Under the pieces are notes generated by a model. It was not told the DNA's origin, made no database searches, and was given only the letters and a program-made list of their open reading frames with translations. A program made the position numbers and the translations under genes. A stretch of DNA of 64,000 nt from Streptomyces sp. NBC_00271 (GTDB taxonomy: Bacteria; Actinomycetota; Actinomycetes; Streptomycetales; Streptomycetaceae), in the NCBI RefSeq assembly GCF_036178845.1, contig NZ_CP108070.1, forward strand, positions 7,688,001 to 7,752,000. Reading direction: 5' to 3'. Positions 1 through 64,000 of this stretch are shown in pieces. The first letter of the stretch is position 1; each line of letters starts with the position of its first letter.

Positions 1-641
1 AGCGCCTTGACCGTCCAGAAGCGCAGATATGTCAGTCCCCAGATCGGGAATTCACGCGGTTTCCACCGGCCGACGAGAATCCATTTGGCCGCGATCGGGA
101 AAGTGCACAGAGCGACGAAACCGATGGAGCCGAAGACGAGCGATCGCAGGTAGATTCCGATCGCGTTCGAGCCTGCGGAAACCCATCCGTAGCCCCGGTC
201 GGCGGCAATTCCGGCGAGGAATGAATATCCCATGAAGAACAGGAACTGAAGTGCTCCGCAGAGGACGTACCGCGCCGTCCCGGCCCGTGTCACCACCGTG
301 GCCGGCGCCGGAACCGACGATTCGGTCAGAAGCGGTTCGGCGTCCGCGAGACCCGTCGCCAGGCTTCGGATCGTCGGGTGCCGGTAGATGTCCTTCATCG
401 ACGCCGAGGGGAGATCCGGCCGCTTCCTGATCCGTGCGCAGAATTGGGCCATCACCAATGAGTTGGCGCCGAGGTCGTTGAAGAAGTGACTCTCGACCGA
501 TACTTGTTCGACGTCGATGACGACGGCCAACACGTCGGCGAGTTCCTTCTCGATGCCGCTGTTCGGTCCTGTGTACCCACGCTTGTCGAGTGTGGATTCA
601 CCCGGACCAGGCGTCAGGACTTCGACGGACTTCTCCTCCAT
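1..641 (-). CDS. Carrier-domain membrane protein, Pls/PosA-like (partial)
   Basis: Read leftward from an ATG at 641 with an AAGGAG-type RBS just upstream; the frame stays open to the window edge, so the C-terminus is missing. Residues about 15-85 form a phosphopantetheinyl carrier domain with the attachment motif DLGANSL, whose Ser takes the arm. Hydrophobic stretches follow (around FLFFMGYSFLAGIAA), suggesting membrane segments. Carrier plus membrane domain resembles the C-terminal half of the Pls/PosA amino-acid homopolymer synthetases, but no adenylation domain precedes the carrier here. An adenylating partner would have to be encoded elsewhere. The family call is inference; the carrier motif is seen directly. 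Confidence 0.75.
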   Translation of the reverse strand, partial: MEEKSVEVLTPGPGESTLDKRGYTGPNSGIEKELADVLAVVIDVEQVSVESHFFNDLGANSLVMAQFCARIRKRPDLPSASMKDIYRHPTIRSLATGLADAEPLLTESSVPAPATVVTRAGTARYVLCGALQFLFFMGYSFLAGIAADRGYGWVSAGSNAIGIYLRSLVFGSIGFVALCTFPIAAKWILVGRWKPREFPIWGLTYLRFWTVKA

Positions 642-1084
642 ACGAGCTCCTTGAGGAACTTTCGAACGCCGCCTGCCAATACGGTCGACGCCCTGCACGC
701 GCGCCTTTCGATGGCCGGAGCGAGTAATCCGGAAGCCATGAGGTCGGAATCTGTTCTCCGGTCACGAAACCGGCCCGGTCACAAGACCGTTGACTCAGTC
801 TTAGCCGCCCATCCGTGGGGCTGCCACTCGAACTGGATCGTGTCGGGATGGCACTGTCCTTCGACGGCGTCAGGGGGTTCTTGCTGCTGACGCCCGATGC
901 CCGCGGCACAGAGCGGTCGCCACCCGTTTTCACTCCTCGTCCACGATCCCGTCCGGAGGGCCGGCGAGGAGTTGCGCACGGGATTCGCCTTACTGCGTAC
1001 GAGTGGCGTGTACCAGATCCGGACGGGCGGGCGGACGCCACCGACGGGGTCGCGACACGCGGACGTGGAGGACCCTGGGCAGGC

Positions 1085-1130
1085 GGAGATCTGTGGGGAC
1101 GCGGAGATCTGCGGAGACCTGGAGATCTGT
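1085..1130. repeat. Three copies of GGAGATCTG
   Basis: GGAGATCTG recurs three times at 17-18 bp spacing, with partly conserved spacers. It lies in noncoding DNA. No function is apparent. Confidence 0.7.
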
Positions 1131-1225
1131 GAAGGTCTTGAGGAGAGGCGCGGGCGCGCGGCCGGGCCTCCGGCCGTACACGGGCGCGTGGAAAGGGCGC
1201 GTGGGCGTCCACGAAGAGAACTGCC

Positions 1226-1301
1226 GCCGGGCACCCCATCACGCCTGAGTCGCCCGGCACCCCATCACGTCTGAGCCTCCCGGCACCCCATGCATGCCTG
1301 A
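1226..1301. repeat. Three ~27-bp tandem repeats downstream of amidase
   Basis: Three imperfect copies with the core CCCGGCACCCCAT followed by a CCTGAG-like end lie just beyond the amidase terminator hairpin. No coding potential is evident. Confidence 0.8.
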
Positions 1302-1302
1302 G

Positions 1303-1338
1303 CCGGAGGCGTCCACGCGGTCGCGTGGACGCCTCCGG
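1303..1338 (-). terminator. 17-bp perfect inverted repeat, amidase terminator
   Basis: CCGGAGGCGTCCACGCG is followed after 2 bp by its exact reverse complement, 22 bp downstream of the amidase stop. There is no T tract, as is common for Streptomyces terminators. Confidence 0.8.
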
Positions 1339-1360
1339 CTCGGCTCGGACCGGGACCCCG

Positions 1361-3382
1361 TTACTGCCCGGCAGGGGGCGCCGCGTGCCCCGACGGCGCC
1401 TTCTCCGTGCCGGGTACACGCACCAGGTCCACGTCGCTCGCGCGGACGTAGGCGATCCGGTGGCCGAACTGGATCTCGTAGTACTCCTCGCGCCCCGTCA
1501 CCACCAGGCTCGGTGTGTCGCTGAAGGTCGACCTGTCGATGTAGGAACCGACGGGCCGGGACTGGGCCACGTACCGCTGGCCCGCGAGGAGGCTGTACGG
1601 GAGTGGGGACTCGGACTGCTGTTCCACTCCCTCCGGGTAGGCCTCCTCCTCCGGCAGGGCACGCCCGAACACCGGGATCTCGCTCAAGCCCTCCTTCGGA
1701 GTCACGAACCGGCCGCTCGCGCCGACGGCCGTCGGATGGTTCTTCGGGTTCTTGAACCACGCCTTGTGGCCCAGGTACCAGATCGCCGTCCAGTCGCCTC
1801 TGCGTCCGGCGACCGCGTAGGTCTGGCCGGCGGAGACCCGCGACCCCAGGTCGTTGACGTCCTCCGTGGAGTCCTCGCCGTCGGGGCGCCGGCCCGGGTC
1901 CTGGATCAGTGGCGCGTGCTCGTCCGGCTCGGTGTGCAGGCGGACGGCGCTGGAGCCGTGCGGCGCGCACTTCACACCGCTCTTGGTGCACCCCGTGAAC
2001 ACCGGCTTGTGCGTGCCGAAGTCCGGCAGCACGGTCACCAGGTCGCTGTCGGGCCCGGCCGTGGCACGCAGGGGCGCGCCGAGGAGGTCGAAGTAGTGCC
2101 GCCAGTCCCAGAAGGGGCCGGGGTCGTCGTGCATGTCGGGGATGCTCGAGGCGGTCGGCGACGCGACGTTGTCATGCCCGAAGATGTGCTGACGGTCGAG
2201 CGGGATGTCGTACTTCTTCGCCAGGTAACGCACCAGTTTGGCCGAGGCCTGGTACATCTGCTCCGTGTACCAGGCGTCGGGCTTTCTGAGGAACCCCTCG
2301 TGCTCGATGCCGATCGAACGGGCGTTCACGAACTGGTTCCCGGAGTGCCAGGCCACGTCCTTGGTCCTGATGTGCTGGGTGACATGGCCGTCCTTGGAGC
2401 GGATCGAGTAGTGCCAGGACGCCTCCGTCGGATCCTGCACGGTCTGACGCATGGACGGCAGGTCCGCCTCCGTGTCGTGGATGACGATGTACTCGATCTT
2501 CTGGTCCCTGGGCCGGTCGGCCAGGTCGTGATTGCCGTAGTCGCCGTTGTCGTTGTACTCGACGTACGGCGCGGCGAGCCAGTCGCAGGTCAGCCCCGCG
2601 GGACACTCGACCTCCTTGGGCCGCCGTGCCGCCTCGGGGTGAGAGGTGCGGGGGTGTACGCCCGGGCTGGCGGGGAGGGTGACCTGCTGTCCGGAGTCGG
2701 TGGTGCGGTGCGCGCCCTTGCGGATCAGCGCGAAGACGTTGTTCGCGTACTCCGCCGCCGACGCGGTGTCGCCCGTCCCCGGGAAGCGTGCCACCGCCTC
2801 CCACCAGTCCGCCGGGTTGGCGCTGAGCGGCTTGCCGAGCTGTCGTTGTGTCTCCGCGAGAAGCGCCGCACCTCCGCGTACGTTGGCGGCGGCATCGGTG
2901 CGCAGTCGCGCCACCGGGGCTCCGATCAGGCCTGCGGCCCGGCGCAGGTCCGCGGGCTGCGCGGAGTGTCCGCCCGGGGAGCCCGCCCCGGGCGAGGCCG
3001 AGGGCCCCGCCGCGGCCGCGGGCGGCTCGGCACCTCCGCGGTGCGACTGCGACGGAGCCGTTGTCGGGGAGTTGCCCTTGGCCTGGCGGGCGTCGACCAG
3101 GTGCATCGGCCCGTAGCCGCCGACGACGCTCGGGGTGCCCGGCCGGGCGTCCCATCGCGACTGCAGATAGGACACGCCCAGAAGCACACTGCGCGGCACG
3201 TGGTATTCGTTCGCGGCGTTCGTGAAGACGTTCTGAAGCTGGCGGTCGGCCGATGTCCCTCCGGCGCACGCCGCCGGGCCGGCCAGCAGCGGCATCAGGA
3301 GCGCCGCGGAGGCGGTCATGCGGACTGTACGACGGTGCTCACGTGGGGAGTTGGGGACACGGGGGGCGACACGTCTTCTCAT
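1361..3382 (-). CDS. Secreted N-acetylmuramoyl-L-alanine amidase
   Basis: Cleaves the amide bond between MurNAc and the stem peptide of peptidoglycan, outside the membrane. The ATG at 3382 is chosen because GGAG lies about 10 bp upstream; an in-frame TTG five codons earlier is possible. The N-terminus has a basic stretch and hydrophobic core ending GPAACAGG, a signal peptide with a weak lipobox-like Cys. Residues about 45-95 resemble a lytic-transglycosylase-like fold. An Ala/Pro linker leads to an amidase_2 (PGRP-like) domain around 295-440, with the zinc-ligand contexts IVIHD and HIFGHDNV. The C-terminal ~200 residues look like SH3-type wall-binding modules. At 673 aa it is long for an amidase, as usual for Streptomyces multidomain forms. 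Confidence 0.88.
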   Translation of the reverse strand: MRRRVAPRVPNSPREHRRTVRMTASAALLMPLLAGPAACAGGTSADRQLQNVFTNAANEYHVPRSVLLGVSYLQSRWDARPGTPSVVGGYGPMHLVDARQAKGNSPTTAPSQSHRGGAEPPAAAAGPSASPGAGSPGGHSAQPADLRRAAGLIGAPVARLRTDAAANVRGGAALLAETQRQLGKPLSANPADWWEAVARFPGTGDTASAAEYANNVFALIRKGAHRTTDSGQQVTLPASPGVHPRTSHPEAARRPKEVECPAGLTCDWLAAPYVEYNDNGDYGNHDLADRPRDQKIEYIVIHDTEADLPSMRQTVQDPTEASWHYSIRSKDGHVTQHIRTKDVAWHSGNQFVNARSIGIEHEGFLRKPDAWYTEQMYQASAKLVRYLAKKYDIPLDRQHIFGHDNVASPTASSIPDMHDDPGPFWDWRHYFDLLGAPLRATAGPDSDLVTVLPDFGTHKPVFTGCTKSGVKCAPHGSSAVRLHTEPDEHAPLIQDPGRRPDGEDSTEDVNDLGSRVSAGQTYAVAGRRGDWTAIWYLGHKAWFKNPKNHPTAVGASGRFVTPKEGLSEIPVFGRALPEEEAYPEGVEQQSESPLPYSLLAGQRYVAQSRPVGSYIDRSTFSDTPSLVVTGREEYYEIQFGHRIAYVRASDVDLVRVPGTEKAPSGHAAPPAGQ

Positions 3383-3703
3383 CGCAAGGGTCTCCAATCA
3401 TGCTCGTCGCAATCAGGACAAAGGAGTTGCCCTCTGCATCACCCCCCGTACGTTTCCGTGCTCGACACGCCCCGTCGCGCCAAGCGTCACTGGTGTGGCC
3501 CAGCCACCCGGCAGAGGCCACCCGGTCGGCGGCAGAACGTCCGCCACGGCGGGGAGTCGGCGCGAGCCCGCCGCGGCGCGCGGGAGTGCCGTCGTACGGA
3601 CGCGCGGGAGTGCCGTCGTACGGCGCGCGAGTGCCGTCGTACGGGGTGCACGGGAGTCCCGTCGTACGAGGGAGGTGACGGCTCAGTCCTGGACCGGGTC
3701 CAC
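3383..3703. other. Intergenic gap upstream of amidase
   Basis: Holds the amidase promoter region and, nearer the peptidase stop, the GTCGTACG repeat cluster. I see no gene in it. Confidence 0.6.
3582..3672. repeat. Four degenerate repeats of GAGTGCCGTCGTACG
   Basis: Four tandem copies, 22-24 bp apart, share the core GTCGTACG (reverse CGTACGAC); the last copy has GAGTCCC instead of GAGTGCC. They sit 32 bp downstream of the M1 peptidase stop and upstream of the amidase, in noncoding DNA. Confidence 0.85.
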
Positions 3704-5338
3704 CTACCAGTCGGGGTGTCCCGGCATGGGCGGGGTGCGGTCCCCGTACAGCCACGGCGTCAGGAACGGCTTCAGGTCCTCGCCCGCCGCCTCGGACGCG
3801 AGCGCGACGAAGTCCTGGGTACCGGCCACCCGCCCCTGGTACTTCGTCACCCAGGACCGCTCGATCTTCTCGAAGGTCCCCTCGCCGACCTTCTCCCGGA
3901 GGGCGTAGAGCACCAGCGCCGAGCCGTCGTACCGCACCTGCTTGAACAGGGCTGCCTCGGTGCGGGGTTCGGCGGGCGCCCCTTCGTCGTGACGCCACTG
4001 GTCGTGCTGCTCGTACGCCGCCCGCATCGCGGACTCGATGCTGTCGCCGCCGTGCGCCTCGGAGTAGAGACGCTCGTAGAAACGGGCGTGCCCCTCGCTC
4101 AGCCACAGGTCGGACCACCGCCGGATGGCCACGCTGTCGCCGGTCCACTGATGGGTCAGCTCGTGTACGAGGTCGCGCTCGGCGTCGACCCGGTCACCCT
4201 GCAGGTCGCCCTTCGGCACAAGGGACAGCGACTGCGACTCCAGCGCCACCGGCAGGTCGGTGTCCCCGACCAGCACGCCGTAACGGCGAAAGGGGTACGG
4301 GCCGAGCCGTTGTTCCAGCCAGGCCAGGTGTTCGGGCGTGAGCGAGCGATAGGCCTTGGTCCCGTTGACCAGGTCACCGGGGACCGCGTCCCGGACGGGC
4401 AGCCCGTGCGGACCGGTGCTCTCGACGAACGTGAACTTCCCGATCGCCATCTGCACCAGTTGCGCCGCGACCGGCTGCTCGGAGTCGTACGTCCACAGGA
4501 CCCGTCCGTCGGGCCGCGGGGCGCGCTCGACGAGCCGCCCGTTGGCCACCGCGCTGACACCCGGTGGAGTGGTGATGAGGAAGGTGACCGGCGCCCGCAG
4601 GCTCGGATGGTCGTTCGCCGGGAAGATCATCTTGGCGCCGTCGGGCTGCGGATAGAGCACGGTGCCGTCGGGCGTGGGCACCCAGCCGTAGTCTCCGATC
4701 GCGTCGCCGCGGTGCCTTCGCTGTGTCGGGTCGGCGGTGTAGGTGACCCGCACGGTGAACGCGCTGCCCTGGGGGATCGGCTTCGCGGGCGTGACGACGA
4801 GCTCGTCACCGTCGCGCGTGGTCCCCGCCGGTACGTCGTCCACGGTGACCGAGTGCAGCGTGTTGCCCGCGAAGTCGAGGTCGAAGCGGGACAGGGCCTG
4901 CGTGGCGCTCGCGCTGATGGTCGTACTGGCTTCGAAGCGCGTCCTGGGCGCCCGCCAGTCGAAGGCGAGCGTGTAGCGGCTGACCGTGTACCCCCCGTTG
5001 CCGTCGAGCGGCAGAAGCGGGTCGCCGATACCCGGGGCACCGGGGGAGGGGGCCGCGCCGGGTGATCCGGCGGGGGCGGTGGTGGCGAGGGTTCCTGGGC
5101 GGGCGGGGGAGGGGTGGTCTCCGTGGGGGAGGGCGCCGACGAGGACGACGGCACCGCCGATCCCGACGGCGCCGGTGAGGGTGAGGAGGAGGGCGGTACG
5201 GCGGGTACGGGGGCGTGGGAGACCACGGAGGCCCGGGAGACCACGGAGGCCACGGAGGCCGCGCAGGCCATGGAACTGACTCGGCTGCCGGGGGTCGTGG
5301 ATCTCCATGGCCGCACTATGCCAGCAGGAGCAGCCCAT
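3704..5338 (-). CDS. Membrane-anchored M1-family metallopeptidase
   Basis: A gluzincin aminopeptidase-type protein. The zinc site is visible as VHELTHQW with the third ligand Glu in LWLSEGH, about 20 residues later (roughly residues 365-390). An N-terminal hydrophobic segment (TALLLTLTGAVGIGG) after an Arg-rich stretch acts as signal anchor or signal peptide, and a Pro/Ala linker follows, so the catalytic part is extracytoplasmic. At about 540 aa it is shorter than cytosolic PepN and matches the secreted M1 group of actinomycetes. The start is uncertain: the first ATG at 5338 has a poor RBS, and a second ATG lies ten codons in. The Arg/Gly-Leu repetitive N-terminus reflects repeated codons at 5215-5270. 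Confidence 0.85.
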   Translation of the reverse strand: MGCSCWHSAAMEIHDPRQPSQFHGLRGLRGLRGLPGLRGLPRPRTRRTALLLTLTGAVGIGGAVVLVGALPHGDHPSPARPGTLATTAPAGSPGAAPSPGAPGIGDPLLPLDGNGGYTVSRYTLAFDWRAPRTRFEASTTISASATQALSRFDLDFAGNTLHSVTVDDVPAGTTRDGDELVVTPAKPIPQGSAFTVRVTYTADPTQRRHRGDAIGDYGWVPTPDGTVLYPQPDGAKMIFPANDHPSLRAPVTFLITTPPGVSAVANGRLVERAPRPDGRVLWTYDSEQPVAAQLVQMAIGKFTFVESTGPHGLPVRDAVPGDLVNGTKAYRSLTPEHLAWLEQRLGPYPFRRYGVLVGDTDLPVALESQSLSLVPKGDLQGDRVDAERDLVHELTHQWTGDSVAIRRWSDLWLSEGHARFYERLYSEAHGGDSIESAMRAAYEQHDQWRHDEGAPAEPRTEAALFKQVRYDGSALVLYALREKVGEGTFEKIERSWVTKYQGRVAGTQDFVALASEAAGEDLKPFLTPWLYGDRTPPMPGHPDW

Positions 5339-5398
5339 AACCGCCTATTTCGGGGCGCATCCGTGTCGGTCACTTCATGCCCGGTCACCTCGTCTGGG

Positions 5399-5442
5399 TA
5401 CTGCGACTGGTTACTGCGATTGGGTGCTGCGATTGGGTACTG
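5399..5442. repeat. Tandem ACTGCGATTGGGT-like repeats
   Basis: About four degenerate 13-15-bp copies (ACTGCGACTGGTT, ACTGCGATTGGGT, GCTGCGATTGGGT and a partial) lie directly upstream of the paired operator of the patatin gene. Confidence 0.7.
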
Positions 5443-5446
5443 CAGA

Positions 5447-5509
5447 AACGGGGATCGCTCCCCGGTTACGTGCTAGCGTCAAGGCGCGAAACGGGGATCG
5501 GTCCCCGTT
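5447..5509 (+). promoter_or_regulatory. Two palindromic operators before patatin gene
   Basis: AACGGGGATCGGTCCCCGTT at 5490-5509 is a near-perfect palindrome. A close copy (AACGGGGATCGCTCCCCGG) starts at 5447, 43 bp upstream. A possible -10 (TAGCGT, 5474-5479) lies between them. Two palindromes overlapping a promoter are typical of TetR-type repression. No tetR gene is visible nearby, so the regulator is unknown. Confidence 0.65.
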
Positions 5510-5525
5510 GGTGGGGAGGGTGGAC

Positions 5526-6365
5526 GTGGCCGATACGGCGTTGGTGTTGGGCGGGGGCGGCCTGACCGCGTACGCATGGCAGGTCGGGATGCTGGCGGGG
5601 CTGGCCGACGCGGGGCTGCACCTCGGCGACGCCGACGTGCTCGCCGGCACGTCGGCCGGCTCGCTGATCGCCGTGGAACTGGCCGCAGGAGCGGCGCCCG
5701 CCGACTTGTACGAGGTACAGGTCGCCCGGAAGCGAGCCATGATGGAGGTGGACTTCACCTTCTTCATGACGGTCAAGTACCTGTGGGCCGCGCTCGGTTC
5801 GCGCGATCCGGCGACCGTGGTCAAGCGGCTGGGCCGGCTCTCCCTGAACGTGCGCGACGTGACGGAGGCCGACGTGTTCGACGCGATCCGCCCCCAACTG
5901 CCGGTTCAGGACTGGCCGGATCGGCCCGTGCGGCTGTTCGCGGTGGATGCGCTCACCGGCGAACCGACCGGCTTCAGCGCCGACAGCGGCGTCGACCTGG
6001 TGACGGCGATGTCGGCCACGTGCGCACTGCCACCACTGTTCCCGCCGATCACGATCGGGGCGGGCCGCTGGATGGACGGGGGCGTACGCTCCACGACCAA
6101 CGCCGACTTGGCGCACGACTGCCGACGGGTTGTGGTCCTGGCCCCGATCCCCGACGTGCCGGGCGCGACCCCGAGCGCCTTCGATCAGGTGGCCTCCCTC
6201 GAGGCGGGCGGTACCCGGGCCGCCCTGCTGGTCCCGGACCGAGCGGCCCGCCGCGCGTTCGGCCGCAACGCGCTGGACGCGTCCCGCATCCCGGGCGCGG
6301 CCGAGGCAGGCCTGCGCCAAGCGGCCGAGTACGCCGAAGAGGTCCGAGCCGTCTGGCACGGCTGA
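5526..6365 (+). CDS. Patatin-like phospholipase
   Basis: A predicted serine acyl hydrolase of 279 aa. The GTG at 5526 follows a GGGGAGGG RBS by 6-8 bp and places the family motifs at the very N-terminus; the longer upstream frame is not credible. Visible are the oxyanion-hole glycines (VLGGGGL), the nucleophile elbow GTSAG, and the catalytic Asp in MDGG about two thirds along, which together make the patatin Ser-Asp dyad. No signal peptide or membrane segment is seen, so it is likely cytosolic. It stands alone and probably answers to the two palindromes upstream. The substrate cannot be deduced. Confidence 0.9.
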   Translation: MADTALVLGGGGLTAYAWQVGMLAGLADAGLHLGDADVLAGTSAGSLIAVELAAGAAPADLYEVQVARKRAMMEVDFTFFMTVKYLWAALGSRDPATVVKRLGRLSLNVRDVTEADVFDAIRPQLPVQDWPDRPVRLFAVDALTGEPTGFSADSGVDLVTAMSATCALPPLFPPITIGAGRWMDGGVRSTTNADLAHDCRRVVVLAPIPDVPGATPSAFDQVASLEAGGTRAALLVPDRAARRAFGRNALDASRIPGAAEAGLRQAAEYAEEVRAVWHG

Positions 6366-6835
6366 GCCTCGCCGAGTTCGAGATCGGGGTCGGGAGACTG
6401 CGATCACTCGATGCCAACTGGGGCTCGGGACCGGACGATTGCGCGACGCAGCATCCCGACCGTACTCCGTCCCCGCTGAACTAACCGCGACCCCACCGGA
6501 GTTACCACCACAACCACTTCCCCACACCTCCCTCCCTACCTCCCCTACGGCGGTGCCCCCTCGCCACGGCGGCATGTGAACCCACGATCCCTGGCCCCGC
6601 GCCGCGGTGACCCTGGTCGCTGCACGGGCCCCCCGTCATAGGCTGGTCGTACCGAGTGCGGCCATGGGGCCATGCGGCCATGCGGCCGCCGACGAGACCA
6701 CTTTGTCGCCGATGCCTGTCTGGCCACGGCATGAGTTGGCGGTGTGGCCCGCTTCCGTGGCAGCCGTGCTCCACGCCGAAACTCCCCAGCAGGCCTTCTC
6801 GTCACTGCTGTTTTCCGTGCGCCCAGGGAGTCGCA
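6366..6835. other. Intergenic gap, no gene seen
   Basis: This 470-bp stretch has no credible coding sequence. It includes a short GCCATGCGGCC repetition near 6660-6690. The promoter of the broken CAP gene probably lies within it. Confidence 0.5.
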
Positions 6836-7111
6836 ATGGAGAACCCCACTCTGCTGCACCGTCGCGCCGCGACCATCGTCGCGGCGGCGCTGTCGACCGG
6901 TGGCACGATACTGACGAGGGGCGCTTCCGCGACCGTCTCCGAGGTCGGCCCCTCCGATCCAACAGGCCATCCTCTCCGAGACCAACGGCGTGCGCCGACA
7001 GGTCGGCCAGTCGCCATTGACCTGGGGCGACTCGCTTGCCAAGGCGGCCCAGGCCTGGGCCGACGCCCCGGCATCCACAGCGGGCGGCAGCCTGCACCAC
7101 GCGTGCTGTTG
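6836..7111 (+). pseudogene. CAP/SCP-domain secreted protein, frameshifted and truncated
   Basis: The ATG at 6836 has an AGGGAG RBS and opens a signal peptide (RRAATIVAAALSTGG). Near 6958 the frame fails. In the next frame the reading continues as ILSETNGVRRQVGQSPLTW and SLAKAAQAWAD, the recognisable N-terminal helix of CAP (SCP/PR-1) proteins. It then ends at a TGA at 7111, far short of a normal CAP domain of about 130 residues. So the gene carries both a frameshift and a 3' truncation abutting the next gene. Intact relatives are secreted proteins of largely unknown role. Confidence 0.75.
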
Positions 7112-7112
7112 A

Positions 7113-7877
7113 TCAAATTCCACACGCCGCTTGGGGGTTCGCGGGCGACCAGTTCGATGGCTTCGGGTTGCCGAGCGCCCGGACTTGGAAGCACTGCTTG
7201 AACCTCAGGGGGCTAGGCCATGCAATTGTTGTTCTGTTTGGCGCTATGCGAGCAGTTGCGCCGGTGGTGGTATTGCGGACTTCATACCCGGTTTCATCGG
7301 TAGCGTTGTCCTCCCACGCCAGGTGAATGGTGTGCATGTCCCCCTGGACATGAGTGGCGACCAGACCCGAGGGCTCCTTCGGTGGTTGGACGTTATGGGT
7401 CACGGTGAAGTCTGCTGTAACGAAGTCGAACGACTGGAACTCGTTGTTGAAAACCTTAAGGAACCGGTGTCGCGATTGATCTATGGAAATCGGTTTTGGA
7501 TTTCTGACGCTCTGAGACCCGTCCTGATCGTCGGAGTTGCACGACGACCCCTCGAAGAGGTACAGCGTTGAGTCGGCAACGATCTGTTCCGCGCTGTTGA
7601 GCCGCAAGTCGACGATCAGATCAGCCCTGGTCTCACCGCCTGCGCACGCCGTGAACCGCAAGTGCCGGTCTTGTCCCCCATGTCTAAGGTCGACTGTTCT
7701 GCTGATGGTTTTAGTAACGTTGTGGGAGCCGCCGAAGACTGGCCCGCCGTCGTATGCGCGAACAGTTCCTTTGACGACGACAGTGTGAATCGCATTTGCC
7801 GCAGCAGGCTCCGTCATGCCCATGAACGGGATGGGAGCCAGTAGAACTGCGGCCGCTATGACGTGTCCATTTTTCAT
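7113..7877 (-). CDS. Small secreted protein with C-terminal Fn3-like domain
   Basis: A 254-aa protein with a clear signal peptide (VIAAAVLLAPIPFMG, likely cleaved after AAANA). The middle (about 35-165) is a beta-rich region with no family I recognise. Residues about 170-254 look like a fibronectin type III domain (PSGLVATHVQG, IHLAWEDNATDETGYEVR). Its base composition is lower in GC than that of its neighbours, and it lies next to a truncated gene and the decayed element, which hints at acquisition by transfer. The function is unknown. Confidence 0.7.
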   Translation of the reverse strand: MKNGHVIAAAVLLAPIPFMGMTEPAAANAIHTVVVKGTVRAYDGGPVFGGSHNVTKTISRTVDLRHGGQDRHLRFTACAGGETRADLIVDLRLNSAEQIVADSTLYLFEGSSCNSDDQDGSQSVRNPKPISIDQSRHRFLKVFNNEFQSFDFVTADFTVTHNVQPPKEPSGLVATHVQGDMHTIHLAWEDNATDETGYEVRNTTTGATARIAPNRTTIAWPSPLRFKQCFQVRALGNPKPSNWSPANPQAACGI

Positions 7878-8433
7878 GTCGACACCTCGCGGATCTTGAA
7901 GCCACTCGGTGGGCTCCGCATCGCTGGCGAGGGCATTTGACGGCCCCGTGCCATAAGAATCTCACTTCGGCAACTCTGGTGCATCTCGGGAGAGCGGTTC
8001 GGCGTCAAGTGGAACCGCACGCGTTACTGACCATGCAGGCGTTGGTGGGCTTTCGCCGTCTCAACCCACCACTCACCCCAGCTCCCATCCCGTACGGGCA
8101 TGGGCCTCGTACGCGCAGGAGGGAAGTTCAAGACTCCGCGGGTGCGCCATGGGTAGGAAGAGCATGCGTCGGGTCGTCCAAGTGATGCGCGTGACGCCCT
8201 GGTTGATCGTGACCGCGCAGGGCTCCGAGCATCCGAGCACAGGAGAGCGCCTCTCGTCTCGATGCGGCCCTCGTACAGCCACTCCCAGGCCTCGTCGGAA
8301 GCCCTGCGGTCCAGCGCGGGCGTGATGGTGCGCAGCGCGATCGCCATCCAGCGGTCCGCCTGGCCGACCGAGTGGGCGTCGAAGGAGCTGTGAAAGGCCG
8401 GCCGCTCTGTCTTGGTGAGGTCTTCGGTCCAGC
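7878..8433. other. Scrambled boundary region with a coding-like fragment
   Basis: No intact gene. On the minus strand, about 8440 down to 8270 reads without stops as a protein-like stretch (containing DRWMAIALRTITPALDRR and SDEAWEWLYEGRI) that lacks start and end. It looks like an internal piece of a lost gene whose family I do not recognise. This is probably the left margin of the decayed element. Confidence 0.4.
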
Positions 8434-9304
8434 ATGCGCACCAGAAGCGTCGGCAAGTCCTGGCGCAAGCTCCTGGGAAGCCAGCAGGCGCCCGCCGGAC
8501 TGACCCTCGTCACCGAGTGCCCACCCTTACCCCAGGGCGGCACCGAAGCCATCGCACAGTGGCTGGACCGCAACCCCGACGCCCGCATGGTCGTCATCGA
8601 CGTCTTCGCCAAGATGCGCGGCCAAGCCCCGCAAGGCGTGTCCGCGTACAACGCGGACGACGTCCCCGTCGGCTACGCCAAGCGGCTCGCCGACCACTAC
8701 GGCATCGCCGTCGTCATGGTCCACCACGTCCGCAAGGCAGGCTCGGACGACTTCCTGACCGAGGTCTCCGGGACCAACGGCATCGCGGGCGCGGCAGACG
8801 CCACGCTCGTACTGAAACGGGCACGCGGGCAGGCGGACGGCATCCTGCACGTCACCGGCCGCGACGTCGACGAAGCCGAATACGCCCTCAGCTTCCAACC
8901 CGCCTCCGGCGCCTGGCACTTGCTGCCTGTGTCCAACAAGAAGTGGACCGACTCAGGGAAGCCCCACGACAAGCGGGGTTTGAAAGCCCGCGAGGTCAAC
9001 TCAGATAGACCGGTCCCCGCACCGCCCCTGCTGGTTGCGATCCTTCGCACGCACATCAAGGAGTTCGGCAAGGCCAAGGACGGCAGGATCTTCCAGAACG
9101 AGCGCGGAGACGTGCTCGGAACCTCCAGCTACTGGCGCGTCTGGCAGGAGGCCCGGCCGATCGGTCTCCCCCCCCACCGGACAAGGCGGCTTCCCCGCTC
9201 GGCAAGCGGCCGTCCGACCTGCGGCATACCTGCCTCACCAACTGGCCACGAGGAGCTGAACAATAGCAAGATCGAGAAAGCCATGGGCTGGGGAGAAGGC
9301 GACT
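8434..9304 (+). pseudogene. RepA-like ATPase fragment fused to deleted integrase
   Basis: Residues 1-165 resemble the C-terminal half of RepA/AAA_25 replicative ATPases (MVVIDVFAKMRG Walker B region, VVMVHHVRKAG, SGTNGIAGAADATLVL), but the Walker A half is missing. From about 8938 the frame continues as tyrosine-recombinase sequence matching the intact integrase at 48.0-49.5 kb (KWTD.GK.HDKRGLK, GTSSYWRVWQE). A deletion removes the HxxR box and catalytic Tyr region, and the end ENNKKIEQTMGWG is echoed as NNSKIEKAMGWG. The fusion is in frame but cannot be an active recombinase. The TAG stop falls on the left edge of the IS. Confidence 0.85.
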
Positions 9305-9432
9305 AGAGCGTGTCCGGTAGGTCGCAGTCTGGACTGCGTCGGAGCCCCTCGGTTGTACGGGTAGTACGCGTTGTTAGCCTCAGCCCGTGGTAGTCGCTGC
9401 GTGTGCAGTCACGTACGGGCCACGGGGGAACC

Positions 9433-10029
9433 ATGGGTGAATCTATAGGTCAGTCAGTGGTGAATGCGGTGGAGAAGCCATTCTTGATGTCTGTCGAGGA
9501 TGTCTTCTGCCTGCAACAGGGCAGGATGGTCATGCTGACGGGCCGGATCGAGCGTGGGCGGGTACGCAAGGGTGACGAGGTGGAGATCGTCGGCCTGGGG
9601 GGCGGCGCAACCGCCCGTGTGGCGGACATCGATGCGAGTCACGTACGTATCGACGAGGCCGGTGCGGACATGAACGTGGGGGTGCTGCTGCGTGGCATAG
9701 CAGCGGACGCGGTTGAGCGGGGCCACGTGCTTGCGACACCGGGCTCGATCAGCGCCCACGCCTGCTTCGCTGCGGACATCACCCTGCTGTCCGAGGAACA
9801 GGGCGGTGCGGACGTAGTGTCCGGCGATCGCCTTCGCTTCCACAGCCGCAGCGCCGCAGTATGGGGCACTGTCACGCTTCACGGGGTGGATGTGGTGCGG
9901 CCCCTTCACGGGGCCGAAGTGACAGTCACCCTCGAAGAACCCGTTGCCCTGGAGGAAGCCCAGCCTTTCGCATTCCGTCAGCGCGGTCGTGCCGCTGGCT
10001 CCGGCACCGTGACTCGACTCCCGCGCTGA
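9433..10029 (+). CDS. EF-Tu-like protein, domains II-III only
   Basis: A 198-aa protein starting at ATG 9433 behind GGGGGAA. It aligns by eye with elongation factor Tu domains II and III: PFLMSVEDVF, TGRIERGRVRKGDEVEIVG, NVGVLLRGI, VERGHVLATPGS, then the domain III pattern ending in FAFRQRGR..GSGTV. The whole GTPase domain (GHVDHGKT, DxxG, NKxD) is absent, so it cannot hydrolyse GTP. It could still bind aminoacyl-tRNA or EF-Ts-like partners, or be an inert relic. The frame is intact over its length, although the IS around it is broken. It seems to be a passenger gene of that IS. Confidence 0.8.
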   Translation: MGESIGQSVVNAVEKPFLMSVEDVFCLQQGRMVMLTGRIERGRVRKGDEVEIVGLGGGATARVADIDASHVRIDEAGADMNVGVLLRGIAADAVERGHVLATPGSISAHACFAADITLLSEEQGGADVVSGDRLRFHSRSAAVWGTVTLHGVDVVRPLHGAEVTVTLEEPVALEEAQPFAFRQRGRAAGSGTVTRLPR

Positions 10030-10715
10030 GCTTCACGAACGGAGCCAGAGCCGGATCGCTGCAAGGGTGACCGTGCCTTGAAAGACAAACGCCCGCTTGT
10101 CGAAGCGTGTTGCAACAGCCCTGTAGATCTTCAGCTTGCCGATCAGTCGCTCGACTTCGTTCCGATGGGCATACCGCTCCTGGTCAAAGCCGGTGGCCCG
10201 CCGCCCGCACTTTGGCGGCGGCGCCGGTTGGCCCGCTGGTTGTGAGGCTCCGGGATCGTGTGGCTGACCTGGCGCCGGCGGAGGTAACGGCGGTTGCTGC
10301 GTGAGGAATACGCTTTGTCCGCGCTCAGATGGTCCGGCCGCGTGCGCGGATGCCCACCTCCCACTCGCGGTACTCGAACGCGCTCCAGAACCGGGATCAT
10401 CTGCGGCGCGTCACCCCACTGCCCCGGCGTGATCAAGAAGGCAAGGGGCCGCAGACCGCCCTCACCAACCAAGTGAATCTTCGTGGTGAGTCCATCCCGG
10501 GAACGCCCCAGAGCCTCGTCTCCATTTCCCGAACCGCTCAGGAATGTCTCTTCAGAGGCTGCCTGTGCGCAGCCGGAACAAGATTCCGTTGATTACCACG
10601 CGATGGCTCTTCCAGCGTCTGTCTCGGCCAGTGCTCTTCGGCAGATGCGGTTCGAGCAGCACCCACTCCGCGTCAGAGATCTCATCCCGCCCACACCGAA
10701 CAGAACGACCCGACA
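10030..10715 (-). pseudogene. IS5-family transposase, frameshifted with internal deletion
   Basis: Read leftward, pieces of one transposase appear in different frames: the N-terminal ISDAEWVLLEPHLPK and HRVVINGILFRLRTG, a gap, then TTKIHLVGEGGLRPLAFL, LSADKAYSSRSNRRYLRRR and IPEPHNQRANRR, and finally ATRFDKRAFVFQGTVTLAA ending at a TGA at 10032-10030. The order and wording match IS5-family DDE enzymes. Frameshifts and missing segments mean it is dead. Confidence 0.85.
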
Positions 10716-10871
10716 ACCCGAACGACCGTCTGTCACACGATTCATCGGACGCGCCCTAAGGCAAGCCCCGATTCCTTTCGGTCTCGGGGCCGCGCAGCTG
10801 ACCGACCTGGACTGATGCCGTCGCCGGCGGCGCGACTGGACCGATCTTTTCGCCGAGATGTCTGCGGCGTC

Positions 10872-11894
10872 TCAGCGGACAGGTCGTTCGGGGATCCTCG
10901 GAAGAACCTTCTCGGCGATGTCGAGGAGAGCGCTGTCGTTCGGGAGGGCTCCGGACGTGCTCCACACGGTGATTTCGCAGTAGCCGCCTCGGTCATTACG
11001 GTCCAGGGCCACGGACAGCGTCCTGGCCAGGGGGCCTTCTTCGACCGGTCCGCCGGATCCGCCACTCCCGAGATTGATCTCGAGCCTCATGGTGTGATCC
11101 GAGGCGAGGACCGCGGGCCGACCGAGAACCGTAAGCGTCTTGATGTCCTTCTCATCCCCGAACTTCATCAGCTTCACGTACTGGTCGATCGACAGCTTGT
11201 TGTAAGTGGCCGAGACATTCACGGTGTACGTGTCGAACGTGACCTCGGCCTCCGGTTCGGCGACCTTCCCATCAGTCAGAGGAGCGGTGTTGTTGCTGCT
11301 GGAAGCAGTGGTCGCGGTCTCTTCAGGCGTTCCAAGGAGCTTGGCCAGCTCTGGCCGGTTGAGCGCCTTGCACAGCTCTTCACCGGTCACAGGTCGGGGC
11401 GTGTCCTTGAAGGCCTTCGGAAGCTCCTCGTGTGTCCCGCCCGAACACGAGGCGGGCCGGGTGATGTTGTCGTCGGACGGCGTGAAGCGTGGGGCCAGCC
11501 ACAGCGCGGCCGCGAGTGCCCCGAACACGGCCACGGCCGCGAAGGCCTGGCCCCATGCGTTGTGCTCCTCCTCCTTCTCCTTCTTCGGAGTGTCCGGGCC
11601 GGGACGCGGCCCGGTTTCGGCCTGGGGCTGGGGCTGGGGCTGGGCGGCAGCATCGACTGCCGCCCCGTCTGCGGAGGCTGTCGGACTCGGGTTCCGGCGT
11701 GCGCGCAGGGCCCGGATCACCGCGTAGACGCGTATTGCGGTGAACACGAGGAACACCACGCCGAGACCGGCCGCGACCCGATCGTGATCGCGGACGGCGA
11801 GATACATGATGCGTACGCCGAGAACAGACCCCACCGCGATGAGCAGGGGCTCGCGGACCCAGAACGGCAGGAGACGGAGGAGGAAACCGAGCAT
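10872..11894 (-). CDS. Membrane protein of unknown function
   Basis: A 340-aa protein. The N-terminus has two hydrophobic segments (about 1-25 and 40-62), then a Pro/Gln-rich cytoplasmic-like linker with a QPQPQPQ run and a KKEKEEE patch. A third membrane segment follows (about 120-137, FAAVAVFGALAAALWLA), then a ~200-residue external domain with a few Cys residues. That arrangement resembles the uncharacterised DUF6215-type membrane proteins of Streptomyces, but the name is from memory. It lies between the IS and the att scar, so it is probably cargo of the decayed element. Opposite-strand frames over the same DNA are longer but lack any family signal. Confidence 0.7.
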   Translation of the reverse strand: MLGFLLRLLPFWVREPLLIAVGSVLGVRIMYLAVRDHDRVAAGLGVVFLVFTAIRVYAVIRALRARRNPSPTASADGAAVDAAAQPQPQPQAETGPRPGPDTPKKEKEEEHNAWGQAFAAVAVFGALAAALWLAPRFTPSDDNITRPASCSGGTHEELPKAFKDTPRPVTGEELCKALNRPELAKLLGTPEETATTASSSNNTAPLTDGKVAEPEAEVTFDTYTVNVSATYNKLSIDQYVKLMKFGDEKDIKTLTVLGRPAVLASDHTMRLEINLGSGGSGGPVEEGPLARTLSVALDRNDRGGYCEITVWSTSGALPNDSALLDIAEKVLPRIPERPVR

Positions 11895-12195
11895 CCGCCG
11901 ATCTCACCAGGACAAGATCACATCCGCCATGATGGAAGCCACAGTTCCGGGCACGTGAAGGGCCTGCCGAAGCAAGAGACGCCAAGCCGACGATCCCGAG
12001 ATCGGCTATCGGGACGACAACGGGTGCAAGGGCTGAGCCAAAGCTGCCCGATGTTCTGGACCACTCAACTGCCCTGAGCTTCACTGCCCTGAGCTCGTAC
12101 ACCCACGGCACGCCCATGCCCCGCCGTCCGCTACCGGCCTTTAGGTTCCTGAAACCCACTCGCTGCTCACTCGCGATCAGTGCGCAACCATGACA

Positions 12196-12230
12196 AAGAG
12201 CCGGACCCATTAGGACTGGGTCCGGCTCTT
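12196..12230. terminator. Hairpin terminator, copy of the integrase terminator
   Basis: AAGAGCCGGACCCA, seven bases, then its reverse complement. It is the counterpart of the hairpin at 49530-49566 and sits the same way relative to the att core, without an integrase in front of it. Confidence 0.8.
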
Positions 12231-12282
12231 GATGTCTGGCACTTTGGCTGGTCAGCGGGTTGATCGCGCTGATCCGGCTTCT

Positions 12283-12325
12283 GTGCCCCCGGCAGGATTC
12301 GAACCTGCGCACACGGCTCCGGAGG
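12283..12325. other. Left attachment site (attL), 43-bp tRNA-derived core
   Basis: Identical over 43 bp to 49618-49660, the 3' half of the tRNA-Arg gene (T arm, acceptor 3' strand and part of the anticodon arm). The identity breaks at 12326. It marks the left edge of the intact element. Confidence 0.9.
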
Positions 12326-12428
12326 GCATGCCGAGATGACCTCGCATAGTGCTGTTGACCTGCGCGTATGCTCCAAGAGAACGTCGCTGCGACAGGGCTC
12401 TATCGCATACCGTGCGTAGCGTGTGGCG

Positions 12429-13178
12429 TTAGGGCGCCGTCTCGACCATGCATTCCTCGATCCACCGCGCGATGACGGAGAAGGTCGCCAGATACTCCAG
12501 TGCTTCCTGCTGGGTCCAACTCACCTCGTCCTCATGCGCAGCGAGGTTCCGGATGGCCAGGAAAGCCCCGGCGGACGTGTACTTGGCGCCGTCCTGTCGA
12601 GCCTTCCAGGTTGGGGTGCTCCGGTCCCCGTCGAATCGCAGGCGGGGCTTGCCCGCGGCTGGTGCTTTCATGTCGAAGCTCTGCATGCAGAGGTCTGTCT
12701 CGCCGATGTCATGGCGATTCAGTTTCTGCTGGAGGCGACGATTGACCGTGCGGGCTGCCGTGAGGACGGCGTCCTGACGGGCCCCAGCGGCCCAGAGCTG
12801 TGCGGCCGGCTCCCATACCCAGGGGTGAAGGTCGTCAGCGGCGATCGAGGGCGAGGCAGGCCGCAGGAACACTGCTATCTCTTCAGCCGACTGGGCCCGG
12901 CCGAGGGCTTGGATGGCGGCTTCCCGGGCTATCCACCAGCGCTCACGCTGACTCCACTCGTCGACAACGTAGCCTCCGAGGTTGGGCACGTAGGTACTTT
13001 CGATCAGCCGTGCCCGTACCTCCTCAAGCTCCAACTCTTGGGGCGCATCAGTCGGGGTTACCCCTTCCCTCATGTTCGCGCTGTCCAGGTCGGACAGGTG
13101 CTGATTGACCCCGTCGAGGAACTTGGTGAGCGTCTCTATTGCGTAGGCGTGGTCCACAACCGGATCGTAGAGCCGCAC
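12429..13178 (-). CDS. TIGR02391/Ymh-type protein with HEPN motif
   Basis: A 249-aa protein. The C-terminal ~110 residues match the Hypoth_ymh (TIGR02391) pattern: a GA.FLAIRNLAAHE segment followed by QEALEYLATFSVIARWI. RNLAAH fits the R-x4-H signature of HEPN RNases, so it may be a ribonuclease, though some Ymh proteins lack proof of activity. The N-terminal half is helical and of unknown role. The GTG at 13178 is the first start in frame and has no clear RBS; MREGV downstream is an alternative. It is the first cargo gene inside attL, divergent from the STAND gene, and is likely defence-related by context. Confidence 0.72.
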   Translation of the reverse strand: MRLYDPVVDHAYAIETLTKFLDGVNQHLSDLDSANMREGVTPTDAPQELELEEVRARLIESTYVPNLGGYVVDEWSQRERWWIAREAAIQALGRAQSAEEIAVFLRPASPSIAADDLHPWVWEPAAQLWAAGARQDAVLTAARTVNRRLQQKLNRHDIGETDLCMQSFDMKAPAAGKPRLRFDGDRSTPTWKARQDGAKYTSAGAFLAIRNLAAHEDEVSWTQQEALEYLATFSVIARWIEECMVETAP

Positions 13179-13557
13179 GTCGTGGAGGGTGGTTAGAAGA
13201 GAGTGATCGCGTCAGCAGTGAACAGGGCTGTGACCTGTGGGGGAATGGAGGGACGGGTGGGCGAGACCGTGGGCCCGTTGCTCGGGCCAGCAGACGGACG
13301 ACGTCCACGGAAACCTCGGACGGCAGATTTACAGGCCGCATGCCGCGCCCTCCGTGACGAGCTCTTCAGCGCCTCCCTATGCACCCTGCCCCAGGCGTGC
13401 CCCACGGAGCGTGCAAGCCATCCCTCTGTCGGGGGCGTCGGTACTCAACGGCGCGCTTCGAAGGGACCAGTGAAGCCCCACCCCTACCAGTTCGGTTCCA
13501 ACTACTGGGGGGAAGGCTTCTCCGGGAAGTTCCTTGCCGTCGGAGGTGGGAAGAACC
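13179..13557. other. Divergent intergenic region with possible regulator remnant
   Basis: Plus-strand reading from 13203 gives a short protein-like stretch (ADLQAACRALRDELFSA) reminiscent of a helix-turn-helix regulator N-terminus, but it dissolves into low complexity and is not credible as a whole gene. Promoters for both flanking genes must lie here. One copy of a 13-bp direct repeat (13322-13334) is present. Confidence 0.4.
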
Positions 13558-15456
13558 GTGGGAGTTACTGGGAGACAGAACCGACCGTGGGCCCGGCTAG
13601 TCGCCGTGCTGACCGTCAGCGCGGCGATCGGACTGCTCGCAGCGCTGTTGGGGCCAGAGGCATCGACGGGAGTGCTGGGGGCCGCGGCCGCAGCCGTAGT
13701 GAGCGTGCTTGCAGTAGGCGCTCAATCGGAGTGGCAACGGCACTCTGACGCGGTTCGTCGTCGGCCTGAAGCCTTGGAGATCGCCTCACCGCGAAGGCGC
13801 TTCCCGCTCGTGCGAGATCTACGTGACCCCATCGCAGTGGGAGTGCACCCGGCCGAGACCACTGAGCGAGAGGGCAGACTCGATCGGGTTCCGACGTATG
13901 TCACTCGCGACATGGAGCCACACCTGCACGCGGCCCTGCGACGTGGGGGCTTCGTGCTGCTGGTCGGCGAGTCCACCGCGGGTAAGACGCGAGCTGCTTT
14001 CGAGGCGATTCGGATGCTGCATCCAGATCAGGATTTCGTAGCTCCCTCTACGCGCGAGGCCATTGCTGTACTTCTGGACGAATGGGAAGCATCAAACGGC
14101 TGTGTTGTGTGGCTGGATGACTTGGAACGTTTCCTGGGACCAGGAGGGCTGACTACGTCCACGCTGCACCGGCTGCTGATCTCGCACCCCCAAATGCTGA
14201 TTCTGGCCACCATGCGCAGTCACGAGTACGACCGCTACCGTGATCGCGCGGAGATCGAGATATCCGGGCCCGCACAAGAAATTTGGCGTCAAGGCCGGGC
14301 CGTGCTGAGGCAAGCTCAAGTGGTCCACGTCGAAAGACGATGGACAGCCACCGAGCGCGAACGCGCTCGTGCATTGACGACCGATCCCCGACTCGTCCGC
14401 GCATTGGCTGGCGATCAGCGCTTCGGGGTGGCCGAACTATTAGCGGCCGGCCCGGAACTTGTCGAAGGCTGGAAACACGCGTGGGTCCCAGGAAACCACC
14501 CTCGCGGGGCGGCACTAGTTGCTGCGGCTGTTGATGCCCGACGCGCTGGCTACCATGGCCCATTACCTGTGGAGGTTCTCCAGCAACTTCACGCGGGCTA
14601 CCTGATTCGGCGCGGTGGGGTGGAATTGCGTCCGGAGACTTTCCAAGATGCGCTGAACTGGGCTCTGACACCCACAGTCCCGGCAGGGGCTAACAGCCTG
14701 CTACTAGGCGACGTCGAAAACGGACTCCTAGCTTTTGACTATTTGATCGACCTCCCCGCACAGGAAGCCATACCAGAACCCGTCTGGGTTGCAGTCATGG
14801 ACCTAGCCTCGCCCCATGAGGCTTACACGATTGCCTGCAACGTGTATCTATACGGCGATTTCACGCTCGCTCTCCCAGCTTTCCGACGTGCAGCAGAAGC
14901 AGGAATCGGCCAAGCCGAGGCAATTTTATGGGAACTGGACACGCCCATGCGGCCGGCGGAGGAAGGTTTGATCGCTGCCAAGCAACGGACGCGAGCTCTT
15001 CAACGCGAGTTAGGCGCCGACCATGAAGAAACTCTAATGGCGGAAAGTATGATCGCATCCTTCTCTCTCCATTGTGGCCATCACTCCGAAGCCATTGTTC
15101 TTTACCAGCAACTGATAGGAAGGGCCACCTCCGTACTGGGGGACAATCATCGCCTCGTCCTGGGTCTGGAATTTGGACTCGCAAGTAGCATATTTGCCTC
15201 GGGAGCCCAGGACGAGGGCCTACCTCTCCTCGAAGCCGCCGTACTAAAGAGCATCGGTACGCTCGGGGCAGAGGACCCGACCGTACTGGACCGACGCAAG
15301 TGCGTGGTCCAGCTGTTGATGAAGGCGGGGCGAAATCGCGATGCACTAGAGCGCCTCACTGCGCTCGAACCCGACTGCACCCATCTGTCGGCCACGCATC
15401 CGATCACCGTCAGCGTCAGGCGTATGGCAAGCCAGTTGCATCACCATCAGTCGTGA
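13558..15456 (+). CDS. Membrane STAND-type ATPase with TPR-like repeats
   Basis: A 632-aa protein. The GTG at 13558 follows GGAGGTGGG; a TTG 24 bp earlier is weaker. Two adjacent transmembrane segments lie at about 10-32 and 37-58 (LVAVLTVSAAIGLLAALLG, STGVLGAAAAAVVSVLAVG). A P-loop follows near residue 140 (VGESTAGKTRAAF) with Walker B VVWLDDLE near 185. The C-terminal part (about 410-620) is helical with TPR-like pairs. Membrane effector, NTPase switch and repeat sensor is the plan of STAND immune proteins such as Avs-type systems. Two TTA codons (14440-14442, 14926-14928) would tie translation to the bldA tRNA. Its immune role is inferred. Confidence 0.78.
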   Translation: MGVTGRQNRPWARLVAVLTVSAAIGLLAALLGPEASTGVLGAAAAAVVSVLAVGAQSEWQRHSDAVRRRPEALEIASPRRRFPLVRDLRDPIAVGVHPAETTEREGRLDRVPTYVTRDMEPHLHAALRRGGFVLLVGESTAGKTRAAFEAIRMLHPDQDFVAPSTREAIAVLLDEWEASNGCVVWLDDLERFLGPGGLTTSTLHRLLISHPQMLILATMRSHEYDRYRDRAEIEISGPAQEIWRQGRAVLRQAQVVHVERRWTATERERARALTTDPRLVRALAGDQRFGVAELLAAGPELVEGWKHAWVPGNHPRGAALVAAAVDARRAGYHGPLPVEVLQQLHAGYLIRRGGVELRPETFQDALNWALTPTVPAGANSLLLGDVENGLLAFDYLIDLPAQEAIPEPVWVAVMDLASPHEAYTIACNVYLYGDFTLALPAFRRAAEAGIGQAEAILWELDTPMRPAEEGLIAAKQRTRALQRELGADHEETLMAESMIASFSLHCGHHSEAIVLYQQLIGRATSVLGDNHRLVLGLEFGLASSIFASGAQDEGLPLLEAAVLKSIGTLGAEDPTVLDRRKCVVQLLMKAGRNRDALERLTALEPDCTHLSATHPITVSVRRMASQLHHHQS

Positions 15457-15685
15457 GGACGTCGAGTTTCGATCTCCGCCCTTTGCTTGTCGATCAGGAA
15501 GTGACGAACCCTCTTGGCGTGGCAGATTTACAGCGGGCTCCCCTTACCTCCACTGACCTGCGCCGCCTCGCTAAGGGAGCCTTACCGGGGGACGCCTGGG
15601 GGAAGCGCCGAAGCAACCAACCTGATCAGCATGGTCTGCCCCGCCAACTCATGGACGCGGGCGATGGACCATCGCCTGGCCGCAG

Positions 15686-15901
15686 ATGGCCGCCAAACGG
15701 CACACCGTACAGCGCCAGCCGCAGCCACAGATCAGCCAAATTAACTGGATATCGCATCGAGCTGGAGCCCGCCTGGGGAGGTTGGCGAAGCAAGGCATCC
15801 CCGCACACTGCTCAGGAGTGGCCATGGTCGCCGCACCGCAACAGCGCAAGTTGCTGGGCGACTGGTCCTCCCGGCACCTGAACGTCAGGGAGACCCAGTG
15901 A
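15686..15901 (+). CDS. Small protein, possibly coupled to the next gene
   Basis: A 71-aa frame from an ATG at 15686 whose TGA overlaps the following GTG start (GTGA). It is rich in Gln and Arg and no family is recognised. The overlap is the main reason to list it; it may equally be the tail of a decayed gene that begins upstream. Confidence 0.35.
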   Translation: MAAKRHTVQRQPQPQISQINWISHRAGARLGRLAKQGIPAHCSGVAMVAAPQQRKLLGDWSSRHLNVRETQ

Positions 15902-16524
15902 CCGACCGACTCACCCCGCAGAACGTCACCGTCACGACCGCCACGATCGAGGTCAGAACCCTCACCCTCGGCAGGAGGCAGATTACCCAGTCCGTTTTCC
16001 GGCAGCTCGTCGAGGAACGGTTGATCGACGACAACGGCTCTTTCCGAGGGCAGCCGTGGGGCTACATCAACCACTGCCCTGACAAGAAGGTCGCTGGCAT
16101 CGTCACCGGCAAGATGATCGACTGCGCTACTGGCCCCGAGCACCGGCACGTGGTCTGGCAGAAGGGCGATGAACTCCGCCGAAGCCGCATCCTCGCCTAC
16201 CGGCCTCCCTACTACGGCGTCTGGAGCGACACGACAGACCTAATCGTGCAGGCCGGCTACTGCACCAATAACCACGAGATGCCAGCCTGGATGACCAGCC
16301 GTCGGTCCGACGAGTTCGCCTTCCAGCAGGACGGTGTGAGGTGCACTGGCGCCGCACCGAAGCGCGGGTGGGAGATAGGCCATGAGTGCGCAACAGTCGC
16401 AATGCTGGAGAAGGCACGCGCAGATCTCACTGAGGAGATCGCGCAGGAAAGAGTCCTACACGCCACCCGGAAGTCCGCGTGGGAAGCCGTGATCGCCCTG
16501 CCGCAACTGTTCATCGCTGTCTGA
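15898..16524 (+). CDS. Hypothetical protein
   Basis: A 208-aa protein. The GTG at 15898 has GGGAG about 6 bp upstream and overlaps the previous stop. The first ~150 residues are beta-rich, with several Cys/His (NHCPDKK, GYCTNNHEMP) that could bind metal. The C-terminus is a long helix (CATVAMLEKARADLTEEIAQ). There is no signal peptide and no recognisable motif. It sits between the STAND gene and the convergent EVE-DUF3883 nuclease in the cargo bay. Confidence 0.55.
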   Translation: MTDRLTPQNVTVTTATIEVRTLTLGRRQITQSVFRQLVEERLIDDNGSFRGQPWGYINHCPDKKVAGIVTGKMIDCATGPEHRHVVWQKGDELRRSRILAYRPPYYGVWSDTTDLIVQAGYCTNNHEMPAWMTSRRSDEFAFQQDGVRCTGAAPKRGWEIGHECATVAMLEKARADLTEEIAQERVLHATRKSAWEAVIALPQLFIAV

Positions 16525-16891
16525 CAGTCACCGCGTCCATACCGAGGCCAGTCATCCACCCGTCACACGTGGCACCGCCACCGGGTAGCAGACCGGACGC
16601 ACGTCCGAGCCGACGTGGAACGCAGGTGGCAGGGGTGCAAGGTGCGGGCGTCGCAGGGCGGGTGTGCCAAGCGCAACACTCGTCGCTCGGAGCACGACGG
16701 TTTTCAAGACCGCCCGCGAGCTGTCGCCGACCAGGTCTGTGACCTTGTCACCCGCCGCTTTCACAGACCAGCCGCCCTACATTTTGGCCGCAGGTTGGCC
16801 ATGGGCGCCCTCAGGCGCTCTGCCGAGATCTACGCATTACGAGTTGTCCGATCTTGGTCTGGGGGCGTCCACGCGACCTCCGAGGGACGAC
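16525..16891. other. Gap, nothing recognised
   Basis: This lies between two convergent genes. Short frames exist on both strands without family signal. A stem reading GGTTTTCAAGACC near 16700 resembles a tRNA anticodon arm, but no cloverleaf surrounds it. Confidence 0.5.
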
Positions 16892-17926
16892 TCAGGCAGA
16901 AGGGCGACCCTCGCGCCCTCCCTCTGGCAGTGGGTAGCGGTATGCAGTGGCAACGAGCTCCTCCCGTGCTGGTGCCCACTCGTTCCAGATGCGCCAACGT
17001 CCCCCATGGCCCTGGAGGTCGTCACTGAGATCGATTTGGTCTATCACGACTAGGCAGGTGGGGACGCCTTCAGCGTGGCGAACCTCCCCTTCGGTCAGGT
17101 CGATCGCCTCGCGGGTGGTGGTGCTCCCCTTCACCTCTACATGGACCTCGGATCCGTTCTTGCGCGCGGTGATGTCCCACGGTGAGTGGTCACCTACGTC
17201 TTCAACCTCGTAGCCCTGTTCGCGGTAGTGACTGAGCACGAGATTCATCGCATACCGTTCGACGGCCTGCCGCCGCTCCGCATCGCGCTGCCGGCCGTAA
17301 CCGGTAGACCTTCGCGGCTTGGGCAGCGAAAGCGCTGGTAGGTCGGGGGCTTCTGGCTCGTGCGGCTCAGAGACGGCGGTCTGGCGCAGCTGCCGCAACT
17401 CGGGGAGCTCTTCCACTAGTGCCCGTGGGAGCTTGGTCAGGTAGCCCTGTGCAGCACGAACAGGCCGCGCGTCTGACAGTGCGAAGGGGAAGTAGATGGG
17501 GCTCCCGACTTCTTCTGTGAGATGATCCCGCAAGGCTCGGATTGTCGGCTCAATCTCACGGAGCCGAGCCTGAGTCACAGGGTGCTTCAACCTTCGGTAC
17601 CCGCCAAGAGGAGCTTCCCAAGCGGCCTCTGGACGGGACTCACCCCGCTTCCGACCATAGGTTCCCCGGCTCTGCCAGGTGATCGTGGATGCGAAGGCCT
17701 CAGCTCGAACGTGGGAGTACCCCACGATGCCTGGGCCATGGTTCTTGTCCCAGTGCAAAACGAGATCCCCGGGTCGCACCTCGCGTACGAGCGCATAGGA
17801 CCAGTACGGCTCACCCCGATCGTTCACTTTGGGTGCGAGCAAGTTGGTCCCGATGTCCTCGCGGTTCGTGATCTCCAGCCAGTAACGTTCGTTCGGGTCG
17901 TGTCCCCACCACTTGTTCACGGCCAT
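16892..17926 (-). CDS. EVE-domain / DUF3883 restriction-type nuclease
   Basis: A 344-aa two-domain protein. Residues 1-170 resemble an EVE (PUA-like) reader of modified bases: WWGHDPNERYWLEIT near the start, then VRPGDLVLHW and GIVGYS. A linker leads to a DUF3883-like PD-(D/E)XK domain at about 225-310 with the core SPWDITARKNGSEVHVEVKG (Asp, then Glu-x-Lys). EVE plus nuclease is a known modification-dependent (type IV) restriction design. The gene is monocistronic and convergent with its left neighbour. Target chemistry cannot be read from sequence. Confidence 0.78.
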   Translation of the reverse strand: MAVNKWWGHDPNERYWLEITNREDIGTNLLAPKVNDRGEPYWSYALVREVRPGDLVLHWDKNHGPGIVGYSHVRAEAFASTITWQSRGTYGRKRGESRPEAAWEAPLGGYRRLKHPVTQARLREIEPTIRALRDHLTEEVGSPIYFPFALSDARPVRAAQGYLTKLPRALVEELPELRQLRQTAVSEPHEPEAPDLPALSLPKPRRSTGYGRQRDAERRQAVERYAMNLVLSHYREQGYEVEDVGDHSPWDITARKNGSEVHVEVKGSTTTREAIDLTEGEVRHAEGVPTCLVVIDQIDLSDDLQGHGGRWRIWNEWAPAREELVATAYRYPLPEGGREGRPSA

Positions 17927-18332
17927 GATCCCCCCTGACTCTCGACGTCGGCCACTGCTGATCCTGTCAGGTCAGGTGGATCCAGTGGTTCGGAAGTGTG
18001 CCTCTCTTACAGCGATCGGCGGAGGAACCTCTTCGTCCCGAACGCGATCAGGCTCCGTCGCGGCAGCGGGCCGTGGCCCCGACCTGCTCGTGCGGTTCCA
18101 CGAAGTCCGTGACTGTCCGACACATCCCTGGGCTCGCTGCCGCGTTTGGCCCCCCTTGCTGCTGCTGGCTGGTGCATGGCGTTGCCAGCTCTGGGCTCTG
18201 GCCGGTCAACCGCGTCAGACTGGCGCCCGCGGTAGTTGCTCGGACTCCTGGAAGACGGAAACATGACTTTTACGCATACGTTTGTAGTAGCTTTTAGTGC
18301 ACTTGGGAGAGAGTGACCGGAGGGTGGGGCGC
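17927..18332. other. Divergent promoter region
   Basis: A 406-bp gap between the leftward EVE-nuclease gene and the rightward HEPN gene. The last ~45 bp before the HEPN gene (from about 18262) are strikingly AT-rich for this genome (GACTTTTACGCATACGTTTG), a likely promoter. No gene seen. Confidence 0.5.
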
Positions 18333-19673
18333 GTGTCTAAGCACGACGATGATTTCGAGTTCGAAACGCTTCTTTCCATCCACGCCGAGGAGGCGAAGGC
18401 GGAGAAGAGCGGTGCACCCCTAACGCCCGAGGAAATCGATAGCGTAAAAAAAATCGAGAATTTGGGCTACAGTCTTGCTGCCTCGAAATACGACTACTTG
18501 AAATTCAGGGACTCCGACGTAGATCGGAGGTTGGCACAGCGCCGCACATACCTCGTGACCCGGGACATGCTGAAGGAAGTTGCCGACACGCTGTCCAGCT
18601 ATCAGGATGTCAGCGCTCATAGAGCGATCGTTAAAAACGATGGCTCGTATGTTGAGTACGCGCTCGACTCACCGTCGTTTCTTCCGTTCGGCCACTTTGT
18701 GGAACGTGTGGAATGGGAGTATCGGCAAGCTGAATGCGGCCATAAATTTCGCCCCTGCACAATTCGGACGGGGGAAGAGGAGTACTCCCCTGGGTTCCAT
18801 TTGACCGCTCCGTCAGGGGGTGTCTGTTTGGAGCTTTCTGAAATTAGCCCCGTAGCTATTTTCAAGATATCCAACGGCGGGTTTGTCGGATCGGATATCG
18901 TTGACTATACGCTGAAGGTGATGGTCTCGTCGCCAAAGGATATCGTGTCAGGGCTGAGCCTTGCTCAGCAAGCAGCTGATAGCCTACTGTTTGAGCTCGA
19001 TGCAAAACATGGTGTGAATTTTCATCTCCTGCCCTGGGATAGGGCGCGCGTGTCTGCTACGAGAGTTCCCCGTAGGCCGCATGTCGCATTCCCATCCACC
19101 TCGGTGCCGCGGGAGGTGGCAGCCCTATTCGCTTTCGCTGCCGAAGCGAAGGATAATCCACTCTTCGCGTTTCTTTCCTACTATCAGGTGCTTGAATACT
19201 ATATGCCGTTGACATCAAGGCGGGATGCTCTTAGGCGGATTAGGCGAGAGGTCAGAGATTTCTCATTTGACATTTCTGATGACGCCTCGGTCTTGAGGGT
19301 CCTCAACGCGGTCGAAAGGACCAAGGGGTTGAGCGAAGAAGACACGCTTAAGATCCTGGTTCGTGATTGCGTACGCGAGGATATGCTCACGCAGTTCTTC
19401 CAGACGCCCCGTTACGGCGTGCATTTCTCGCGGAATGGGCCGATAGCCGGCGCCCCTGCCGTGAACTTGAAGGCGACAAACGAAACCATCGCGGTGCAAA
19501 CCGCGAAGCGTGTGTATGCATTGAGGAACAGAATTGTTCACGCCAAGGACGATCCCAAATATGCGGAAACGCCACAGCTTCTTCCGCGGAGCGTGGAAGC
19601 TAACGCCCTAAAGCCTGACATTGCACTTGCGCGGTTCCTGGCTCTGGAAACCGTTTCAGATGCGCAGGGCTGA
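18333..19673 (+). CDS. Large HEPN-motif protein of unknown function
   Basis: A 446-aa protein. The GTG at 18333 has GGAGGG about 9 bp upstream; an earlier GTG at 18297 lacks an RBS. The N-terminal ~250 residues show no family I recognise. The C-terminal third is helical and ends in TAKRVYALRNRIVHAKDD, where RNRIVH fits the HEPN R-x4-H RNase signature. A large sensor-like N-terminus with a C-terminal HEPN resembles ApeA-type defence proteins in outline only. Codon use is AT-rich compared with the core genome (an eight-A run near 18446), a sign of recent transfer. Confidence 0.65.
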   Translation: MSKHDDDFEFETLLSIHAEEAKAEKSGAPLTPEEIDSVKKIENLGYSLAASKYDYLKFRDSDVDRRLAQRRTYLVTRDMLKEVADTLSSYQDVSAHRAIVKNDGSYVEYALDSPSFLPFGHFVERVEWEYRQAECGHKFRPCTIRTGEEEYSPGFHLTAPSGGVCLELSEISPVAIFKISNGGFVGSDIVDYTLKVMVSSPKDIVSGLSLAQQAADSLLFELDAKHGVNFHLLPWDRARVSATRVPRRPHVAFPSTSVPREVAALFAFAAEAKDNPLFAFLSYYQVLEYYMPLTSRRDALRRIRREVRDFSFDISDDASVLRVLNAVERTKGLSEEDTLKILVRDCVREDMLTQFFQTPRYGVHFSRNGPIAGAPAVNLKATNETIAVQTAKRVYALRNRIVHAKDDPKYAETPQLLPRSVEANALKPDIALARFLALETVSDAQG

Positions 19674-19940
19674 TGCTGGCTTGTGACGGCGGCTTCGATG
19701 GGTGCGTTAGGAAATGCCCTGCATCCTTGCAAGAGCAGGTGGGTCGTGCATGAAGCCGTGCTGGGCTGGACAGGCCGCCCGCTGTGCGAGCCACCCTGAC
19801 ACCCCCGGGCCGCCGATCACGGCGACATAGAGACCGCAGACACGTTCACGGCCGAGCCGAAGAGGCAGGCACCATGCGGCGAACAGACCCGGCGCGTGAC
19901 ACCGAGCTGTTCGCGCACACCCCCTTCGGGGGGACGTCCA

Positions 19941-21893
19941 CTAACGGCCGTTTGCCTTGCCGCCGAAGAGGCCGCCGCCCTGAGTCAGAATCCGCTGCTC
20001 TACGTTGACGAGGCCGAGCAGGGCTGCTGACAGAGCCTGAGGACTAAGCAGCTGACTGACGTCCTCCTTGCCGATGGCGACTGGCTCGCCCGACGCTGTT
20101 CGCGCGACGAGCGTGCCGTTCAGGTTCTGAGCGTGCACGACGTGGGCGACAGCCTCCTCGCCGTACACGCGCTGGACCAGGCCACGAACTTGGGCGGAAT
20201 CAGGCTTCGGCCAAACCTCGTTCGCCCAGTAGCTAAACTCCTGCTGGAACACGGGGTGATCAGTGTTGAGGTAAACGACCCCACGGTGCTCCTGGCCGTC
20301 AATCTCACGCGTCTCGTTCTGCACGTAGCGAGCGAGGTACTTCGCCTCTTCCATGTCGAAGGAGGCCCAGTCGAACGCCGGGTAGCCGCCACGCGTAGCG
20401 CTAGGAGCGCCAGTCAGGGTTCCGCCCCGCGCCGGCTGCAGCAACTGCCGCGTGGCGGAGGAGCCTCGGCCTGCGGAACCACTTCCTCCCGATCCGGTGG
20501 AAGACGTGCCCTCGCGGCGACTTGCGATGGCCGTTCCCGCCGGGATCCCGAGGATCCGCCCGGCGGCCGAGGTGGTGAGACGCGAGGCTTTGAAACGAGC
20601 GTTCAGCCGGTCCAGGATGCGCGAGATGTTCTTCCCCATCGAGGCGTCTGCACGTGCTCCGCTCTGGCTGCGGATGTCGTCCAGAACCTTCTTGAGAGGT
20701 TCTGGAAAGTCCGCGAAGAATCGATCACCCCACTCTTCCCAGGGAAGTTCGCCGCCTCCCTTGGTGATGAGGATGTGCCTGGAAGCCTGGGTGAGCACAC
20801 CCCACTGGGTCGGCCGACTGTCGCTGAACACGGGCGGACGCAGGATTACCCATGTACGGCCCTTGATCTCGTCCGTGATACCGAACTGCCGATACCGGTG
20901 CTTGGTGTGGTCTGCGTGGTATGCCTCACCCTGGTAGTCGACCACTACAACGGGCCGCTGGGCGACGTAGTCGTTGGTGCCCTTCACCGGGGCATCGGGC
21001 TCCGGAACGTAGAACCACTCGACGACGGTCCCGTGGTCATCAACCTGGACGGTACCCGTCAGGAGCGTGTCGGGAATGTAGTGCCGCAGGCCGTAAACAC
21101 GCCTGGGCCGCCACACCATCAGCGTTCCGTTAGGCAGTTCGACGGTCTTGTCCTTGGTGTCCCGACGGTCCGTCTCGCCCTTGCGGTAGAGATCGACGAC
21201 CGTCGTTTCCAGCGGCTTACCCTGCCGCTCGGGAACCTCGATGACGCGACCGTTGAGGTAGCGCACGAGGCCGTCCACGGTCTCGTGCCGGGCAGGTTCA
21301 GGATCTCCCTGCCAGGTGTCGCTCTCAGCCGAAGCGCCGAGTAGCACCATGATCGTCCCGGTCGTCATCCAGTCAGGACGGATCTCTCCCCAATGACAGC
21401 CGTGCTCGTCGTCCTCGTACGGAAGCATGACGTCGTCGCGGCCGAGGTACATTCCGTCCTCGTCCTGGACGTCCCACTCCTTGAACGTGTAGCTGTCGCC
21501 TTCGCGCTGGATCCAAACCATGGCGCCGTCGGGCGTTTGTTCGGTGTAGCTGATGACGACGACACCGTAGGGATTCCAGGGAAGCACCGAAGACTTGAAT
21601 CCCTGACCGAAGTTGCCATCGACGCCGATCGGCTTACCGCCGCCGCCGAAGGAAGACAGGAACACCAGAAGGTCGTCGGGAACCATTCCGGAGCCGTTGT
21701 CCATGATGGTGCGCCGAAGGACACCCTTATTGCGCGCGGCTTGTTCCTCGATCCCGAAATGGATGATGGAGGCGCCGCTCTCTTCCGAGTTGCGCCAAGC
21801 CTCTCGCGCCCACTGGTAAGGGCCGCCAGCTTCGTACGCCTGACGAATGAGGTTCTTTACCGCATCCGCCGGGACGTGGACTCGTCGAGCCAT
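19941..21893 (-). CDS. GHKL-fold ATP-binding protein
   Basis: A 650-aa protein. The ATG at 21893 has AAGGAG about 9 bp upstream. The frame runs open further upstream into an unrelated gene remnant and should not be joined to it. ATPase motifs are those of the Hsp90/MutL/histidine-kinase fold: DNGSGM (G1) and GGGGKPIG...GNFGQGFKSS (G2 lid), residues about 45-90. The rest has no catalytic domain I can name; a Ser/Gly linker near 500 separates a C-terminal helical domain. Similar GHKL proteins occur in actinophages and defence islands, where they may act like MORC or Hsp90 switches. Two palindromic repeats lie directly upstream. Confidence 0.75.
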   Translation of the reverse strand: MARRVHVPADAVKNLIRQAYEAGGPYQWAREAWRNSEESGASIIHFGIEEQAARNKGVLRRTIMDNGSGMVPDDLLVFLSSFGGGGKPIGVDGNFGQGFKSSVLPWNPYGVVVISYTEQTPDGAMVWIQREGDSYTFKEWDVQDEDGMYLGRDDVMLPYEDDEHGCHWGEIRPDWMTTGTIMVLLGASAESDTWQGDPEPARHETVDGLVRYLNGRVIEVPERQGKPLETTVVDLYRKGETDRRDTKDKTVELPNGTLMVWRPRRVYGLRHYIPDTLLTGTVQVDDHGTVVEWFYVPEPDAPVKGTNDYVAQRPVVVVDYQGEAYHADHTKHRYRQFGITDEIKGRTWVILRPPVFSDSRPTQWGVLTQASRHILITKGGGELPWEEWGDRFFADFPEPLKKVLDDIRSQSGARADASMGKNISRILDRLNARFKASRLTTSAAGRILGIPAGTAIASRREGTSSTGSGGSGSAGRGSSATRQLLQPARGGTLTGAPSATRGGYPAFDWASFDMEEAKYLARYVQNETREIDGQEHRGVVYLNTDHPVFQQEFSYWANEVWPKPDSAQVRGLVQRVYGEEAVAHVVHAQNLNGTLVARTASGEPVAIGKEDVSQLLSPQALSAALLGLVNVEQRILTQGGGLFGGKANGR

Positions 21894-21916
21894 ATTTGAT
21901 TTTCTCCTTGGGCTTC

Positions 21917-21961
21917 CTAGAGCAAGCGCCCTAGAAAATGCGCAAGAGCGAGCGCCCTTGC
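21917..21961 (-). promoter_or_regulatory. Two tandem palindromes upstream of GHKL gene
   Basis: CTAGAGCAAGCGCCCTAG (21917-21934) and GCAAGAGCGAGCGCCCTTGC (21942-21961) share AGAGCRAGCGCCCT, repeated 26 bp apart. Each core is itself a pseudo-palindrome with differing outer arms. They lie 24-68 bp before the start codon, as expected for a repressor operator. The regulator is unknown. Confidence 0.6.
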
Positions 21962-22179
21962 GAGGTCCACCATACTCCCCCACGTGACACGACACTTGAA
22001 GGTACTTCTGCCCTGATGGGTCCTCAAGTAGCAGTGCTGGAACGAGAGTGCCCGATTGAGACTCCACGCCACCCCGGCCCGCACAGAAGTTGGTGGCCAG
22101 TAGGCGGAGTGGCCAGTGTCGGACGTGTGTGTGGAGACTGCGCTGCGGTGGTTGGCGCGGTTGCCGGCCTACGCCAGGA

Positions 22180-22631
22180 ACCCGACGCACCTGCTTCAGG
22201 GCGAAGACAATGAGCCGGTCGGACACCTTCGCGAAGAAGCTCGAACCACTCAGGGCCTCGATGGCCGCCCGCACGCGCTCCGAGAGCAGCAGCCGGAGGC
22301 ACGAAAAACCGACCGGTCCCCGGGAACCAACCGCATCGGGGCCAAGAACTTCCGGGTCGACCCGTGCGGCCTGCTCCCACCAGGCCTCCAGTAGCTCGGC
22401 CTCCAGCCCCTCATCGACGTCCGTCTCGTCCCACGGCGGGATGTCCAGGGAGCGAGTCCCCTCCTCGAAGTAAAGGTTCCCGTAGAAGGCGCACGCCACG
22501 TCCTCCGGCTCCAGCCGCGGCCCGCCGGCCAGCCGCACACCGTCGCGGAGCGCCGGCCTCACATCCCGTCCCATCAACTCGGGCCCCAGAAACTCCTGCC
22601 CGATGCCATGAACGTTGACCACCCGCGCCAT
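22180..22631 (-). pseudogene. N-terminal remnant of a VHGIGQ-type hydrolase-like protein
   Basis: Starts at ATG 22631 with a plausible N-terminus (VVNVHGIGQEF) typical of uncharacterised alpha/beta-hydrolase-like proteins of actinomycetes, and continues coherently for about 150 residues to ALKQVRR. After that it turns into Arg/Pro-rich nonsense and reads, without a stop, into the start region of the GHKL gene. The nucleophile elbow and the rest of the hydrolase are missing, so I treat it as a truncated gene. Confidence 0.65.
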
Positions 22632-22860
22632 GGCACAACTACCCGGTGCTGCAATGCCAGCCTGCGTCGCACCGGTCTACAGGACAACGGGCTGCACAAG
22701 TAGCTCAGTTCACCGAATCAGCCCGTAGCCGATGCCGAGTTCGAGCGGCAACGGCCATCTCGGCGCACGGTCGTCAGTCGGCAGAGAGAGTGAGGGAACG
22801 GTGGCTCATCAAACCTGGCAAGATCGGTGACGCAGAGCAAAGGCGTCAGGGGGAGGCCCG
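22632..22860. other. Divergent intergenic region
   Basis: A short gap between the truncated hydrolase and the restriction gene. No gene or clear promoter hexamers identified. Confidence 0.4.
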
Positions 22861-24609
22861 GTGGGAAGCCAGCTGCGTGTCGGTGAGGTGCTGCGGTCCG
22901 CTCAGAACAGGGACCCGGAGACACCGGTCATGGATGGGTACCGGAACATCCACCACGTCACGGCTTCCCAAGATCTCGCTCAGATCCAACTGAGCAAAGG
23001 GATCAACCCGATCGCCAAGGTCAAGGCGTCGGGCGCGCAACGTCGTCCGGCGATTCTGATCCGTTCCAGTCCGTGGAAGGCGGGGACGGCGGAGACTCCC
23101 TGGCATGACGTGTTCGACCTGGACTACGGCCACATCAGCTACTTCGGGGACCACAGGGTCGACCACACGGTCCCGGTGGGAAGCACCCAGGGCAATGCGG
23201 TGCTGCTTGAGGCCTTCACGGAGCACGAAGCCTCCACCGCGGCACAGCGGGCCCTGGCCGTGCCGCTGCTGGTGTTCGCGGCGGTCTCTCGCAACAAGAC
23301 GCCCAAGGGGTACGTCGAGTTCTGCGGCGTCGCGGTCATCGAGCGCGTCGAGCAGATTGAGCAGGAGGCGAAGGGAAGGCCCTTCCCCAACTACCGTTAC
23401 GACTTGGCCGTCTTGGACCTGAGCGCAGAAAGCGATCGGGTCGACTGGGCCTGGATCGAAGCCCGAGGCAACGCCAGGCTCCCGGCCGGCGATGTGCTCG
23501 AGCACGCTCCACGCTCTTGGCGCCAGTGGGTTGAGCACGGTCATTCAGTGCTGCCCGAGGTGCGACGGCGGACTCCAATTCCCGAGGGAGGCAACACCTC
23601 TCGCCCGTACTCGACCGGGGACAGCCGCCAGTCCCCAGGGCTGTTCCCCGCGCCTCGCCAGCCGGACGACACGGCCTCAGCGTCCCCTGGACCGGCTGAA
23701 CCGTTGGGGCAGCTGACCGCGAGCATGCTGGTGGACAGGCTCGGGAGCCTCAAGGTCCACCAGCACAACGGCCGGCCGAGTAGGCACAAGCCACTGGCCT
23801 TGCTCTGGTCTATCTCCAGGATCGCCGCCGGACAGGCCCGACTTGCGCCTTGGCGACAATTCCAGGACGAGGTGGGCGGGCTGCTGGCCGAGTTCGGCCT
23901 TCCCGAGTCCTCGGTCACCCCTGAGTACCCGTTCTTGCATCTGCAGACGAGTCGCCTGTGGGACGTCCACGGCCTTCCGCCCGAGCAGTCGGCCAAGCCC
24001 CATGCCGCGACACTCGACAAGTTGAACCCCGAGGCCGGCATGAACGAGCAGGCGGCGCGCCTGCTGAGCGATCCGTTCGTGCGGATTCAAGCGGTCGCTG
24101 TCCTACGGGAGACCTACCTGGCCGACGTTGACCACCATGCGCTGATGGACCGGCTGGGGCTGGCCGGCTACGAAACCGCCGGCAGCATCCCTGACGATGT
24201 AGAGGACCAGGACACGGGATCAGGCACTGCCTCACGGCGCACGGCCACCCTCTCTCGCATCGTCCGCGACCCCGAGTTGACGGCCGAGGTGAAGAGGCTG
24301 CACGGCGACCGCTGCCAGGTCTGCGGCTTGCAGCTGGCGACCCGATTCAGCACCTACAGCGAGGCCGCCCACATCCGCGGCCTCGGCCGCCCCCACCACG
24401 GCCCGGACAAACTGTCGAACCTGCTCGTCCTGTGCCCGAACCATCACGTCCAGTTCGACACACTCGCGATCTACATCACCACTGACGGCACAGTGCGCGC
24501 GACCGCAGACGACAGCCTTGTAGGAGAGCTCCGCCGGCACCCCGCCCACCCGATCAACGAAGCGCACCTCCGCTACCACCGCGCGCTGTGCGGCAGAGAT
24601 CACGACTGA
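22861..24609 (+). CDS. Type IV restriction enzyme: AspBHI-like, SBD and HNH domains
   Basis: A 582-aa protein; the GTG at 22861 follows GGGGGAGG. Residues about 25-215 match the N-terminal B3/SRA-like reader of AspBHI-type enzymes (RRPAILIRSSPWKAGTAETP, YGHISYFGD, VFAAVSRNK). Residues about 285-440 look like the sulfur-binding domain (SBD) of ScoMcrA-type enzymes (HKPLALLWSISRI, EYPFLHL). The C-terminus is an HNH nuclease (CQVCGLQ, AAHIRG, NLLVLCPNHHVQFD). The known ScoMcrA couples SBD, SRA and HNH and cuts phosphorothioated or methylated DNA. This protein should similarly cut invading modified DNA. No dnd genes are present in the window, as self-protection would require. Confidence 0.83.
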   Translation: MGSQLRVGEVLRSAQNRDPETPVMDGYRNIHHVTASQDLAQIQLSKGINPIAKVKASGAQRRPAILIRSSPWKAGTAETPWHDVFDLDYGHISYFGDHRVDHTVPVGSTQGNAVLLEAFTEHEASTAAQRALAVPLLVFAAVSRNKTPKGYVEFCGVAVIERVEQIEQEAKGRPFPNYRYDLAVLDLSAESDRVDWAWIEARGNARLPAGDVLEHAPRSWRQWVEHGHSVLPEVRRRTPIPEGGNTSRPYSTGDSRQSPGLFPAPRQPDDTASASPGPAEPLGQLTASMLVDRLGSLKVHQHNGRPSRHKPLALLWSISRIAAGQARLAPWRQFQDEVGGLLAEFGLPESSVTPEYPFLHLQTSRLWDVHGLPPEQSAKPHAATLDKLNPEAGMNEQAARLLSDPFVRIQAVAVLRETYLADVDHHALMDRLGLAGYETAGSIPDDVEDQDTGSGTASRRTATLSRIVRDPELTAEVKRLHGDRCQVCGLQLATRFSTYSEAAHIRGLGRPHHGPDKLSNLLVLCPNHHVQFDTLAIYITTDGTVRATADDSLVGELRRHPAHPINEAHLRYHRALCGRDHD

Positions 24610-24848
24610 CCGCGCTGGCGCGAGGCTGTGGCGCTCGCTCTCATTGGGGACTGGCTCGACGATCTCAGCGGACGGCGGATCTCTGAGGAGTCGATCGTGG
24701 CACTGCTCCTGCACGGCTACGGTTGCCCTTGGTCATCGCTGGCCCACCCGGACGGCCCGCGCGGGCGCGCGGTGGCGTACTCCTCGTTCGGGGGCGAGGT
24801 GGCCGAAGCGTCTTGATCCGGGCTACCGAGGTCGGGGAACCTGGCCAT

Positions 24849-25418
24849 ATGGAAGAAAGCAGTCCAGAGAATGACCAGTCCCGGTCGCTTGCAGAAGCCC
24901 TCGGGCGAGTTGTGCAGAACGCTGCCGCTCTTGAATCCCACCTGAGAACGCTGGCGGCGGCTCTGATCGGTTCGAAGTATGCCGCAATCGTTGTTGCAGG
25001 TCAGCCGACGTCCAGCCTGTTGGAGACAATCAGCGCTCTCAGCAAAGTCCATGATCAAGTTTCACCCGAGAAGCGTGCCGAGTTGGCGGAGCTGCTATCG
25101 AGAGCCAAGGTGGCACATAAGCGACGAAATGACTTCGCTCACGGCACATGGGCCGTAGATCCGGGCGGGGCGGTCATGTCTCACAACAGTCGCTATCGCC
25201 AGTTTGATTGGGTCAAGTCCCCCGTCAGCCATGCCGCTCTGACTGAGCTTTCGAAAGAGCTGATGGATTGCACAGTTCAGCTTCTCGTGTGGTCCTTTGC
25301 GACCCTCCCTGGAGACATCAGCAATGAGGCCCAGCTCAGGTGGGAGACGTACCTGAGCTCCCTCACTCCGGAGGAGCGTGAGGCCATGATCCAGAGGCGA
25401 ACCAGGGGAGCGGAGTAG
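24849..25418 (+). CDS. HEPN-motif protein
   Basis: A 189-aa all-helical protein starting at ATG 24849. The pattern AHKRRNDFAHGTW contains RNDFAH, an R-x4-H HEPN signature in the usual position between two long helices. No second domain, signal or membrane segment. It sits alone on the plus strand after the restriction gene, 240 bp downstream of its stop. It could be a toxin-type RNase or a nucleotidyltransferase-associated antitoxin partner; no MNT gene is adjacent. Confidence 0.65.
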   Translation: MEESSPENDQSRSLAEALGRVVQNAAALESHLRTLAAALIGSKYAAIVVAGQPTSSLLETISALSKVHDQVSPEKRAELAELLSRAKVAHKRRNDFAHGTWAVDPGGAVMSHNSRYRQFDWVKSPVSHAALTELSKELMDCTVQLLVWSFATLPGDISNEAQLRWETYLSSLTPEEREAMIQRRTRGAE

Positions 25419-25436
25419 ATAACCTCAGCCCGCCAC

Positions 25437-25679
25437 TTACCCCAGCCCCCATCCTGTCTGCGCCCGGGCTCCTGCCGCGAGGGCGACGTCCAGGAGGACC
25501 TTCCCCGGGTCGTGAACGGCCCGCGGTTTGCGCCACGGCATCAGCGCCGCCGATATCGCCTGATCCAGGCCGGTCTTACGGGCCGTCTCGACCAGCAGCA
25601 CGGCCCCGGCCTGCGAGACGACCCCGCGACCGCCGCCCTCGACACGGACACGCGGGTACAACCCGATACGCTTCTTCAC
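25437..25679 (-). pseudogene. IS1380-family transposase N-terminal fragment
   Basis: An 80-codon frame reading SQAGAVLLVETARKTGLDQA and HDPGKVLLDVALA, the start of IS1380-type transposases of Streptomyces. The frame stops after about 80 residues, whereas complete enzymes have over 400. The remainder is absent, so the element is dead. Confidence 0.75.
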
Positions 25680-25964
25680 CTGGGAAATGCTTCTTTCCTT
25701 GCAGCCAACAGGACCCTCAGCAAGTCCTACCGTTGCAGGTCAGGAGCACTTTCCGCGTTTCTGATCAAGCCTCGGACAGCCCAACCCATGAAAGCGCGAG
25801 GCTAAGGGTCACAGCCCACAGTGCTAGCGGTGATCCATAGCAGGCAATCTCACCTGGACCTGCGGGCCGCCGACCGCGATCGTCGCTTACGGCAGCCTCC
25901 GCAACTCGACTCCTCGTGCTCCAGGGCCATCGGGGTTTCCCGTACGGTCGTCCGGAGGGGTACA

Positions 25965-26030
25965 CGGTTTTCACCAGGTCCGCTGGGTCACCCCGCGGAC
26001 CTGTGTCGTCTCGTTGCTCGTACGCGCCTC
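25965..26030 (-). pseudogene. NUDIX gene remnant
   Basis: About 65 bp resemble 30580-30640 within the intact NUDIX gene (shared CAGGTCCGCTGGGT-like and TTGCTCGTACGC-like blocks). Reversed, it reads RTSNETTQVRGVT against RTSSESKEVRWVN in the intact protein. Frame is lost on both sides. It suggests an earlier AICE core ended near here. Confidence 0.55.
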
Positions 26031-26279
26031 GCGCCGACCAGCCATGAGCGGAAGCTCCCATCGTTGCATTGTCGCGACAAGCCGCCCAGGGTGAGAGAGC
26101 GGTCTCCGCGGAGGAATTTCTGAGGGTTCGGCCAGATCGCGGTACTCCATGTGGAGTGTGGGGGGCGTGGGGGGGATGCATGAGTTCATGAGAAGGAGCC
26201 ATAGTCCCGCGCCGTGCCCACCGTGCTCAGTGTCCGCATTGTGGATTGGGCCCATCGGAGCACCCGGCTGGAGGCATGC

Positions 26280-28019
26280 ATGCTAGCCAAGGAACGTCCT
26301 GCGCCCCCGGTGATGTTGGTAATGCATGAAGACGCTCCTTTGCGGCAACGGATTACCGAGTCAATCCGAGACTGGTGCGACGGCGGCATCGAGGCAATCG
26401 GGGTGATGAACTTCGCAGAGCTGGAAAAGACGCTAATTGATGAGATCCTGAAAAAGGATCGAGGAGAAGCCTATATGCGTTTGGTTGCCGTCATCGCACG
26501 ATACGGTAACGTCCAACAAAAGATTGATGACTTCCTCAAGGAATGGTACCCGGCGGCGAGCCTGGCAGAATTGCCGGCAGATAGCAAGTTCAAGTCGACC
26601 CCGAAAAAGAGGGAGAATATTTTCGTCGCCGAGTCAGACGCATGGGAATTCCAGCAAAACGTCGAGACGCTGTTTCACGACTGGAGCCCGCCCGACAGTG
26701 AGGTTACCTTCACCGGAAAGGAGGGCTGTCGGGCGGCGTACATGCAGAAATGGCTCTTCCAGCACGGAATTCCTTACAAATGGGAAACCGGCAATCCACC
26801 AGGTAAACCTGGAATCACAGCGGAGATCGATAAGATTCGCTATCCGGCCACACTAGGTCAACTCTTTGAGCGCCTGATCGTCAGAGACTTTCACTACAAA
26901 CTCAAGCATAGATACGATCTGGTCATTGTGGGTGCCGGTCCGGCGGGCCTTTCTGCTGCGTTGAGTGCGGGTATTGCTGGCCTGAGCACACTCGTCATCG
27001 AGAGTCAGCGGCCTGGCGGAAATGCGGCGATGTCTATCAACCGAATCGAGAACTATCTCGGCTTTCCTGGTGGCGTCACTGGCACCAGGCTAGCCAAGCT
27101 GGCGGTCGAGCAGTTGGAGGATGTCACGACTGTCGATCTACGCCCCACGCTTGAAGCGAAGGGAATCAAAGAGGAAGGTTCCCGGTACCGCATCACGGTA
27201 AGCGGCACCAAGGAAGTAAAGTGCGTGTCTGCTGGGATGATTCTCATCGCGTGCGGGCAAGTATACAATCAGCTCACCAAAGTGCTAGCCGACGGAACGA
27301 AAACGGTGCTTGAGGCTCCAGTCGGCTTGGACGTCAGGTACGTCGTGGAGAAGCACCACGTGACCGACGCGAATGACAAGGACATTGTCATCGTAGGCGG
27401 CGGCCTCACAGCCGGACGTGCCGCCCTTCACTATCGTATGGCTGGGTGCCAATCGCTACGATTGGTAACCGACAGGAACCTCATGTCCGGGCCGCTCAAC
27501 GCCGAGCTCCGCATGAAAGGAATCACCCCGGAAATTATCGAGGAAGTGGTCGATATCGTCGACCGGAAGGGGAAAGCAGAAGTTGTAGTGCGACCTCCGG
27601 GAGGAGCGGCAAACAGCCCGCTTCTCGCTCACCGTGTGCACGTACTGATCGGCGGTACACCCAACACGAATTGGCTGAACAATACCGTGGAGATGGACGG
27701 TAAGTTCATCAAAACCGATAGACACGTTGCGAGTCCCGTTTGCGTGGGTGAGCCCTCTCGTATCCTGCCGTTTTGTACCAGCCGTCCAGGAATCTTCGCT
27801 GCCGGGGACGTACGAGTCCTAGCACGCCGGCGGGTGGGACAGGCTGTGGGGCAGGGCGTGGCGGCGGTGGCGGCGATGGAGGAATATCTGGACCATAAAG
27901 GCTCGAACGGTGTCTATACCTGGGAAAATGTCCTGGACGACGGGACCAGCCACTGGCGCACCTGGCGCCTGGCGGTGAAGGCGGTGGAAGACAGATCGTC
28001 TGGCGCCGGTTCCGGCTGA
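26280..28019 (+). CDS. Thioredoxin-reductase-like flavoprotein with N-terminal sensor region
   Basis: A 579-aa protein; the ATG at 26280 follows GGAGG, while a GTG 66 bp earlier has no RBS. Residues about 1-200 resemble the receiver-like and glutaredoxin-like front of fused response-regulator/thioredoxin reductases (VMLVMHEDAPLRQRI, KWLFQHGIPYKWETG). Residues 215-560 form the two-dinucleotide fold: FAD site VIVGAGPAGLSAA and NAD(P)H site VIVGGGLTAGRAA, ending GIFAAGDVR. The redox CxxC of true thioredoxin reductases is not visible between the two sites, so disulfide reduction is doubtful. AT-rich codon use suggests transfer. It lies 153 bp before a HEPN/nuclease pair. Confidence 0.72.
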   Translation: MLAKERPAPPVMLVMHEDAPLRQRITESIRDWCDGGIEAIGVMNFAELEKTLIDEILKKDRGEAYMRLVAVIARYGNVQQKIDDFLKEWYPAASLAELPADSKFKSTPKKRENIFVAESDAWEFQQNVETLFHDWSPPDSEVTFTGKEGCRAAYMQKWLFQHGIPYKWETGNPPGKPGITAEIDKIRYPATLGQLFERLIVRDFHYKLKHRYDLVIVGAGPAGLSAALSAGIAGLSTLVIESQRPGGNAAMSINRIENYLGFPGGVTGTRLAKLAVEQLEDVTTVDLRPTLEAKGIKEEGSRYRITVSGTKEVKCVSAGMILIACGQVYNQLTKVLADGTKTVLEAPVGLDVRYVVEKHHVTDANDKDIVIVGGGLTAGRAALHYRMAGCQSLRLVTDRNLMSGPLNAELRMKGITPEIIEEVVDIVDRKGKAEVVVRPPGGAANSPLLAHRVHVLIGGTPNTNWLNNTVEMDGKFIKTDRHVASPVCVGEPSRILPFCTSRPGIFAAGDVRVLARRRVGQAVGQGVAAVAAMEEYLDHKGSNGVYTWENVLDDGTSHWRTWRLAVKAVEDRSSGAGSG

Positions 28020-28172
28020 ACGTACGGACTCTGACGCACCCGCCCTGGAAGTGGACCACGTCAACGACGTCGTGCGGGGATCCTGAGGGCGAAGCTGTCG
28101 GCACGTTCGCCTCCTCTCGACAGCGGTAGTTCGTACCTGTGTTGGCGGAAGGCGGGCGCGTATGCTCAACGG

Positions 28173-28763
28173 GTGACCTCTCAAGCCCTGGCCGACTGGA
28201 GCGCCAAGCGTGCATTGCGTATCGACCTCGCTTGGCAGATGCACTCGGGGCAGGTGGCGTCCACCACGGCAGGGTGGCAAGTCGATCAGGCATTGGCAGT
28301 CGTTCTCCAGCGGATAGCGACCGAATTTCAAGGCTTCTGTCGCGCACTGCACGACGAAGCGAGCGAGTTCTTCGCAATGACCGTAGCTAATGGGAATCCG
28401 CAACTCGAAAGCACGCTGCGTCAGATGCTCACTAAGGGCCGAGACGTTGACAAAGGGAACGCGCACAACGAAGCAATTGCACGCGATTTCGCACGGTTCG
28501 GATTCATCTTTTGGCCTGCTATGACGGCGGCGGATAGTCGCGCCGGGGGTTGGGCCAATGAAATCAGGAAACTTACCGAGATGCGCAATGGCGTGGCGCA
28601 TGACGACACGGCGAAGATGGGCAAATTGGCGGGTGAAGGCTACCTTCTAAATGATCCCACCCTGAAATCGTGGCAGACCACTTTAGATGATGTAGCCACC
28701 GTGATGGATGACGTGGTTGGCCTATCCCTCGGGACTCTGTTGGGGGTTTCGCGGCCATGGTGA
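28173..28763 (+). CDS. HEPN-motif protein overlapping a nuclease gene
   Basis: A 196-aa helical protein. The GTG at 28173 has no RBS, but a TATGCT lies about 7 bp upstream, which would fit a leaderless transcript. Near residue 140, LTEMRNGVAHDD shows RNGVAH, an R-x4-H HEPN signature. Its stop overlaps the next start (ATGGTGA), so the two are translationally coupled and probably work together. The family is not recognised beyond HEPN. The role could be effector RNase, with the partner nuclease sensing DNA, or the reverse. Confidence 0.65.
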   Translation: MTSQALADWSAKRALRIDLAWQMHSGQVASTTAGWQVDQALAVVLQRIATEFQGFCRALHDEASEFFAMTVANGNPQLESTLRQMLTKGRDVDKGNAHNEAIARDFARFGFIFWPAMTAADSRAGGWANEIRKLTEMRNGVAHDDTAKMGKLAGEGYLLNDPTLKSWQTTLDDVATVMDDVVGLSLGTLLGVSRPW

Positions 28764-29425
28764 GGGATGAAATGACTAGTCGTGAGTATCAGGTCGGCGA
28801 TGCGATCACGGTGCCGTGGGGGCTTGACCTCGTCCAAGGAACTGTTGTAGGGGCGTATGGTGAGGGGCTCGGTCTCCGAGTTCTGGTCGAAGTGGACTTG
28901 GGGGACGGAAGCACTGAAGTCCTGCCATTTCCTCCTCGCGCTCTTGAGATTGCTCAGCAGCCAGAAGGGCAAAGCCCGCCGGGGGCTTGGGTTCAGGCGT
29001 CACGGTATGAAGAGAGTTTGTCTCGCGTATTGAGTAAAATCCTGCATGCACATGTCCCTGAGTGGCTTGGTGGCGTTGAGGTGAATGCGCGACTCGGAGA
29101 GGCCCGCGAGATTGATTTCCTCGCTCAGTTGCCGGATCGCTTGCTTTTGGTCGAGGCCAAGCATTATCGAGATGTGCAGCGACCACTTAATACCTCCACG
29201 CTTGATCAAGTGGAGGCGTACCTGCGAGGGCTTCGACGAAACAGCCCGCCTGCGGTCGCTTTGGTTGTGACCAACGCAAAGGTGCCTCTATCTGTAATAG
29301 AGCGTGCGGAAAAGTACCGTGAAGCCAGTGTTCCCATGTGGGTGGCTGGATGGCGTGAGTGGGATACTCCCGTAGAACTAGAGATGGCTCTTGCGGAAGC
29401 TCTTCGTTTCCCTGTATCGGGATAA
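28757..29425 (+). CDS. PD-(D/E)XK restriction-endonuclease-like protein
   Basis: A 222-aa protein starting at ATG 28757 inside the end of the HEPN gene. Residues about 10-70 form a small beta-rich domain (GDAITVPWGL, VVGAYGEGLG) that might be a nucleic-acid or protein reader. Residues 85-200 hold the nuclease core: REIDFLAQ supplies the Asp and LLLVEAKHY the Glu-x-Lys, as in Mrr-like and other restriction folds. The gene ends the group; a GntR gene follows after 50 bp. Coupling with a HEPN protein is the notable feature. Confidence 0.7.
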   Translation: MVRDEMTSREYQVGDAITVPWGLDLVQGTVVGAYGEGLGLRVLVEVDLGDGSTEVLPFPPRALEIAQQPEGQSPPGAWVQASRYEESLSRVLSKILHAHVPEWLGGVEVNARLGEAREIDFLAQLPDRLLLVEAKHYRDVQRPLNTSTLDQVEAYLRGLRRNSPPAVALVVTNAKVPLSVIERAEKYREASVPMWVAGWREWDTPVELEMALAEALRFPVSG

Positions 29426-29477
29426 GGGGCCTCTCTCCGTGAGATGAACTCTGAATGTAAGAAGGGAAATAAATAAC

Positions 29478-29924
29478 GTGCCGCAGGCCAGTCCGCGGGG
29501 TACGTACTTGCAGGTCTCTGAGTCTCTGCGCCAGAAGATCGAGTCGGGGGACATCGTCGATGCCTTGCCGTCAGAGGCCACTCTGATGAGTGCTCACGGG
29601 GTCTCCCGCAACACGGTGCGCCGTGCCCTCAAGGTGCTGGAAGCCGACGGCGTTGTTGCATCGGCTCCAGGTATCGGCTGGCGCATTGTCCGGGACGGTG
29701 ACCGACGCTCGCTTGCAGAGAGGATGACGGATCTGGTCACTGAGGATTCACTCTCAGTGGGCGACGCTTACCCATCCGAAGCGAAGCTGTGTGAGCGATT
29801 CGGAGCTTCCCGGACTGCCGTGCGCCGTGTCCTTGCCCAGATGGAGGGAAACGGCCTACTTGCCACGGTTCACGGCAAGGGGCGAACCGTACGCGCTCTC
29901 CCGACTCCTACCGTCCGGCCGTAG
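29478..29924 (+). CDS. GntR-family regulator with two winged-helix units (KorSA-like)
   Basis: A 148-aa protein from GTG 29478 (AAGGG about 11 bp upstream). Two GntR-type DNA-binding units lie in tandem, residues about 8-70 (PSEATLMSAHGVSRNTVRRAL) and 78-140 (PSEAKLCERFGASRTAVRRVL), with no separate effector domain. pSAM2-type AICEs keep excision and transfer silent with the GntR repressor KorSA, and this gene stands at the same boundary between cargo and core. It probably represses the core promoters here; its operator is not established. Confidence 0.8.
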   Translation: MPQASPRGTYLQVSESLRQKIESGDIVDALPSEATLMSAHGVSRNTVRRALKVLEADGVVASAPGIGWRIVRDGDRRSLAERMTDLVTEDSLSVGDAYPSEAKLCERFGASRTAVRRVLAQMEGNGLLATVHGKGRTVRALPTPTVRP

Positions 29925-29935
29925 CCTTGGCCCCT

Positions 29936-30505
29936 ATGGGACTGACTGAGTGGGCGTACTCGCTCTCCGAATCGCTGCTGTCCGATCCGCTCCCGCGTCG
30001 GTGGGCGCACTCGTTGGGGGTCGCCAAGCGCGCTCGCTCCTTGAGTCCCATCATGGGCGATGACGCCGAGTTGCTGGAAGCTGCCGCGGTGCTGCATGAC
30101 ATCGGGTACTCGCCAGCGATCGCGACCACCGGGTTTCACCCGCTGGACGGCGCGCGGTTCCTCCGAGACCAGGAAAAGGTAGACGAACGGGTCGTTCGTC
30201 TCGTGGCTCACCACTCTTGCGCCCTGGTGGAAGCTGAGGAGCGCGGGCTGAGGCAGGAGCTTGAGGGGGAGTTCGAGCTTGAGCAGCCGGACCTGGTCGA
30301 CGCTCTGCTGTACTGCGACATGACGACGACGCCCGACGGGACGCAGACTACATCGGCTGAGCGGCTGGACGAGATCGTGCACCGGTACGGTCCGGACACG
30401 ATCGTCGGGCGGTTCATTCAGCGCGCGGCCCCCGAGATCCATGCAGCGGCGAAGCGTGTTGAGGGCCGCTTGGCGGAGGTCTCAGCTGGCGATCAGCCGA
30501 TGTAG
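29936..30505 (+). CDS. HD-domain phosphohydrolase
   Basis: A 189-aa protein starting at ATG 29936, 11 bp after the GntR stop. The HD motif is clear (RRWAHSLGVAKRA, AAVLHDIGYSP, LVAHHSCA). Such metal-dependent phosphohydrolases act on nucleotides or related phosphates. HD proteins recur in AICE cores beside regulators, but their substrate is unknown. Its 3' end overlaps that of the convergent NUDIX gene by 13 bp, so mutual transcript interference is possible. Confidence 0.8.
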   Translation: MGLTEWAYSLSESLLSDPLPRRWAHSLGVAKRARSLSPIMGDDAELLEAAAVLHDIGYSPAIATTGFHPLDGARFLRDQEKVDERVVRLVAHHSCALVEAEERGLRQELEGEFELEQPDLVDALLYCDMTTTPDGTQTTSAERLDEIVHRYGPDTIVGRFIQRAAPEIHAAAKRVEGRLAEVSAGDQPM

Positions 30506-30966
30506 GGCTCTCGCCGCGAGTCGTCGAGACCGTGGCGGATGCGCAGCATCATCGACGGGTGGATGTCCAGTCCGTCAAGGTCCGCTGGGTTAACCCAGCG
30601 GACCTCTTTTGACTCGCTGCTCGTACGCAAGGAACCCCCGATGGGGTGGGCTCGAAAGCAGATGGAGAACTGTTGCCGGACCTCTCCGTCGTCATACGCC
30701 AGCACGTGTTCAGGGTCGGTGTAGAGCCCCACGATGTTGTCTACCTCAACGTCAATGCCGGTCTCTTCCGCGACCTCACGGACGACGGTGTCACTGATGC
30801 GCTCGCCGATGTCATGGCCGCCGCCCGGCAGCGCCCACAGATCGTTGTCCGTCTTGTGGATGAGCAGCAACCGCCCCTCGTCGTCTCGGACGACCGCAGT
30901 GACCGAGGGCACCACCGAGTTGGCCCGAGGGGCGTTCGGGTTGCGGAAGTAGTCGATACGGCTCAT
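30493..30966 (-). CDS. NUDIX hydrolase (Pif-like)
   Basis: A 157-aa protein. The ATG at 30966 shares its A with the stop of the upstream XRE gene (TGATG), giving translational coupling. The Nudix box is complete (GHDIGERISDTVVREVAEE, then TG). In pSAM2 the Nudix protein Pif prevents redundant transfer between donor cells; the same position next to the regulators suggests a similar immunity role. It may otherwise hydrolyse a nucleoside diphosphate derivative. A partial copy lies at 25965-26030. Confidence 0.82.
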   Translation of the reverse strand: MSRIDYFRNPNAPRANSVVPSVTAVVRDDEGRLLLIHKTDNDLWALPGGGHDIGERISDTVVREVAEETGIDVEVDNIVGLYTDPEHVLAYDDGEVRQQFSICFRAHPIGGSLRTSSESKEVRWVNPADLDGLDIHPSMMLRIRHGLDDSRREPYIG

Positions 30967-31733
30967 CAGGCAGTGCCTTCCCAATCGGCAGGTGAAGAGA
31001 TCGGGCGGGCGGATTGCCAGACCTTCTCAACGCTCTCAACGTAGGCGTCGAAGAGCTCGCCGCCGGGCACGCGTCGCAGGTGCAGAACGGGGGCCATGTA
31101 GGCGCCGACGCCGTAGAGGTGCCCGTTCGCCAGCATCTCGTCGTCGGCTCGGTAGATCGAGTTGTAGAGGGTCGTACCGTGCAACCGAAACTCCACCCCG
31201 GGGAGGCCGAAGAGCGGGCCGTAATTGATGAGGGCGTTCCGGATCTTGCCTGCCATCGCCGCGCCGATCCCTTCGTCCTCGCCGCGCACCGCCACGGCCG
31301 ACGACGTGGGCTCTCCCAGGATGAAGCGGATGGGCACTCCGTCGGCTGACTTCTCTTTCACGATGCGGTGGAACGACGCGTCCTCCGTGAGCCAGAACCC
31401 GGAGTACACCAACAGGTCAAACTGACGGGTCGCTTTGGAGTAGAGGTTCGTCCAGAGGGTTTGCATCACGACGGACCGGTGCGGATAGAGCCTGACCAAC
31501 TCGGCATTGCCGGCGGCTGCGACCTCAGCTGATGTGCGTTCGTCCGGCCACAGGTACGACACTTCGCACTTCAACAGCGAGGCCGTTGCGAACTGAAAGC
31601 GGCGATATGGCTTGCGCTCAGGTTCGTTGATCCATCGTTCGACCGTCTTGGCTGCGACCCCGAGTCGTTCGGCGACCTCGTCGAGCGTCAGGCCCAAGTC
31701 CACTATCGCGCCGCGCAGTCGCTCGTTCGCCAC
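30966..31733 (-). CDS. XRE-type regulator with phospholipase-D-like C-terminus
   Basis: A 255-aa protein. The GTG at 31733 has GGAGG 6 bp upstream; the frame extends far upstream but without coding character. Residues 1-60 form a helix-turn-helix (LTLDEVAERLGVAAKTVERW). The remainder resembles the domain found in many Streptomyces AICE regulators, with the core FRLHGTTLYNSIYRADDEML, a degenerate phospholipase-D-like fold lacking the full HxKxxxxD. It forms an operon with the NUDIX gene and faces the transfer operon across an 890-bp control region. It is likely an activator or repressor of that operon. Confidence 0.78.
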   Translation of the reverse strand: MANERLRGAIVDLGLTLDEVAERLGVAAKTVERWINEPERKPYRRFQFATASLLKCEVSYLWPDERTSAEVAAAGNAELVRLYPHRSVVMQTLWTNLYSKATRQFDLLVYSGFWLTEDASFHRIVKEKSADGVPIRFILGEPTSSAVAVRGEDEGIGAAMAGKIRNALINYGPLFGLPGVEFRLHGTTLYNSIYRADDEMLANGHLYGVGAYMAPVLHLRRVPGGELFDAYVESVEKVWQSARPISSPADWEGTA

Positions 31734-31921
31734 TCCAACCTCCGGCTTTCTGGGACGACTTGGTTCGACTTCACGGTAGCCAAGAACGACCCGAGCCGTA
31801 CATCCGCGAAGTCGATCGTCGTAGGCGTCCGCGCCAGTCTGTAGGTACATCGAGCGCGAGGGGCTCGCAGAACTCCAAACAGCCGAAGGGCTTGACGAGG
31901 CGCACTCCCCTCCGCAAGATG

Positions 31922-31944
31922 AGGAACACGTAATACATGTTCCT
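31922..31944. promoter_or_regulatory. Palindrome AGGAACA-N9-TGTTCCT
   Basis: Perfect 7-bp arms around an AT-rich 9-bp centre (CGTAATACA), about 190 bp upstream of the XRE start. A candidate operator for the GntR or XRE protein, or part of the transfer origin. Confidence 0.55.
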
Positions 31945-32560
31945 GATGCAGTGTCCGGATGGCAAGGCCCGGATTTTGCGCTGCGAAGAACTGAACAGTG
32001 ATCGTGCGGGGCTGACGCGAGTCGGCGGTCGCGGGAGGTGCCTAGGGCGAGGGTCCGGGGGCAAACCGCCGTGATGAACGTCGTCTCTCCCCTACGCGCC
32101 TGGCAGGCGCCACCCGGTGTTCGGGTGTGGAGAAGTACAGCGGGGCCCCAACGCACGTGGCGGCAAGAGTGAGACCGCCCCCGCGGCGACCGGGTGATGT
32201 CGTCGGCGGCACGCCGCTCTGCACCGATTCGTGCAGGCCGCCCTGCTGGCGTCAGAGCAGTGACGATGACGCACCCGATGTTCCCGGCTCGGGACCGGTG
32301 CTCCGTGGCAACCGCGCACCGGTGAAGCCGTATCCCTGCTCTCTGCGGGAGGTCGGTGTGAACCGACGGCATACCCAGGCGCCGCCGTGATGGACCGGCC
32401 GGCGGCGCCTGAACTACTTCCCGGTCTGCATCTTGCTGGCCTCGCAGCGGATCGCGCTGCGGCCGGTTGCCTCCCTCGCCCGTCCGGTTCCGCGTACTGC
32501 GCGGCGCCGTACGGGCGGGGTTGCAGGGAGCCGGATTCCCCTGGTTCTACAACGGCGCGC

Positions 32561-32594
32561 GGCCCCGGTGCTCGAACACCGGGGCCGCTGTTTT
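32561..32594 (+). terminator. Hairpin with T run before the first transfer gene
   Basis: GGCCCCGGTG, loop CTCGAA, CACCGGGGCC, then GCTGTTTT. This is a complete rho-independent terminator 32 bp before the start of the first gene of the operon, so it may attenuate entry into the transfer operon. Confidence 0.75.
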
Positions 32595-32625
32595 GGGCCG
32601 TTCCCATCTGAGAGGAGTACGTCCC

Positions 32626-32937
32626 ATGAGGTACATCGTTGCTGGTCATGAGGCTGTTACCGCGGCGGAGTTCGCGGAGTTGGCGTTCGGTATCGACCTG
32701 GAGCTGTTCACCGGTCCGGTTGTGGAGTCCGCGAATGAGCGGACGGCGCGGTTGGACGTGGCCCGCGAAGTCCTCGTGGAGCTCCGTGAGTCGGACCCGG
32801 AGGCCGCGGCGTACGCCGAATCGCTGCTGCGTACGAGCCCGTTGAAGGACGCGCGGGCCGCCGGTCGCCGACCCCGTCGGACGTCGGCACGCCGTCCGGT
32901 GCGGCGCTCCGCGGTGCGTACGGCGGTGGCGGCGTGA
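32626..32937 (+). CDS. Small AICE protein, first of transfer operon
   Basis: A 103-aa protein; the ATG at 32626 has GAGGAG 9 bp upstream. An acidic helical N-terminal part (AEFAELAFGIDLELFTG, ESDPEAAAYAESLL) is followed by a strongly basic tail (RRPRRTSARRPVRRSAVR) that could bind DNA. No family known to me. Its stop overlaps the next GTG (GTGA). Confidence 0.65.
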   Translation: MRYIVAGHEAVTAAEFAELAFGIDLELFTGPVVESANERTARLDVAREVLVELRESDPEAAAYAESLLRTSPLKDARAAGRRPRRTSARRPVRRSAVRTAVAA

Positions 32938-33266
32938 GTGACGGGCTGACGCTGGACGAACTGGCCGTGCCGCTGCGCGCACTGCGCCTGCTGACCACGG
33001 ACTTCGGGCACCTGCCGGCGCCGTCGGTGCACGTCTCCACCATCTACCCGGAGCGGCTGGAGCTGACTTTCTACGACGACCTGTCCGGCTTCGAGTTGTG
33101 GCGCGAGGCACTGGGGATCGCCCCGGACGCCGTGACCTACGGCGAGCAGAACGCCAGCCGTACGCGCGTCCTTCAGGTGACGGTCGACTATGCGGGCACG
33201 GCGGTACACCTGACCGGCTACGCCGACGTCGCCGTCCCGGTGTCGGTGGAAGCGGGCGCGGCGTGA
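32934..33266 (+). CDS. Small AICE protein
   Basis: A 110-aa acidic protein from GTG 32934, overlapping the genes on both sides by 4 bp. It looks alpha/beta (VHVSTIYPERLELTFYDD, VTVDYAGTAVHLTGYAD). No motif identified. The coupling implies it is made in step with the DUF2637 protein that follows. Confidence 0.65.
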   Translation: MSDGLTLDELAVPLRALRLLTTDFGHLPAPSVHVSTIYPERLELTFYDDLSGFELWREALGIAPDAVTYGEQNASRTRVLQVTVDYAGTAVHLTGYADVAVPVSVEAGAA

Positions 33267-34153
33267 GTGCCGCGGCTCGCGTCGAAGTGCGGTCGACGGG
33301 CGTCGAAGCGCCGTTGACGCCCGTCGGTGTGGAGCGCGCGATCACTGCCCTGGCGAGTGTGCTGACGGTGGTGCTCACCGCGGTGGCGTTCTGGCTGTCG
33401 TACGAGCACTTGCAGGAAGTCGCCGCCGCGCACGGGATGGCGGAAGCAGTGGCCCGTTCGTGGGCGTGGCCGGCCACGGTGGATCTGTTCATCGTGATCG
33501 GTGAGCTGTTGATCCTGCGTGCTTCGCTCGCCCACCGGGTCGACTGGTGGGCAATCGGGCTGGTCACCGCAGGTGACGGCGCCTCCATCGGGCTGAACGT
33601 GGCCGGCGTCGGCCAGGACGCGAGCGCCCTGAACTACGTGGTGGCCGCGGTTCCTCCGGTGGCCGCGCTGTTGGCGTTCGGGGCGCTGATGCGGCAGGTG
33701 CACGCCTACCTCGCCCGCCGCGCGGTGACGGGCGTCGACGCCCCGCCGCCGGGCGTCGAAGCACCGTTGACGCCCGTCATGGTGAGCGTCGACCGCCCGA
33801 CGCCCCCTCCGCCCGTGGAGACCGCGGGCGGGATGGCGCCGCTGCCGGAGCTCCCGGCGCTGGTGCCGGGAGCCGAGGAAGCGTCGACGCCCGTCGCCAC
33901 GGATCCGGCCCCCGTCACCGCGCCGTCGACGGCCGTCGACCTGTGCATGCCCGTGGTCTACCCGAACCGCGTCGACCAGTTGGTCCGGGCTCTGTACGGC
34001 ACCGACTTCACCCAGCCGAGCACCGCCCGCATGACGCAGGCGATGGCCGCGGCGGGATTGGGCGCGTCGGAGTCGACGGCCCGCACCGCACGAGGCCGGG
34101 TCAAGGCGCGTGAGCCGTACCTGACCGGCTTCCCCACGGCGATCGCCGGCTGA
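33263..34153 (+). CDS. DUF2637 membrane protein (Spd-type)
   Basis: A 296-aa protein starting at GTG 33263, 4 bp before the end of the preceding stop. Four hydrophobic segments lie at about 28-155 (ASVLTVVLTAVAFWLSYEHL, VDLFIVIGELLIL, WWAIGLVTAGDGASIGLNVA, VVAAVPPVAALLAFGALM), typical of DUF2637. A long Pro/Val linker leads to a C-terminal ~75-residue region that looks like a helix-turn-helix (TMT.AMAAAGLGASESTART). DUF2637 proteins accompany TraB in AICEs and are thought to assist spread of the element along the hyphae. Codons GTCGACGCCCC recur in the linker. Confidence 0.82.
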   Translation: MSAAARVEVRSTGVEAPLTPVGVERAITALASVLTVVLTAVAFWLSYEHLQEVAAAHGMAEAVARSWAWPATVDLFIVIGELLILRASLAHRVDWWAIGLVTAGDGASIGLNVAGVGQDASALNYVVAAVPPVAALLAFGALMRQVHAYLARRAVTGVDAPPPGVEAPLTPVMVSVDRPTPPPPVETAGGMAPLPELPALVPGAEEASTPVATDPAPVTAPSTAVDLCMPVVYPNRVDQLVRALYGTDFTQPSTARMTQAMAAAGLGASESTARTARGRVKAREPYLTGFPTAIAG

Positions 34154-34182
34154 GCATCCGCACCCTCGTGAGGAGTCGCCCT

Positions 34183-34413
34183 GTGAGTACCCCGACCAGC
34201 GTCGCTGCTGGTAAGGCCGTCGGTTTCCACTACATCCTGACCGCCCAGACCGCCGCGGGCGACGTGCTGACCGTGTCGTCGGTCGCCACCTTCGACCCCG
34301 CTCTGTTCTCCCGGTCCCAGGCATACCAGGAGATCCGCGCCATCGCCGCGGACGAGCTGGGCCACAACCGCTTCAGCGTCCTGTTCTTCTCGCTCGAACC
34401 CGACCAGTTCTGA
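34183..34413 (+). CDS. Small AICE protein
   Basis: A 76-aa protein; the GTG at 34183 has GAGGAG upstream. It contains a beta-hairpin-like segment (FHYILTAQTAAGDVLTVSS) and a C-terminal helix and strand (FSVLFFSLEPDQF). Cytosolic, family unknown. It is conserved in position in the transfer operon. Confidence 0.65.
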   Translation: MSTPTSVAAGKAVGFHYILTAQTAAGDVLTVSSVATFDPALFSRSQAYQEIRAIAADELGHNRFSVLFFSLEPDQF

Positions 34414-34459
34414 CCCGCACAGCACCCACCCCATCCCCATTCTCTCCAGGAGATCCGCT

Positions 34460-34990
34460 GTGTCCAGCCGTACCCGTGCCCGGAGGCGCACCCAGAAGGT
34501 GCCCGCCGGGATCACCACTGTCCGTATCCCGCGCCAGCGCGGGCGCCGCTCCGCTCAGTCGTTCGTCGTCGTCGTACCCGAACGGCCCTCCCTGGCCGGC
34601 GAGATGGCCGCCGGCCTGGCGCTGATGGTGTGGGATCACCGTCGCCGGCTTGCTCCGCTCGCCCTCGCCGTCGCGGCGCTGCCGCTGACTGCGCTTCTGC
34701 ACTGGTGGGCGTGGTGGTCCGGGCTGATCCTCGCCCCGCTGGCCGCCGCCCCGGCAGCGTGGCTGGCGTTCGTCCTGCTGCGCCGACCTGCCGGCCGCTC
34801 CGTCCTGCTGTGGCGCCTGGGTCTGACCTTGGGGGCCACGTCGGTGCTGACCTGGCTGGCGATGGCCGCCGCGTTCGGCCCGCTCGCCGGGCCGCTCCTC
34901 ACGCTGTGGCTGATCACCACCATCGCCGCCCAGGTGGCGTGGCTGGTCATCCGCAGGTCCGACGGTCAACACGTCCACACAGAGGCGTGA
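34460..34990 (+). CDS. Small multi-spanning membrane protein (Spd-like)
   Basis: A 176-aa protein from GTG 34460. A basic N-terminus (SSRTRARRRTQKVP) precedes three or four membrane helices at about 65-165 (LAPLALAVAALPLTALL, LILAPLAAAPAAWLAFVL, LGATSVLTWLAMAAAF, LWLITTIAAQVAWLV). It fits the spread (Spd) proteins that act with TraB in mycelial transfer, by topology and position rather than by sequence family. Confidence 0.7.
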   Translation: MSSRTRARRRTQKVPAGITTVRIPRQRGRRSAQSFVVVVPERPSLAGEMAAGLALMVWDHRRRLAPLALAVAALPLTALLHWWAWWSGLILAPLAAAPAAWLAFVLLRRPAGRSVLLWRLGLTLGATSVLTWLAMAAAFGPLAGPLLTLWLITTIAAQVAWLVIRRSDGQHVHTEA

Positions 34991-35022
34991 CCAGCCCTTT
35001 TTCTCGAAGGAGTGTTCCACCC

Positions 35023-35478
35023 GTGACCGAGCAGAACCCCGCGCCGCTGCGTGACGTGGCGGCCAACCCGAACGCCTTCACCACCTACCTGAAGAGCCAC
35101 CAGAGCAGCCTTCTGGACTCGGAGGACAGCCTGGCCGTCCTCGCTCGCGAAGCGAGGGTCCACTGCCGCAACACTCGCGTGGACGGTGATCGCTGGTACC
35201 ACCCCCGGATGCGGTCCGCGCAGGTCGAGAAGTCGATGCGGCGCGTCCTGAAACACCTCGAAGCGGCTGCCGCCGAGATGGAGAAGGCCACCGCCGCGCG
35301 GCACGCGTTCGAGGAGGACGTGCGGACCCTGCCCGGCAAGCGCCGGCAGAAGGCCCTGGAGAAGGCCCGCAAGAAGGGCGCCGTCCCGGCCCAGGCGGTC
35401 AACAGCACCACCGTGCCGCAGTCGCCGCGCTACTCGAGCCCTGCCTCCGTCTTCGATCTCGGAAAGGAGAGCGCGTGA
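35023..35478 (+). CDS. AICE helical protein
   Basis: A 151-aa protein; the GTG at 35023 has AAGGAG about 10 bp upstream. Largely helical with a central coiled-coil tendency (VEKSMRRVLKHLEAAAAEME) and a basic stretch (GKRRQKALEKARKKGA). It overlaps the next gene by 4 bp. Unknown function; transfer-operon context. Confidence 0.65.
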   Translation: MTEQNPAPLRDVAANPNAFTTYLKSHQSSLLDSEDSLAVLAREARVHCRNTRVDGDRWYHPRMRSAQVEKSMRRVLKHLEAAAAEMEKATAARHAFEEDVRTLPGKRRQKALEKARKKGAVPAQAVNSTTVPQSPRYSSPASVFDLGKESA

Positions 35479-35720
35479 GCACGTCGATGCCCGCCCGGCC
35501 GCTCACCAAGGAGGAACTGCGCAAGCAGCGCAGCCGCGAGTACCTGATGCGGCAGCAGCAGCGGTTCATCGACCGGCACGGCGAGGACTTGGGCGTCCTC
35601 TACTTCGTGCTGATGCTGCTCCAGACGCACGGCAGCAAGGCGTACAAGCGGGGCGATGTGCAGTCGCTGCGGCTGCTCGCCCACGACTTGAACGCGATCT
35701 ACACCAAGCACACGGCGTAA
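35475..35720 (+). CDS. Small AICE protein
   Basis: An 81-aa helical protein from GTG 35475, coupled to the preceding gene by GTGA. It has a basic N-terminal half (TKEELRKQRSREYLMRQQQR) and a hydrophobic helix (DLGVLYFVLMLLQT), too short to be sure of membrane insertion. It ends just before a hairpin. Confidence 0.65.
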   Translation: MSTSMPARPLTKEELRKQRSREYLMRQQQRFIDRHGEDLGVLYFVLMLLQTHGSKAYKRGDVQSLRLLAHDLNAIYTKHTA

Positions 35721-35736
35721 CCGCCACGACCGTGCG

Positions 35737-35770
35737 AAAGAGGGGTCCAGTTGCCGCGGGGCCCCTCTTT
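35737..35770 (+). terminator. Hairpin after first transfer operon block
   Basis: AAAGAGGGG ... CCCCTCTTT with GGTCC/GGGGCC pairing inside. T bases at the 3' arm give a weak T tract. It separates the small genes from the charged 649-aa protein. Confidence 0.75.
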
Positions 35771-35871
35771 GGAACCTCCAAGGCGCAGGCGCCCAGGCAC
35801 CTAGACGCCCAGGCGCGCACGCGCGTACGCGAACCAACCACTCTCCGTCAAGACTTGAGAGGAGGGAATCC

Positions 35872-37821
35872 GTGTCCGACGACACCGAGGGAAGGTTGAT
35901 CCACTTCCCCGCCGGCGACGATGTGACAAGTCGACCGCCGGTGATCCCGGATCTAGGGCGTCTCTACGGCCCCGACGAGATACAGCCGGAGACTCCAGAA
36001 GAGACCACGCTGGAGCTCCCGGCGATCCCGCAACCGATGGACCCCCAGCTGGCGATGGCCTCCACGCTGCCGAATGTCGTGGTCTCCGGCGGGAACGGCG
36101 AAGCGGGTGGCGAAGCGCAGGGCGAGTTCAGCCCCCGCGCCCCGCTTGCCGAGCGGTTGGGGGCCTGGCTCGACTACCGCATCCGCCTCGGACAGGCCCG
36201 TATGGAAGCGGAGGCGCCGCTGCGGGAGGCCGAGATTGCCCACAAGGCAGCCCGGCTGGAGGCGCAGACCAAGCGGGACCTGGCGCTGCTGGAAGCGCAG
36301 AACAAGCTCCGCGCGGCGCAGTTGAAGGCCCAGGCGGACCGGGCGGGAGCCAAGGGCAAGGCGGACGCCGACCGGGCGAAGGCGGCGGGGAAGGCATCCG
36401 CCGCCGGCATGGGTGCGGACAAGGGACGATCCAAGCGAGGTCCGCAGGGGACCCCGCCGAAACCTCAGCCCAAGCCTGCACCGAAGCCTCGGCCCAAGCC
36501 GGCGCCGAAGCCAGACGACAAGGCGAAGGCGAGGGCGGTCGCCGACCGCAGGAAGGCGCAGAACAAGGCCGCTGCCGACAAGACCAAGGCCAGGGCCCAG
36601 GAGCGGGCCGCGGCAGCCAAGGCCAACGAGCGGAAACGTCGGGCGGACGACAAGGCCCGCGAGGACCTGCGCAAAGCTGCCGACCAGCGCAAGGCTGACA
36701 AGCAGGCGTCCAAGACTGCCGACCAGAAGGCCAGGGACGATCAGCGCAAGCGGGACGAGAAGTCCCGTGATGACCGCAAGAAGGACAAGGCCGCAGGCGA
36801 GCGCCAGTCCGACAAGACCGCCGACCGCAAGCGCAAGCAGGGCGGGAAAGACGGCGAAGCGGACCGCGAGAAGCCAGGCAAGGCCGACCTCCGTAAGGGC
36901 GACAAGAAGGACGGCACGGAGAAGGACTCCGGGAAGCCGGGGGACGGTAAGCCGAAGGACGCGCCAAAGGGCGCCCCTGATGCGCCTTCTGGCGGCCCCG
37001 AGGGTGACGAGGCGAGGAAGCCGAAGGGCGCCAAGAGCGGTCCGGAGGAAGCGGCTGGCGGCCCCGAGGGGACGAAGCCGGACGGCGCCCCCGGCAAGGG
37101 CGCTGGCGGCAAGGCCGGGCCGGATGCCGAGGAGGCCGCGAGGCCGGGCGAGGACGGGCCCAAGAGGGGCCGTTTCTGGGAGAAGTTCGGCAAGAAGAAC
37201 CCTGACCCGGAGAAGCCCCGCGGCCCCATCCCGGCGGAAGAGGCCGGTATCACCGTCGAGCGCGCCGACACCCCGCCGACGACCGGGCAGCGCGGCCAGT
37301 CCCGGCAGTCGGCCGAACCGATTGCACCCGGCCCCCAGGGGTTGCCGGCCGCGCCGGAGCCGCACACACAGCGACCCGGCACCGGCAGCCCAGTCCCGCA
37401 GGAGAACGCCATGAGCGCAACCACTGGTCAGTCGCAGATGGCCGCCCAGCACCGGGCGGCCATCACCATCTACGAGTTCATGGACGAGATGGAGGAGATC
37501 TCCGTCCAGGCAGGTGAGGACCGCGACATCGCGGAGAAGCTGGCGGAAGCGCTCATCAGGATTGCCCGGGAGCTGCGCCAGATGTCCGCTGAACTCGCCG
37601 CTGACGACAACATCGTCAAAGAGGTGGTCGACGCGGTCGCGGACCTCGCTGACTCCGCCGCCGATATGGCGGCCCAGGCGGTCCACTTCGCGCAGAGCTG
37701 CAAGACGTCCGCCGAATACGCCTTCACCGCCTACCGGTGGGTCAACCAGGTCTACGGCGAAGACGTCCAGGCCATGAGCGCGTCCGGCCTGTCCATGGCT
37801 TCGGCCGCGAGTCACCACTAG
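35872..37821 (+). CDS. 649-aa highly charged low-complexity protein
   Basis: The GTG at 35872 has GAGGAGGG 6 bp upstream. Four parts are visible. Residues 1-95 are an acidic, Pro-rich head. Residues 95-165 are a heptad-like coiled coil (ARLEAQTKRDLALLEAQNKL). Residues 165-500 are extremely rich in Lys, Asp, Ala, Arg and Gly (runs such as KAADQRKADKQASKTADQKA) and surely disordered. Residues 510-649 are a folded helical tail (AITIYEFMDEMEEISVQAGE, ELAADDNIVKEVVDAVADLA). No enzyme motif. Position just before TraB suggests a structural or DNA-coating transfer protein. High charge makes alternate frames look open, but RBS and context favour this one. Confidence 0.7.
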   Translation: MSDDTEGRLIHFPAGDDVTSRPPVIPDLGRLYGPDEIQPETPEETTLELPAIPQPMDPQLAMASTLPNVVVSGGNGEAGGEAQGEFSPRAPLAERLGAWLDYRIRLGQARMEAEAPLREAEIAHKAARLEAQTKRDLALLEAQNKLRAAQLKAQADRAGAKGKADADRAKAAGKASAAGMGADKGRSKRGPQGTPPKPQPKPAPKPRPKPAPKPDDKAKARAVADRRKAQNKAAADKTKARAQERAAAAKANERKRRADDKAREDLRKAADQRKADKQASKTADQKARDDQRKRDEKSRDDRKKDKAAGERQSDKTADRKRKQGGKDGEADREKPGKADLRKGDKKDGTEKDSGKPGDGKPKDAPKGAPDAPSGGPEGDEARKPKGAKSGPEEAAGGPEGTKPDGAPGKGAGGKAGPDAEEAARPGEDGPKRGRFWEKFGKKNPDPEKPRGPIPAEEAGITVERADTPPTTGQRGQSRQSAEPIAPGPQGLPAAPEPHTQRPGTGSPVPQENAMSATTGQSQMAAQHRAAITIYEFMDEMEEISVQAGEDRDIAEKLAEALIRIARELRQMSAELAADDNIVKEVVDAVADLADSAADMAAQAVHFAQSCKTSAEYAFTAYRWVNQVYGEDVQAMSASGLSMASAASHH

Positions 37822-37831
37822 GAGGATTCCC

Positions 37832-38251
37832 GTGGGCGAGATCGAGCCCGCCAAGAGCAGCGCACCCGAGCCTGCCAGCGGTGACAGCAATTACAACCGG
37901 CTCCAGCAGCGGCTGAAGGGCTTCGCCGAGGGCATGGACATGGCCAAGACGTTGATGGATCAGCTCAGTACGCGCATCCGGATGAATGCCTCCCGGGCGC
38001 AGGACGTCGCTTCCAACGCCGCCGACACCGAATTCGACAAACAGCCCGTCGCCTTGGCGTCCGCCGTATCCGTCGCGCTGGGAGGCATGGGGGTGGACGT
38101 CAAGCGGCTGACGGAGCAGGCCAGCAAGGTTTCCGCGAAGGCGGCGGATGCCCAGGCGACGCATCAGCGGCTTTACGCATCGCTGCACAACGTGCGCTCC
38201 AGGCGAAAGGAGCGCACCCCGAAACCCGGTGCATTCAACCGGCACAGCTGA
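37832..38251 (+). CDS. Helical AICE transfer protein
   Basis: A 139-aa protein; the GTG at 37832 lies 10 bp after the preceding stop, with AGGAGG overlapping it. It is predicted almost wholly helical (LQQRLKGFAEGMDMAKTLMD, VKRLTEQASKVSAKAADAQA) with a basic C-terminus. It resembles the folded tail of the preceding protein in style. It probably assembles with it; no family recognised. Confidence 0.65.
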   Translation: MGEIEPAKSSAPEPASGDSNYNRLQQRLKGFAEGMDMAKTLMDQLSTRIRMNASRAQDVASNAADTEFDKQPVALASAVSVALGGMGVDVKRLTEQASKVSAKAADAQATHQRLYASLHNVRSRRKERTPKPGAFNRHS

Positions 38252-38262
38252 CAGAACACGCC

Positions 38263-38292
38263 AGAGGGCGGCCCCGGACCGGGCCGCCCTCT
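38263..38292 (+). terminator. Strong hairpin before traB
   Basis: AGAGGGCGGCCC, six-base loop, GGGCCGCCCTCT. There is no T run. It lies 28 bp upstream of the traB start. Confidence 0.75.
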
Positions 38293-38320
38293 GCTCTTGC
38301 CCGGAACCAGGAGGTTTTTC

Positions 38321-40402
38321 GTGTCCGCCACTGACATCGCATGGCGCACGCCCCGCAGTGTCGTCCTGGAGCGCTGGATGTACGCGGCGGGCGCGCCCGT
38401 GCTGGCCATCGCCCCCAACGCCTCCCCGGACGGCACGGTCAACGGCGCCATCCTCGCGGCCGGAGCCGCCGCGACGGCGCTGGCCGCCAAGAAGCTGCAC
38501 GACGGCGCGCACGGCGCCGGCCGCACGCTGATCCGGCTGTCGCCTCTGGTGACGGCCCTGGGGGTCGACGTCTTCGCGTTGCAGACGTCCGGCTGGGGCC
38601 CGGATGCGCTGCTGGCCGCGGGCTGGGCCGCCCTCGGCGTGCTGCTCTCCCCGCTGTCGCGGACCTCCCGCAAGGGCCGCACCCCTGTCCTGACGCACGT
38701 CGCCGTCCCGCAACTGGCCCCGGCAGCGGAGCCCGAGCTCCCGGCGGACTGGGGTGCCGATGACTTCACCCAGGGCGTCCGGTACCTGTGGGAGCGCGCG
38801 GGCAGGCCGGGCCGCACGGTCGTCGCCCACGTCGAACGCCACCCGGGCATGCCGCACGACTTCACGATGATGCTGCGCGCCTCCGAGGAGGGCCGCCCCG
38901 TCACCCACCTGAGTGAGGTCGACGTGGCCGCCGCCTTCGGTGTCGAGCCGGAAGAGGTGCAGATCCTGCGCACCCAGCGCACTGCGGGCCGCCCCTCGGG
39001 CCCGGGCTGGGCGGAAGTCCGCGTTACACCCGACGCTGCCGCCCGGCCGCGGCAGGCACTGACCGACGCCGAATGGTGGGACCTCAAGGTCGGTCACGCC
39101 AAGGGCCCGGTCCCGAACACAAAGTTCGTAAGGAAGGGCCGCGATACGCAGCGCGGCTTCACCTACTGGATCGCGCGCACCACGGACGGCGGCGAGCCGC
39201 TGTGGGACACCGCGGCCATGTGCGCCGTCCTCGGGGTCAAGCCCGAGGACAACGTCGTGCAGTTCTACGACGACGGCGACCAGGTCATGGCGCAAGTCTG
39301 GGACGTCTCCCCGCTGTCCAAGGTCTACCCGGCGAGCAGGGACCTGCTGACGCCAGGAGGCGATGGCCGGTACGTGGTCGGCTTCCTGGAGAACGGCCAG
39401 CCCGCCCGCGGGCGCGTCTACACACCGCGCGGCGCGGCTCACGACATGTACATCGCGCCGTCCGGCGGCGGCAAGACGGAGCTGATCGGAGCGGCGGCAG
39501 CGGCCTACGCCAACTGGGGCGCGATCGTGATGGTGGCCGCCGAAGCGCCGGACGGCAAGACGCGGATGCTCGCCGAGCACGTCGCCCGGCTCGGGTACGG
39601 GCCGCTGTACATGGTGCGCCTGCTGCGCATGCTCATCGCGCTGATGGAGATCCGCGGCGAGATGCCGTGGGCCGATGGCGGCTACCACGACTGGAGCCCG
39701 GACGCCGTCGGCTGCCCCTACCTGCCGCTCAAGGCGCTGCTGGACGAGTTCCTGTCCGCGGCCCGCCACGCGATATACGGGGCGGAGATCACCGACCTCG
39801 GCGAGCAGGTCACGGTCAAGGGCCGCAAGTACGGCATCGGCCTGGGCGTCGGAGCCCAGTCCGCCGAAGTGCAGGACGGCTTCACCCGCCTCATGGCGGA
39901 GAACATCCGGGAGAACTCCATCCCGGTCCTGCTCCGCACCCCGCCCGGCCGGATCACCGAGGAATTCAAGGCCCTCGGCTTCCCGAAGGCCAAGATCCCC
40001 GAGCCGCTGCCGCGCACTTTCACCAGCCTGAAGGCCACCGGCCGCTTCGACCGCATCATGAACGGCGAAGCCGAGCCCCCGGCGGACCCGAACACGGGCG
40101 GCGTCGGCTGGATCATCGAAGGCAACGAGGCGCCCCGGCTGCGCACGCTCCAGGTGTTCGCCCCCGGCCAGAGCATCGACCACCTCTTCCCCGGCCTGGT
40201 GGCCCACCTCACCGACCACGAGATCCGCGAGCTGGACAAGCGCGGCCTGTGGGGCGACTGGAACGCACCCGACCCCGACCTCATCGAGCCCGCAGCCGGA
40301 ACCAAGACGGGCGGGCGCGGCAAGAGGCCACGCCGCACCGGCACAGCGGGATCCGCCGCGCTGGCCGAGGCCGAGGCGCTCATGAAATCGGTCATGGACT
40401 GA
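38321..40402 (+). CDS. traB: TraB-type FtsK-like DNA translocase
   Basis: A 693-aa protein; the GTG at 38321 has AGGAGG about 7 bp upstream. Two membrane segments lie within the first ~110 residues (AGAPVLAIAPNA, ILAAGAAATALAA, AAGWAALGVLLSPL). An FtsK/SpoIIIE motor follows, with P-loop APSGGGKTEL near residue 380 and a Walker B-like region LPLKALLDEFL around 470. TraB alone moves double-stranded DNA between Streptomyces cells by recognising clt repeats, without a relaxase. This is the AICE transfer ATPase. The final helix-turn-helix seen in some TraB proteins is not obvious; the C-terminus is a basic linker and a short helix (AALAEAEALMKSVMD). Confidence 0.88.
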   Translation: MSATDIAWRTPRSVVLERWMYAAGAPVLAIAPNASPDGTVNGAILAAGAAATALAAKKLHDGAHGAGRTLIRLSPLVTALGVDVFALQTSGWGPDALLAAGWAALGVLLSPLSRTSRKGRTPVLTHVAVPQLAPAAEPELPADWGADDFTQGVRYLWERAGRPGRTVVAHVERHPGMPHDFTMMLRASEEGRPVTHLSEVDVAAAFGVEPEEVQILRTQRTAGRPSGPGWAEVRVTPDAAARPRQALTDAEWWDLKVGHAKGPVPNTKFVRKGRDTQRGFTYWIARTTDGGEPLWDTAAMCAVLGVKPEDNVVQFYDDGDQVMAQVWDVSPLSKVYPASRDLLTPGGDGRYVVGFLENGQPARGRVYTPRGAAHDMYIAPSGGGKTELIGAAAAAYANWGAIVMVAAEAPDGKTRMLAEHVARLGYGPLYMVRLLRMLIALMEIRGEMPWADGGYHDWSPDAVGCPYLPLKALLDEFLSAARHAIYGAEITDLGEQVTVKGRKYGIGLGVGAQSAEVQDGFTRLMAENIRENSIPVLLRTPPGRITEEFKALGFPKAKIPEPLPRTFTSLKATGRFDRIMNGEAEPPADPNTGGVGWIIEGNEAPRLRTLQVFAPGQSIDHLFPGLVAHLTDHEIRELDKRGLWGDWNAPDPDLIEPAAGTKTGGRGKRPRRTGTAGSAALAEAEALMKSVMD

Positions 40403-40424
40403 CCAGCAACGCCAACGAACGGAC

Positions 40425-40456
40425 GGAACCCCAGGGGCCACACCCCCAGGGGTTCC
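40425..40456 (+). terminator. Hairpin after traB
   Basis: GGAACCCC ... GGGGTTCC with additional inner AGGGG/CCCC pairing, 23 bp after the traB stop and 42 bp before the next start. Confidence 0.7.
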
Positions 40457-40498
40457 TGCTTCTCCCGATCCACCCACCCGATTCGAAGGGAGCACGTC

Positions 40499-40810
40499 AT
40501 GAACCGGACGGACCCGCCGGGCATCCTCGCCCCTCACATCCCTGCCGACACCTGGAACCGCGCACAGGCGATCGGACAGCCCGTCGTCATCGTCGTCCAG
40601 ACCACCGACCCCAACGCCATCGCCTGGCGCCGGGTCCTGGTCCCGTTCGCCATCGCCGGCGCCGTCGTCCTCGGAGGCTGGGGACTGGTCGCCGCGCTGT
40701 GCGCGCTGATGGACGCCGCCGCCCACACCGCCACCGTCATCGCCGGCGCCGCCGGACCCGTCGGGGCCGGCGGCATCACCCTCAAACTCGCCCGCGGCAA
40801 GGGCGAATGA
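40499..40810 (+). CDS. Small membrane protein after TraB
   Basis: A 103-aa protein; the ATG at 40499 has GAAGGGAG upstream. One or two membrane helices (VLVPFAIAGAVVLGGWGLVA, TVIAGAAGPVGAGGITL). Position suggests a spread or transfer accessory. Unrecognised family. Confidence 0.65.
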   Translation: MNRTDPPGILAPHIPADTWNRAQAIGQPVVIVVQTTDPNAIAWRRVLVPFAIAGAVVLGGWGLVAALCALMDAAAHTATVIAGAAGPVGAGGITLKLARGKGE

Positions 40811-40813
40811 AGC

Positions 40814-40861
40814 CCGGAGCGGGCCGCCCACATCTCGGCAAAAGATCGCGGCCCGCTCCGG
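40814..40861 (+). terminator. Hairpin before methyltransferase gene
   Basis: CCGGAGCGGGCCGC and its exact reverse complement are separated by 20 bp containing AAAAGATC. Located between the transfer and replication blocks. Confidence 0.7.
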
Positions 40862-40899
40862 CAGTCCAGTCCCTTCCCAGAGATCTGGAGACCTCCAGC

Positions 40900-41628
40900 A
40901 TGACCCAACCCACCGACATCCGGCGAGCGCACGGCTTACGGCCGCGAGTGCTGGATGTGTTCTCCTGCGCCGGCGGCGCCGGTACCGGCTACCAGCGGGC
41001 AGGGTTCGACGTGGACGGCGTCGACATTGCCGACCGCCCCAACTACCCCTTCCCGTACCACCGGGGGGACGCCCTCGAATACCTCACCCACCTGATCACC
41101 ATGGGGGACATCGAGCGGTACACGCTCGTCCACGCCTCCCCGCCGTGCCAGGACCAGTGCGCCCTGACCGTGGGAACCAACCGCTCGCAAGGGTGGGGCG
41201 GCACCCATGAGGACCTGGTGGCCCCCACCCGTGACCTGCTCGACAAGACCGGGCTGCCGTACGTCATCGAGCAGCCCAACGGCCGCGCGACGATTCGCAA
41301 AGACCTGACCCTGTGCGGCGAGATGTTCGGGCTCGGAGTCATCCGCCACCGCAACTTCGAGTTGGGCGGCTGGACGCTTGCCCGGCCGGCGCACCTCCCG
41401 CACCGGGGGCGCGTGCGCGGGTGGCGACACGGCGAGTACTTCGACGGCCCGTACGTGGCCGCGTACGGCAACGGCGGGGGCAAGCCATCCATCCCCGAAC
41501 TGCAAGCGGCGATGGGCATCACGTGGACCGACGTCCGCGAGGAGCTGAACGAGGCCATCCCGCCCGCCTACACCGAGTGGATCGGCCGCGGCTACCTCGC
41601 CGCACTCGCGCTGCGGGAGGCAGCGTGA
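40900..41628 (+). CDS. Cytosine-C5 DNA methyltransferase-like protein
   Basis: A 242-aa protein; the ATG at 40900 has GGAG about 9 bp upstream. It has the AdoMet site LDVFSCAGGAGTGYQRAG (motif I) and the catalytic Cys in HASPPCQ (motif IV). The ENV motif VI is replaced by VIEQPNG. It is shorter than typical Dcm enzymes and has little room for a target-recognition domain, like many phage versions. It may mark element DNA against host restriction, or act on a narrow target. It begins the run of coupled replication genes. Confidence 0.82.
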   Translation: MTQPTDIRRAHGLRPRVLDVFSCAGGAGTGYQRAGFDVDGVDIADRPNYPFPYHRGDALEYLTHLITMGDIERYTLVHASPPCQDQCALTVGTNRSQGWGGTHEDLVAPTRDLLDKTGLPYVIEQPNGRATIRKDLTLCGEMFGLGVIRHRNFELGGWTLARPAHLPHRGRVRGWRHGEYFDGPYVAAYGNGGGKPSIPELQAAMGITWTDVREELNEAIPPAYTEWIGRGYLAALALREAA

Positions 41629-41894
41629 CCGCCCCGCCCACCGAACTGGCCCTGTTCGACACCGAGAGCGCCCCGGAGCAGACGCCCGGGGCGGTCCGCT
41701 ACCAGGCCGCCGACACCGCCGCCTACGGCCGAGCCCTGGCCGGGGACGGCTACGCCTGGCTGACCCGCATCCTGCCGCCGCCCGCACCGCTGCCCTGCCC
41801 GCGCTGCCGCCGCCCGATGCGGCTGGGCACCGTGCCGCTGCTGTGGGAGTGCGCCCCCTGCGACACCCGTGACGAAGGGAGGAACCGCACGTGA
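41625..41894 (+). CDS. Zinc-ribbon small protein
   Basis: An 89-aa protein from GTG 41625, overlapping the methyltransferase stop by 4 bp. The C-terminus holds a CxxC pair twice (LPCPRCRRPM and WECAPCD), a zinc ribbon. It probably binds nucleic acid or a replication partner. It overlaps the next gene by 4 bp. Confidence 0.68.
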   Translation: MTAPPTELALFDTESAPEQTPGAVRYQAADTAAYGRALAGDGYAWLTRILPPPAPLPCPRCRRPMRLGTVPLLWECAPCDTRDEGRNRT

Positions 41895-42160
41895 CCAGCA
41901 AGAAGAAGGAGGAAGCGTCCACGCCCCCGTCCGGGGCCCGGCTCACCTATCCGGATGGCAGCTGGCACGCCCGCTGCGAGATCTGCCGGCAGCCGCGCAA
42001 CCCGCTGTTCCAGACCACCCCGGAGACCCACCGCATCGAGCGATCGGACAAACCGGTCGCGGCGCAGGTATGCCTGCGCTGCTGGTCGCGGTTGCACATC
42101 GACGCCGACGACGAATGCCCGCACTGCGGCAAGGACATCACCGAGGAACCGCTGTGGTGA
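41891..42160 (+). CDS. Zinc-finger small protein
   Basis: An 89-aa protein from GTG 41891. Three Cys pairs (CEIC, CLRC, CPHC) would coordinate one or two zinc ions, like phage-type HNH-adjacent or DNA-binding finger proteins, but no HNH residues are visible. Coupled to both neighbours. Confidence 0.68.
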   Translation: MTSKKKEEASTPPSGARLTYPDGSWHARCEICRQPRNPLFQTTPETHRIERSDKPVAAQVCLRCWSRLHIDADDECPHCGKDITEEPLW

Positions 42161-42669
42161 CCACACTCGAGACCCTGGCCCAGGAGTACACGCGCCTCAC
42201 CGACGAGCGCGGCGAGCTCGCCGCAGCCCTCCGCAAGGCAGGTGACGCGAGCCCTGAGAGCAGGGCCCGGCTCGCTTCGGTGGACCGCCGGCTGCGTGAT
42301 CTGGTGGCTGCTCCGCCGCCCGGTTACATCCTGCCGAAGGCCGCCGCTGATCTGGTCGCACATGCCCAGGCGCACGGCTGGCTGACGCTCGTGCAGTGGA
42401 CGCCACCCGGCTACGGAGGCGAGCCGTTCGTGAGCGTCCAGGTGGGCCGCCTCCTGCATGCGGGAGAGCAGTCCGGCGCCCGCGGAGACCGGTGGACCTA
42501 CAACGTGACCTGGCATTCCCGTGACTGCGCGCCGGGAAGGGTGCGGCTGTTCGGGCGGCACCTGGCCACGACGCCGGAACAGCCGTGGCTGCACGACGGG
42601 CCGTCGGTGAAGGCGATCTGCGCCGTCATCGCCCAGCATCCCGCACCCCGGGATGGCGGTGCACCGTGA
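42157..42669 (+). CDS. AICE replication-block protein of unknown function
   Basis: A 170-aa protein; the GTG at 42157 (or the GTG three bases earlier) overlaps the preceding stop. The N-terminus is a coiled coil (LETLAQEYTRLTDERGELAA); the rest is alpha/beta (AHGWLTLVQWTPPGYG, WTYNVTWHSRD). Unrecognised. It ends in GTGA overlap with the polymerase gene. Confidence 0.65.
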   Translation: MTTLETLAQEYTRLTDERGELAAALRKAGDASPESRARLASVDRRLRDLVAAPPPGYILPKAAADLVAHAQAHGWLTLVQWTPPGYGGEPFVSVQVGRLLHAGEQSGARGDRWTYNVTWHSRDCAPGRVRLFGRHLATTPEQPWLHDGPSVKAICAVIAQHPAPRDGGAP

Positions 42670-44531
42670 CCGTCCACACCCGTACCCACGGCGGCCACAC
42701 GATGATCGTCAACGCCCCTGCGGACGCCGCGGAGTTCGATCCGGCAGCGTTCGCAGGCTTCGCGGCATCGGATCTGGTGGTGGGGCTGGACGTGGAGACC
42801 CGCGCCATCGTCAAAGGCGGCCCCGGGCACTTCGGCCCCGACGCCGGGGTCCGCCTGGTGCAGTTCGGCACACCCACCACGGCATGGGTCCTCAACCCCC
42901 TCATCCCCGAGCAGCACCGGGCCATCACGGAAGTGCTCGCAGACGAGCGGCGCCGCTTCGTGACCCACACCTCCTATGACGTGCTGGCGGTGTGGTCGGC
43001 GTTCGGCATCGGGCTCGGACACCGGGTGGTCGACACCCATCTGCTGTCCAAGCTGCTGGCCCCGGACGAGCGGGCCGGCCACGGCCTGAAGGAACTCACC
43101 GGCCGCTACCTGGACGACGGTCTGAAGCAGGCCGAATCGGTGCTGCACGCGCGGATGCGGGAGCTGGCCCCGGTCGGCTCCCGTGCCGGGAACAACCCGA
43201 TCGACTGGGGATGGAACCACCTGCCGGCCACCGACGAGGCCTACACCGTGTACGCCGGTCTGGACGCCGTCTACGTGCGCCGACTGCTGCCGCTGCTGCT
43301 GAGCCGCTGCGCGCCGTTCTCGCACCTGGTGCGGATGGAAGCGTGGCTGGCCGCGCAGTCCACCGGCATCACCGTACGCGGCCTGCTCCTGGACACCCCC
43401 TACACCCGCGGCCTGCTGGCGGAGTTCCGCGGCGAGTTCGACCAGGGCGACCAGGCCATCCGCCAGGCACTCGGATTCTCCGGGCGCTCCCCGAAGTTCG
43501 CCGTGTGGCTGGAGCAGCAGGTGGACGGCTTCACCCTGCCCCGCACCGAGGGAGGGCAGGTCTCCACCAGCGCCGACAGTCTCACCGCGCTCCAGGACGC
43601 CGTGACCGCGGGGACCGCCCGGATCACGGAGGAGGGCGCCGCGATGGTGGCCGCGCGGCAGCGGCTGGCGGCCACCTCCAACACGATCAGCAACCTGGAA
43701 TCGTTCCTGGCCGCCGCGAACGCCACGGGGCGGGTGCATCCGCAGATCAACACGCTGCGGGCCCGCACCGGCCGCATGTCGATCACCGGGCCCGCGCTCC
43801 AGACGTTGAAGAAGCACGACCCGCGGCTGCGGCACTGCTTCCGCGCGGACCCCGGGCAGGTGCTGGTCGCCTGCGACTTCTCCCAGGTGGAAGTGCGAGT
43901 GGCGGCCGCCCTGTCTAGGGACCGGACGCTGATGGACGTGATCGCCTCCGGGGTGGATCTGCACGACGCGACCGCGACCCTGATGTACGGGCCCGGCTTC
44001 ACCAAGGAACAGCGCACCGTCTCCAAGCGGGCCACGTTCGGCACGATCTACGGCGGCGGCGCCAAGGCCCTCGCCGCGCAGACCGGGGTGCCGGTGCAGG
44101 TGGCGCGTGGGGTGATCCAGCGCTGGCAGCGCACCTATCCGGAAGTGATCCGCTTCGGCAAGGACATCGCCAACGCGACCACCGTCATCACCGGCTCCGG
44201 CCGCAGGATCCCTGCTGATCCGGACCGGCCCTACGCCAACAGCAACTACGCGATCCAGTCCACCGCCCGTGACCTGCTGGTGGCCGCCGTCTACGAACTC
44301 GCCACCACTCACGACCTGGCCGGCGCTTTGTGGCTGTTCGTCCACGACGAGGTCATCGTCCAGGTCCCCGAGCAGGACGCCGAACACGTCCGCGACCTGC
44401 TCACGAAGGTGATGACCAGCGCGTTCCGCGGCGTCCCGATCGCCGCGGACGCCGAGATCCTCGGCACCCACTGGGGCCGCCTGCCACAGGAGCAGGACGG
44501 TCCGTCCGTACCGGAGCACGCCGGAGCCTAG
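42666..44531 (+). CDS. Family-A DNA polymerase with 3'-5' exonuclease
   Basis: A 621-aa protein from GTG 42666. The N-terminal exonuclease (about 20-200) shows VVGLDVETRA (ExoI) and later YAGLDAVYV (ExoIII). The polymerase has motif A CDFSQVEVRVAAALS, motif B KRATFGTIYGGGAK and motif C LFVHDEVIVQ. The 5'-3' nuclease domain of host PolA is absent, as in phage enzymes such as T7 polymerase. It should copy the excised element together with the adjacent SSB and prim-pol. A dedicated polymerase is unusual in classic AICEs of the pSAM2 type, which rely on RepSA and host enzymes. Confidence 0.92.
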   Translation: MTVHTRTHGGHTMIVNAPADAAEFDPAAFAGFAASDLVVGLDVETRAIVKGGPGHFGPDAGVRLVQFGTPTTAWVLNPLIPEQHRAITEVLADERRRFVTHTSYDVLAVWSAFGIGLGHRVVDTHLLSKLLAPDERAGHGLKELTGRYLDDGLKQAESVLHARMRELAPVGSRAGNNPIDWGWNHLPATDEAYTVYAGLDAVYVRRLLPLLLSRCAPFSHLVRMEAWLAAQSTGITVRGLLLDTPYTRGLLAEFRGEFDQGDQAIRQALGFSGRSPKFAVWLEQQVDGFTLPRTEGGQVSTSADSLTALQDAVTAGTARITEEGAAMVAARQRLAATSNTISNLESFLAAANATGRVHPQINTLRARTGRMSITGPALQTLKKHDPRLRHCFRADPGQVLVACDFSQVEVRVAAALSRDRTLMDVIASGVDLHDATATLMYGPGFTKEQRTVSKRATFGTIYGGGAKALAAQTGVPVQVARGVIQRWQRTYPEVIRFGKDIANATTVITGSGRRIPADPDRPYANSNYAIQSTARDLLVAAVYELATTHDLAGALWLFVHDEVIVQVPEQDAEHVRDLLTKVMTSAFRGVPIAADAEILGTHWGRLPQEQDGPSVPEHAGA

Positions 44532-44543
44532 GAGGCCCGCACC

Positions 44544-45008
44544 ATGCCCATCGGAGAAACCACCATCACCCTGGTCGGCAACCTCACCGCCGACCCCGAA
44601 CTGCGCCACACCAGCGACGGCACCCCCTGGATCTCGTTCAACGTCGCCTCCAACAGCCGCAACTGGGACAAGACCCGCGCCGAATGGGGCGAGGGCAACA
44701 CCCTGTTCCTGCGCTGCACCGCCTGGCGCTGGCTCGCCCAGAACGCCGAAACCACCCTCGCCAAAGGCACCCGCGTGATCGTCACCGGCGCCCTGCGCCA
44801 GTTCGAATACACCAGCCCCGACGGTGTCACCCGCACCGGCTTCGGCCTGGACGTGGAGGACATCGCCGTCAGCCTCCGCTACGCCACCGCCACCATCCAC
44901 CGCACGAAGGACACCGGCGGCCAGGGCGACCGGCCGGCGACCGGGGCGAAGGACGACCCGTGGGCCACCGATGGTGCCGGCGGCTACGACGACAAGCCCC
45001 CGTTCTAG
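44544..45008 (+). CDS. ssb: Single-stranded DNA-binding protein
   Basis: A 154-aa protein; the ATG at 44544 has AGGAGG upstream, 12 bp after the polymerase stop. It has an OB-fold (TLVGNLTADPELRHTSDGTP, LRCTAWRWLAQNAETTLAKG, VIVTGALRQFEY) and an acidic flexible tail ending DDKPPF, the usual partner-binding tip. It coats single-stranded replication intermediates of the element. This is an extra copy; the chromosomal ssb lies elsewhere. Confidence 0.92.
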   Translation: MPIGETTITLVGNLTADPELRHTSDGTPWISFNVASNSRNWDKTRAEWGEGNTLFLRCTAWRWLAQNAETTLAKGTRVIVTGALRQFEYTSPDGVTRTGFGLDVEDIAVSLRYATATIHRTKDTGGQGDRPATGAKDDPWATDGAGGYDDKPPF

Positions 45009-45033
45009 GCCCGCTTCATCCCGCTCATGAGTT

Positions 45034-45069
45034 GGGCGCCCGCGTGACTTTGGCGAGCCGCGGGCGCCC
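45034..45069 (+). terminator. Hairpin between ssb and prim-pol
   Basis: GGGCGCCCGCG with its reverse complement CGCGGGCGCCC 14 bp later. No T tract; 41 bp before the prim-pol start. Confidence 0.7.
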
Positions 45070-45110
45070 TGCTCCAGCCCACGCAAACAGCGACCCGGAG
45101 GGACTTCAGC

Positions 45111-46043
45111 ATGACCCAACAGCGCCCCGGCGACCAGCGGCCCGGTCCGTTCTGGGCCGCGGCACGCGCCCACGCCCTGTCCGCCGCCACCCTCCACGGC
45201 CTCCCGGCCTTCCCCCTCACCCGCAGCAAGTTGCCGGCCATCGCCACCGCCCACCGCGAGCCCTCCGCAACGTGCACCGGGCAGTGCGGCCAGGCCGGAC
45301 ACGGTGTCCACGACGCCAGCTCCGACCCCGCCCGGGTCCGGGCCCTGTTCGCGATGGCCCCGTGGGCCGCCGGCTACGGCATCGCGTGCGGGCGGCCCCC
45401 GCACTACCTGATCGGCCTGGACCTGGACCGCAAGAACGGCGTGGACGGCGTGGCCGCCCTGCACGCCCTGGCCCGTCGCCACGGCTTCTCGATGCCTGCC
45501 ACTGCCACGGTGGCCACCCAGTCCGGCGGCCTCCATCTGTGGCTGACCGTCTCCACCCACGTGCGCATCACGAATTCCGCCAGCCTCATCGCCCGCGGCA
45601 TCGATGTCCGCGGCTCCGGCGGCTACCTGGTCGGCCCCGGCTCGCTCGGCCCCCGGGGCCGCTACCGCTTCGTCCCCGGCTCCGGGCCCCGCCCCATCGC
45701 CCCCGCGCCCGCGCCCCTGTTGGACCTGCTCACCGCAGCCGCACCCGAGCCCGCACCCGCCGACCGCCATCCCGCTTCCCCCCACCCGAGCGCGGGGGGA
45801 AGCCCTGAGCGGCGCCTGGACGGCCTCGTGCGGGTGGTCCTGGACTGCGGGCCCAACGACCTCAACAACCGCCTGTACTGGGCCAGCCGCACCGCATTCG
45901 AAGCCAGCGACATCGACCCCGACACGGCCACCGGACGGCTGCTGGCCGCCGCTGTGCAGCGCGGCCACCCCGAGACCCCCGCACGCCGCACCATCGCCAG
46001 CGCCGCCAAGGGCGCCGCACGCAGCAAGGAGACCCGCACATGA
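45111..46043 (+). CDS. Prim-pol replication protein (RepPP type)
   Basis: A 310-aa protein; the ATG at 45111 has GGAGGG about 9 bp upstream. A bifunctional primase-polymerase N-terminal domain spans about 15-210: catalytic acids in LIGLDLDRKNG and the His in QSGGLHLWL. A linker and a helical C-terminus follow. Prim-pol proteins initiate synthesis on AICEs of the RepPP class, which includes the S. coelicolor element at this locus. It is coupled by ATGA overlap to the ATPase. Confidence 0.87.
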   Translation: MTQQRPGDQRPGPFWAAARAHALSAATLHGLPAFPLTRSKLPAIATAHREPSATCTGQCGQAGHGVHDASSDPARVRALFAMAPWAAGYGIACGRPPHYLIGLDLDRKNGVDGVAALHALARRHGFSMPATATVATQSGGLHLWLTVSTHVRITNSASLIARGIDVRGSGGYLVGPGSLGPRGRYRFVPGSGPRPIAPAPAPLLDLLTAAAPEPAPADRHPASPHPSAGGSPERRLDGLVRVVLDCGPNDLNNRLYWASRTAFEASDIDPDTATGRLLAAAVQRGHPETPARRTIASAAKGAARSKETRT

Positions 46044-47818
46044 GCGGCGGCGACAAGGGCCCCTCGCAGGCATCCCAGCTCGTCAGCATGGCCAAAGCGG
46101 GCTACGAGTTCGTGATGTCCACCGACGGCCGCCCCTACGGCGTGCGCCGCAACGGCCCCAACGTGGCCCGCCCCTTCAAGGGCCGCGGCGGCGTGCGGGC
46201 CGCGCTCGCCAAACAGTTCACCGAGGACAACGGCGGCCAAGTACCCTCCGCCAGCGCCCTGGCCGACGCGATGAACGTTCTGGAGGGCATCGCGGATGCC
46301 ACCGATCCGGTGCGCGTGCATCTGCGGGTGGCCCGTGACGGCGAGCGCATCGTGCTGGACCTCGGCACCGCCGACGGGAAGGCAGTCATCGTCACCGCCG
46401 ACGGCTGGACACTGGCCGACCGCTCGCCGATCCTCTTCCGCCGCTCCGGCGCGATGATGCCCTTGCCCGTCCCGGAGCAGGGCGGGGACGGGATCGCGCT
46501 GCTGCGCGACCTGGTCAACATGGACGACTCCGCGTTCCACCGGCTGGTGGCCTGGCTGGTCGCCGCCTGGCTGCCGGACATCCCCCACCCCGTGCTCACC
46601 TTCAAGGGCGAGCAGGGCACCGGGAAGTCCTACACCGCGCAGATGATCGTGAACCTGGCCGACCCTTCGCCGGCCGCCAAGCGCTCCCAGCCCAGAGACA
46701 TCAAGGCATGGTCGGTGCAGGCGTTCAATTCCTGGGCGCTGTGCCTGGACAACGTGTCCGCGATCCCGCCGTGGCTGTCCGACACCCTGTGCCGGGCCGT
46801 CACCGGTGACGGCATCGTGGACCGCGCCCTCTACAGCGACGACGACGTCGTCGTCCTCACGTTCCGCCGGGTCCTGGCCATGACCACCATCGACGCCGGC
46901 GCCCTGGCCGGAGACCTGGCCGAACGGATGATGCTGCTGGACCTCCAGCCCATCCCCAAAAGCGCCCGCCGCGGCGAGGAAGAAATGGACGCCGCCTACG
47001 CCGTCGCCCGCCCCACGGTGATCGGCAGCCTGCTGGACCTGCTCGCCTCCGTCCTGCGGGAGCTCCCAGGCGTGACGCTGGAGAGCAAGCCCCGCCTGGC
47101 CGACTTCGCCCGGGTCCTGGCGGCGATCGACCGGGTCACCGGCTGGTCGACCTTCGCCGACTACGACGAATCCGCCGAGAGCGTCAACGCCGACGCCCTG
47201 GAGGGCGATCCGTTCGGCTCCGCCCTGGTCGCCTTCCTGGACACCCAGGGCCCCTGGTGCGGTACTGCTGCACAGCTCATGGACGTGATCCCGCCGCCCG
47301 ACGGCTATCACCCGCAGTGGCCCAAGGACGCCACCCGGGCCAGCGGCCGGCTGAAGCGGATCGCACCCCTGCTGCGGTCGATCGGCATCGCCTACGACGA
47401 CACCCAGCGCACCTCCGACCGGGCCCGTCAGCGGCTCATCCGGCTCACCCCATCAGAAATGCGGTGCGGGACAGCGTCCGCAGCGTCCACAGCGTCCGCA
47501 ACCCCCGCTGACCTGCACGAACCTGCGGACACTAGGCCGGACGCTGACCCGGTCGCAGCGTCCGCACAGCGTCCGCACGACGATCATGCGGACGCTGTCC
47601 CCGCCCGTGCGGACGCTAGGGACCCCTCAGCGTCCGCACTAGCGTCCGCACGCGGCACCGCCCCTGACCTGCGCTCCCACAAGATCCCGGACGCTGCGGA
47701 CGCTGCGGACGCTGAGATGCACCGCATTTCTAATCCGGGACTCCGCTGCCCGGTCTGCGAGCAGCCCATGGACCCCGAACTAACCGCCGCAGGTCATCTC
47801 ACGCACCCCGATTGCTGA
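46040..47818 (+). CDS. Replicative ATPase / helicase-like protein
   Basis: A 592-aa protein from ATG 46040. The P-loop FKGEQGTGKSYTA lies near residue 193, with a Walker B-like SWALCLDNVS near 235, consistent with a D5/SF3-like helicase loader. It works with the coupled prim-pol. Residues about 480-565 are an Ala/Asp/Ser-rich linker whose codons are dictated by twelve decamer repeats. The C-terminus has a small zinc-binding tail (CPVCEQPM, HLTHPDC). So a probable replication origin is embedded in the coding sequence. Confidence 0.85.
   Translation: MSGGDKGPSQASQLVSMAKAGYEFVMSTDGRPYGVRRNGPNVARPFKGRGGVRAALAKQFTEDNGGQVPSASALADAMNVLEGIADATDPVRVHLRVARDGERIVLDLGTADGKAVIVTADGWTLADRSPILFRRSGAMMPLPVPEQGGDGIALLRDLVNMDDSAFHRLVAWLVAAWLPDIPHPVLTFKGEQGTGKSYTAQMIVNLADPSPAAKRSQPRDIKAWSVQAFNSWALCLDNVSAIPPWLSDTLCRAVTGDGIVDRALYSDDDVVVLTFRRVLAMTTIDAGALAGDLAERMMLLDLQPIPKSARRGEEEMDAAYAVARPTVIGSLLDLLASVLRELPGVTLESKPRLADFARVLAAIDRVTGWSTFADYDESAESVNADALEGDPFGSALVAFLDTQGPWCGTAAQLMDVIPPPDGYHPQWPKDATRASGRLKRIAPLLRSIGIAYDDTQRTSDRARQRLIRLTPSEMRCGTASAASTASATPADLHEPADTRPDADPVAASAQRPHDDHADAVPARADARDPSASALASARGTAPDLRSHKIPDAADAADAEMHRISNPGLRCPVCEQPMDPELTAAGHLTHPDC
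47473..47713. repeat. Iteron-like array, 12 copies of AGCGTCCGCA
   Basis: Ten perfect and two one-mismatch copies in 241 bp. Six perfect and one variant are direct (from 47473, 47482 variant, 47491, 47557, 47568, 47629, 47641); four perfect and one variant are inverted (47524 variant, 47587, 47608, 47695, 47704). Several abut with one shared base. Mixed orientation and dense packing suggest binding sites of a replication initiator, that is the element's origin. It lies within the 3' end of the ATPase gene. Confidence 0.85.
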
Positions 47819-47838
47819 CGACGAACAGGAGAGACGCC

Positions 47839-48030
47839 GTGGCCAAGCCGCGTGACGAAATGCTCACCATTTCGCAGGTGATCGAGGAGATACGGATTCC
47901 ACGGGCGACCTTCTACCAGTGGCGCGCGTGCAAGAAAGGTCCGAAGTCCATCAAACTCCCGAACGGTTCCGTACGGATTCGCCGTTCGGAACTTGACCGT
48001 TGGTTGACCTCGTTGGAGGAAGCCGCGTGA
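47839..48030 (+). CDS. xis: Excisionase (Xis), MerR/AlpA-type helix-turn-helix
   Basis: A 63-aa protein; the GTG at 47839 has AGGAGAG upstream. A single winged helix-turn-helix (LTISQVIEEIRIPRATFYQW, SVRIRRSELDRWL) fits AICE recombination directionality factors. It overlaps int by 4 bp (GTGA), so the two are made together. Its role is to bias the integrase towards excision. Confidence 0.87.
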   Translation: MAKPRDEMLTISQVIEEIRIPRATFYQWRACKKGPKSIKLPNGSVRIRRSELDRWLTSLEEAA

Positions 48031-49484
48031 CACGCAACAACCAAGGGGCCGGGCAGGACAACAGCCCGGCCCCGGAGGGGTATTCCTTCGACGTGCGCCT
48101 CTGGAACGTGACAAAGGCGCAGAGCAAGACCCGGCCGTACCAACTGCGTTGGAAGGTTGGCGGCAAGGTTAGTAGTGCCACGTTTGCCACCACCGCGCTT
48201 GCGCAGAGTCGCCGATCCGATCTATGGCGGGCCATGCGTAAAGGAGAGGCATTCCGCATCGAGGACGGGCTTCCCGAATCCGAGGTGCGAGCGGCCGAAG
48301 CCGCAGCCGAGGTTCGTAAAGACCTGTCATGGTTCGCATTCTCTCGCGAGTACATGGCGGTCCGTTGGCGCACCGCCGCGGCGAAGACGCGCGAGGGACT
48401 GGCGGACAGTCTCGCCACGGTGGCCCTTGCCATGATGAGGGACGATCCCAAGGCGCCGAAGCTGGAAGACGTGCGGCTCGCCGTACGGTGGGCCGTCGTA
48501 CCCGCTCACAAGGAGGAAGAGCCCCCTGAGGAGTTGGCGGAAGTCTGTACATGGCTCGCTGCTCATGCACTTCCCCTGTCGGCTCTCACGGACTCCAAAG
48601 TCGTTCGAGACGTCCACTACCGACTGTCCTTCAAGCTGGACAACACCCCCGCGGCAACGGACACGTACAAGCGGAGACGCCGCGGTTTCAACACGGCAAT
48701 GGAGTACGCGATCCAAGAGGGGTACCTCAATGAAAACCCGCTCAATGGGGTGAAGCGGCCCACCTCTCAAGGGGGCGATGTAGTAGACCCCCGAGTTCTG
48801 GTCAACGAGGTGCAGGGAAGACAGCTTCTTACCGCCGTCTCGTACGTAGGCTCTGTTCACCGAAACCGCGGCCGGCGGCTGGTCGCTTTCTTCGGATGCA
48901 TCCTGTACGCCGCAATGCGCCCGGCGGAAGTGGTCGGGCTGAAGCTGGCGGACTGCCACCTACCAGAGAAGGGATGGGGCACGCTCACCCTACGCGAGAC
49001 GCGGCCGATCTCGGGCACGAAGTGGACCGACACGGGAAAACGTCACGACAAGCGGGGGCTGAAATCGCGGGAAGCCGGCACGGACAGGCCCGTCCCCGTC
49101 CCTCCCGTACTGGTGGCCATGCTCCGCGCGCATCTGAGGGAATTCGGGACCGCCAAGGATGGGAGGCTCTTCTCCAACGAGCGGGGGGAGTTGCTCGGTA
49201 CGTCCAGCTACTGGCGGGTGTGGCAGGAGACCAGGCCGCTCGCGCTCCCACCGGACAAGGTGGACTCTCCCTTGGCCCGCAAGCCGTATCACCTGCGGGC
49301 CACGTGCATCACGAACTGGCTCCGTGCCGGGCTTCCAGTGGCTGAGGTGGCTCGCCGCGCCGGCAACTCCCCGGAGGTCATCCACCGCCGTTACGCGGGC
49401 TGCATCGACGATAGCGAGGAGGAGAACAACAAGAAGATCGAACAGACGATGGGGTGGGGCGGGGAGGGCGCCCCTGAGGCGTAG
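48027..49484 (+). CDS. int: Tyrosine recombinase integrase
   Basis: A 485-aa protein from GTG 48027. The N-terminal SAM-like DNA-binding domain is followed by the catalytic domain. The first catalytic Arg is in YAAMRPAEV, the HxxR box in YHLRATCITNWL, and the nucleophile Tyr in HRRYAGCID near the C-terminus. It mediates site-specific recombination between the 43-bp att core and the tRNA-Arg gene. The catalytic domain resembles the fragment at 8.94-9.3 kb closely, showing that a sister element once sat here. Confidence 0.93.
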   Translation: MTRNNQGAGQDNSPAPEGYSFDVRLWNVTKAQSKTRPYQLRWKVGGKVSSATFATTALAQSRRSDLWRAMRKGEAFRIEDGLPESEVRAAEAAAEVRKDLSWFAFSREYMAVRWRTAAAKTREGLADSLATVALAMMRDDPKAPKLEDVRLAVRWAVVPAHKEEEPPEELAEVCTWLAAHALPLSALTDSKVVRDVHYRLSFKLDNTPAATDTYKRRRRGFNTAMEYAIQEGYLNENPLNGVKRPTSQGGDVVDPRVLVNEVQGRQLLTAVSYVGSVHRNRGRRLVAFFGCILYAAMRPAEVVGLKLADCHLPEKGWGTLTLRETRPISGTKWTDTGKRHDKRGLKSREAGTDRPVPVPPVLVAMLRAHLREFGTAKDGRLFSNERGELLGTSSYWRVWQETRPLALPPDKVDSPLARKPYHLRATCITNWLRAGLPVAEVARRAGNSPEVIHRRYAGCIDDSEEENNKKIEQTMGWGGEGAPEA

Positions 49485-49529
49485 CGGGGCTCTATCGCAG
49501 GTCTATCGCGATCAGTGCGTAACAACGAC

Positions 49530-49566
49530 AAAGAGCCGGACTCAGTGGGACTGAGTCCGGCTCTTT
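49530..49566 (+). terminator. Terminator of int
   Basis: AAAGAGCCGGACTCA, a short loop, then TGAGTCCGGCTCTTT, 45 bp after the int stop. A strong hairpin with T residues, matched by a copy at 12196-12230. Confidence 0.85.
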
Positions 49567-49617
49567 GATTTCGGCATCCGCCCTGGTCAGCGCATGATCT
49601 GTGCTGGTTGTAGGCGA

Positions 49618-49660
49618 GTGCCCCCGGCAGGATTCGAACCTGCGCACACGGCTCCGGAGG
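49618..49660. other. Right attachment site (attR) inside tRNA-Arg
   Basis: The 43 bp identical to 12283-12325, covering the 3' half of the tRNA gene. The intact tRNA on this side shows that integration restores the gene. Confidence 0.9.
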
Positions 49661-49690
49661 CCGTTGCTCTATCCCCTGAGCTACGGGGGC
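49619..49690 (-). tRNA. tRNA-Arg (anticodon CCG)
   Basis: 72 nt without encoded CCA. Acceptor GCCCCCG pairs with CGGGGGC plus discriminator A. Anticodon stem ACGGC/GCCGT encloses the loop CTCCGGA, anticodon CCG, reading CGG. T arm has GTTCGAATC. The gene is intact and serves as the AICE integration site. Confidence 0.95.
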
Positions 49691-49902
49691 GTGTCGGGCG
49701 CGGTGTTCGCGGCGACGGGTAGAACCCTACCAGCTCTTTCGTGGGGGACTGGCATGGGTTTATGTGGGGGCGGGGCGGTGTTCGGGGGAGGGGGAGGGGA
49801 GGCGTCCGCGGGGGTCGTCCTTGGGGTGGTCGCCACCCCCGCACGGGGGTGGAAGTGGGGAAAACCCGGACGGCGCGGTGGGCGCGGACCTACTCTCGAG
49901 TT

Positions 49903-50400
49903 GTGCCAGGCGCGTCCGGCCGGGTGCTTGTTGTGGACGACAACAAGGTCATCCGGCAGCTGATCAGGGTCAATCTCGAGCTGGAGGGCATCGAGGTCGT
50001 GACCGCGGCCGACGGTGCCGAATGCCTGGACGTCGTGCATCACGTGCGGCCCGATGTGGTGACCCTGGATGTGGTCATGCCTCGGCTCGACGGGTTGCGT
50101 ACTGCCGCCCGGCTGCGTGCCGACCCCCGGACCCGGAATCTTCCCCTCGCCATCGTCAGTGCCTGTACGCAGTACGAGGTCGAGAGCGGACTCGACGTCG
50201 GCGTTGACGCCTTTCTTGCCAAGCCTTTTGAACCTGCCGAACTTGTGCGACTCGTACGGGAGTTGATGGAGCGGAGGGGGAGTGGGGGCGGGAGGGGGCC
50301 GGTGGTGGCGGGGCCTTTGGCGGGGAGGCGTTCGGTCCCGATGAGCTCGGGGCCGAGGAGGCCCAGCGTGCCGGTCATTGAGCGGGCGCCGCGCCGCTGA
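49903..50400 (+). CDS. Single-domain response regulator
   Basis: A 165-aa protein; GTG 49903. The receiver domain has the acidic pair VVDDNKV, the phospho-acceptor Asp in VTLDVVMPR, and the conserved Lys in LAKPFEP. No output domain follows, only a disordered Arg/Gly/Pro tail of ~40 residues. No kinase gene is adjacent. In Streptomyces a receiver protein commonly sits between this tRNA and the argS-like gene; its partner is unknown. Confidence 0.85.
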   Translation: MPGASGRVLVVDDNKVIRQLIRVNLELEGIEVVTAADGAECLDVVHHVRPDVVTLDVVMPRLDGLRTAARLRADPRTRNLPLAIVSACTQYEVESGLDVGVDAFLAKPFEPAELVRLVRELMERRGSGGGRGPVVAGPLAGRRSVPMSSGPRRPSVPVIERAPRR

Positions 50401-50680
50401 GGGGTGAGGAGCCGGCGGTTGCTCGGCCCTGCGGGCGCGTGCCCGTCCGCGTGTCGGTGATCAGTGATCGGTGATCGGTGTTGCGTGAGAGTGGTGGGGG
50501 TTTCGTCGGCCGGATGCGGCCGGCGTGCGGCTCCGGCCCTGCTTCCGCGGCGGCCCTGCACGCCGTCCGAGTTGCCGTACCCCTACCCCGAACACCCTCG
50601 CCCTCCGTACCCCGTCCACATCCCGGACCCTTGCCAAATCGAGTCGCCTACCCACCCCCCTCCTCCCCTACGCTTGTCCC

Positions 50681-51862
50681 GTGACACCCGTCGAGCTCTC
50701 CCGTACCGTGCTGCGCGCGGTGCGTCGTGCCGTGGACGAGGGAGAGCTGAGCGTGGTCGTACCGGTGCGGGCGGTGGTGACGCCGCCGGGGCCGGGTGGG
50801 TGCGGGGACTACGCCACGAACATCGCGTTGCAGTTGGCGCGGCCCGCCGGGCGGCCGGCACAGCAGGTCGCGGAGATCCTGCGACCCCACCTCACCCGCA
50901 GCGAAGGTGTCGCCGACGTCGAGATCACCGGGCCGGGGTTCCTCAACATTCGGCTGGGAGGTGGCGCGGGCGCCTCACTCGTACGGGAGATCCGGCGCCA
51001 GCGTGACGTCTATGGGCACGGCGACGTCCTCGCCGGGCAGATCGTCCCGCTCCGGATCCCGTACGACATCCGGGCCGAAGTCGTCGCCGACACGCTCGTA
51101 CGGATCGTGGCCACCCAGGGCGGCCGTGCGGAGGTGCACCACATCCATCCCTCGCGCGCCGAGCCCGCAGCCACCGAGTTCTCGCGCGCCGAGCCCGCCG
51201 GCACCGACCTCTCGCAGGCCAAGACAGCGGGCGCTGAGCCCTCGCACGCCGAGCCCCCACGCACCGAGGCGCCGCACGCCGAGCCCCCGCGCACCAAGGC
51301 GCCGCAGGCCGATCCCCCGCGCCCCCACCGCCCGCGCCCGCACCCCCGGACCACAACCCTCCGCCCCACCCCCGCCCCCGAAGACCCCACCCCCCTCGGC
51401 CCCGACGCCGCCCGGTGGGCCCTGCTGCACCCCGCGTCCCACGATCGGCCGCGGATCAGTGCCGATCACCTGGTTCAGCGGGAGAGCAACCCCCTCTTCC
51501 GGGTCCGGTACGCCCACGCCCGCACCCGGGCCCTCACCCGTAACGCCGCCGCGCTCGGCTGCACCGGCGACCCCGGTGACGTACCCGAAGACGTACCCGG
51601 CGGCGACGAGCTCGTCGGGGCGCTCGCCGGGTATCCGGCCGTGCTGACGCAGGCGGCGCTGCACCGCGCGCCCGACCGGCTCGCCCGGCACCTCGTCACC
51701 ACCGCCGACGCCCTCCTCGCCTTCCAGCACACCGTGCTGCCGCTCGGCGACGAGAAACCCTCGGCCGCCCACCGCGCCCGGCTCGCGCTCGCCGAAGCCG
51801 CCGGGACGGTGCTGGCCGGCGGCCTGTCCCTGCTCGGCATCAGCGCCCCTGACTATCTGTGA
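50681..51862 (+). CDS. nrtL: ArgS-related anticodon-binding protein NrtL
   Basis: A 393-aa protein; the GTG at 50681 lies 6 bp after TACGCT with no RBS, so it is probably leaderless. Residues 1-100 match the N-terminal additional domain of arginyl-tRNA synthetase ([22 protein letters not shown]). The C-terminal ~140 residues are a DALR anticodon-binding domain ([14 protein letters not shown]). The catalytic Rossmann fold (HIGH/KMSK) is missing, so it cannot charge tRNA. Between them an imperfect repeat ([40 protein letters not shown]) forms a flexible linker. It overlaps lysA's upstream region and is probably cotranscribed. Confidence 0.85.
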
Positions 51863-51879
51863 CCGTCTGTGAGAGAAAA

Positions 51880-53271
51880 ATGAGCCGTTCCGCACACCCC
51901 GCCGGGCCCCGTCACGCCGATGTCCTCCCCGAGGGCCACTACAGCGCCCCGCCCGCCGACCTCAACGCCCTCGACCCCAAGGTCTGGGCGCACACCGTCA
52001 GCCGTACGGACGACGGCGTCGTCAGCGTCGGTGGGATGGAAGTCACCAGGCTCGCCGAGGAGTTCGGCACCCCCGCCTACTTCATCGACGAGACCGACTT
52101 CCGTGAGCGCGCCCGTGCCTGGCGTACCGCCTTCGGGCACGACGCCGACGTCTTCTACGCCGGGAAGGCCTTCCTCTCGCGCGCCGTCGTGCGGTGGCTG
52201 CACGAGGAGGGGCTCAACCTCGACGTGTGCTCCGGCGGTGAGCTCGCCACCGCCCTCTCCGCCGGGATGCCCGCCGACCGCATCGCCTTCCACGGCAACA
52301 ACAAGTCCGAGGAAGAGATCACCACCGCCATCGTGAGCGGGGTCGGGCGGATCGTTCTCGACTCCTTCCAGGAGATCGTCCGCGTCGCCCACATCGCGCA
52401 GTCCCTCGGTAAGCGGCAGCGGGTGCAGATCCGCGTGACCGTGGGGGTCGAGGCGCACACCCACGAGTTCATCGCCACCGCCCACGAGGACCAGAAGTTC
52501 GGGATCGCGCTGGCCGACGGTCAGGCCGCGGAGGCGGTGCGGCGGGCGCTCGCGCTCGACGGGCTCGAGCTCGTGGGCATCCACTCGCACATCGGTTCGC
52601 AGATCTTCGACATGGCCGGGTTCGAGGTCGCCGCCCGGCGGGTGGTGTCGCTGCTGGCCGCCGTTCGTGACGAGCACGGGGTCGAGCTGCCCGAGATCGA
52701 CCTCGGTGGTGGTCTCGGCATCGCGTACACGAGTGACGACGATCCCCGCGAGCCGTACGAGATCGCGAAGGCGCTGGGCGAGATCGTCACGCGGGAGTGC
52801 GAGGCCGCGAAGCTGCGGACGCCTCGGATCTCGGTCGAGCCTGGGCGCGCCATCGTCGGGCCCACGGCCTTCACGCTCTACGAGGTCGGCACCATCAAGC
52901 CGCTCGAAGGGCTGCGGACGTACGTCTCCGTCGACGGGGGCATGTCCGACAACATCCGGACCGCGCTGTACGACGCCGAGTACAGCGTCGCCCTCGTCTC
53001 GCGTACCTCCGACGCCGAGCCCATGCTCGCCCGCGTCGTCGGCAAGCACTGCGAGAGTGGCGACATCGTGGTCAAGGACGCCTTCCTGCCCTCCGATCTG
53101 GCCCCCGGCGATCTCATCGCCGTACCCGCCACGGGTGCCTACTGTCGGTCCATGGCCAGCAACTACAACCACGCCCTGCGCCCGCCGGTCGTCGCCGTGC
53201 GCGACGGCGAGGCCCGGGTGATCGTCCGCCGGGAGACGGAGGAGGACCTCCTGCGTCTCGACGTCGGATGA
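51880..53271 (+). CDS. lysA: Diaminopimelate decarboxylase
   Basis: Last step of lysine synthesis: meso-diaminopimelate to L-lysine with PLP. 463 aa; the ATG at 51880 gives the Streptomyces-type N-terminus ([12 protein letters not shown]), while a GTG at 51859 overlaps the nrtL stop and is possible. PLP Lys in [10 protein letters not shown], phosphate-binding GIHSHIGSQ and [12 protein letters not shown], and the catalytic Cys in KHCESGDIV are all present. The protein runs to full length. It heads the amino-acid block, with the aspartate-derived branch genes hom, thrC and thrB following. Confidence 0.96.
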
Positions 53272-53400
53272 CCGGCCGGTCGAGGGAGGAATGACCGTGG
53301 CTGGTCGAGGGAGGAATGACCGTGGCTGGTCCAGGTCGGAGCGACCGGCTGGTACACGTCGGAATGACCGGCTGATCGAGGTCGGAATGGGCGGTCGGCG
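53272..53400. repeat. Five degenerate ~24-bp repeats between lysA and hom
   Basis: Copies share GGTCGAGGGAGGAATGACCG or close variants (GGTCCAGGTCGGAGCGACCG, ACACGTCGGAATGACCGGC, ATCGAGGTCGGAATG). They run from just after the lysA stop towards the hom promoter. Noncoding. Confidence 0.85.
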
Positions 53401-53536
53401 CAGGTGGAAGATCTCCTGCCGCCGCCTGTCGGAAAAATGAAATAGATGTCTCACGATCCGGACCATGGATAGAAACTCCCGTCCGGTGAGTGAGACTGGT
53501 CCAACCGTAGACGGTATGAGGAAACGAGGTCGGATG

Positions 53537-54826
53537 ATGCGTACGCGTCCGCTGAAGGTGGCGCTGCTGGGCTGTGGGGTTGTCGGCTCAGAGGTGGCGC
53601 GCATCATGACGACGCACGCCGACGACCTCGCAGCCAGGATCGGGGCCCCCGTCGAGCTGGCGGGCGTGGCCGTCCGCCGGCCCTCCAAGGTGCGCGAGGG
53701 CATCGACCCCGAGCTCGTCACCACCGACGCCACCGCCCTGGTCAAACGCGGGGACATCGACGTCGTCGTCGAGGTCATCGGCGGTATCGAGCCCGCCCGC
53801 TCCCTCATCACCACCGCCTTCGAGCACGGCGCCTCCGTCGTCTCCGCCAACAAGGCGCTCCTCGCCCAGGACGGTGCCGCCCTGCACGCGGCGGCGGAGG
53901 AGAACGGCAGGGACCTCTACTACGAGGCCGCCGTCGCCGGTGCCATCCCGCTGATCCGGCCGCTGCGCGAGTCCCTGGCCGGCGACAAGATCAACCGCGT
54001 GATGGGGATCGTCAACGGGACGACGAACTTCATCCTCGACAAGATGGACTCCACCGGGGCCGGCTATCAGGAAGCCCTCGACGAGGCCACCGCGCTCGGG
54101 TACGCCGAAGCCGACCCGACCGCCGATGTCGAGGCCTTCGACGCGGCCGCCAAGGCCGCCATCCTCGCCGGAATCGCCTTCCACACGCGTGTGCGCCTCG
54201 ACGACGTGTACCGCGAGGGCATGACCGAGGTCACCGCCGCCGACTTCGCCTCGGCGAAGGAGATGGGCTGCACCATCAAGCTGCTCGCCATCTGTGAGCG
54301 GGCGGCGGACGGGGGATCGGTGACGGCGCGCGTGCATCCGGCGATGATTCCGCTGAGCCATCCCCTCGCCTCCGTGCGCGGCGCGTACAACGCGGTCTTC
54401 GTCGAGTCGGATGCCGCCGGGCAGCTCATGTTCTACGGGCCGGGCGCCGGCGGCGCCCCGACCGCGTCCGCCGTGCTCGGTGACCTCGTCGCCGTCTGCC
54501 GCAACAAGCTCAGCGGTGCGACCGGGCCCGGCGACTCCGCGTACACCCAGCTGCCCGTCTCGCCCATGGGCGAGGTCGTGACGCGCTACCACATCAGCCT
54601 CGACGTGGCGGACAAACCTGGTGTTCTCGCCCAGGTGGCCACCGTTTTCGCCGAGCACGGCGTATCGATCGATACGGTGCGTCAGCAGGGCAAGGACGGC
54701 GAGGCCTCTCTCGTCGTCGTCACCCACCGAGCGTCCGACGCGTCCCTGAACGGGACCGTGGAGGCGCTGCGCAGCCTCGACACCGTGCGGGGTGTCGCCA
54801 GCATCATGCGGGTTGAAGGAGAGTAA
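53537..54826 (+). CDS. hom: Homoserine dehydrogenase
   Basis: Reduces aspartate-semialdehyde to homoserine with NAD(P)H, the branch point to threonine and methionine. 429 aa; the ATG at 53537 is 6 bp after GAGGT and gives the usual MRTRPLKVAL start; another ATG lies one codon upstream. The Rossmann motif ALLGCGVVGSEV opens the protein. Substrate-site segments VVSANKALLA and GIVNGTTNFIL follow, with a C-terminal ACT domain (about 355-429) for threonine feedback. thrC begins 6 bp after the stop. Confidence 0.96.
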   Translation: MRTRPLKVALLGCGVVGSEVARIMTTHADDLAARIGAPVELAGVAVRRPSKVREGIDPELVTTDATALVKRGDIDVVVEVIGGIEPARSLITTAFEHGASVVSANKALLAQDGAALHAAAEENGRDLYYEAAVAGAIPLIRPLRESLAGDKINRVMGIVNGTTNFILDKMDSTGAGYQEALDEATALGYAEADPTADVEAFDAAAKAAILAGIAFHTRVRLDDVYREGMTEVTAADFASAKEMGCTIKLLAICERAADGGSVTARVHPAMIPLSHPLASVRGAYNAVFVESDAAGQLMFYGPGAGGAPTASAVLGDLVAVCRNKLSGATGPGDSAYTQLPVSPMGEVVTRYHISLDVADKPGVLAQVATVFAEHGVSIDTVRQQGKDGEASLVVVTHRASDASLNGTVEALRSLDTVRGVASIMRVEGE

Positions 54827-54832
54827 CCAGCA

Positions 54833-55891
54833 ATGACCCACCAGTGGCGCGGAATCATCGAGGAGTACCGGGACCGGCTTCCGGTGTCCGACAGCACGCC
54901 GGTCGTGACGCTCCGTGAGGGCGGTACGCCGCTCGTGCCCGCGCAGGTGCTCTCCGAGCGCACGGGCTGCGAGGTCCACCTGAAGGTGGAGGGCGCCAAC
55001 CCGACCGGGTCCTTCAAGGACCGCGGTATGACCATGGCCATCACGCGGGCCAAGGAGGAGGGCGCGAAGGCTGTCATCTGCGCCTCCACCGGCAATACGT
55101 CCGCCTCCGCCGCCGCGTACGCCGTGCGTGCGGGCATGGTGTGTGCCGTGCTCGTCCCGCAGGGCAAGATCGCCATCGGCAAGATGGGCCAGGCCCTCGT
55201 GCACGGGGCGAAGATCCTCCAGGTCGACGGCAACTTCGACGACTGCCTGACGCTCGCGCGCTCGCTGTCCGACAACTACCCGGTGGCGCTGGTCAATTCG
55301 GTCAACCCGGTGCGCATCGAGGGCCAGAAGACCGCCGCCTTCGAGATCGTGGACATGCTCGGCGACGCGCCCGACATCCACGTCCTGCCGGTGGGCAACG
55401 CGGGCAACATCACCGCGTACTGGAAGGGCTACACGGAGTACGCCGCCGACGGCATCGCCGGGCGCACCCCGCGCATGTGGGGCTTCCAGGCCTCCGGTTC
55501 CGCGCCCATCGTGCGCGGCGAGGTCGTCAAGGACCCCTCGACGATCGCCACGGCGATCCGCATCGGCAACCCGGCCTCGTGGAAGTTCGCGCTGGCCGCG
55601 CGGGACGAGTCCGGCGGCTTCATCGACGAGGTGACGGACCGTGAGATCCTGCGCGCCTACCGGCTGTTGGCCGCGCAGGAGGGCGTTTTCGTCGAGCCCG
55701 CGTCCGCCGCGTCGGTCGCCGGTCTGCTGAAGGCCGCCGAGCAGGGCAAGGTCGACCCCGGCCAGCGGATCGTCTGCACGGTCACTGGAAACGGGCTCAA
55801 GGATCCGGACTGGGCCGTTGCGGGCGCCCCGCAGCCGGTTACCGTTCCTGTGGACGCGGCCGCGGCGGCGGAGCGGCTCGGACTGGCGTAA
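54833..55891 (+). CDS. thrC: Threonine synthase
   Basis: Converts O-phosphohomoserine to threonine with PLP. 352 aa; the ATG at 54833 has GAAGGAGAG upstream. PLP Lys is K62 in TGSFKDRGM. The phosphate-binding stretch ([13 protein letters not shown]) and [12 protein letters not shown] are typical of fold-type II enzymes. It is the short, compact form found in actinomycetes. It lies in an operon with hom. Confidence 0.96.
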
Positions 55892-56359
55892 GGCGAATGG
55901 GTCGTAGGGCAAAGGGGCTCGGACCGGCGGACGGCGGGGTGGGCAGAGTGGCGTAAAGCCGCCTGGCGCACATCCGCCAAAAGCCGTCGGGGCCTGTCAG
56001 AGGCCATCGGCGGCGGGCGGAATTCGCCAGAAGTTGGCGAAATCCTGCCGCCGCCAAGGTCACCCCTACCGCAACCCGACAGGGGGTGCACGGGGGGCTT
56101 ACGACACGCATCGTGCGCCTCCTGTGCGCCCTATGTCGCCACGGAACCTTCCTTCGATAGGCTGTACCGAACCCGCCCGCCGCATATGCCGCGGTGCCGC
56201 GTCGTCAGTGCAGTCAGGGCAGTCACTGCGGTCTCCGGGTCTTCCGTACGTATCGCAGTCCCTCTCGCAGTTCATCCGAGTTCATCCGAAACACGCAGTC
56301 CCTCTCGCAGCACATCGAAAATCTCGTACATCACGCAGCTCAAGGAGAGTCATCGAGCG
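55892..56359. other. Gap between thrC and thrB with short repeats
   Basis: 468 bp without a gene. It contains two copies of CGCAGTCCCTCTCGCAG (about 56257 and 56297) and a GTCAGTGCAGTCAGGGCAGTC run near 56205. The thrB promoter is likely in the right half. An inverted GGCGAAT/ATTCGCC-type motif lies near 56020. Confidence 0.6.
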
Positions 56360-57289
56360 ATGGCCGGTCCAGCGTTCCGCGCCGCCGCCGTCCGGGTGCG
56401 CGTCCCCGCCACCAGCGCCAACCTCGGGCCGGGCTTCGACGCCTTCGGCCTGTCACTGGGGCTGTACGACGACGTGGTCGTCCGGGTGGCCGACTCCGGG
56501 CTGCACATCGACATCGCAGGTGAGGGCAGTGAGACGCTGCCTCGCGACGAGAATCACCTCCTCGTACGCTCCCTGCGCACCGCCTTCGATCTGCTGGGCG
56601 GACAACCGCGCGGCCTCGAGATCGTCTGCGCCAATCGCATTCCGCACGGGCGGGGTCTCGGCTCCTCCTCGGCCGCCATCTGCGCCGGAATCGTCGCCGC
56701 GCGCGCCGTGACCATAGGCGGCGACAGCAAACTCGACGACACCGCGCTTCTTGAGCTCGCCACCGAGATCGAGGGCCATCCCGACAATGTCGCGGCCTGT
56801 CTGCTCGGCGGATTCACGCTCTCCTGGATGGAGGCCGGAGCCGCGCGGGCGATCAGGATGGACCCTGCCGATTCCATCGTTCCGGTGGTTTTCGTTCCCG
56901 AAAAGCCGGTTCTCACCGAGACCGCGCGCGGTCTGCTGCCGCGCACCGTTCCGCACGTCGACGCCGCCGCCAACGCGGGCCGGGCCGCACTGCTCGTCGA
57001 GGCCCTCAGCCGGCGCCCCGAGCTGCTGCTGCCCGCCACCGAGGACCGGCTGCACCAGGAGTACCGCGCCCCGGCCATGCCGGAGAGCGCGGCGCTGGTG
57101 GAGCGGCTGCGGGCCGACGGCATCCCCGCGGTGATCTCCGGCGCGGGCCCCACCGTCCTCGCGCTGGCCGACGAGGAATCCGCCGACAAGGTCGCTCATC
57201 TCGCAGGTCAGGGCTGGGCCGCCAATCGGCTGGACCTCGACGAGGCGGGGGCGTGCGTCCTGCCGCTCGCCCCGGCGGGCGTCCATTAA
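56360..57289 (+). CDS. thrB: Homoserine kinase
   Basis: Phosphorylates homoserine with ATP (GHMP kinase family). 309 aa; the ATG at 56360 has AAGGAGAG about 10 bp upstream. Motif 1 VRVPATSANLGPGFDAFG and motif 2 PHGRGLGSSSAAI (ATP site) are clear; motif 3 appears as VISGAGPTVLA. It completes the threonine pathway with hom and thrC, but has its own promoter region. Confidence 0.96.
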   Translation: MAGPAFRAAAVRVRVPATSANLGPGFDAFGLSLGLYDDVVVRVADSGLHIDIAGEGSETLPRDENHLLVRSLRTAFDLLGGQPRGLEIVCANRIPHGRGLGSSSAAICAGIVAARAVTIGGDSKLDDTALLELATEIEGHPDNVAACLLGGFTLSWMEAGAARAIRMDPADSIVPVVFVPEKPVLTETARGLLPRTVPHVDAAANAGRAALLVEALSRRPELLLPATEDRLHQEYRAPAMPESAALVERLRADGIPAVISGAGPTVLALADEESADKVAHLAGQGWAANRLDLDEAGACVLPLAPAGVH

Positions 57290-57677
57290 AAGCGCGCGGT
57301 TGCCGGATTTGGAGAGGGGGAATGTTTGTTGGATCCGGTAGTGTTAACCTCAAGTCTGCACCCGACCCCACCATGGCGAGGTGCTTCGTGTCCCCGTCCG
57401 GGACAACCATTCTTCCGGGAGCCTCCCAAACTGCTTTGTGCCATGCATTGGGTGCTATGCGCTGAGCAGTGCTGAGCACGCTCCGGAACCGGCGTGACCG
57501 TGCCGATGACACCGCAATTCAGTGCCACGGCTCCGGAATCGCCATCACCAGATATGTCTTCCGCCTCTTTGGCGGACCACCGCCCCGGCACGGTCCACAC
57601 AGCAAGGACCAATGCCGGACAGCACAACCGGTCGCCGAGCCAGACAGGCCGACGTCCGCTCCAGGGAAGGACCCTTC
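57290..57677. other. Long leader upstream of rho
   Basis: 388 bp. It begins with a TA-rich stretch (GGATCCGGTAGTGTTAACC, near 57330), a probable promoter (-10 TAGTGT). The rest may be transcribed as an unusually long 5' UTR. The rho frame stays open back to 57522, but without an RBS. No separate gene seen. Confidence 0.55.
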
Positions 57678-59720
57678 GTGAGCGACACCACCGATCTGAT
57701 GGGCGCACGTGTCGAGGAGACCGCTGCCGCGCCCGCCACGGACGCCTCTGCCGCGCCTGCCTCCGGTGCCGGCTCCCGGCGGCGCCGCGGTACCGGCCTC
57801 GAGGGCATGGTGCTGGCCGAGCTGCAGCAGGTCGCGTCCGGCCTCGGTATCAGGGGCACCGCGCGGATGCGCAAGAGCCAGCTGATCGAGGTCATCAAGG
57901 AGGCGCAGGCGGGCGGGGGTGCCCCGGCCAAGGCCGAGGCCGCCACCGAGACCAAGCCGAAGCGCCGGGCCACCTCCAAGGCCCGTACCGGCGACGACGC
58001 CGCTCCGGCCGCCGAGAAGAAGGCCGCCGAGAAGCCCGCGGCCGAGAAGGCCGTGGCCCAGCAGCAGATCGAGATCCCCGGCCAGCCGGCCAGCGACGAC
58101 GCCCCCGCGGGCGAGCGTCGCCGTCGCCGTGCCGTGGCCGAGGCCGGCAGCCCCGAGACGGTCACCGCCGAGGCGAAGAGCGAGCCGAAGGCCGTCGCCG
58201 TCGAGGCCCCCGTCGAGACCAGGACCGACGCCGGTGACGGCGTCGATGGTCGGCAGGGCCGCCGGGACCGTCGTGACCGCGGCGAGCGTGGCGACCGCGA
58301 GCGTGGCGGCCGTGACCGCGACCGCCGTGGTGGCAAGGGCGACGAGCAGCAGCAGGGCCAGGGCCAGGGTGGCGCCGGTCAGCAGCGCCAGGACCGTCAG
58401 GACCGTCAGCAGCAGGGCGGCGGCCGTCAGGACCGTCAGGACCGCCAGCAGCGTGACAACGGCCCGCAGGACGACGACGACTTCGAGGGCGGCCGCCGCG
58501 GCCGTCGCGGGCGCTACCGCGACCGTCGGGGCCGTCGTGGCCGCGACGAGTTCGCCACCAACGAGCCGCAGCTCGCCGACGACGACGTCCTGATCCCCGT
58601 CGCGGGCATCCTGGACATCCTCGACAACTACGCGTTCATCCGTACGTCCGGCTACCTGCCGGGCCCGAACGACGTGTACGTCTCCCTCGCCCAGGTCCGC
58701 AAGAACGGCCTGCGCAAGGGCGACCACGTCACGGGTGCGGTCCGTCAGCCCAAGGACGGCGAGCGCCGCGAGAAGTTCAACGCGCTCGTTCGCCTGGACT
58801 CGACCAACGGCATGGCCCCCGACTCCGGGCGCGGGCGACCGGAGTTCAACAAGCTGACGCCCCTTTACCCGCAGGACCGCCTCCGCCTGGAGACGGACCC
58901 GGGCGTGCTGACGACCCGCATCATCGACCTCGTCGCGCCGATCGGCAAGGGCCAGCGTGGTCTGATCGTGGCCCCGCCGAAGACCGGCAAGACCATGATC
59001 ATGCAGGCGATCGCCAACGCGATCACGCACAACAACCCCGAGTGCCACCTGATGGTCGTCCTGGTCGACGAGCGTCCGGAAGAGGTCACCGACATGCAGC
59101 GGTCGGTCAAGGGCGAGGTCATCTCCTCGACCTTCGACCGCCCGGCCGAGGACCACACCACGGTCGCCGAGCTCGCCATCGAGCGTGCCAAGCGCCTCGT
59201 GGAGCTGGGCCACGACGTCGTCGTCCTGCTCGACTCGATCACGCGTCTGGGCCGTGCGTACAACCTCGCCGCCCCGGCCTCCGGCCGCATCCTGTCCGGT
59301 GGTGTCGACTCGACGGCCCTCTACCCGCCGAAGCGCTTCTTCGGTGCCGCGCGCAACATCGAGGACGGCGGTTCGCTGACCATCCTCGCGACCGCGCTCG
59401 TCGACACCGGCTCGCGCATGGACGAGGTCATCTTCGAGGAGTTCAAGGGCACCGGCAACGCCGAGCTCAAGCTCGACCGGAAGCTCGCCGACAAGCGCAT
59501 CTTCCCGGCGGTGGACGTCGACGCGTCCGGTACCCGTAAGGAAGAGATCCTGCTCGGCAGCGACGAGCTCGCCATCACCTGGAAGCTGCGTCGCGTGCTG
59601 CACGCGCTCGACCAGCAGCAGGCGATCGAGCTGCTGCTCGACAAGATGAAGCAGACGAAGTCGAACGCCGAGTTCCTGCTGCAGATCCAGAAGACGACGC
59701 CGATGCCGGGCAACGACTGA
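57678..59720 (+). CDS. rho: Transcription termination factor Rho
   Basis: A hexameric RNA helicase that terminates transcription. 680 aa; the GTG at 57678 has GAAGGA about 8 bp upstream. The Rho N-terminal helical domain ([20 protein letters not shown]) comes first. It is interrupted by a ~200-residue actinobacterial insertion rich in Arg, Asp, Gly and Gln (repeats such as [12 protein letters not shown]). The OB-fold cold-shock-like domain and the RecA-type ATPase follow, with Walker [22 protein letters not shown] and the Q-loop/R-loop regions. The insertion explains the size against ~420 aa in E. coli. Terminates in a hairpin. Confidence 0.96.
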
Positions 59721-59737
59721 CGACATCCGCACAGCTG

Positions 59738-59769
59738 AGGGCCGCTCCCCGTGACGGGGGCGGCCCTTT
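59738..59769 (+). terminator. Terminator of rho
   Basis: AGGGCCGCTCCCCG, loop TGA, CGGGGGCGGCCCTTT; starts 18 bp after the rho stop and ends in a short T run. Confidence 0.88.
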
Positions 59770-59834
59770 GTGCTGCCTGGGACACCTGTACGATCGCGCT
59801 CTCTTTCAACGTATGAGTCTCAGGGGGGACTTGA

Positions 59835-61709
59835 GTGGATACATGCATGTCCGGGCGCGGTCGTCACAGACGCCGGATACGCATCGCCGTGCCCGTCGCG
59901 GCGGCGGCTCTGGCGGCGGCTGTCGGGGGTGCGCTCCTGATGTCGTCGGCGAACGCCGCCACCGCGCAGTCGGCGCCGCTCGCCAGGACGACCGGCACCT
60001 CCCCGAGCCTGGCCGCGCTGGAGAAGCGGATCGCCGGGGCCCTCGCGAGTGACGGCACGGCCGAACAGCCGACGACGAAGTCCTCCCCGAGCACGGGCAC
60101 GAGTGCCGGCGCGAGCGCGGGTACAGGTACGGGCAAGACCGCGACCACCGGTACGAGCACAGGCGCGAACACGAGCGGCGCCTCCGTCGACCCGAAGATC
60201 ATCGGCGGCACCACGACCACCATCACCACCGCCCCGTGGATGGCCCAGCTCTTGTACTCCGACGACAAGGGCACCAGCAGCACCAGCGACGACGTCGGCT
60301 TCTTCTGCGCCGGCTCCGTCGTCTCGCCGACGAAGATCCTCACCGCCGCGCACTGCGTCAAGGGTTTCGACTGGAAGGCCCACGGCACCGTCGTCACCGG
60401 CACTTCTCAGCTTCCCTCGGCAGACGGAACCAATCTGCACGGCGGCACCGCCAGCGCCGTCTGGCGGCAGTGGAACCACCCCTCCTACAACGCGACGACC
60501 ATCAACAACGACATCGCGGTCCTCACGCTGGACGGGCCCGTCAAGGCCAAGCCGATCCGGATGACGACGTCGGGCGACACCGCCTCGTACGCCTCCGGCA
60601 CCAAGGCGACGCTCTACGGCTGGGGCCGCACCTCCTCCGCGACCCAGGACATCTCCGAGACCCTGAAGACGGCCACGCTGCCCATCAAGTCCGACGCCAC
60701 GTGCGGCGGCTACTACGGCGGCGAGTTCATCAAGGGCCACATGGTCTGCGCGGGCAACCCCGCGACGGGCAGCGACACCGGCACCACCTCCGCCTGCAAC
60801 GGCGACTCCGGCGGCCCGCTGATCGTGGGTGGCCGCATCGTGGGCGTCGTCTCCTGGGGCGTGACGGACTGCGTCGCGAAGGGCGCGTACAGCGTCTTCA
60901 CCAAGGTGAGCACGTACGTCGGTGCCGCCTATCCGCGCGTCGACGACACGAACCTGAGCGGTGACCACAAGGCCGACCTGTTCGTCCGCAACTCCTCCAC
61001 CAAGACGCTGTACGAGAAGGACTCCAAGGGCACCTCGTTCGGCGCCGGGCAGTCGTGGGGCGGCTGGAGCACGTCGAACATCGTCCTGCAGACCGACCTC
61101 GACCGGGACGGCTACCAGGACGTCGTCGAGCGCCGCACCTCCAACGGCGACATCCACTGGTGGCACTACCTGACGTCCACGGGCAAGTGGGCCGACACCA
61201 AGCTCTTCAGCGACTGGAAGACCCGCACCAGCGTCGTCGCCCCGGGCGACGTCACCGGTGACGCCCTGCCCGACCTGCTCTCGGTCGACTCCGGCGGCGT
61301 TCTGTGGATCTACCCGGGCAAGGGCAACGGCACCTTCTCGGCCCGCGTCAAGGTGAGCTCCGGCTGGAACCAGTACAACTCCCTGCGCGCCCACGGCGAC
61401 TTCACCGGCGACGGCAAGGCCGACCTGATCGCGCGCAGCAAGACCGGCTCGTACGTCTATCTCTACAAGGGCACCGGCACGGCGGGCTCCGGCGCGTTCT
61501 CCAGCCGGATCAAGGTGCGCACCTGGGCCGGCTACAACGCCTTCGACGCGGTGGGCGACGTGACCGGTGACGGCAAGGCCGACTTCCTGGCCCGTACGCC
61601 CGCCGGCACGCTCTACCTCTACCCCGGTACCGGCAAGGCGACCAGCGAGATCTTCGCCACAGCCGTCAAGATCGGCACTGATTTCAAGCAGTACGACATC
61701 TTCGGCTGA
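59835..61709 (+). CDS. Secreted trypsin-like serine protease with FG-GAP repeats
   Basis: A 624-aa protein; the GTG at 59835 has GGGGGGA upstream, an ATG lies four codons later. Signal peptide: RRRIRIAVPVAAAALAAAVG..., cleavage after ANA. After a Thr/Ser-rich linker (about 65-115), the S1A domain starts at IIGGT, with catalytic His in LTAAHC, Asp in NNDIAVL and Ser in CNGDSGGP. The C-terminal ~230 residues contain VCBS/FG-GAP-like repeats with Asp-rich calcium loops (DLDRDGYQD, GDFTGDGKADL, GDVTGDGKADF). The combination is common in Streptomyces exoproteins that bind polymer or cell surfaces. Confidence 0.9.
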   Translation: MDTCMSGRGRHRRRIRIAVPVAAAALAAAVGGALLMSSANAATAQSAPLARTTGTSPSLAALEKRIAGALASDGTAEQPTTKSSPSTGTSAGASAGTGTGKTATTGTSTGANTSGASVDPKIIGGTTTTITTAPWMAQLLYSDDKGTSSTSDDVGFFCAGSVVSPTKILTAAHCVKGFDWKAHGTVVTGTSQLPSADGTNLHGGTASAVWRQWNHPSYNATTINNDIAVLTLDGPVKAKPIRMTTSGDTASYASGTKATLYGWGRTSSATQDISETLKTATLPIKSDATCGGYYGGEFIKGHMVCAGNPATGSDTGTTSACNGDSGGPLIVGGRIVGVVSWGVTDCVAKGAYSVFTKVSTYVGAAYPRVDDTNLSGDHKADLFVRNSSTKTLYEKDSKGTSFGAGQSWGGWSTSNIVLQTDLDRDGYQDVVERRTSNGDIHWWHYLTSTGKWADTKLFSDWKTRTSVVAPGDVTGDALPDLLSVDSGGVLWIYPGKGNGTFSARVKVSSGWNQYNSLRAHGDFTGDGKADLIARSKTGSYVYLYKGTGTAGSGAFSSRIKVRTWAGYNAFDAVGDVTGDGKADFLARTPAGTLYLYPGTGKATSEIFATAVKIGTDFKQYDIFG

Positions 61710-61753
61710 AATCGCAGGTGAGCGGGGTTTTCCCCCAGTCTGTCCGTCACGCA

Positions 61754-61784
61754 CTGTGCCCATCGCGCCACGCGGTGGGCACAG
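61754..61784 (+). terminator. Hairpin after protease gene
   Basis: CTGTGCCCA, 13-bp loop, TGGGCACAG, 45 bp after the protease stop; no T run. Confidence 0.7.
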
Positions 61785-61917
61785 CGCGTTGTGCAACCCT
61801 TGCCCGAGTTTCCCCGTCTGACCGTACGGGCGACCATGAGGCACTACATGGCGCACCGAACCGGGCTTGGCCCTGAAAGCAGGGGGTAACCGACCGCGAC
61901 GAGGACAAGAGGAGCAC

Positions 61918-63054
61918 ATGCCTGCCGAGAGCATGCCGGAACCCGGCACACCGGGTGATCCCGGAACGAGCGCCCCGCGTCGCCGTGCGAAGGGCAGCCG
62001 CCGCAAGCCGCGCGGCACGCGGAGCAAGGCCCTGCTCATCACGGCCTGGACCGCGGCGGGCATCGTGGTGCTGGGGGGCACCGGCGCCGGGTACCTGTAC
62101 TTCAAGCTCAACGGCAACATCAAGACCGTCGACATCAACCAGGCCCTCGGTAACGACCGGCCGCTGAAGGTCGACAACGGCTCCGAGAACATCCTGGTCC
62201 TGGGCTCCGACACCCGCTCCGGCAGCAACAAGAAGCTGGGCGGCGGCACCGACGACGGCAGCGCCCGCTCGGACACGGCGATGATCGTGCACATATACGA
62301 GGGCCACAAGAAGGCCAGCGTGGTCTCCATACCCCGCGACACCCTCGTCCCGCGCCCCTCCTGCACCGACGCCAAGGGCGTGACCCACGACGCCGCGACC
62401 GGCGTGATGTTCAACTCCGCGTACTCCACCGGCGGGGCGGCCTGCGCGGTGAAGACCGTCGAATCCATGTCCGGTATCCGCATGGATCACTACATCGAGG
62501 TCGACTTCAGCGGCTTCCAGAAGCTCATCGACGACCTCGACGGTGTTCGGGTGACCACCACCAAGAACATCAAGGACCCCGACAGCCATCTGAACCTGAC
62601 CGCCGGCACGCACACCCTCGACGGACAGCAGGCGCTCGGCCTCGTCCGCACCCGGCACGGCGTCGGCGACGGCTCCGACCTCGGCCGCATCCAGCTCCAG
62701 CAGGCGTTCATCAAGGCCCTGGTCAACCAGGTCAAGCACATCGGCGTGCTGTCCAGCCCCACGAAGCTGTACGACCTCGCCGACACCGCGACCAAGACCG
62801 TCACCACCGACTCCGACCTCGGCACGGTCAAGAGCCTCGCGTCCTTCGCCAACGGCCTCAAGGGCATCAGCTCGTCGAACATGAACATGGTGACGATGCC
62901 GGTCCAGTACGACAGCGCGGACGTCAACCGCGTCCTCGTCGACAAGGCCAAGGCGCGGCTGGTGTGGACCGCCCTGAAGAACGACCGGACGATCCCGAAG
63001 GCGGCCACGAAGGGCACGGCCACGGGCACCGCGAAGGGCGTCGTCAGCTCGTAG
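61918..63054 (+). CDS. LytR-CpsA-Psr (LCP) family protein
   Basis: A 378-aa membrane protein; the ATG at 61918 has AGAGGAG upstream. A basic cytoplasmic start, one transmembrane segment ([17 protein letters not shown]) and an extracellular LCP domain follow. Key residues are [18 protein letters not shown] and a C-terminal [16 protein letters not shown], which bind the polyprenyl phosphate chain and the metal. LCP enzymes attach wall teichoic acids or other glycopolymers to peptidoglycan. No signal of operon with rpmE. Confidence 0.92.
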
Positions 63055-63238
63055 CCGAGCCGGTTCGGAGGCCGCGCCGGGGCCCGTACGAGCCCCGTAC
63101 ACAGGCTCGGGAATAGATCGTCCAAGCCCCCGGTTTTGGGGGATGGCGCCAGTCCTGGCAGACTGGTACGTCGGCTCCGGTTCACGCACCCGCATCCCGC
63201 GGTGGCGACCCGGCGCCCTCCCGAAACTAGGAGACACC

Positions 63239-63460
63239 TTGAAGCGCGACATCCACCCCGAGTACGTCGAGACGCAGGTCAGCTGCACCTGTGGCGCGTC
63301 GTTCACCACCCGTAGCACGATCTCCAGCGGCTCCATCCGCGCCGAGGTCTGCTCCGAGTGCCACCCGTTCTACACGGGCAAGCAGAAGATCCTCGACACC
63401 GGTGGCCGCGTGGCCCGCTTCGAGGCCCGCTTCGGCAAGGCTGCCGCTGCCAAGAAGTAG
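63239..63460 (+). CDS. rpmE: 50S ribosomal protein L31 (zinc form)
   Basis: A 73-aa ribosomal protein from TTG 63239, with AGGAGA upstream, giving [10 protein letters not shown]. Four zinc ligands: CTC near residue 16-18 and CSEC near 38-41, so this is the C+ form, replaced by a Cys-free paralogue under zinc limitation in Streptomyces. Confidence 0.96.
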
Positions 63461-63469
63461 CGAGCCCAC

Positions 63470-63519
63470 AGCGCCGGTCTTCGGCGTCCCCGGCACGGGG
63501 GCGCCGGGACCGGCGCTTT
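63470..63519 (+). terminator. Terminator of rpmE
   Basis: AGCGCCGGTC ... GACCGGCGCT with an inner hairpin, followed by TTTG; starts 10 bp after the rpmE stop. Confidence 0.8.
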
Positions 63520-63597
63520 GCGGTGCAGCCCCCACATTCGTCTTACCTACGTCCCTGAGCCCATGATGGAGCTGGGGACAGTCCATTGGAGCCGGAG

Positions 63598-64000
63598 ATG
63601 TTCGAGGCGGTCGAGGAACTCATCGGCGAGCACGCCGATCTGGAGAAGAAGCTCGCTGACCCGTCGGTCCACGCCGACCAGGCCAACGCGCGCAAGCTGA
63701 ACAAGCGCTACGCCGAGCTGACCCCGATCGTCGCGACGTACCGCTCCTGGAAGCAGACCGGGGACGACATCGGCACGGCGAAGGAGTTCGCCGCCGACGA
63801 CCCCGACTTCGTGGCCGAGGTCAAGGAGCTGGAGAAGCAGCGCGAGGAGCTCACCGAGAAGCTCCGCCTGCTGCTGGTCCCGCGCGACCCCAGCGACGAC
63901 AAGGACGTCATCCTCGAGATCAAGGCGGGCGCGGGCGGCGACGAGTCGGCCCTGTTCGCCGGCGACCTGCTGCGCATGTACCTGCGCTACGCGGAGCGCG
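63598..64000 (+). CDS. prfA: Peptide chain release factor 1 (partial, 5' part)
   Basis: Recognises UAA and UAG and triggers peptide release. The ATG at 63598 has GGAG 9 bp upstream and gives MFEAVEELIGEH. 134 residues are visible: the N-terminal coiled domain and the start of domain 2 (IKAGAGGDESALFAGDLLRM). The PxT and GGQ motifs lie beyond the window. Confidence 0.95.
   Translation, partial: MFEAVEELIGEHADLEKKLADPSVHADQANARKLNKRYAELTPIVATYRSWKQTGDDIGTAKEFAADDPDFVAEVKELEKQREELTEKLRLLLVPRDPSDDKDVILEIKAGAGGDESALFAGDLLRMYLRYAER

Follow-up and report, generated by a model that had tools for sequence, protein, structure and literature searches.

HEPN domains in toxin-antitoxin, abortive-infection and restriction-modification-linked systems are an established theme, as set out in the sections consulted of Anantharaman et al. 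2013 (PMC3710099). The same sections describe HEPN RNases that are fused to, or share operons with, restriction-endonuclease-fold DNases, McrB/C and restriction-modification genes; however, they deal with other HEPN families and describe no separate, overlapping gene for a barrel partner. In BREX-related/Hma systems, standalone HEPN proteins are described as auxiliary effectors and Tudor domains lie within the helicases, according to the parts consulted of PMC12839542. The literature searched, which included portions of these two papers and of PMC10853773, yielded no description of a HEPN-barrel pair.

Here we analyze 64,000 nucleotides of Streptomyces sp. NBC_00271 DNA (the window) and describe a pair of genes that, by sequence, looks like a new toxin or phage-defense module conserved across actinobacteria. 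Like HepT-MntA (HEPN-MNT, type VII), it is a two-gene unit with a small HEPN toxin-like protein whose predicted fold appears nearest to HepT structures. The partner differs: in place of MNT there is a Tudor/KOW-like barrel, which may or may not carry a nuclease, and searches of the partner gave no nucleotidyltransferase match. The pair follows HmaC-type genes at one locus (L058) and HmaB/HmaC-type genes at another (L074), but these are the only two HEPN loci at which Hma genes were seen, and the Tudor domain here belongs to the HEPN partner. The nuclease shares its PD-(D/E)XK core with Can2/Card1/Cdn1 and McrC, but it is fused to a Tudor-like barrel, and no CARF part was found.

An earlier note on this DNA had proposed a defense cassette of three genes: a flavoprotein, a HEPN protein and a nuclease. 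All three reading frames do lie on the plus strand, and the HEPN stop does overlap the nuclease start, an arrangement that may couple their translation (Table 1). The AT-rich codon use ascribed to them is also real, with GC3 values of 0.65 (flavoprotein), 0.65 (HEPN) and 0.53 (partner) in a window of 67% GC; it is a trait of much of the cargo, outside which GC is about 70%. Between 27900 and 29500, a promoter scan found no sigma-70-like site, and the two terminator-like sites are minus-strand and barely distinguishable from chance.

Table 1. Features of the locus (positions in the window).
Feature	Position	Strand	Remarks
Direct repeat, left copy	12283-12325		Perfect 43-bp repeat, att-like
Flavoprotein	26280-28019	+	ATG 26280 (alternative GTG 26214); thioredoxin-reductase-like, without CxxC; neighbor, outside the module
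HEPN protein	28173-28763	+	GTG start, 196 aa; RNGVAH at residues 138-143; predicted RNase (toxin/effector)
HEPN stop/partner start overlap	28757-28763	+	ATGGTGA, exactly 7 nt; predicted start codons
Partner protein	28757-29425	+	ATG start, 222 aa; N-terminal Tudor/KOW/SH3-like barrel and C-terminal PD-(D/E)XK (Mrr/McrC/Can2-like) domain
Barrel domain	28775-28966	+	About partner residues 7-70; common to short and long partners
PD-(D/E)XK nuclease domain	28982-29422	+	Partner residues 76-222; D120, E133, K135
Direct repeat, right copy	49618-49660		Perfect 43-bp repeat, in the 3' part of the tRNA-Arg(ccg) gene (49618-49690)

As the note had also claimed, the three genes are cargo: they sit inside an integrated element bounded by the 43-bp direct repeat, the att arrangement at a tRNA gene expected of an AICE. 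By position, open reading frames at 48000, 47812, 46040 and 38297 could be the integrase, Xis, Rep and FtsK-like transfer genes. Three of them were scanned against Pfam: the Rep- and Tra-like frames had no match, and the integrase-like one had just a sub-threshold HTH.

The flavoprotein is an unrelated neighbor of the pair. It matches Pyr_redox_2 in Pfam (1.9e-21) and lacks the CxxC redox center of thioredoxin reductases, in agreement with the note's description; the receiver-like front also attributed to it has no receiver match in Pfam. Its score against TIGR01292 is 104 bits, with a cut-off of 343. We rejected the idea of an unusual thioredoxin reductase that has lost CxxC: the motif is absent from all 13 relatives with a row in the right frame (29 loci tried; 6, including the nearest, L002, gave no row, and 10 of the 23 rows were dropped as wrong-frame).

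That the flavoprotein senses redox state and drives the HEPN and the nuclease as effectors seems to us scarcely credible. The genes are adjacent, point the same way and have similarly low GC3, but a 153-bp gap separates the flavoprotein stop from the HEPN start, and the linkage test that the note itself had named went against the cassette. By tblastn (E<=1e-5), the flavoprotein is encoded in 0/24 HEPN-bearing loci outside the window, and neither HEPN nor nuclease in any of ten loci of flavoprotein relatives; these loci span 2-19.5 kb, and the result bears on linkage within that distance. (These 24 loci exclude the window and include L060, and differ from the 24 readable-motif loci below.) Close relatives of the flavoprotein (E<=1e-50) occur in G000, G097 and G194 in a search of 392 genomes of the genus, and among the matches listed in two such searches (392 genomes each) flavoprotein and HEPN occur together solely in the genome from which the window comes. 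The relatives keep other company: a GMC oxidoreductase and a TIM-barrel gene (L037), what appears by eye to be another integrative element (L036) and metabolic genes on a plasmid (L077). Moreover, DNA homology with a second strain, G189, covers 28156-29425, beginning downstream of the flavoprotein in the gap before HEPN and ending at the partner stop, so that it breaks at the edges of the pair.

The HEPN protein is probably an endoRNase acting through RNxxxH, the motif of the HEPN superfamily. R138, N139 and H143 are invariant across 35 aligned HEPN rows, and RNxxxH is kept in all 24 loci with a readable motif region. Among Pfam families, HEPN_RiboL-PSP (PF18735) was matched below its cut-off by 3/4 HEPN relatives (best 18.2 bits; gathering cut-off 28.4), and the window protein did not match it. 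For the structural model, the best VIA rows are HepT/HEPN structures, with VIA values near those of unrelated helical bundles; Foldseek returned no match at E<=0.001, and a sequence search of solved structures with the HEPN profile found nothing.

The pairing of HEPN and nuclease proposed in the earlier note is supported, and more strongly than that note could show, with one exception: the nuclease is optional, and the constant unit is, on sequence grounds, HEPN plus a Tudor/KOW-like barrel. Short partners are homologous to the N-terminus of long ones, and the barrel is weakly similar to KOW, CarD and NusG domains and to CarD/Mfd-type polymerase-binding domains. Of 24 partners, 15 have no nuclease domain, five have an intact one, two a degenerate one and two carry other tails instead. 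The D...ExK active site is present on a restriction-endonuclease core in the window protein; the model resembles Can2, Cdn1 and McrC, and the domain is nearest to McrC, Can2 and Mrr. The 11 nuclease-bearing partners aligned all retain D, E and K, and catalytic residues are lost in the partners of L047 and L048. In PADLOC 2.0.0 no model matched HEPN, and the partner's sole match was a weak one to CARF8 (E 0.024). PADLOC and NCBIfam gave nothing useful for naming either protein; among the Pfam, NCBIfam and PADLOC models searched, none names the HEPN-barrel family as such, and no curated family was found.

Loci were found by HEPN and not by partner. They comprise 28 places: the window, L035, 17 from one search, L062-L066 (L065 and L067 being one place), L068-L070 and L074. 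Of these, four are broken and were set aside: L060 has lost its 3' end and lacks a barrel, L064 is truncated and likewise lacks one, L065 has a barrel but a broken frame, and L066 is a fragment with a barrel fragment in another frame. In all 24 remaining actinobacterial loci the barrel gene directly follows HEPN (23 clear, L062 weak), as judged by eye from rows of a loose partner pattern. With predicted starts, the junction is a 7-nt overlap in 14 loci, a 4-nt overlap in two, a 10-nt overlap in one and a gap of 5-34 nt in seven; the script favored the start nearest a 7-nt overlap, and two analyses without such a preference also gave 14. The L062 barrel is doubtful, the HEPN start of L063 is cut by the locus end, and the HEPN C-terminus of L059 is divergent.

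The distribution is patchy. HEPN was found in 2/199 genomes, in at least 4/392 genomes of the genus (G000, G189, G619 and G673) and in at least 6/396 of the phylum, three of these being fragments; the latter two counts are lower bounds because eight candidates were scored per genome. Three plasmid records carry HEPN, and none was found for the nuclease protein. Pattern-limited scans of viral contigs found no relative, and a phage search with the HEPN of L061 only found none. Selection on both genes is purifying: dN/dS is 0.10 for HEPN and 0.16 for the partner, at dS 0.8-1.0 (one strain pair, our own script).

Gene neighborhoods appear to differ between partner forms. Each of the five loci with the nuclease form either lies in an integrative element or has Hma, MZA-like, Cas3 or NACHT genes nearby. 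HmaC, MzaB, MzaD and MzaC-like genes precede the pair in L058, HmaB/HmaC lie near it in L074, and Cas3-HD and NACHT in L045. YhcG/DUF1016 is near the pair in L053, and McrB-like and McrC genes stand directly upstream of it in L061. Nine short-partner loci (L049, L050, L052, L054, L055, L059, L062, L063 and L068) have neighbors that look, by eye from reading frames, like ordinary chromosomal genes; neighbors are common to L055 and L059 and to L050 and L052 as if vertically inherited, which is unlike a typical defense gene. Defense or mobile settings hold 5/5 nuclease-bearing versus 4/15 short loci (Fisher p 0.008, with classing by the analyst after the fact). This contrast does not include the four loci whose partners have degenerate or other tails, and the UvrD-like helicase neighbors of L056 and L057 were classed as ordinary; the contrast weakens if those two are counted as defense.

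We lean, with modest confidence, toward a translationally coupled HEPN RNase toxin and Tudor-like controller, sometimes with a DNase, acting as a toxin-antitoxin or abortive-infection effector. HEPN would cut RNA through RNxxxH, and the barrel protein would most likely bind HEPN and restrain or aim it, as antitoxin or sensor; in the Streptomyces lineage it additionally bears the putative DNase domain. Invading phage DNA or the element's loss, for example, could serve as the trigger that alters the partner's hold, upon which the HEPN RNase would bring about growth arrest or abortive infection, with DNA cut as well as RNA in nuclease-bearing forms. A two-gene module is supported by the order and overlap of the genes, the conservation of motif and partner, the optional nature of the nuclease, the purifying selection and the mobile or defense-like contexts of the five nuclease forms. 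Against this reading stand the missing PADLOC model for HEPN and the weak match for the partner, the nine ordinary-looking chromosomal short-form loci, the failure to find phage or viral relatives, the blank Foldseek search and VIA values close to those of unrelated bundles, and the irregularities of L062, L063 and L059.

Plain addiction, in which a HEPN toxin and barrel antitoxin retain an integrative element with no direct anti-phage role and an incidental nuclease tail, is a possible but less probable account. Two small overlapping genes, a HEPN model that appears closest to HepT toxins and carriage on integrative elements and plasmids all suit it; yet addiction needs no DNase, and the conserved D, E and K and the placement after Hma/MZA-like and McrBC genes are left unexplained. 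The gene order, toxin before antitoxin, is also the less usual one in toxin-antitoxin modules. We think it unlikely that the pair is a type IV-like restriction complex, with a barrel that recognizes DNA or some protein bound to it, the nuclease as main effector and HEPN as structural or backup component. The affinities of the nuclease domain and the McrBC neighbors of L061 point that way, as do the Tudor domains of BREX-related helicases (PMC12839542, sections consulted), but 15/24 partners have no nuclease and in two more its catalytic residues are gone, while all 24 loci retain RNxxxH. Least probable among these is regulatory or housekeeping RNA processing by a chromosomal RNase that is paired with a KOW/Tudor protein binding RNA or polymerase and was recruited to mobile elements secondarily: the ordinary settings of nine short forms and the KOW, CarD and NusG similarity of the barrel would fit, whereas the very patchy presence and the mobile or defense-like contexts of nuclease forms argue against it.

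Because the barrel weakly resembles KOW and CarD/Mfd-type polymerase-binding domains, one speculative variant, which we rate as rather unlikely, has the module bring the HEPN RNase to RNA polymerase engaged in transcription, or to the nascent transcript, nuclease forms cutting both RNA and template DNA at sites of foreign transcription. If true, the pair would amount to an RNA/DNA immune effector coupled to transcription, whose second tail can be exchanged: none, an active nuclease, a dead nuclease, other domains, or a nuclease with PF23359 (P0026). We take PF23359 to be an Lsr2-type DNA reader. The HEPN and Tudor-barrel family is compact and testable across actinobacteria, and its natural short, nuclease-armed and nuclease-dead variants offer a test bed for combined RNA- and DNA-cutting effectors in defense or toxin-antitoxin modules.

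A minor observation concerns the cargo just upstream of the flavoprotein, where an 83-bp DNA match links 25975-26055 of the window to 4512-4594 of L035, in another part of the L035 element.

All three open reading frames that the earlier note proposed as a flavoprotein-HEPN-nuclease defence cassette are present on the plus strand at the positions it gave, and the last two overlap by ATGGTGA. They sit in an integrated element of ~37.4 kb, bounded by a 43-bp direct repeat; the window covers 7688001-7752000 of contig C1 in a 12.3-Mb genome. Integrase-, Xis- and Rep-like ORFs, assigned by position, adjoin the tRNA-side repeat region; in Pfam scans, the integrase- and Rep-like ORFs were silent or below threshold. 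GC3 is low in the flavoprotein (0.65), HEPN (0.65) and nuclease protein (0.53) genes, but much other cargo likewise falls below flank GC.

Genes and repeats of the integrated element
Feature	Position	Strand	Remark
Flavoprotein gene	26280-28019	+	ORF
HEPN protein gene	28173-28763	+	ORF
Partner gene with nuclease domain	28757-29425	+	ORF
43-bp direct repeat, left copy	12283-12325		perfect repeat
43-bp direct repeat, right copy	49618-49660		within 3' part of tRNA-Arg(ccg)

The HEPN gene and its partner form a real unit. Separate searches with the HEPN and the nuclease protein hit the same two genomes among 199 of the genus, and in both of them the two genes are neighbors. DNA homology between the window and the second genome, G189, covers 28156-29425 at 78.6% identity, starting 17 bp upstream of the HEPN start and ending at the partner stop codon. 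Element genes between 29871 and 33239 are homologous as well; a patch of 83 bp at 25975 matches a different place in the other element. Comparing the two strains gives dN/dS values of 0.10 (HEPN) and 0.16 (partner; 0.13 in its barrel, 0.17 in its nuclease).

Its spread is patchy. HEPN relatives comprise 18 proteins in a 5.8-billion protein set, 17 loci in a species-genome collection and 3 plasmid records; they occur in at least 4/392 genus genomes and at least 6/396 phylum genomes (own genome counted), three of the latter being fragments or broken. Relatives of the nuclease-bearing partner number eight proteins, including the window's own. Pattern-limited scans of viral contigs, and a phage search with the HEPN of L061, found no relatives. 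One pair-bearing record, NZ_LN868939.1, is filed as a 2.66-Mb Nocardia farcinica plasmid with only two annotated features; the genes around its pair look chromosome-like by eye, and it is probably a chromosome piece.

The flavoprotein is a bystander to this pair. We found no linkage in either direction: it is encoded at none of the 24 HEPN loci besides the window, and neither HEPN nor nuclease is encoded in the locus DNA of 10 flavoprotein relatives (those in genomes G194 and G097, one on a Streptomyces plasmid and seven more distant). With a gap of 153 bp between its stop and the HEPN start as well, we rejected it as a third cassette gene. All 199 of 199 genus genomes contain generic TrxR-type matches (E≤0.001), but only 3/392 a close relative (E≤1e-50): the window's own genome, G194 and G097. 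The G194 relative adjoins a NUDIX gene in what appears by eye to be cargo of another integrative element; the G097 relative neighbors a GMC oxidoreductase and a xylose-isomerase-like TIM barrel, and metabolic genes surround the plasmid copy. The window protein does lack CxxC, but this is not distinctive: the motif is missing in all 13 relatives with a correctly read frame (16 other loci, with no row or a wrong frame, were dropped). Among 8000 scored candidates, at least 31 relatives reach E≤1e-60, mostly named NAD(P)/FAD-dependent oxidoreductase.

Because the loci were collected through HEPN, the partner is an independent observation. HEPN was examined at 28 distinct places, and at 24 of them both the motif region and the 3' end can be read (counting L063, whose start is cut off, and L059, whose end is divergent). 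All 24 retain RNxxxH, and the gene directly downstream opens every time with the same barrel, of G-D-x-V-x-V-(W/F)-G type, clearly at 23 loci and weakly at L062. The genes overlap by 7 nt at 14 loci, a count also obtained when the first start codon is taken, by 4 nt at two and by 10 nt at one; gaps of 5-34 nt separate the other seven.

Beyond the barrel, the partner varies. Fifteen of the 24 are barrel only (64-95 aa), five carry an intact PD-(D/E)XK nuclease (the window, L035, L045, L058, L074), two a nuclease-like tail without an active site (L047, L048) and two other tails (L051, L070). The barrel region is homologous between short and long partners (hhalign probability 98%, E 6.7e-14). HEPN is indeed linked to the downstream gene, but the constant partner is the barrel and not the nuclease. 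In the HEPN tree, where several inner branches are weak, two changes are required to explain the nuclease form: four rows from Streptomycetaceae group as a clade with full support, and L058, from Blastococcus, falls outside it. The partner on a Mycobacteroides plasmid (L070:6579-7391) joins the barrel to a different tail of ~200 residues, a further sign of tail swapping. In another relative, P0026, a PF23359 domain, of the Lsr2 DNA-binding type, lies C-terminal to barrel and nuclease, an architecture that suggests aim at AT-rich foreign DNA.

The overlap of the genes suggests that HEPN and partner would be translated in coupled fashion. By analogy with HEPN toxins, HEPN would cut RNA. The barrel most likely holds or aims HEPN, since it is the sole part of the partner that is always kept; an intact nuclease tail, where present, would add DNA cutting, and phage may be the trigger. 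The mobile-element setting would suit an effector of the toxin-antitoxin or abortive-infection kind, or one that backs up neighboring R-M-like systems; such a role is described for other HEPN proteins (PMC3710099, PMC12839542).

In general, links between HEPN effectors and REase-fold nucleases are already known. Our pair resembles these where it combines HEPN with a nuclease but differs in its separate, overlapping Tudor/KOW-barrel gene with a variable C-terminal tail, an arrangement for which we found no description in the literature searched. Of the pair proteins scanned against PADLOC, NCBIfam and Pfam, none matched a family above cut-off, save one nuclease tail that matched Mrr_cat.

The element carries other cargo. 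For an 896-aa protein (19941-22631, minus strand), GHKL-ATPase-like as judged by eye, neither Pfam nor PADLOC gave a match within the limits applied. A 458-aa protein (18297-19673, plus) partially matches PADLOC DzbB (5.5e-10), with a sub-threshold MauJ match. In the product of the minus-strand frame 16892-17926, an EVE domain (25.0 bits against a cut-off of 23) is fused with a C-terminal NO VEIN domain, and the latter also matches the C-terminus of a PADLOC HmaA model (1.7e-7). A second small protein with an RNxxxH motif (RNDFAH; 24723-25418, plus) is 30% identical over 124 aa to the product of L035:12171-12647, so both this element and L035, a second element with a nuclease-bearing pair, carry a related protein, which no Pfam model names. 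Finally, a 582-aa protein (22861-24609, plus) is likely a modification-dependent restriction hybrid: its N-terminal domain is of AspBHI type (PF18062, 2.5e-32), and the HNH part joined to it is similar to restriction enzymes for phosphorothioate DNA (NF045808 at 98 bits, under the cut-off of 180).
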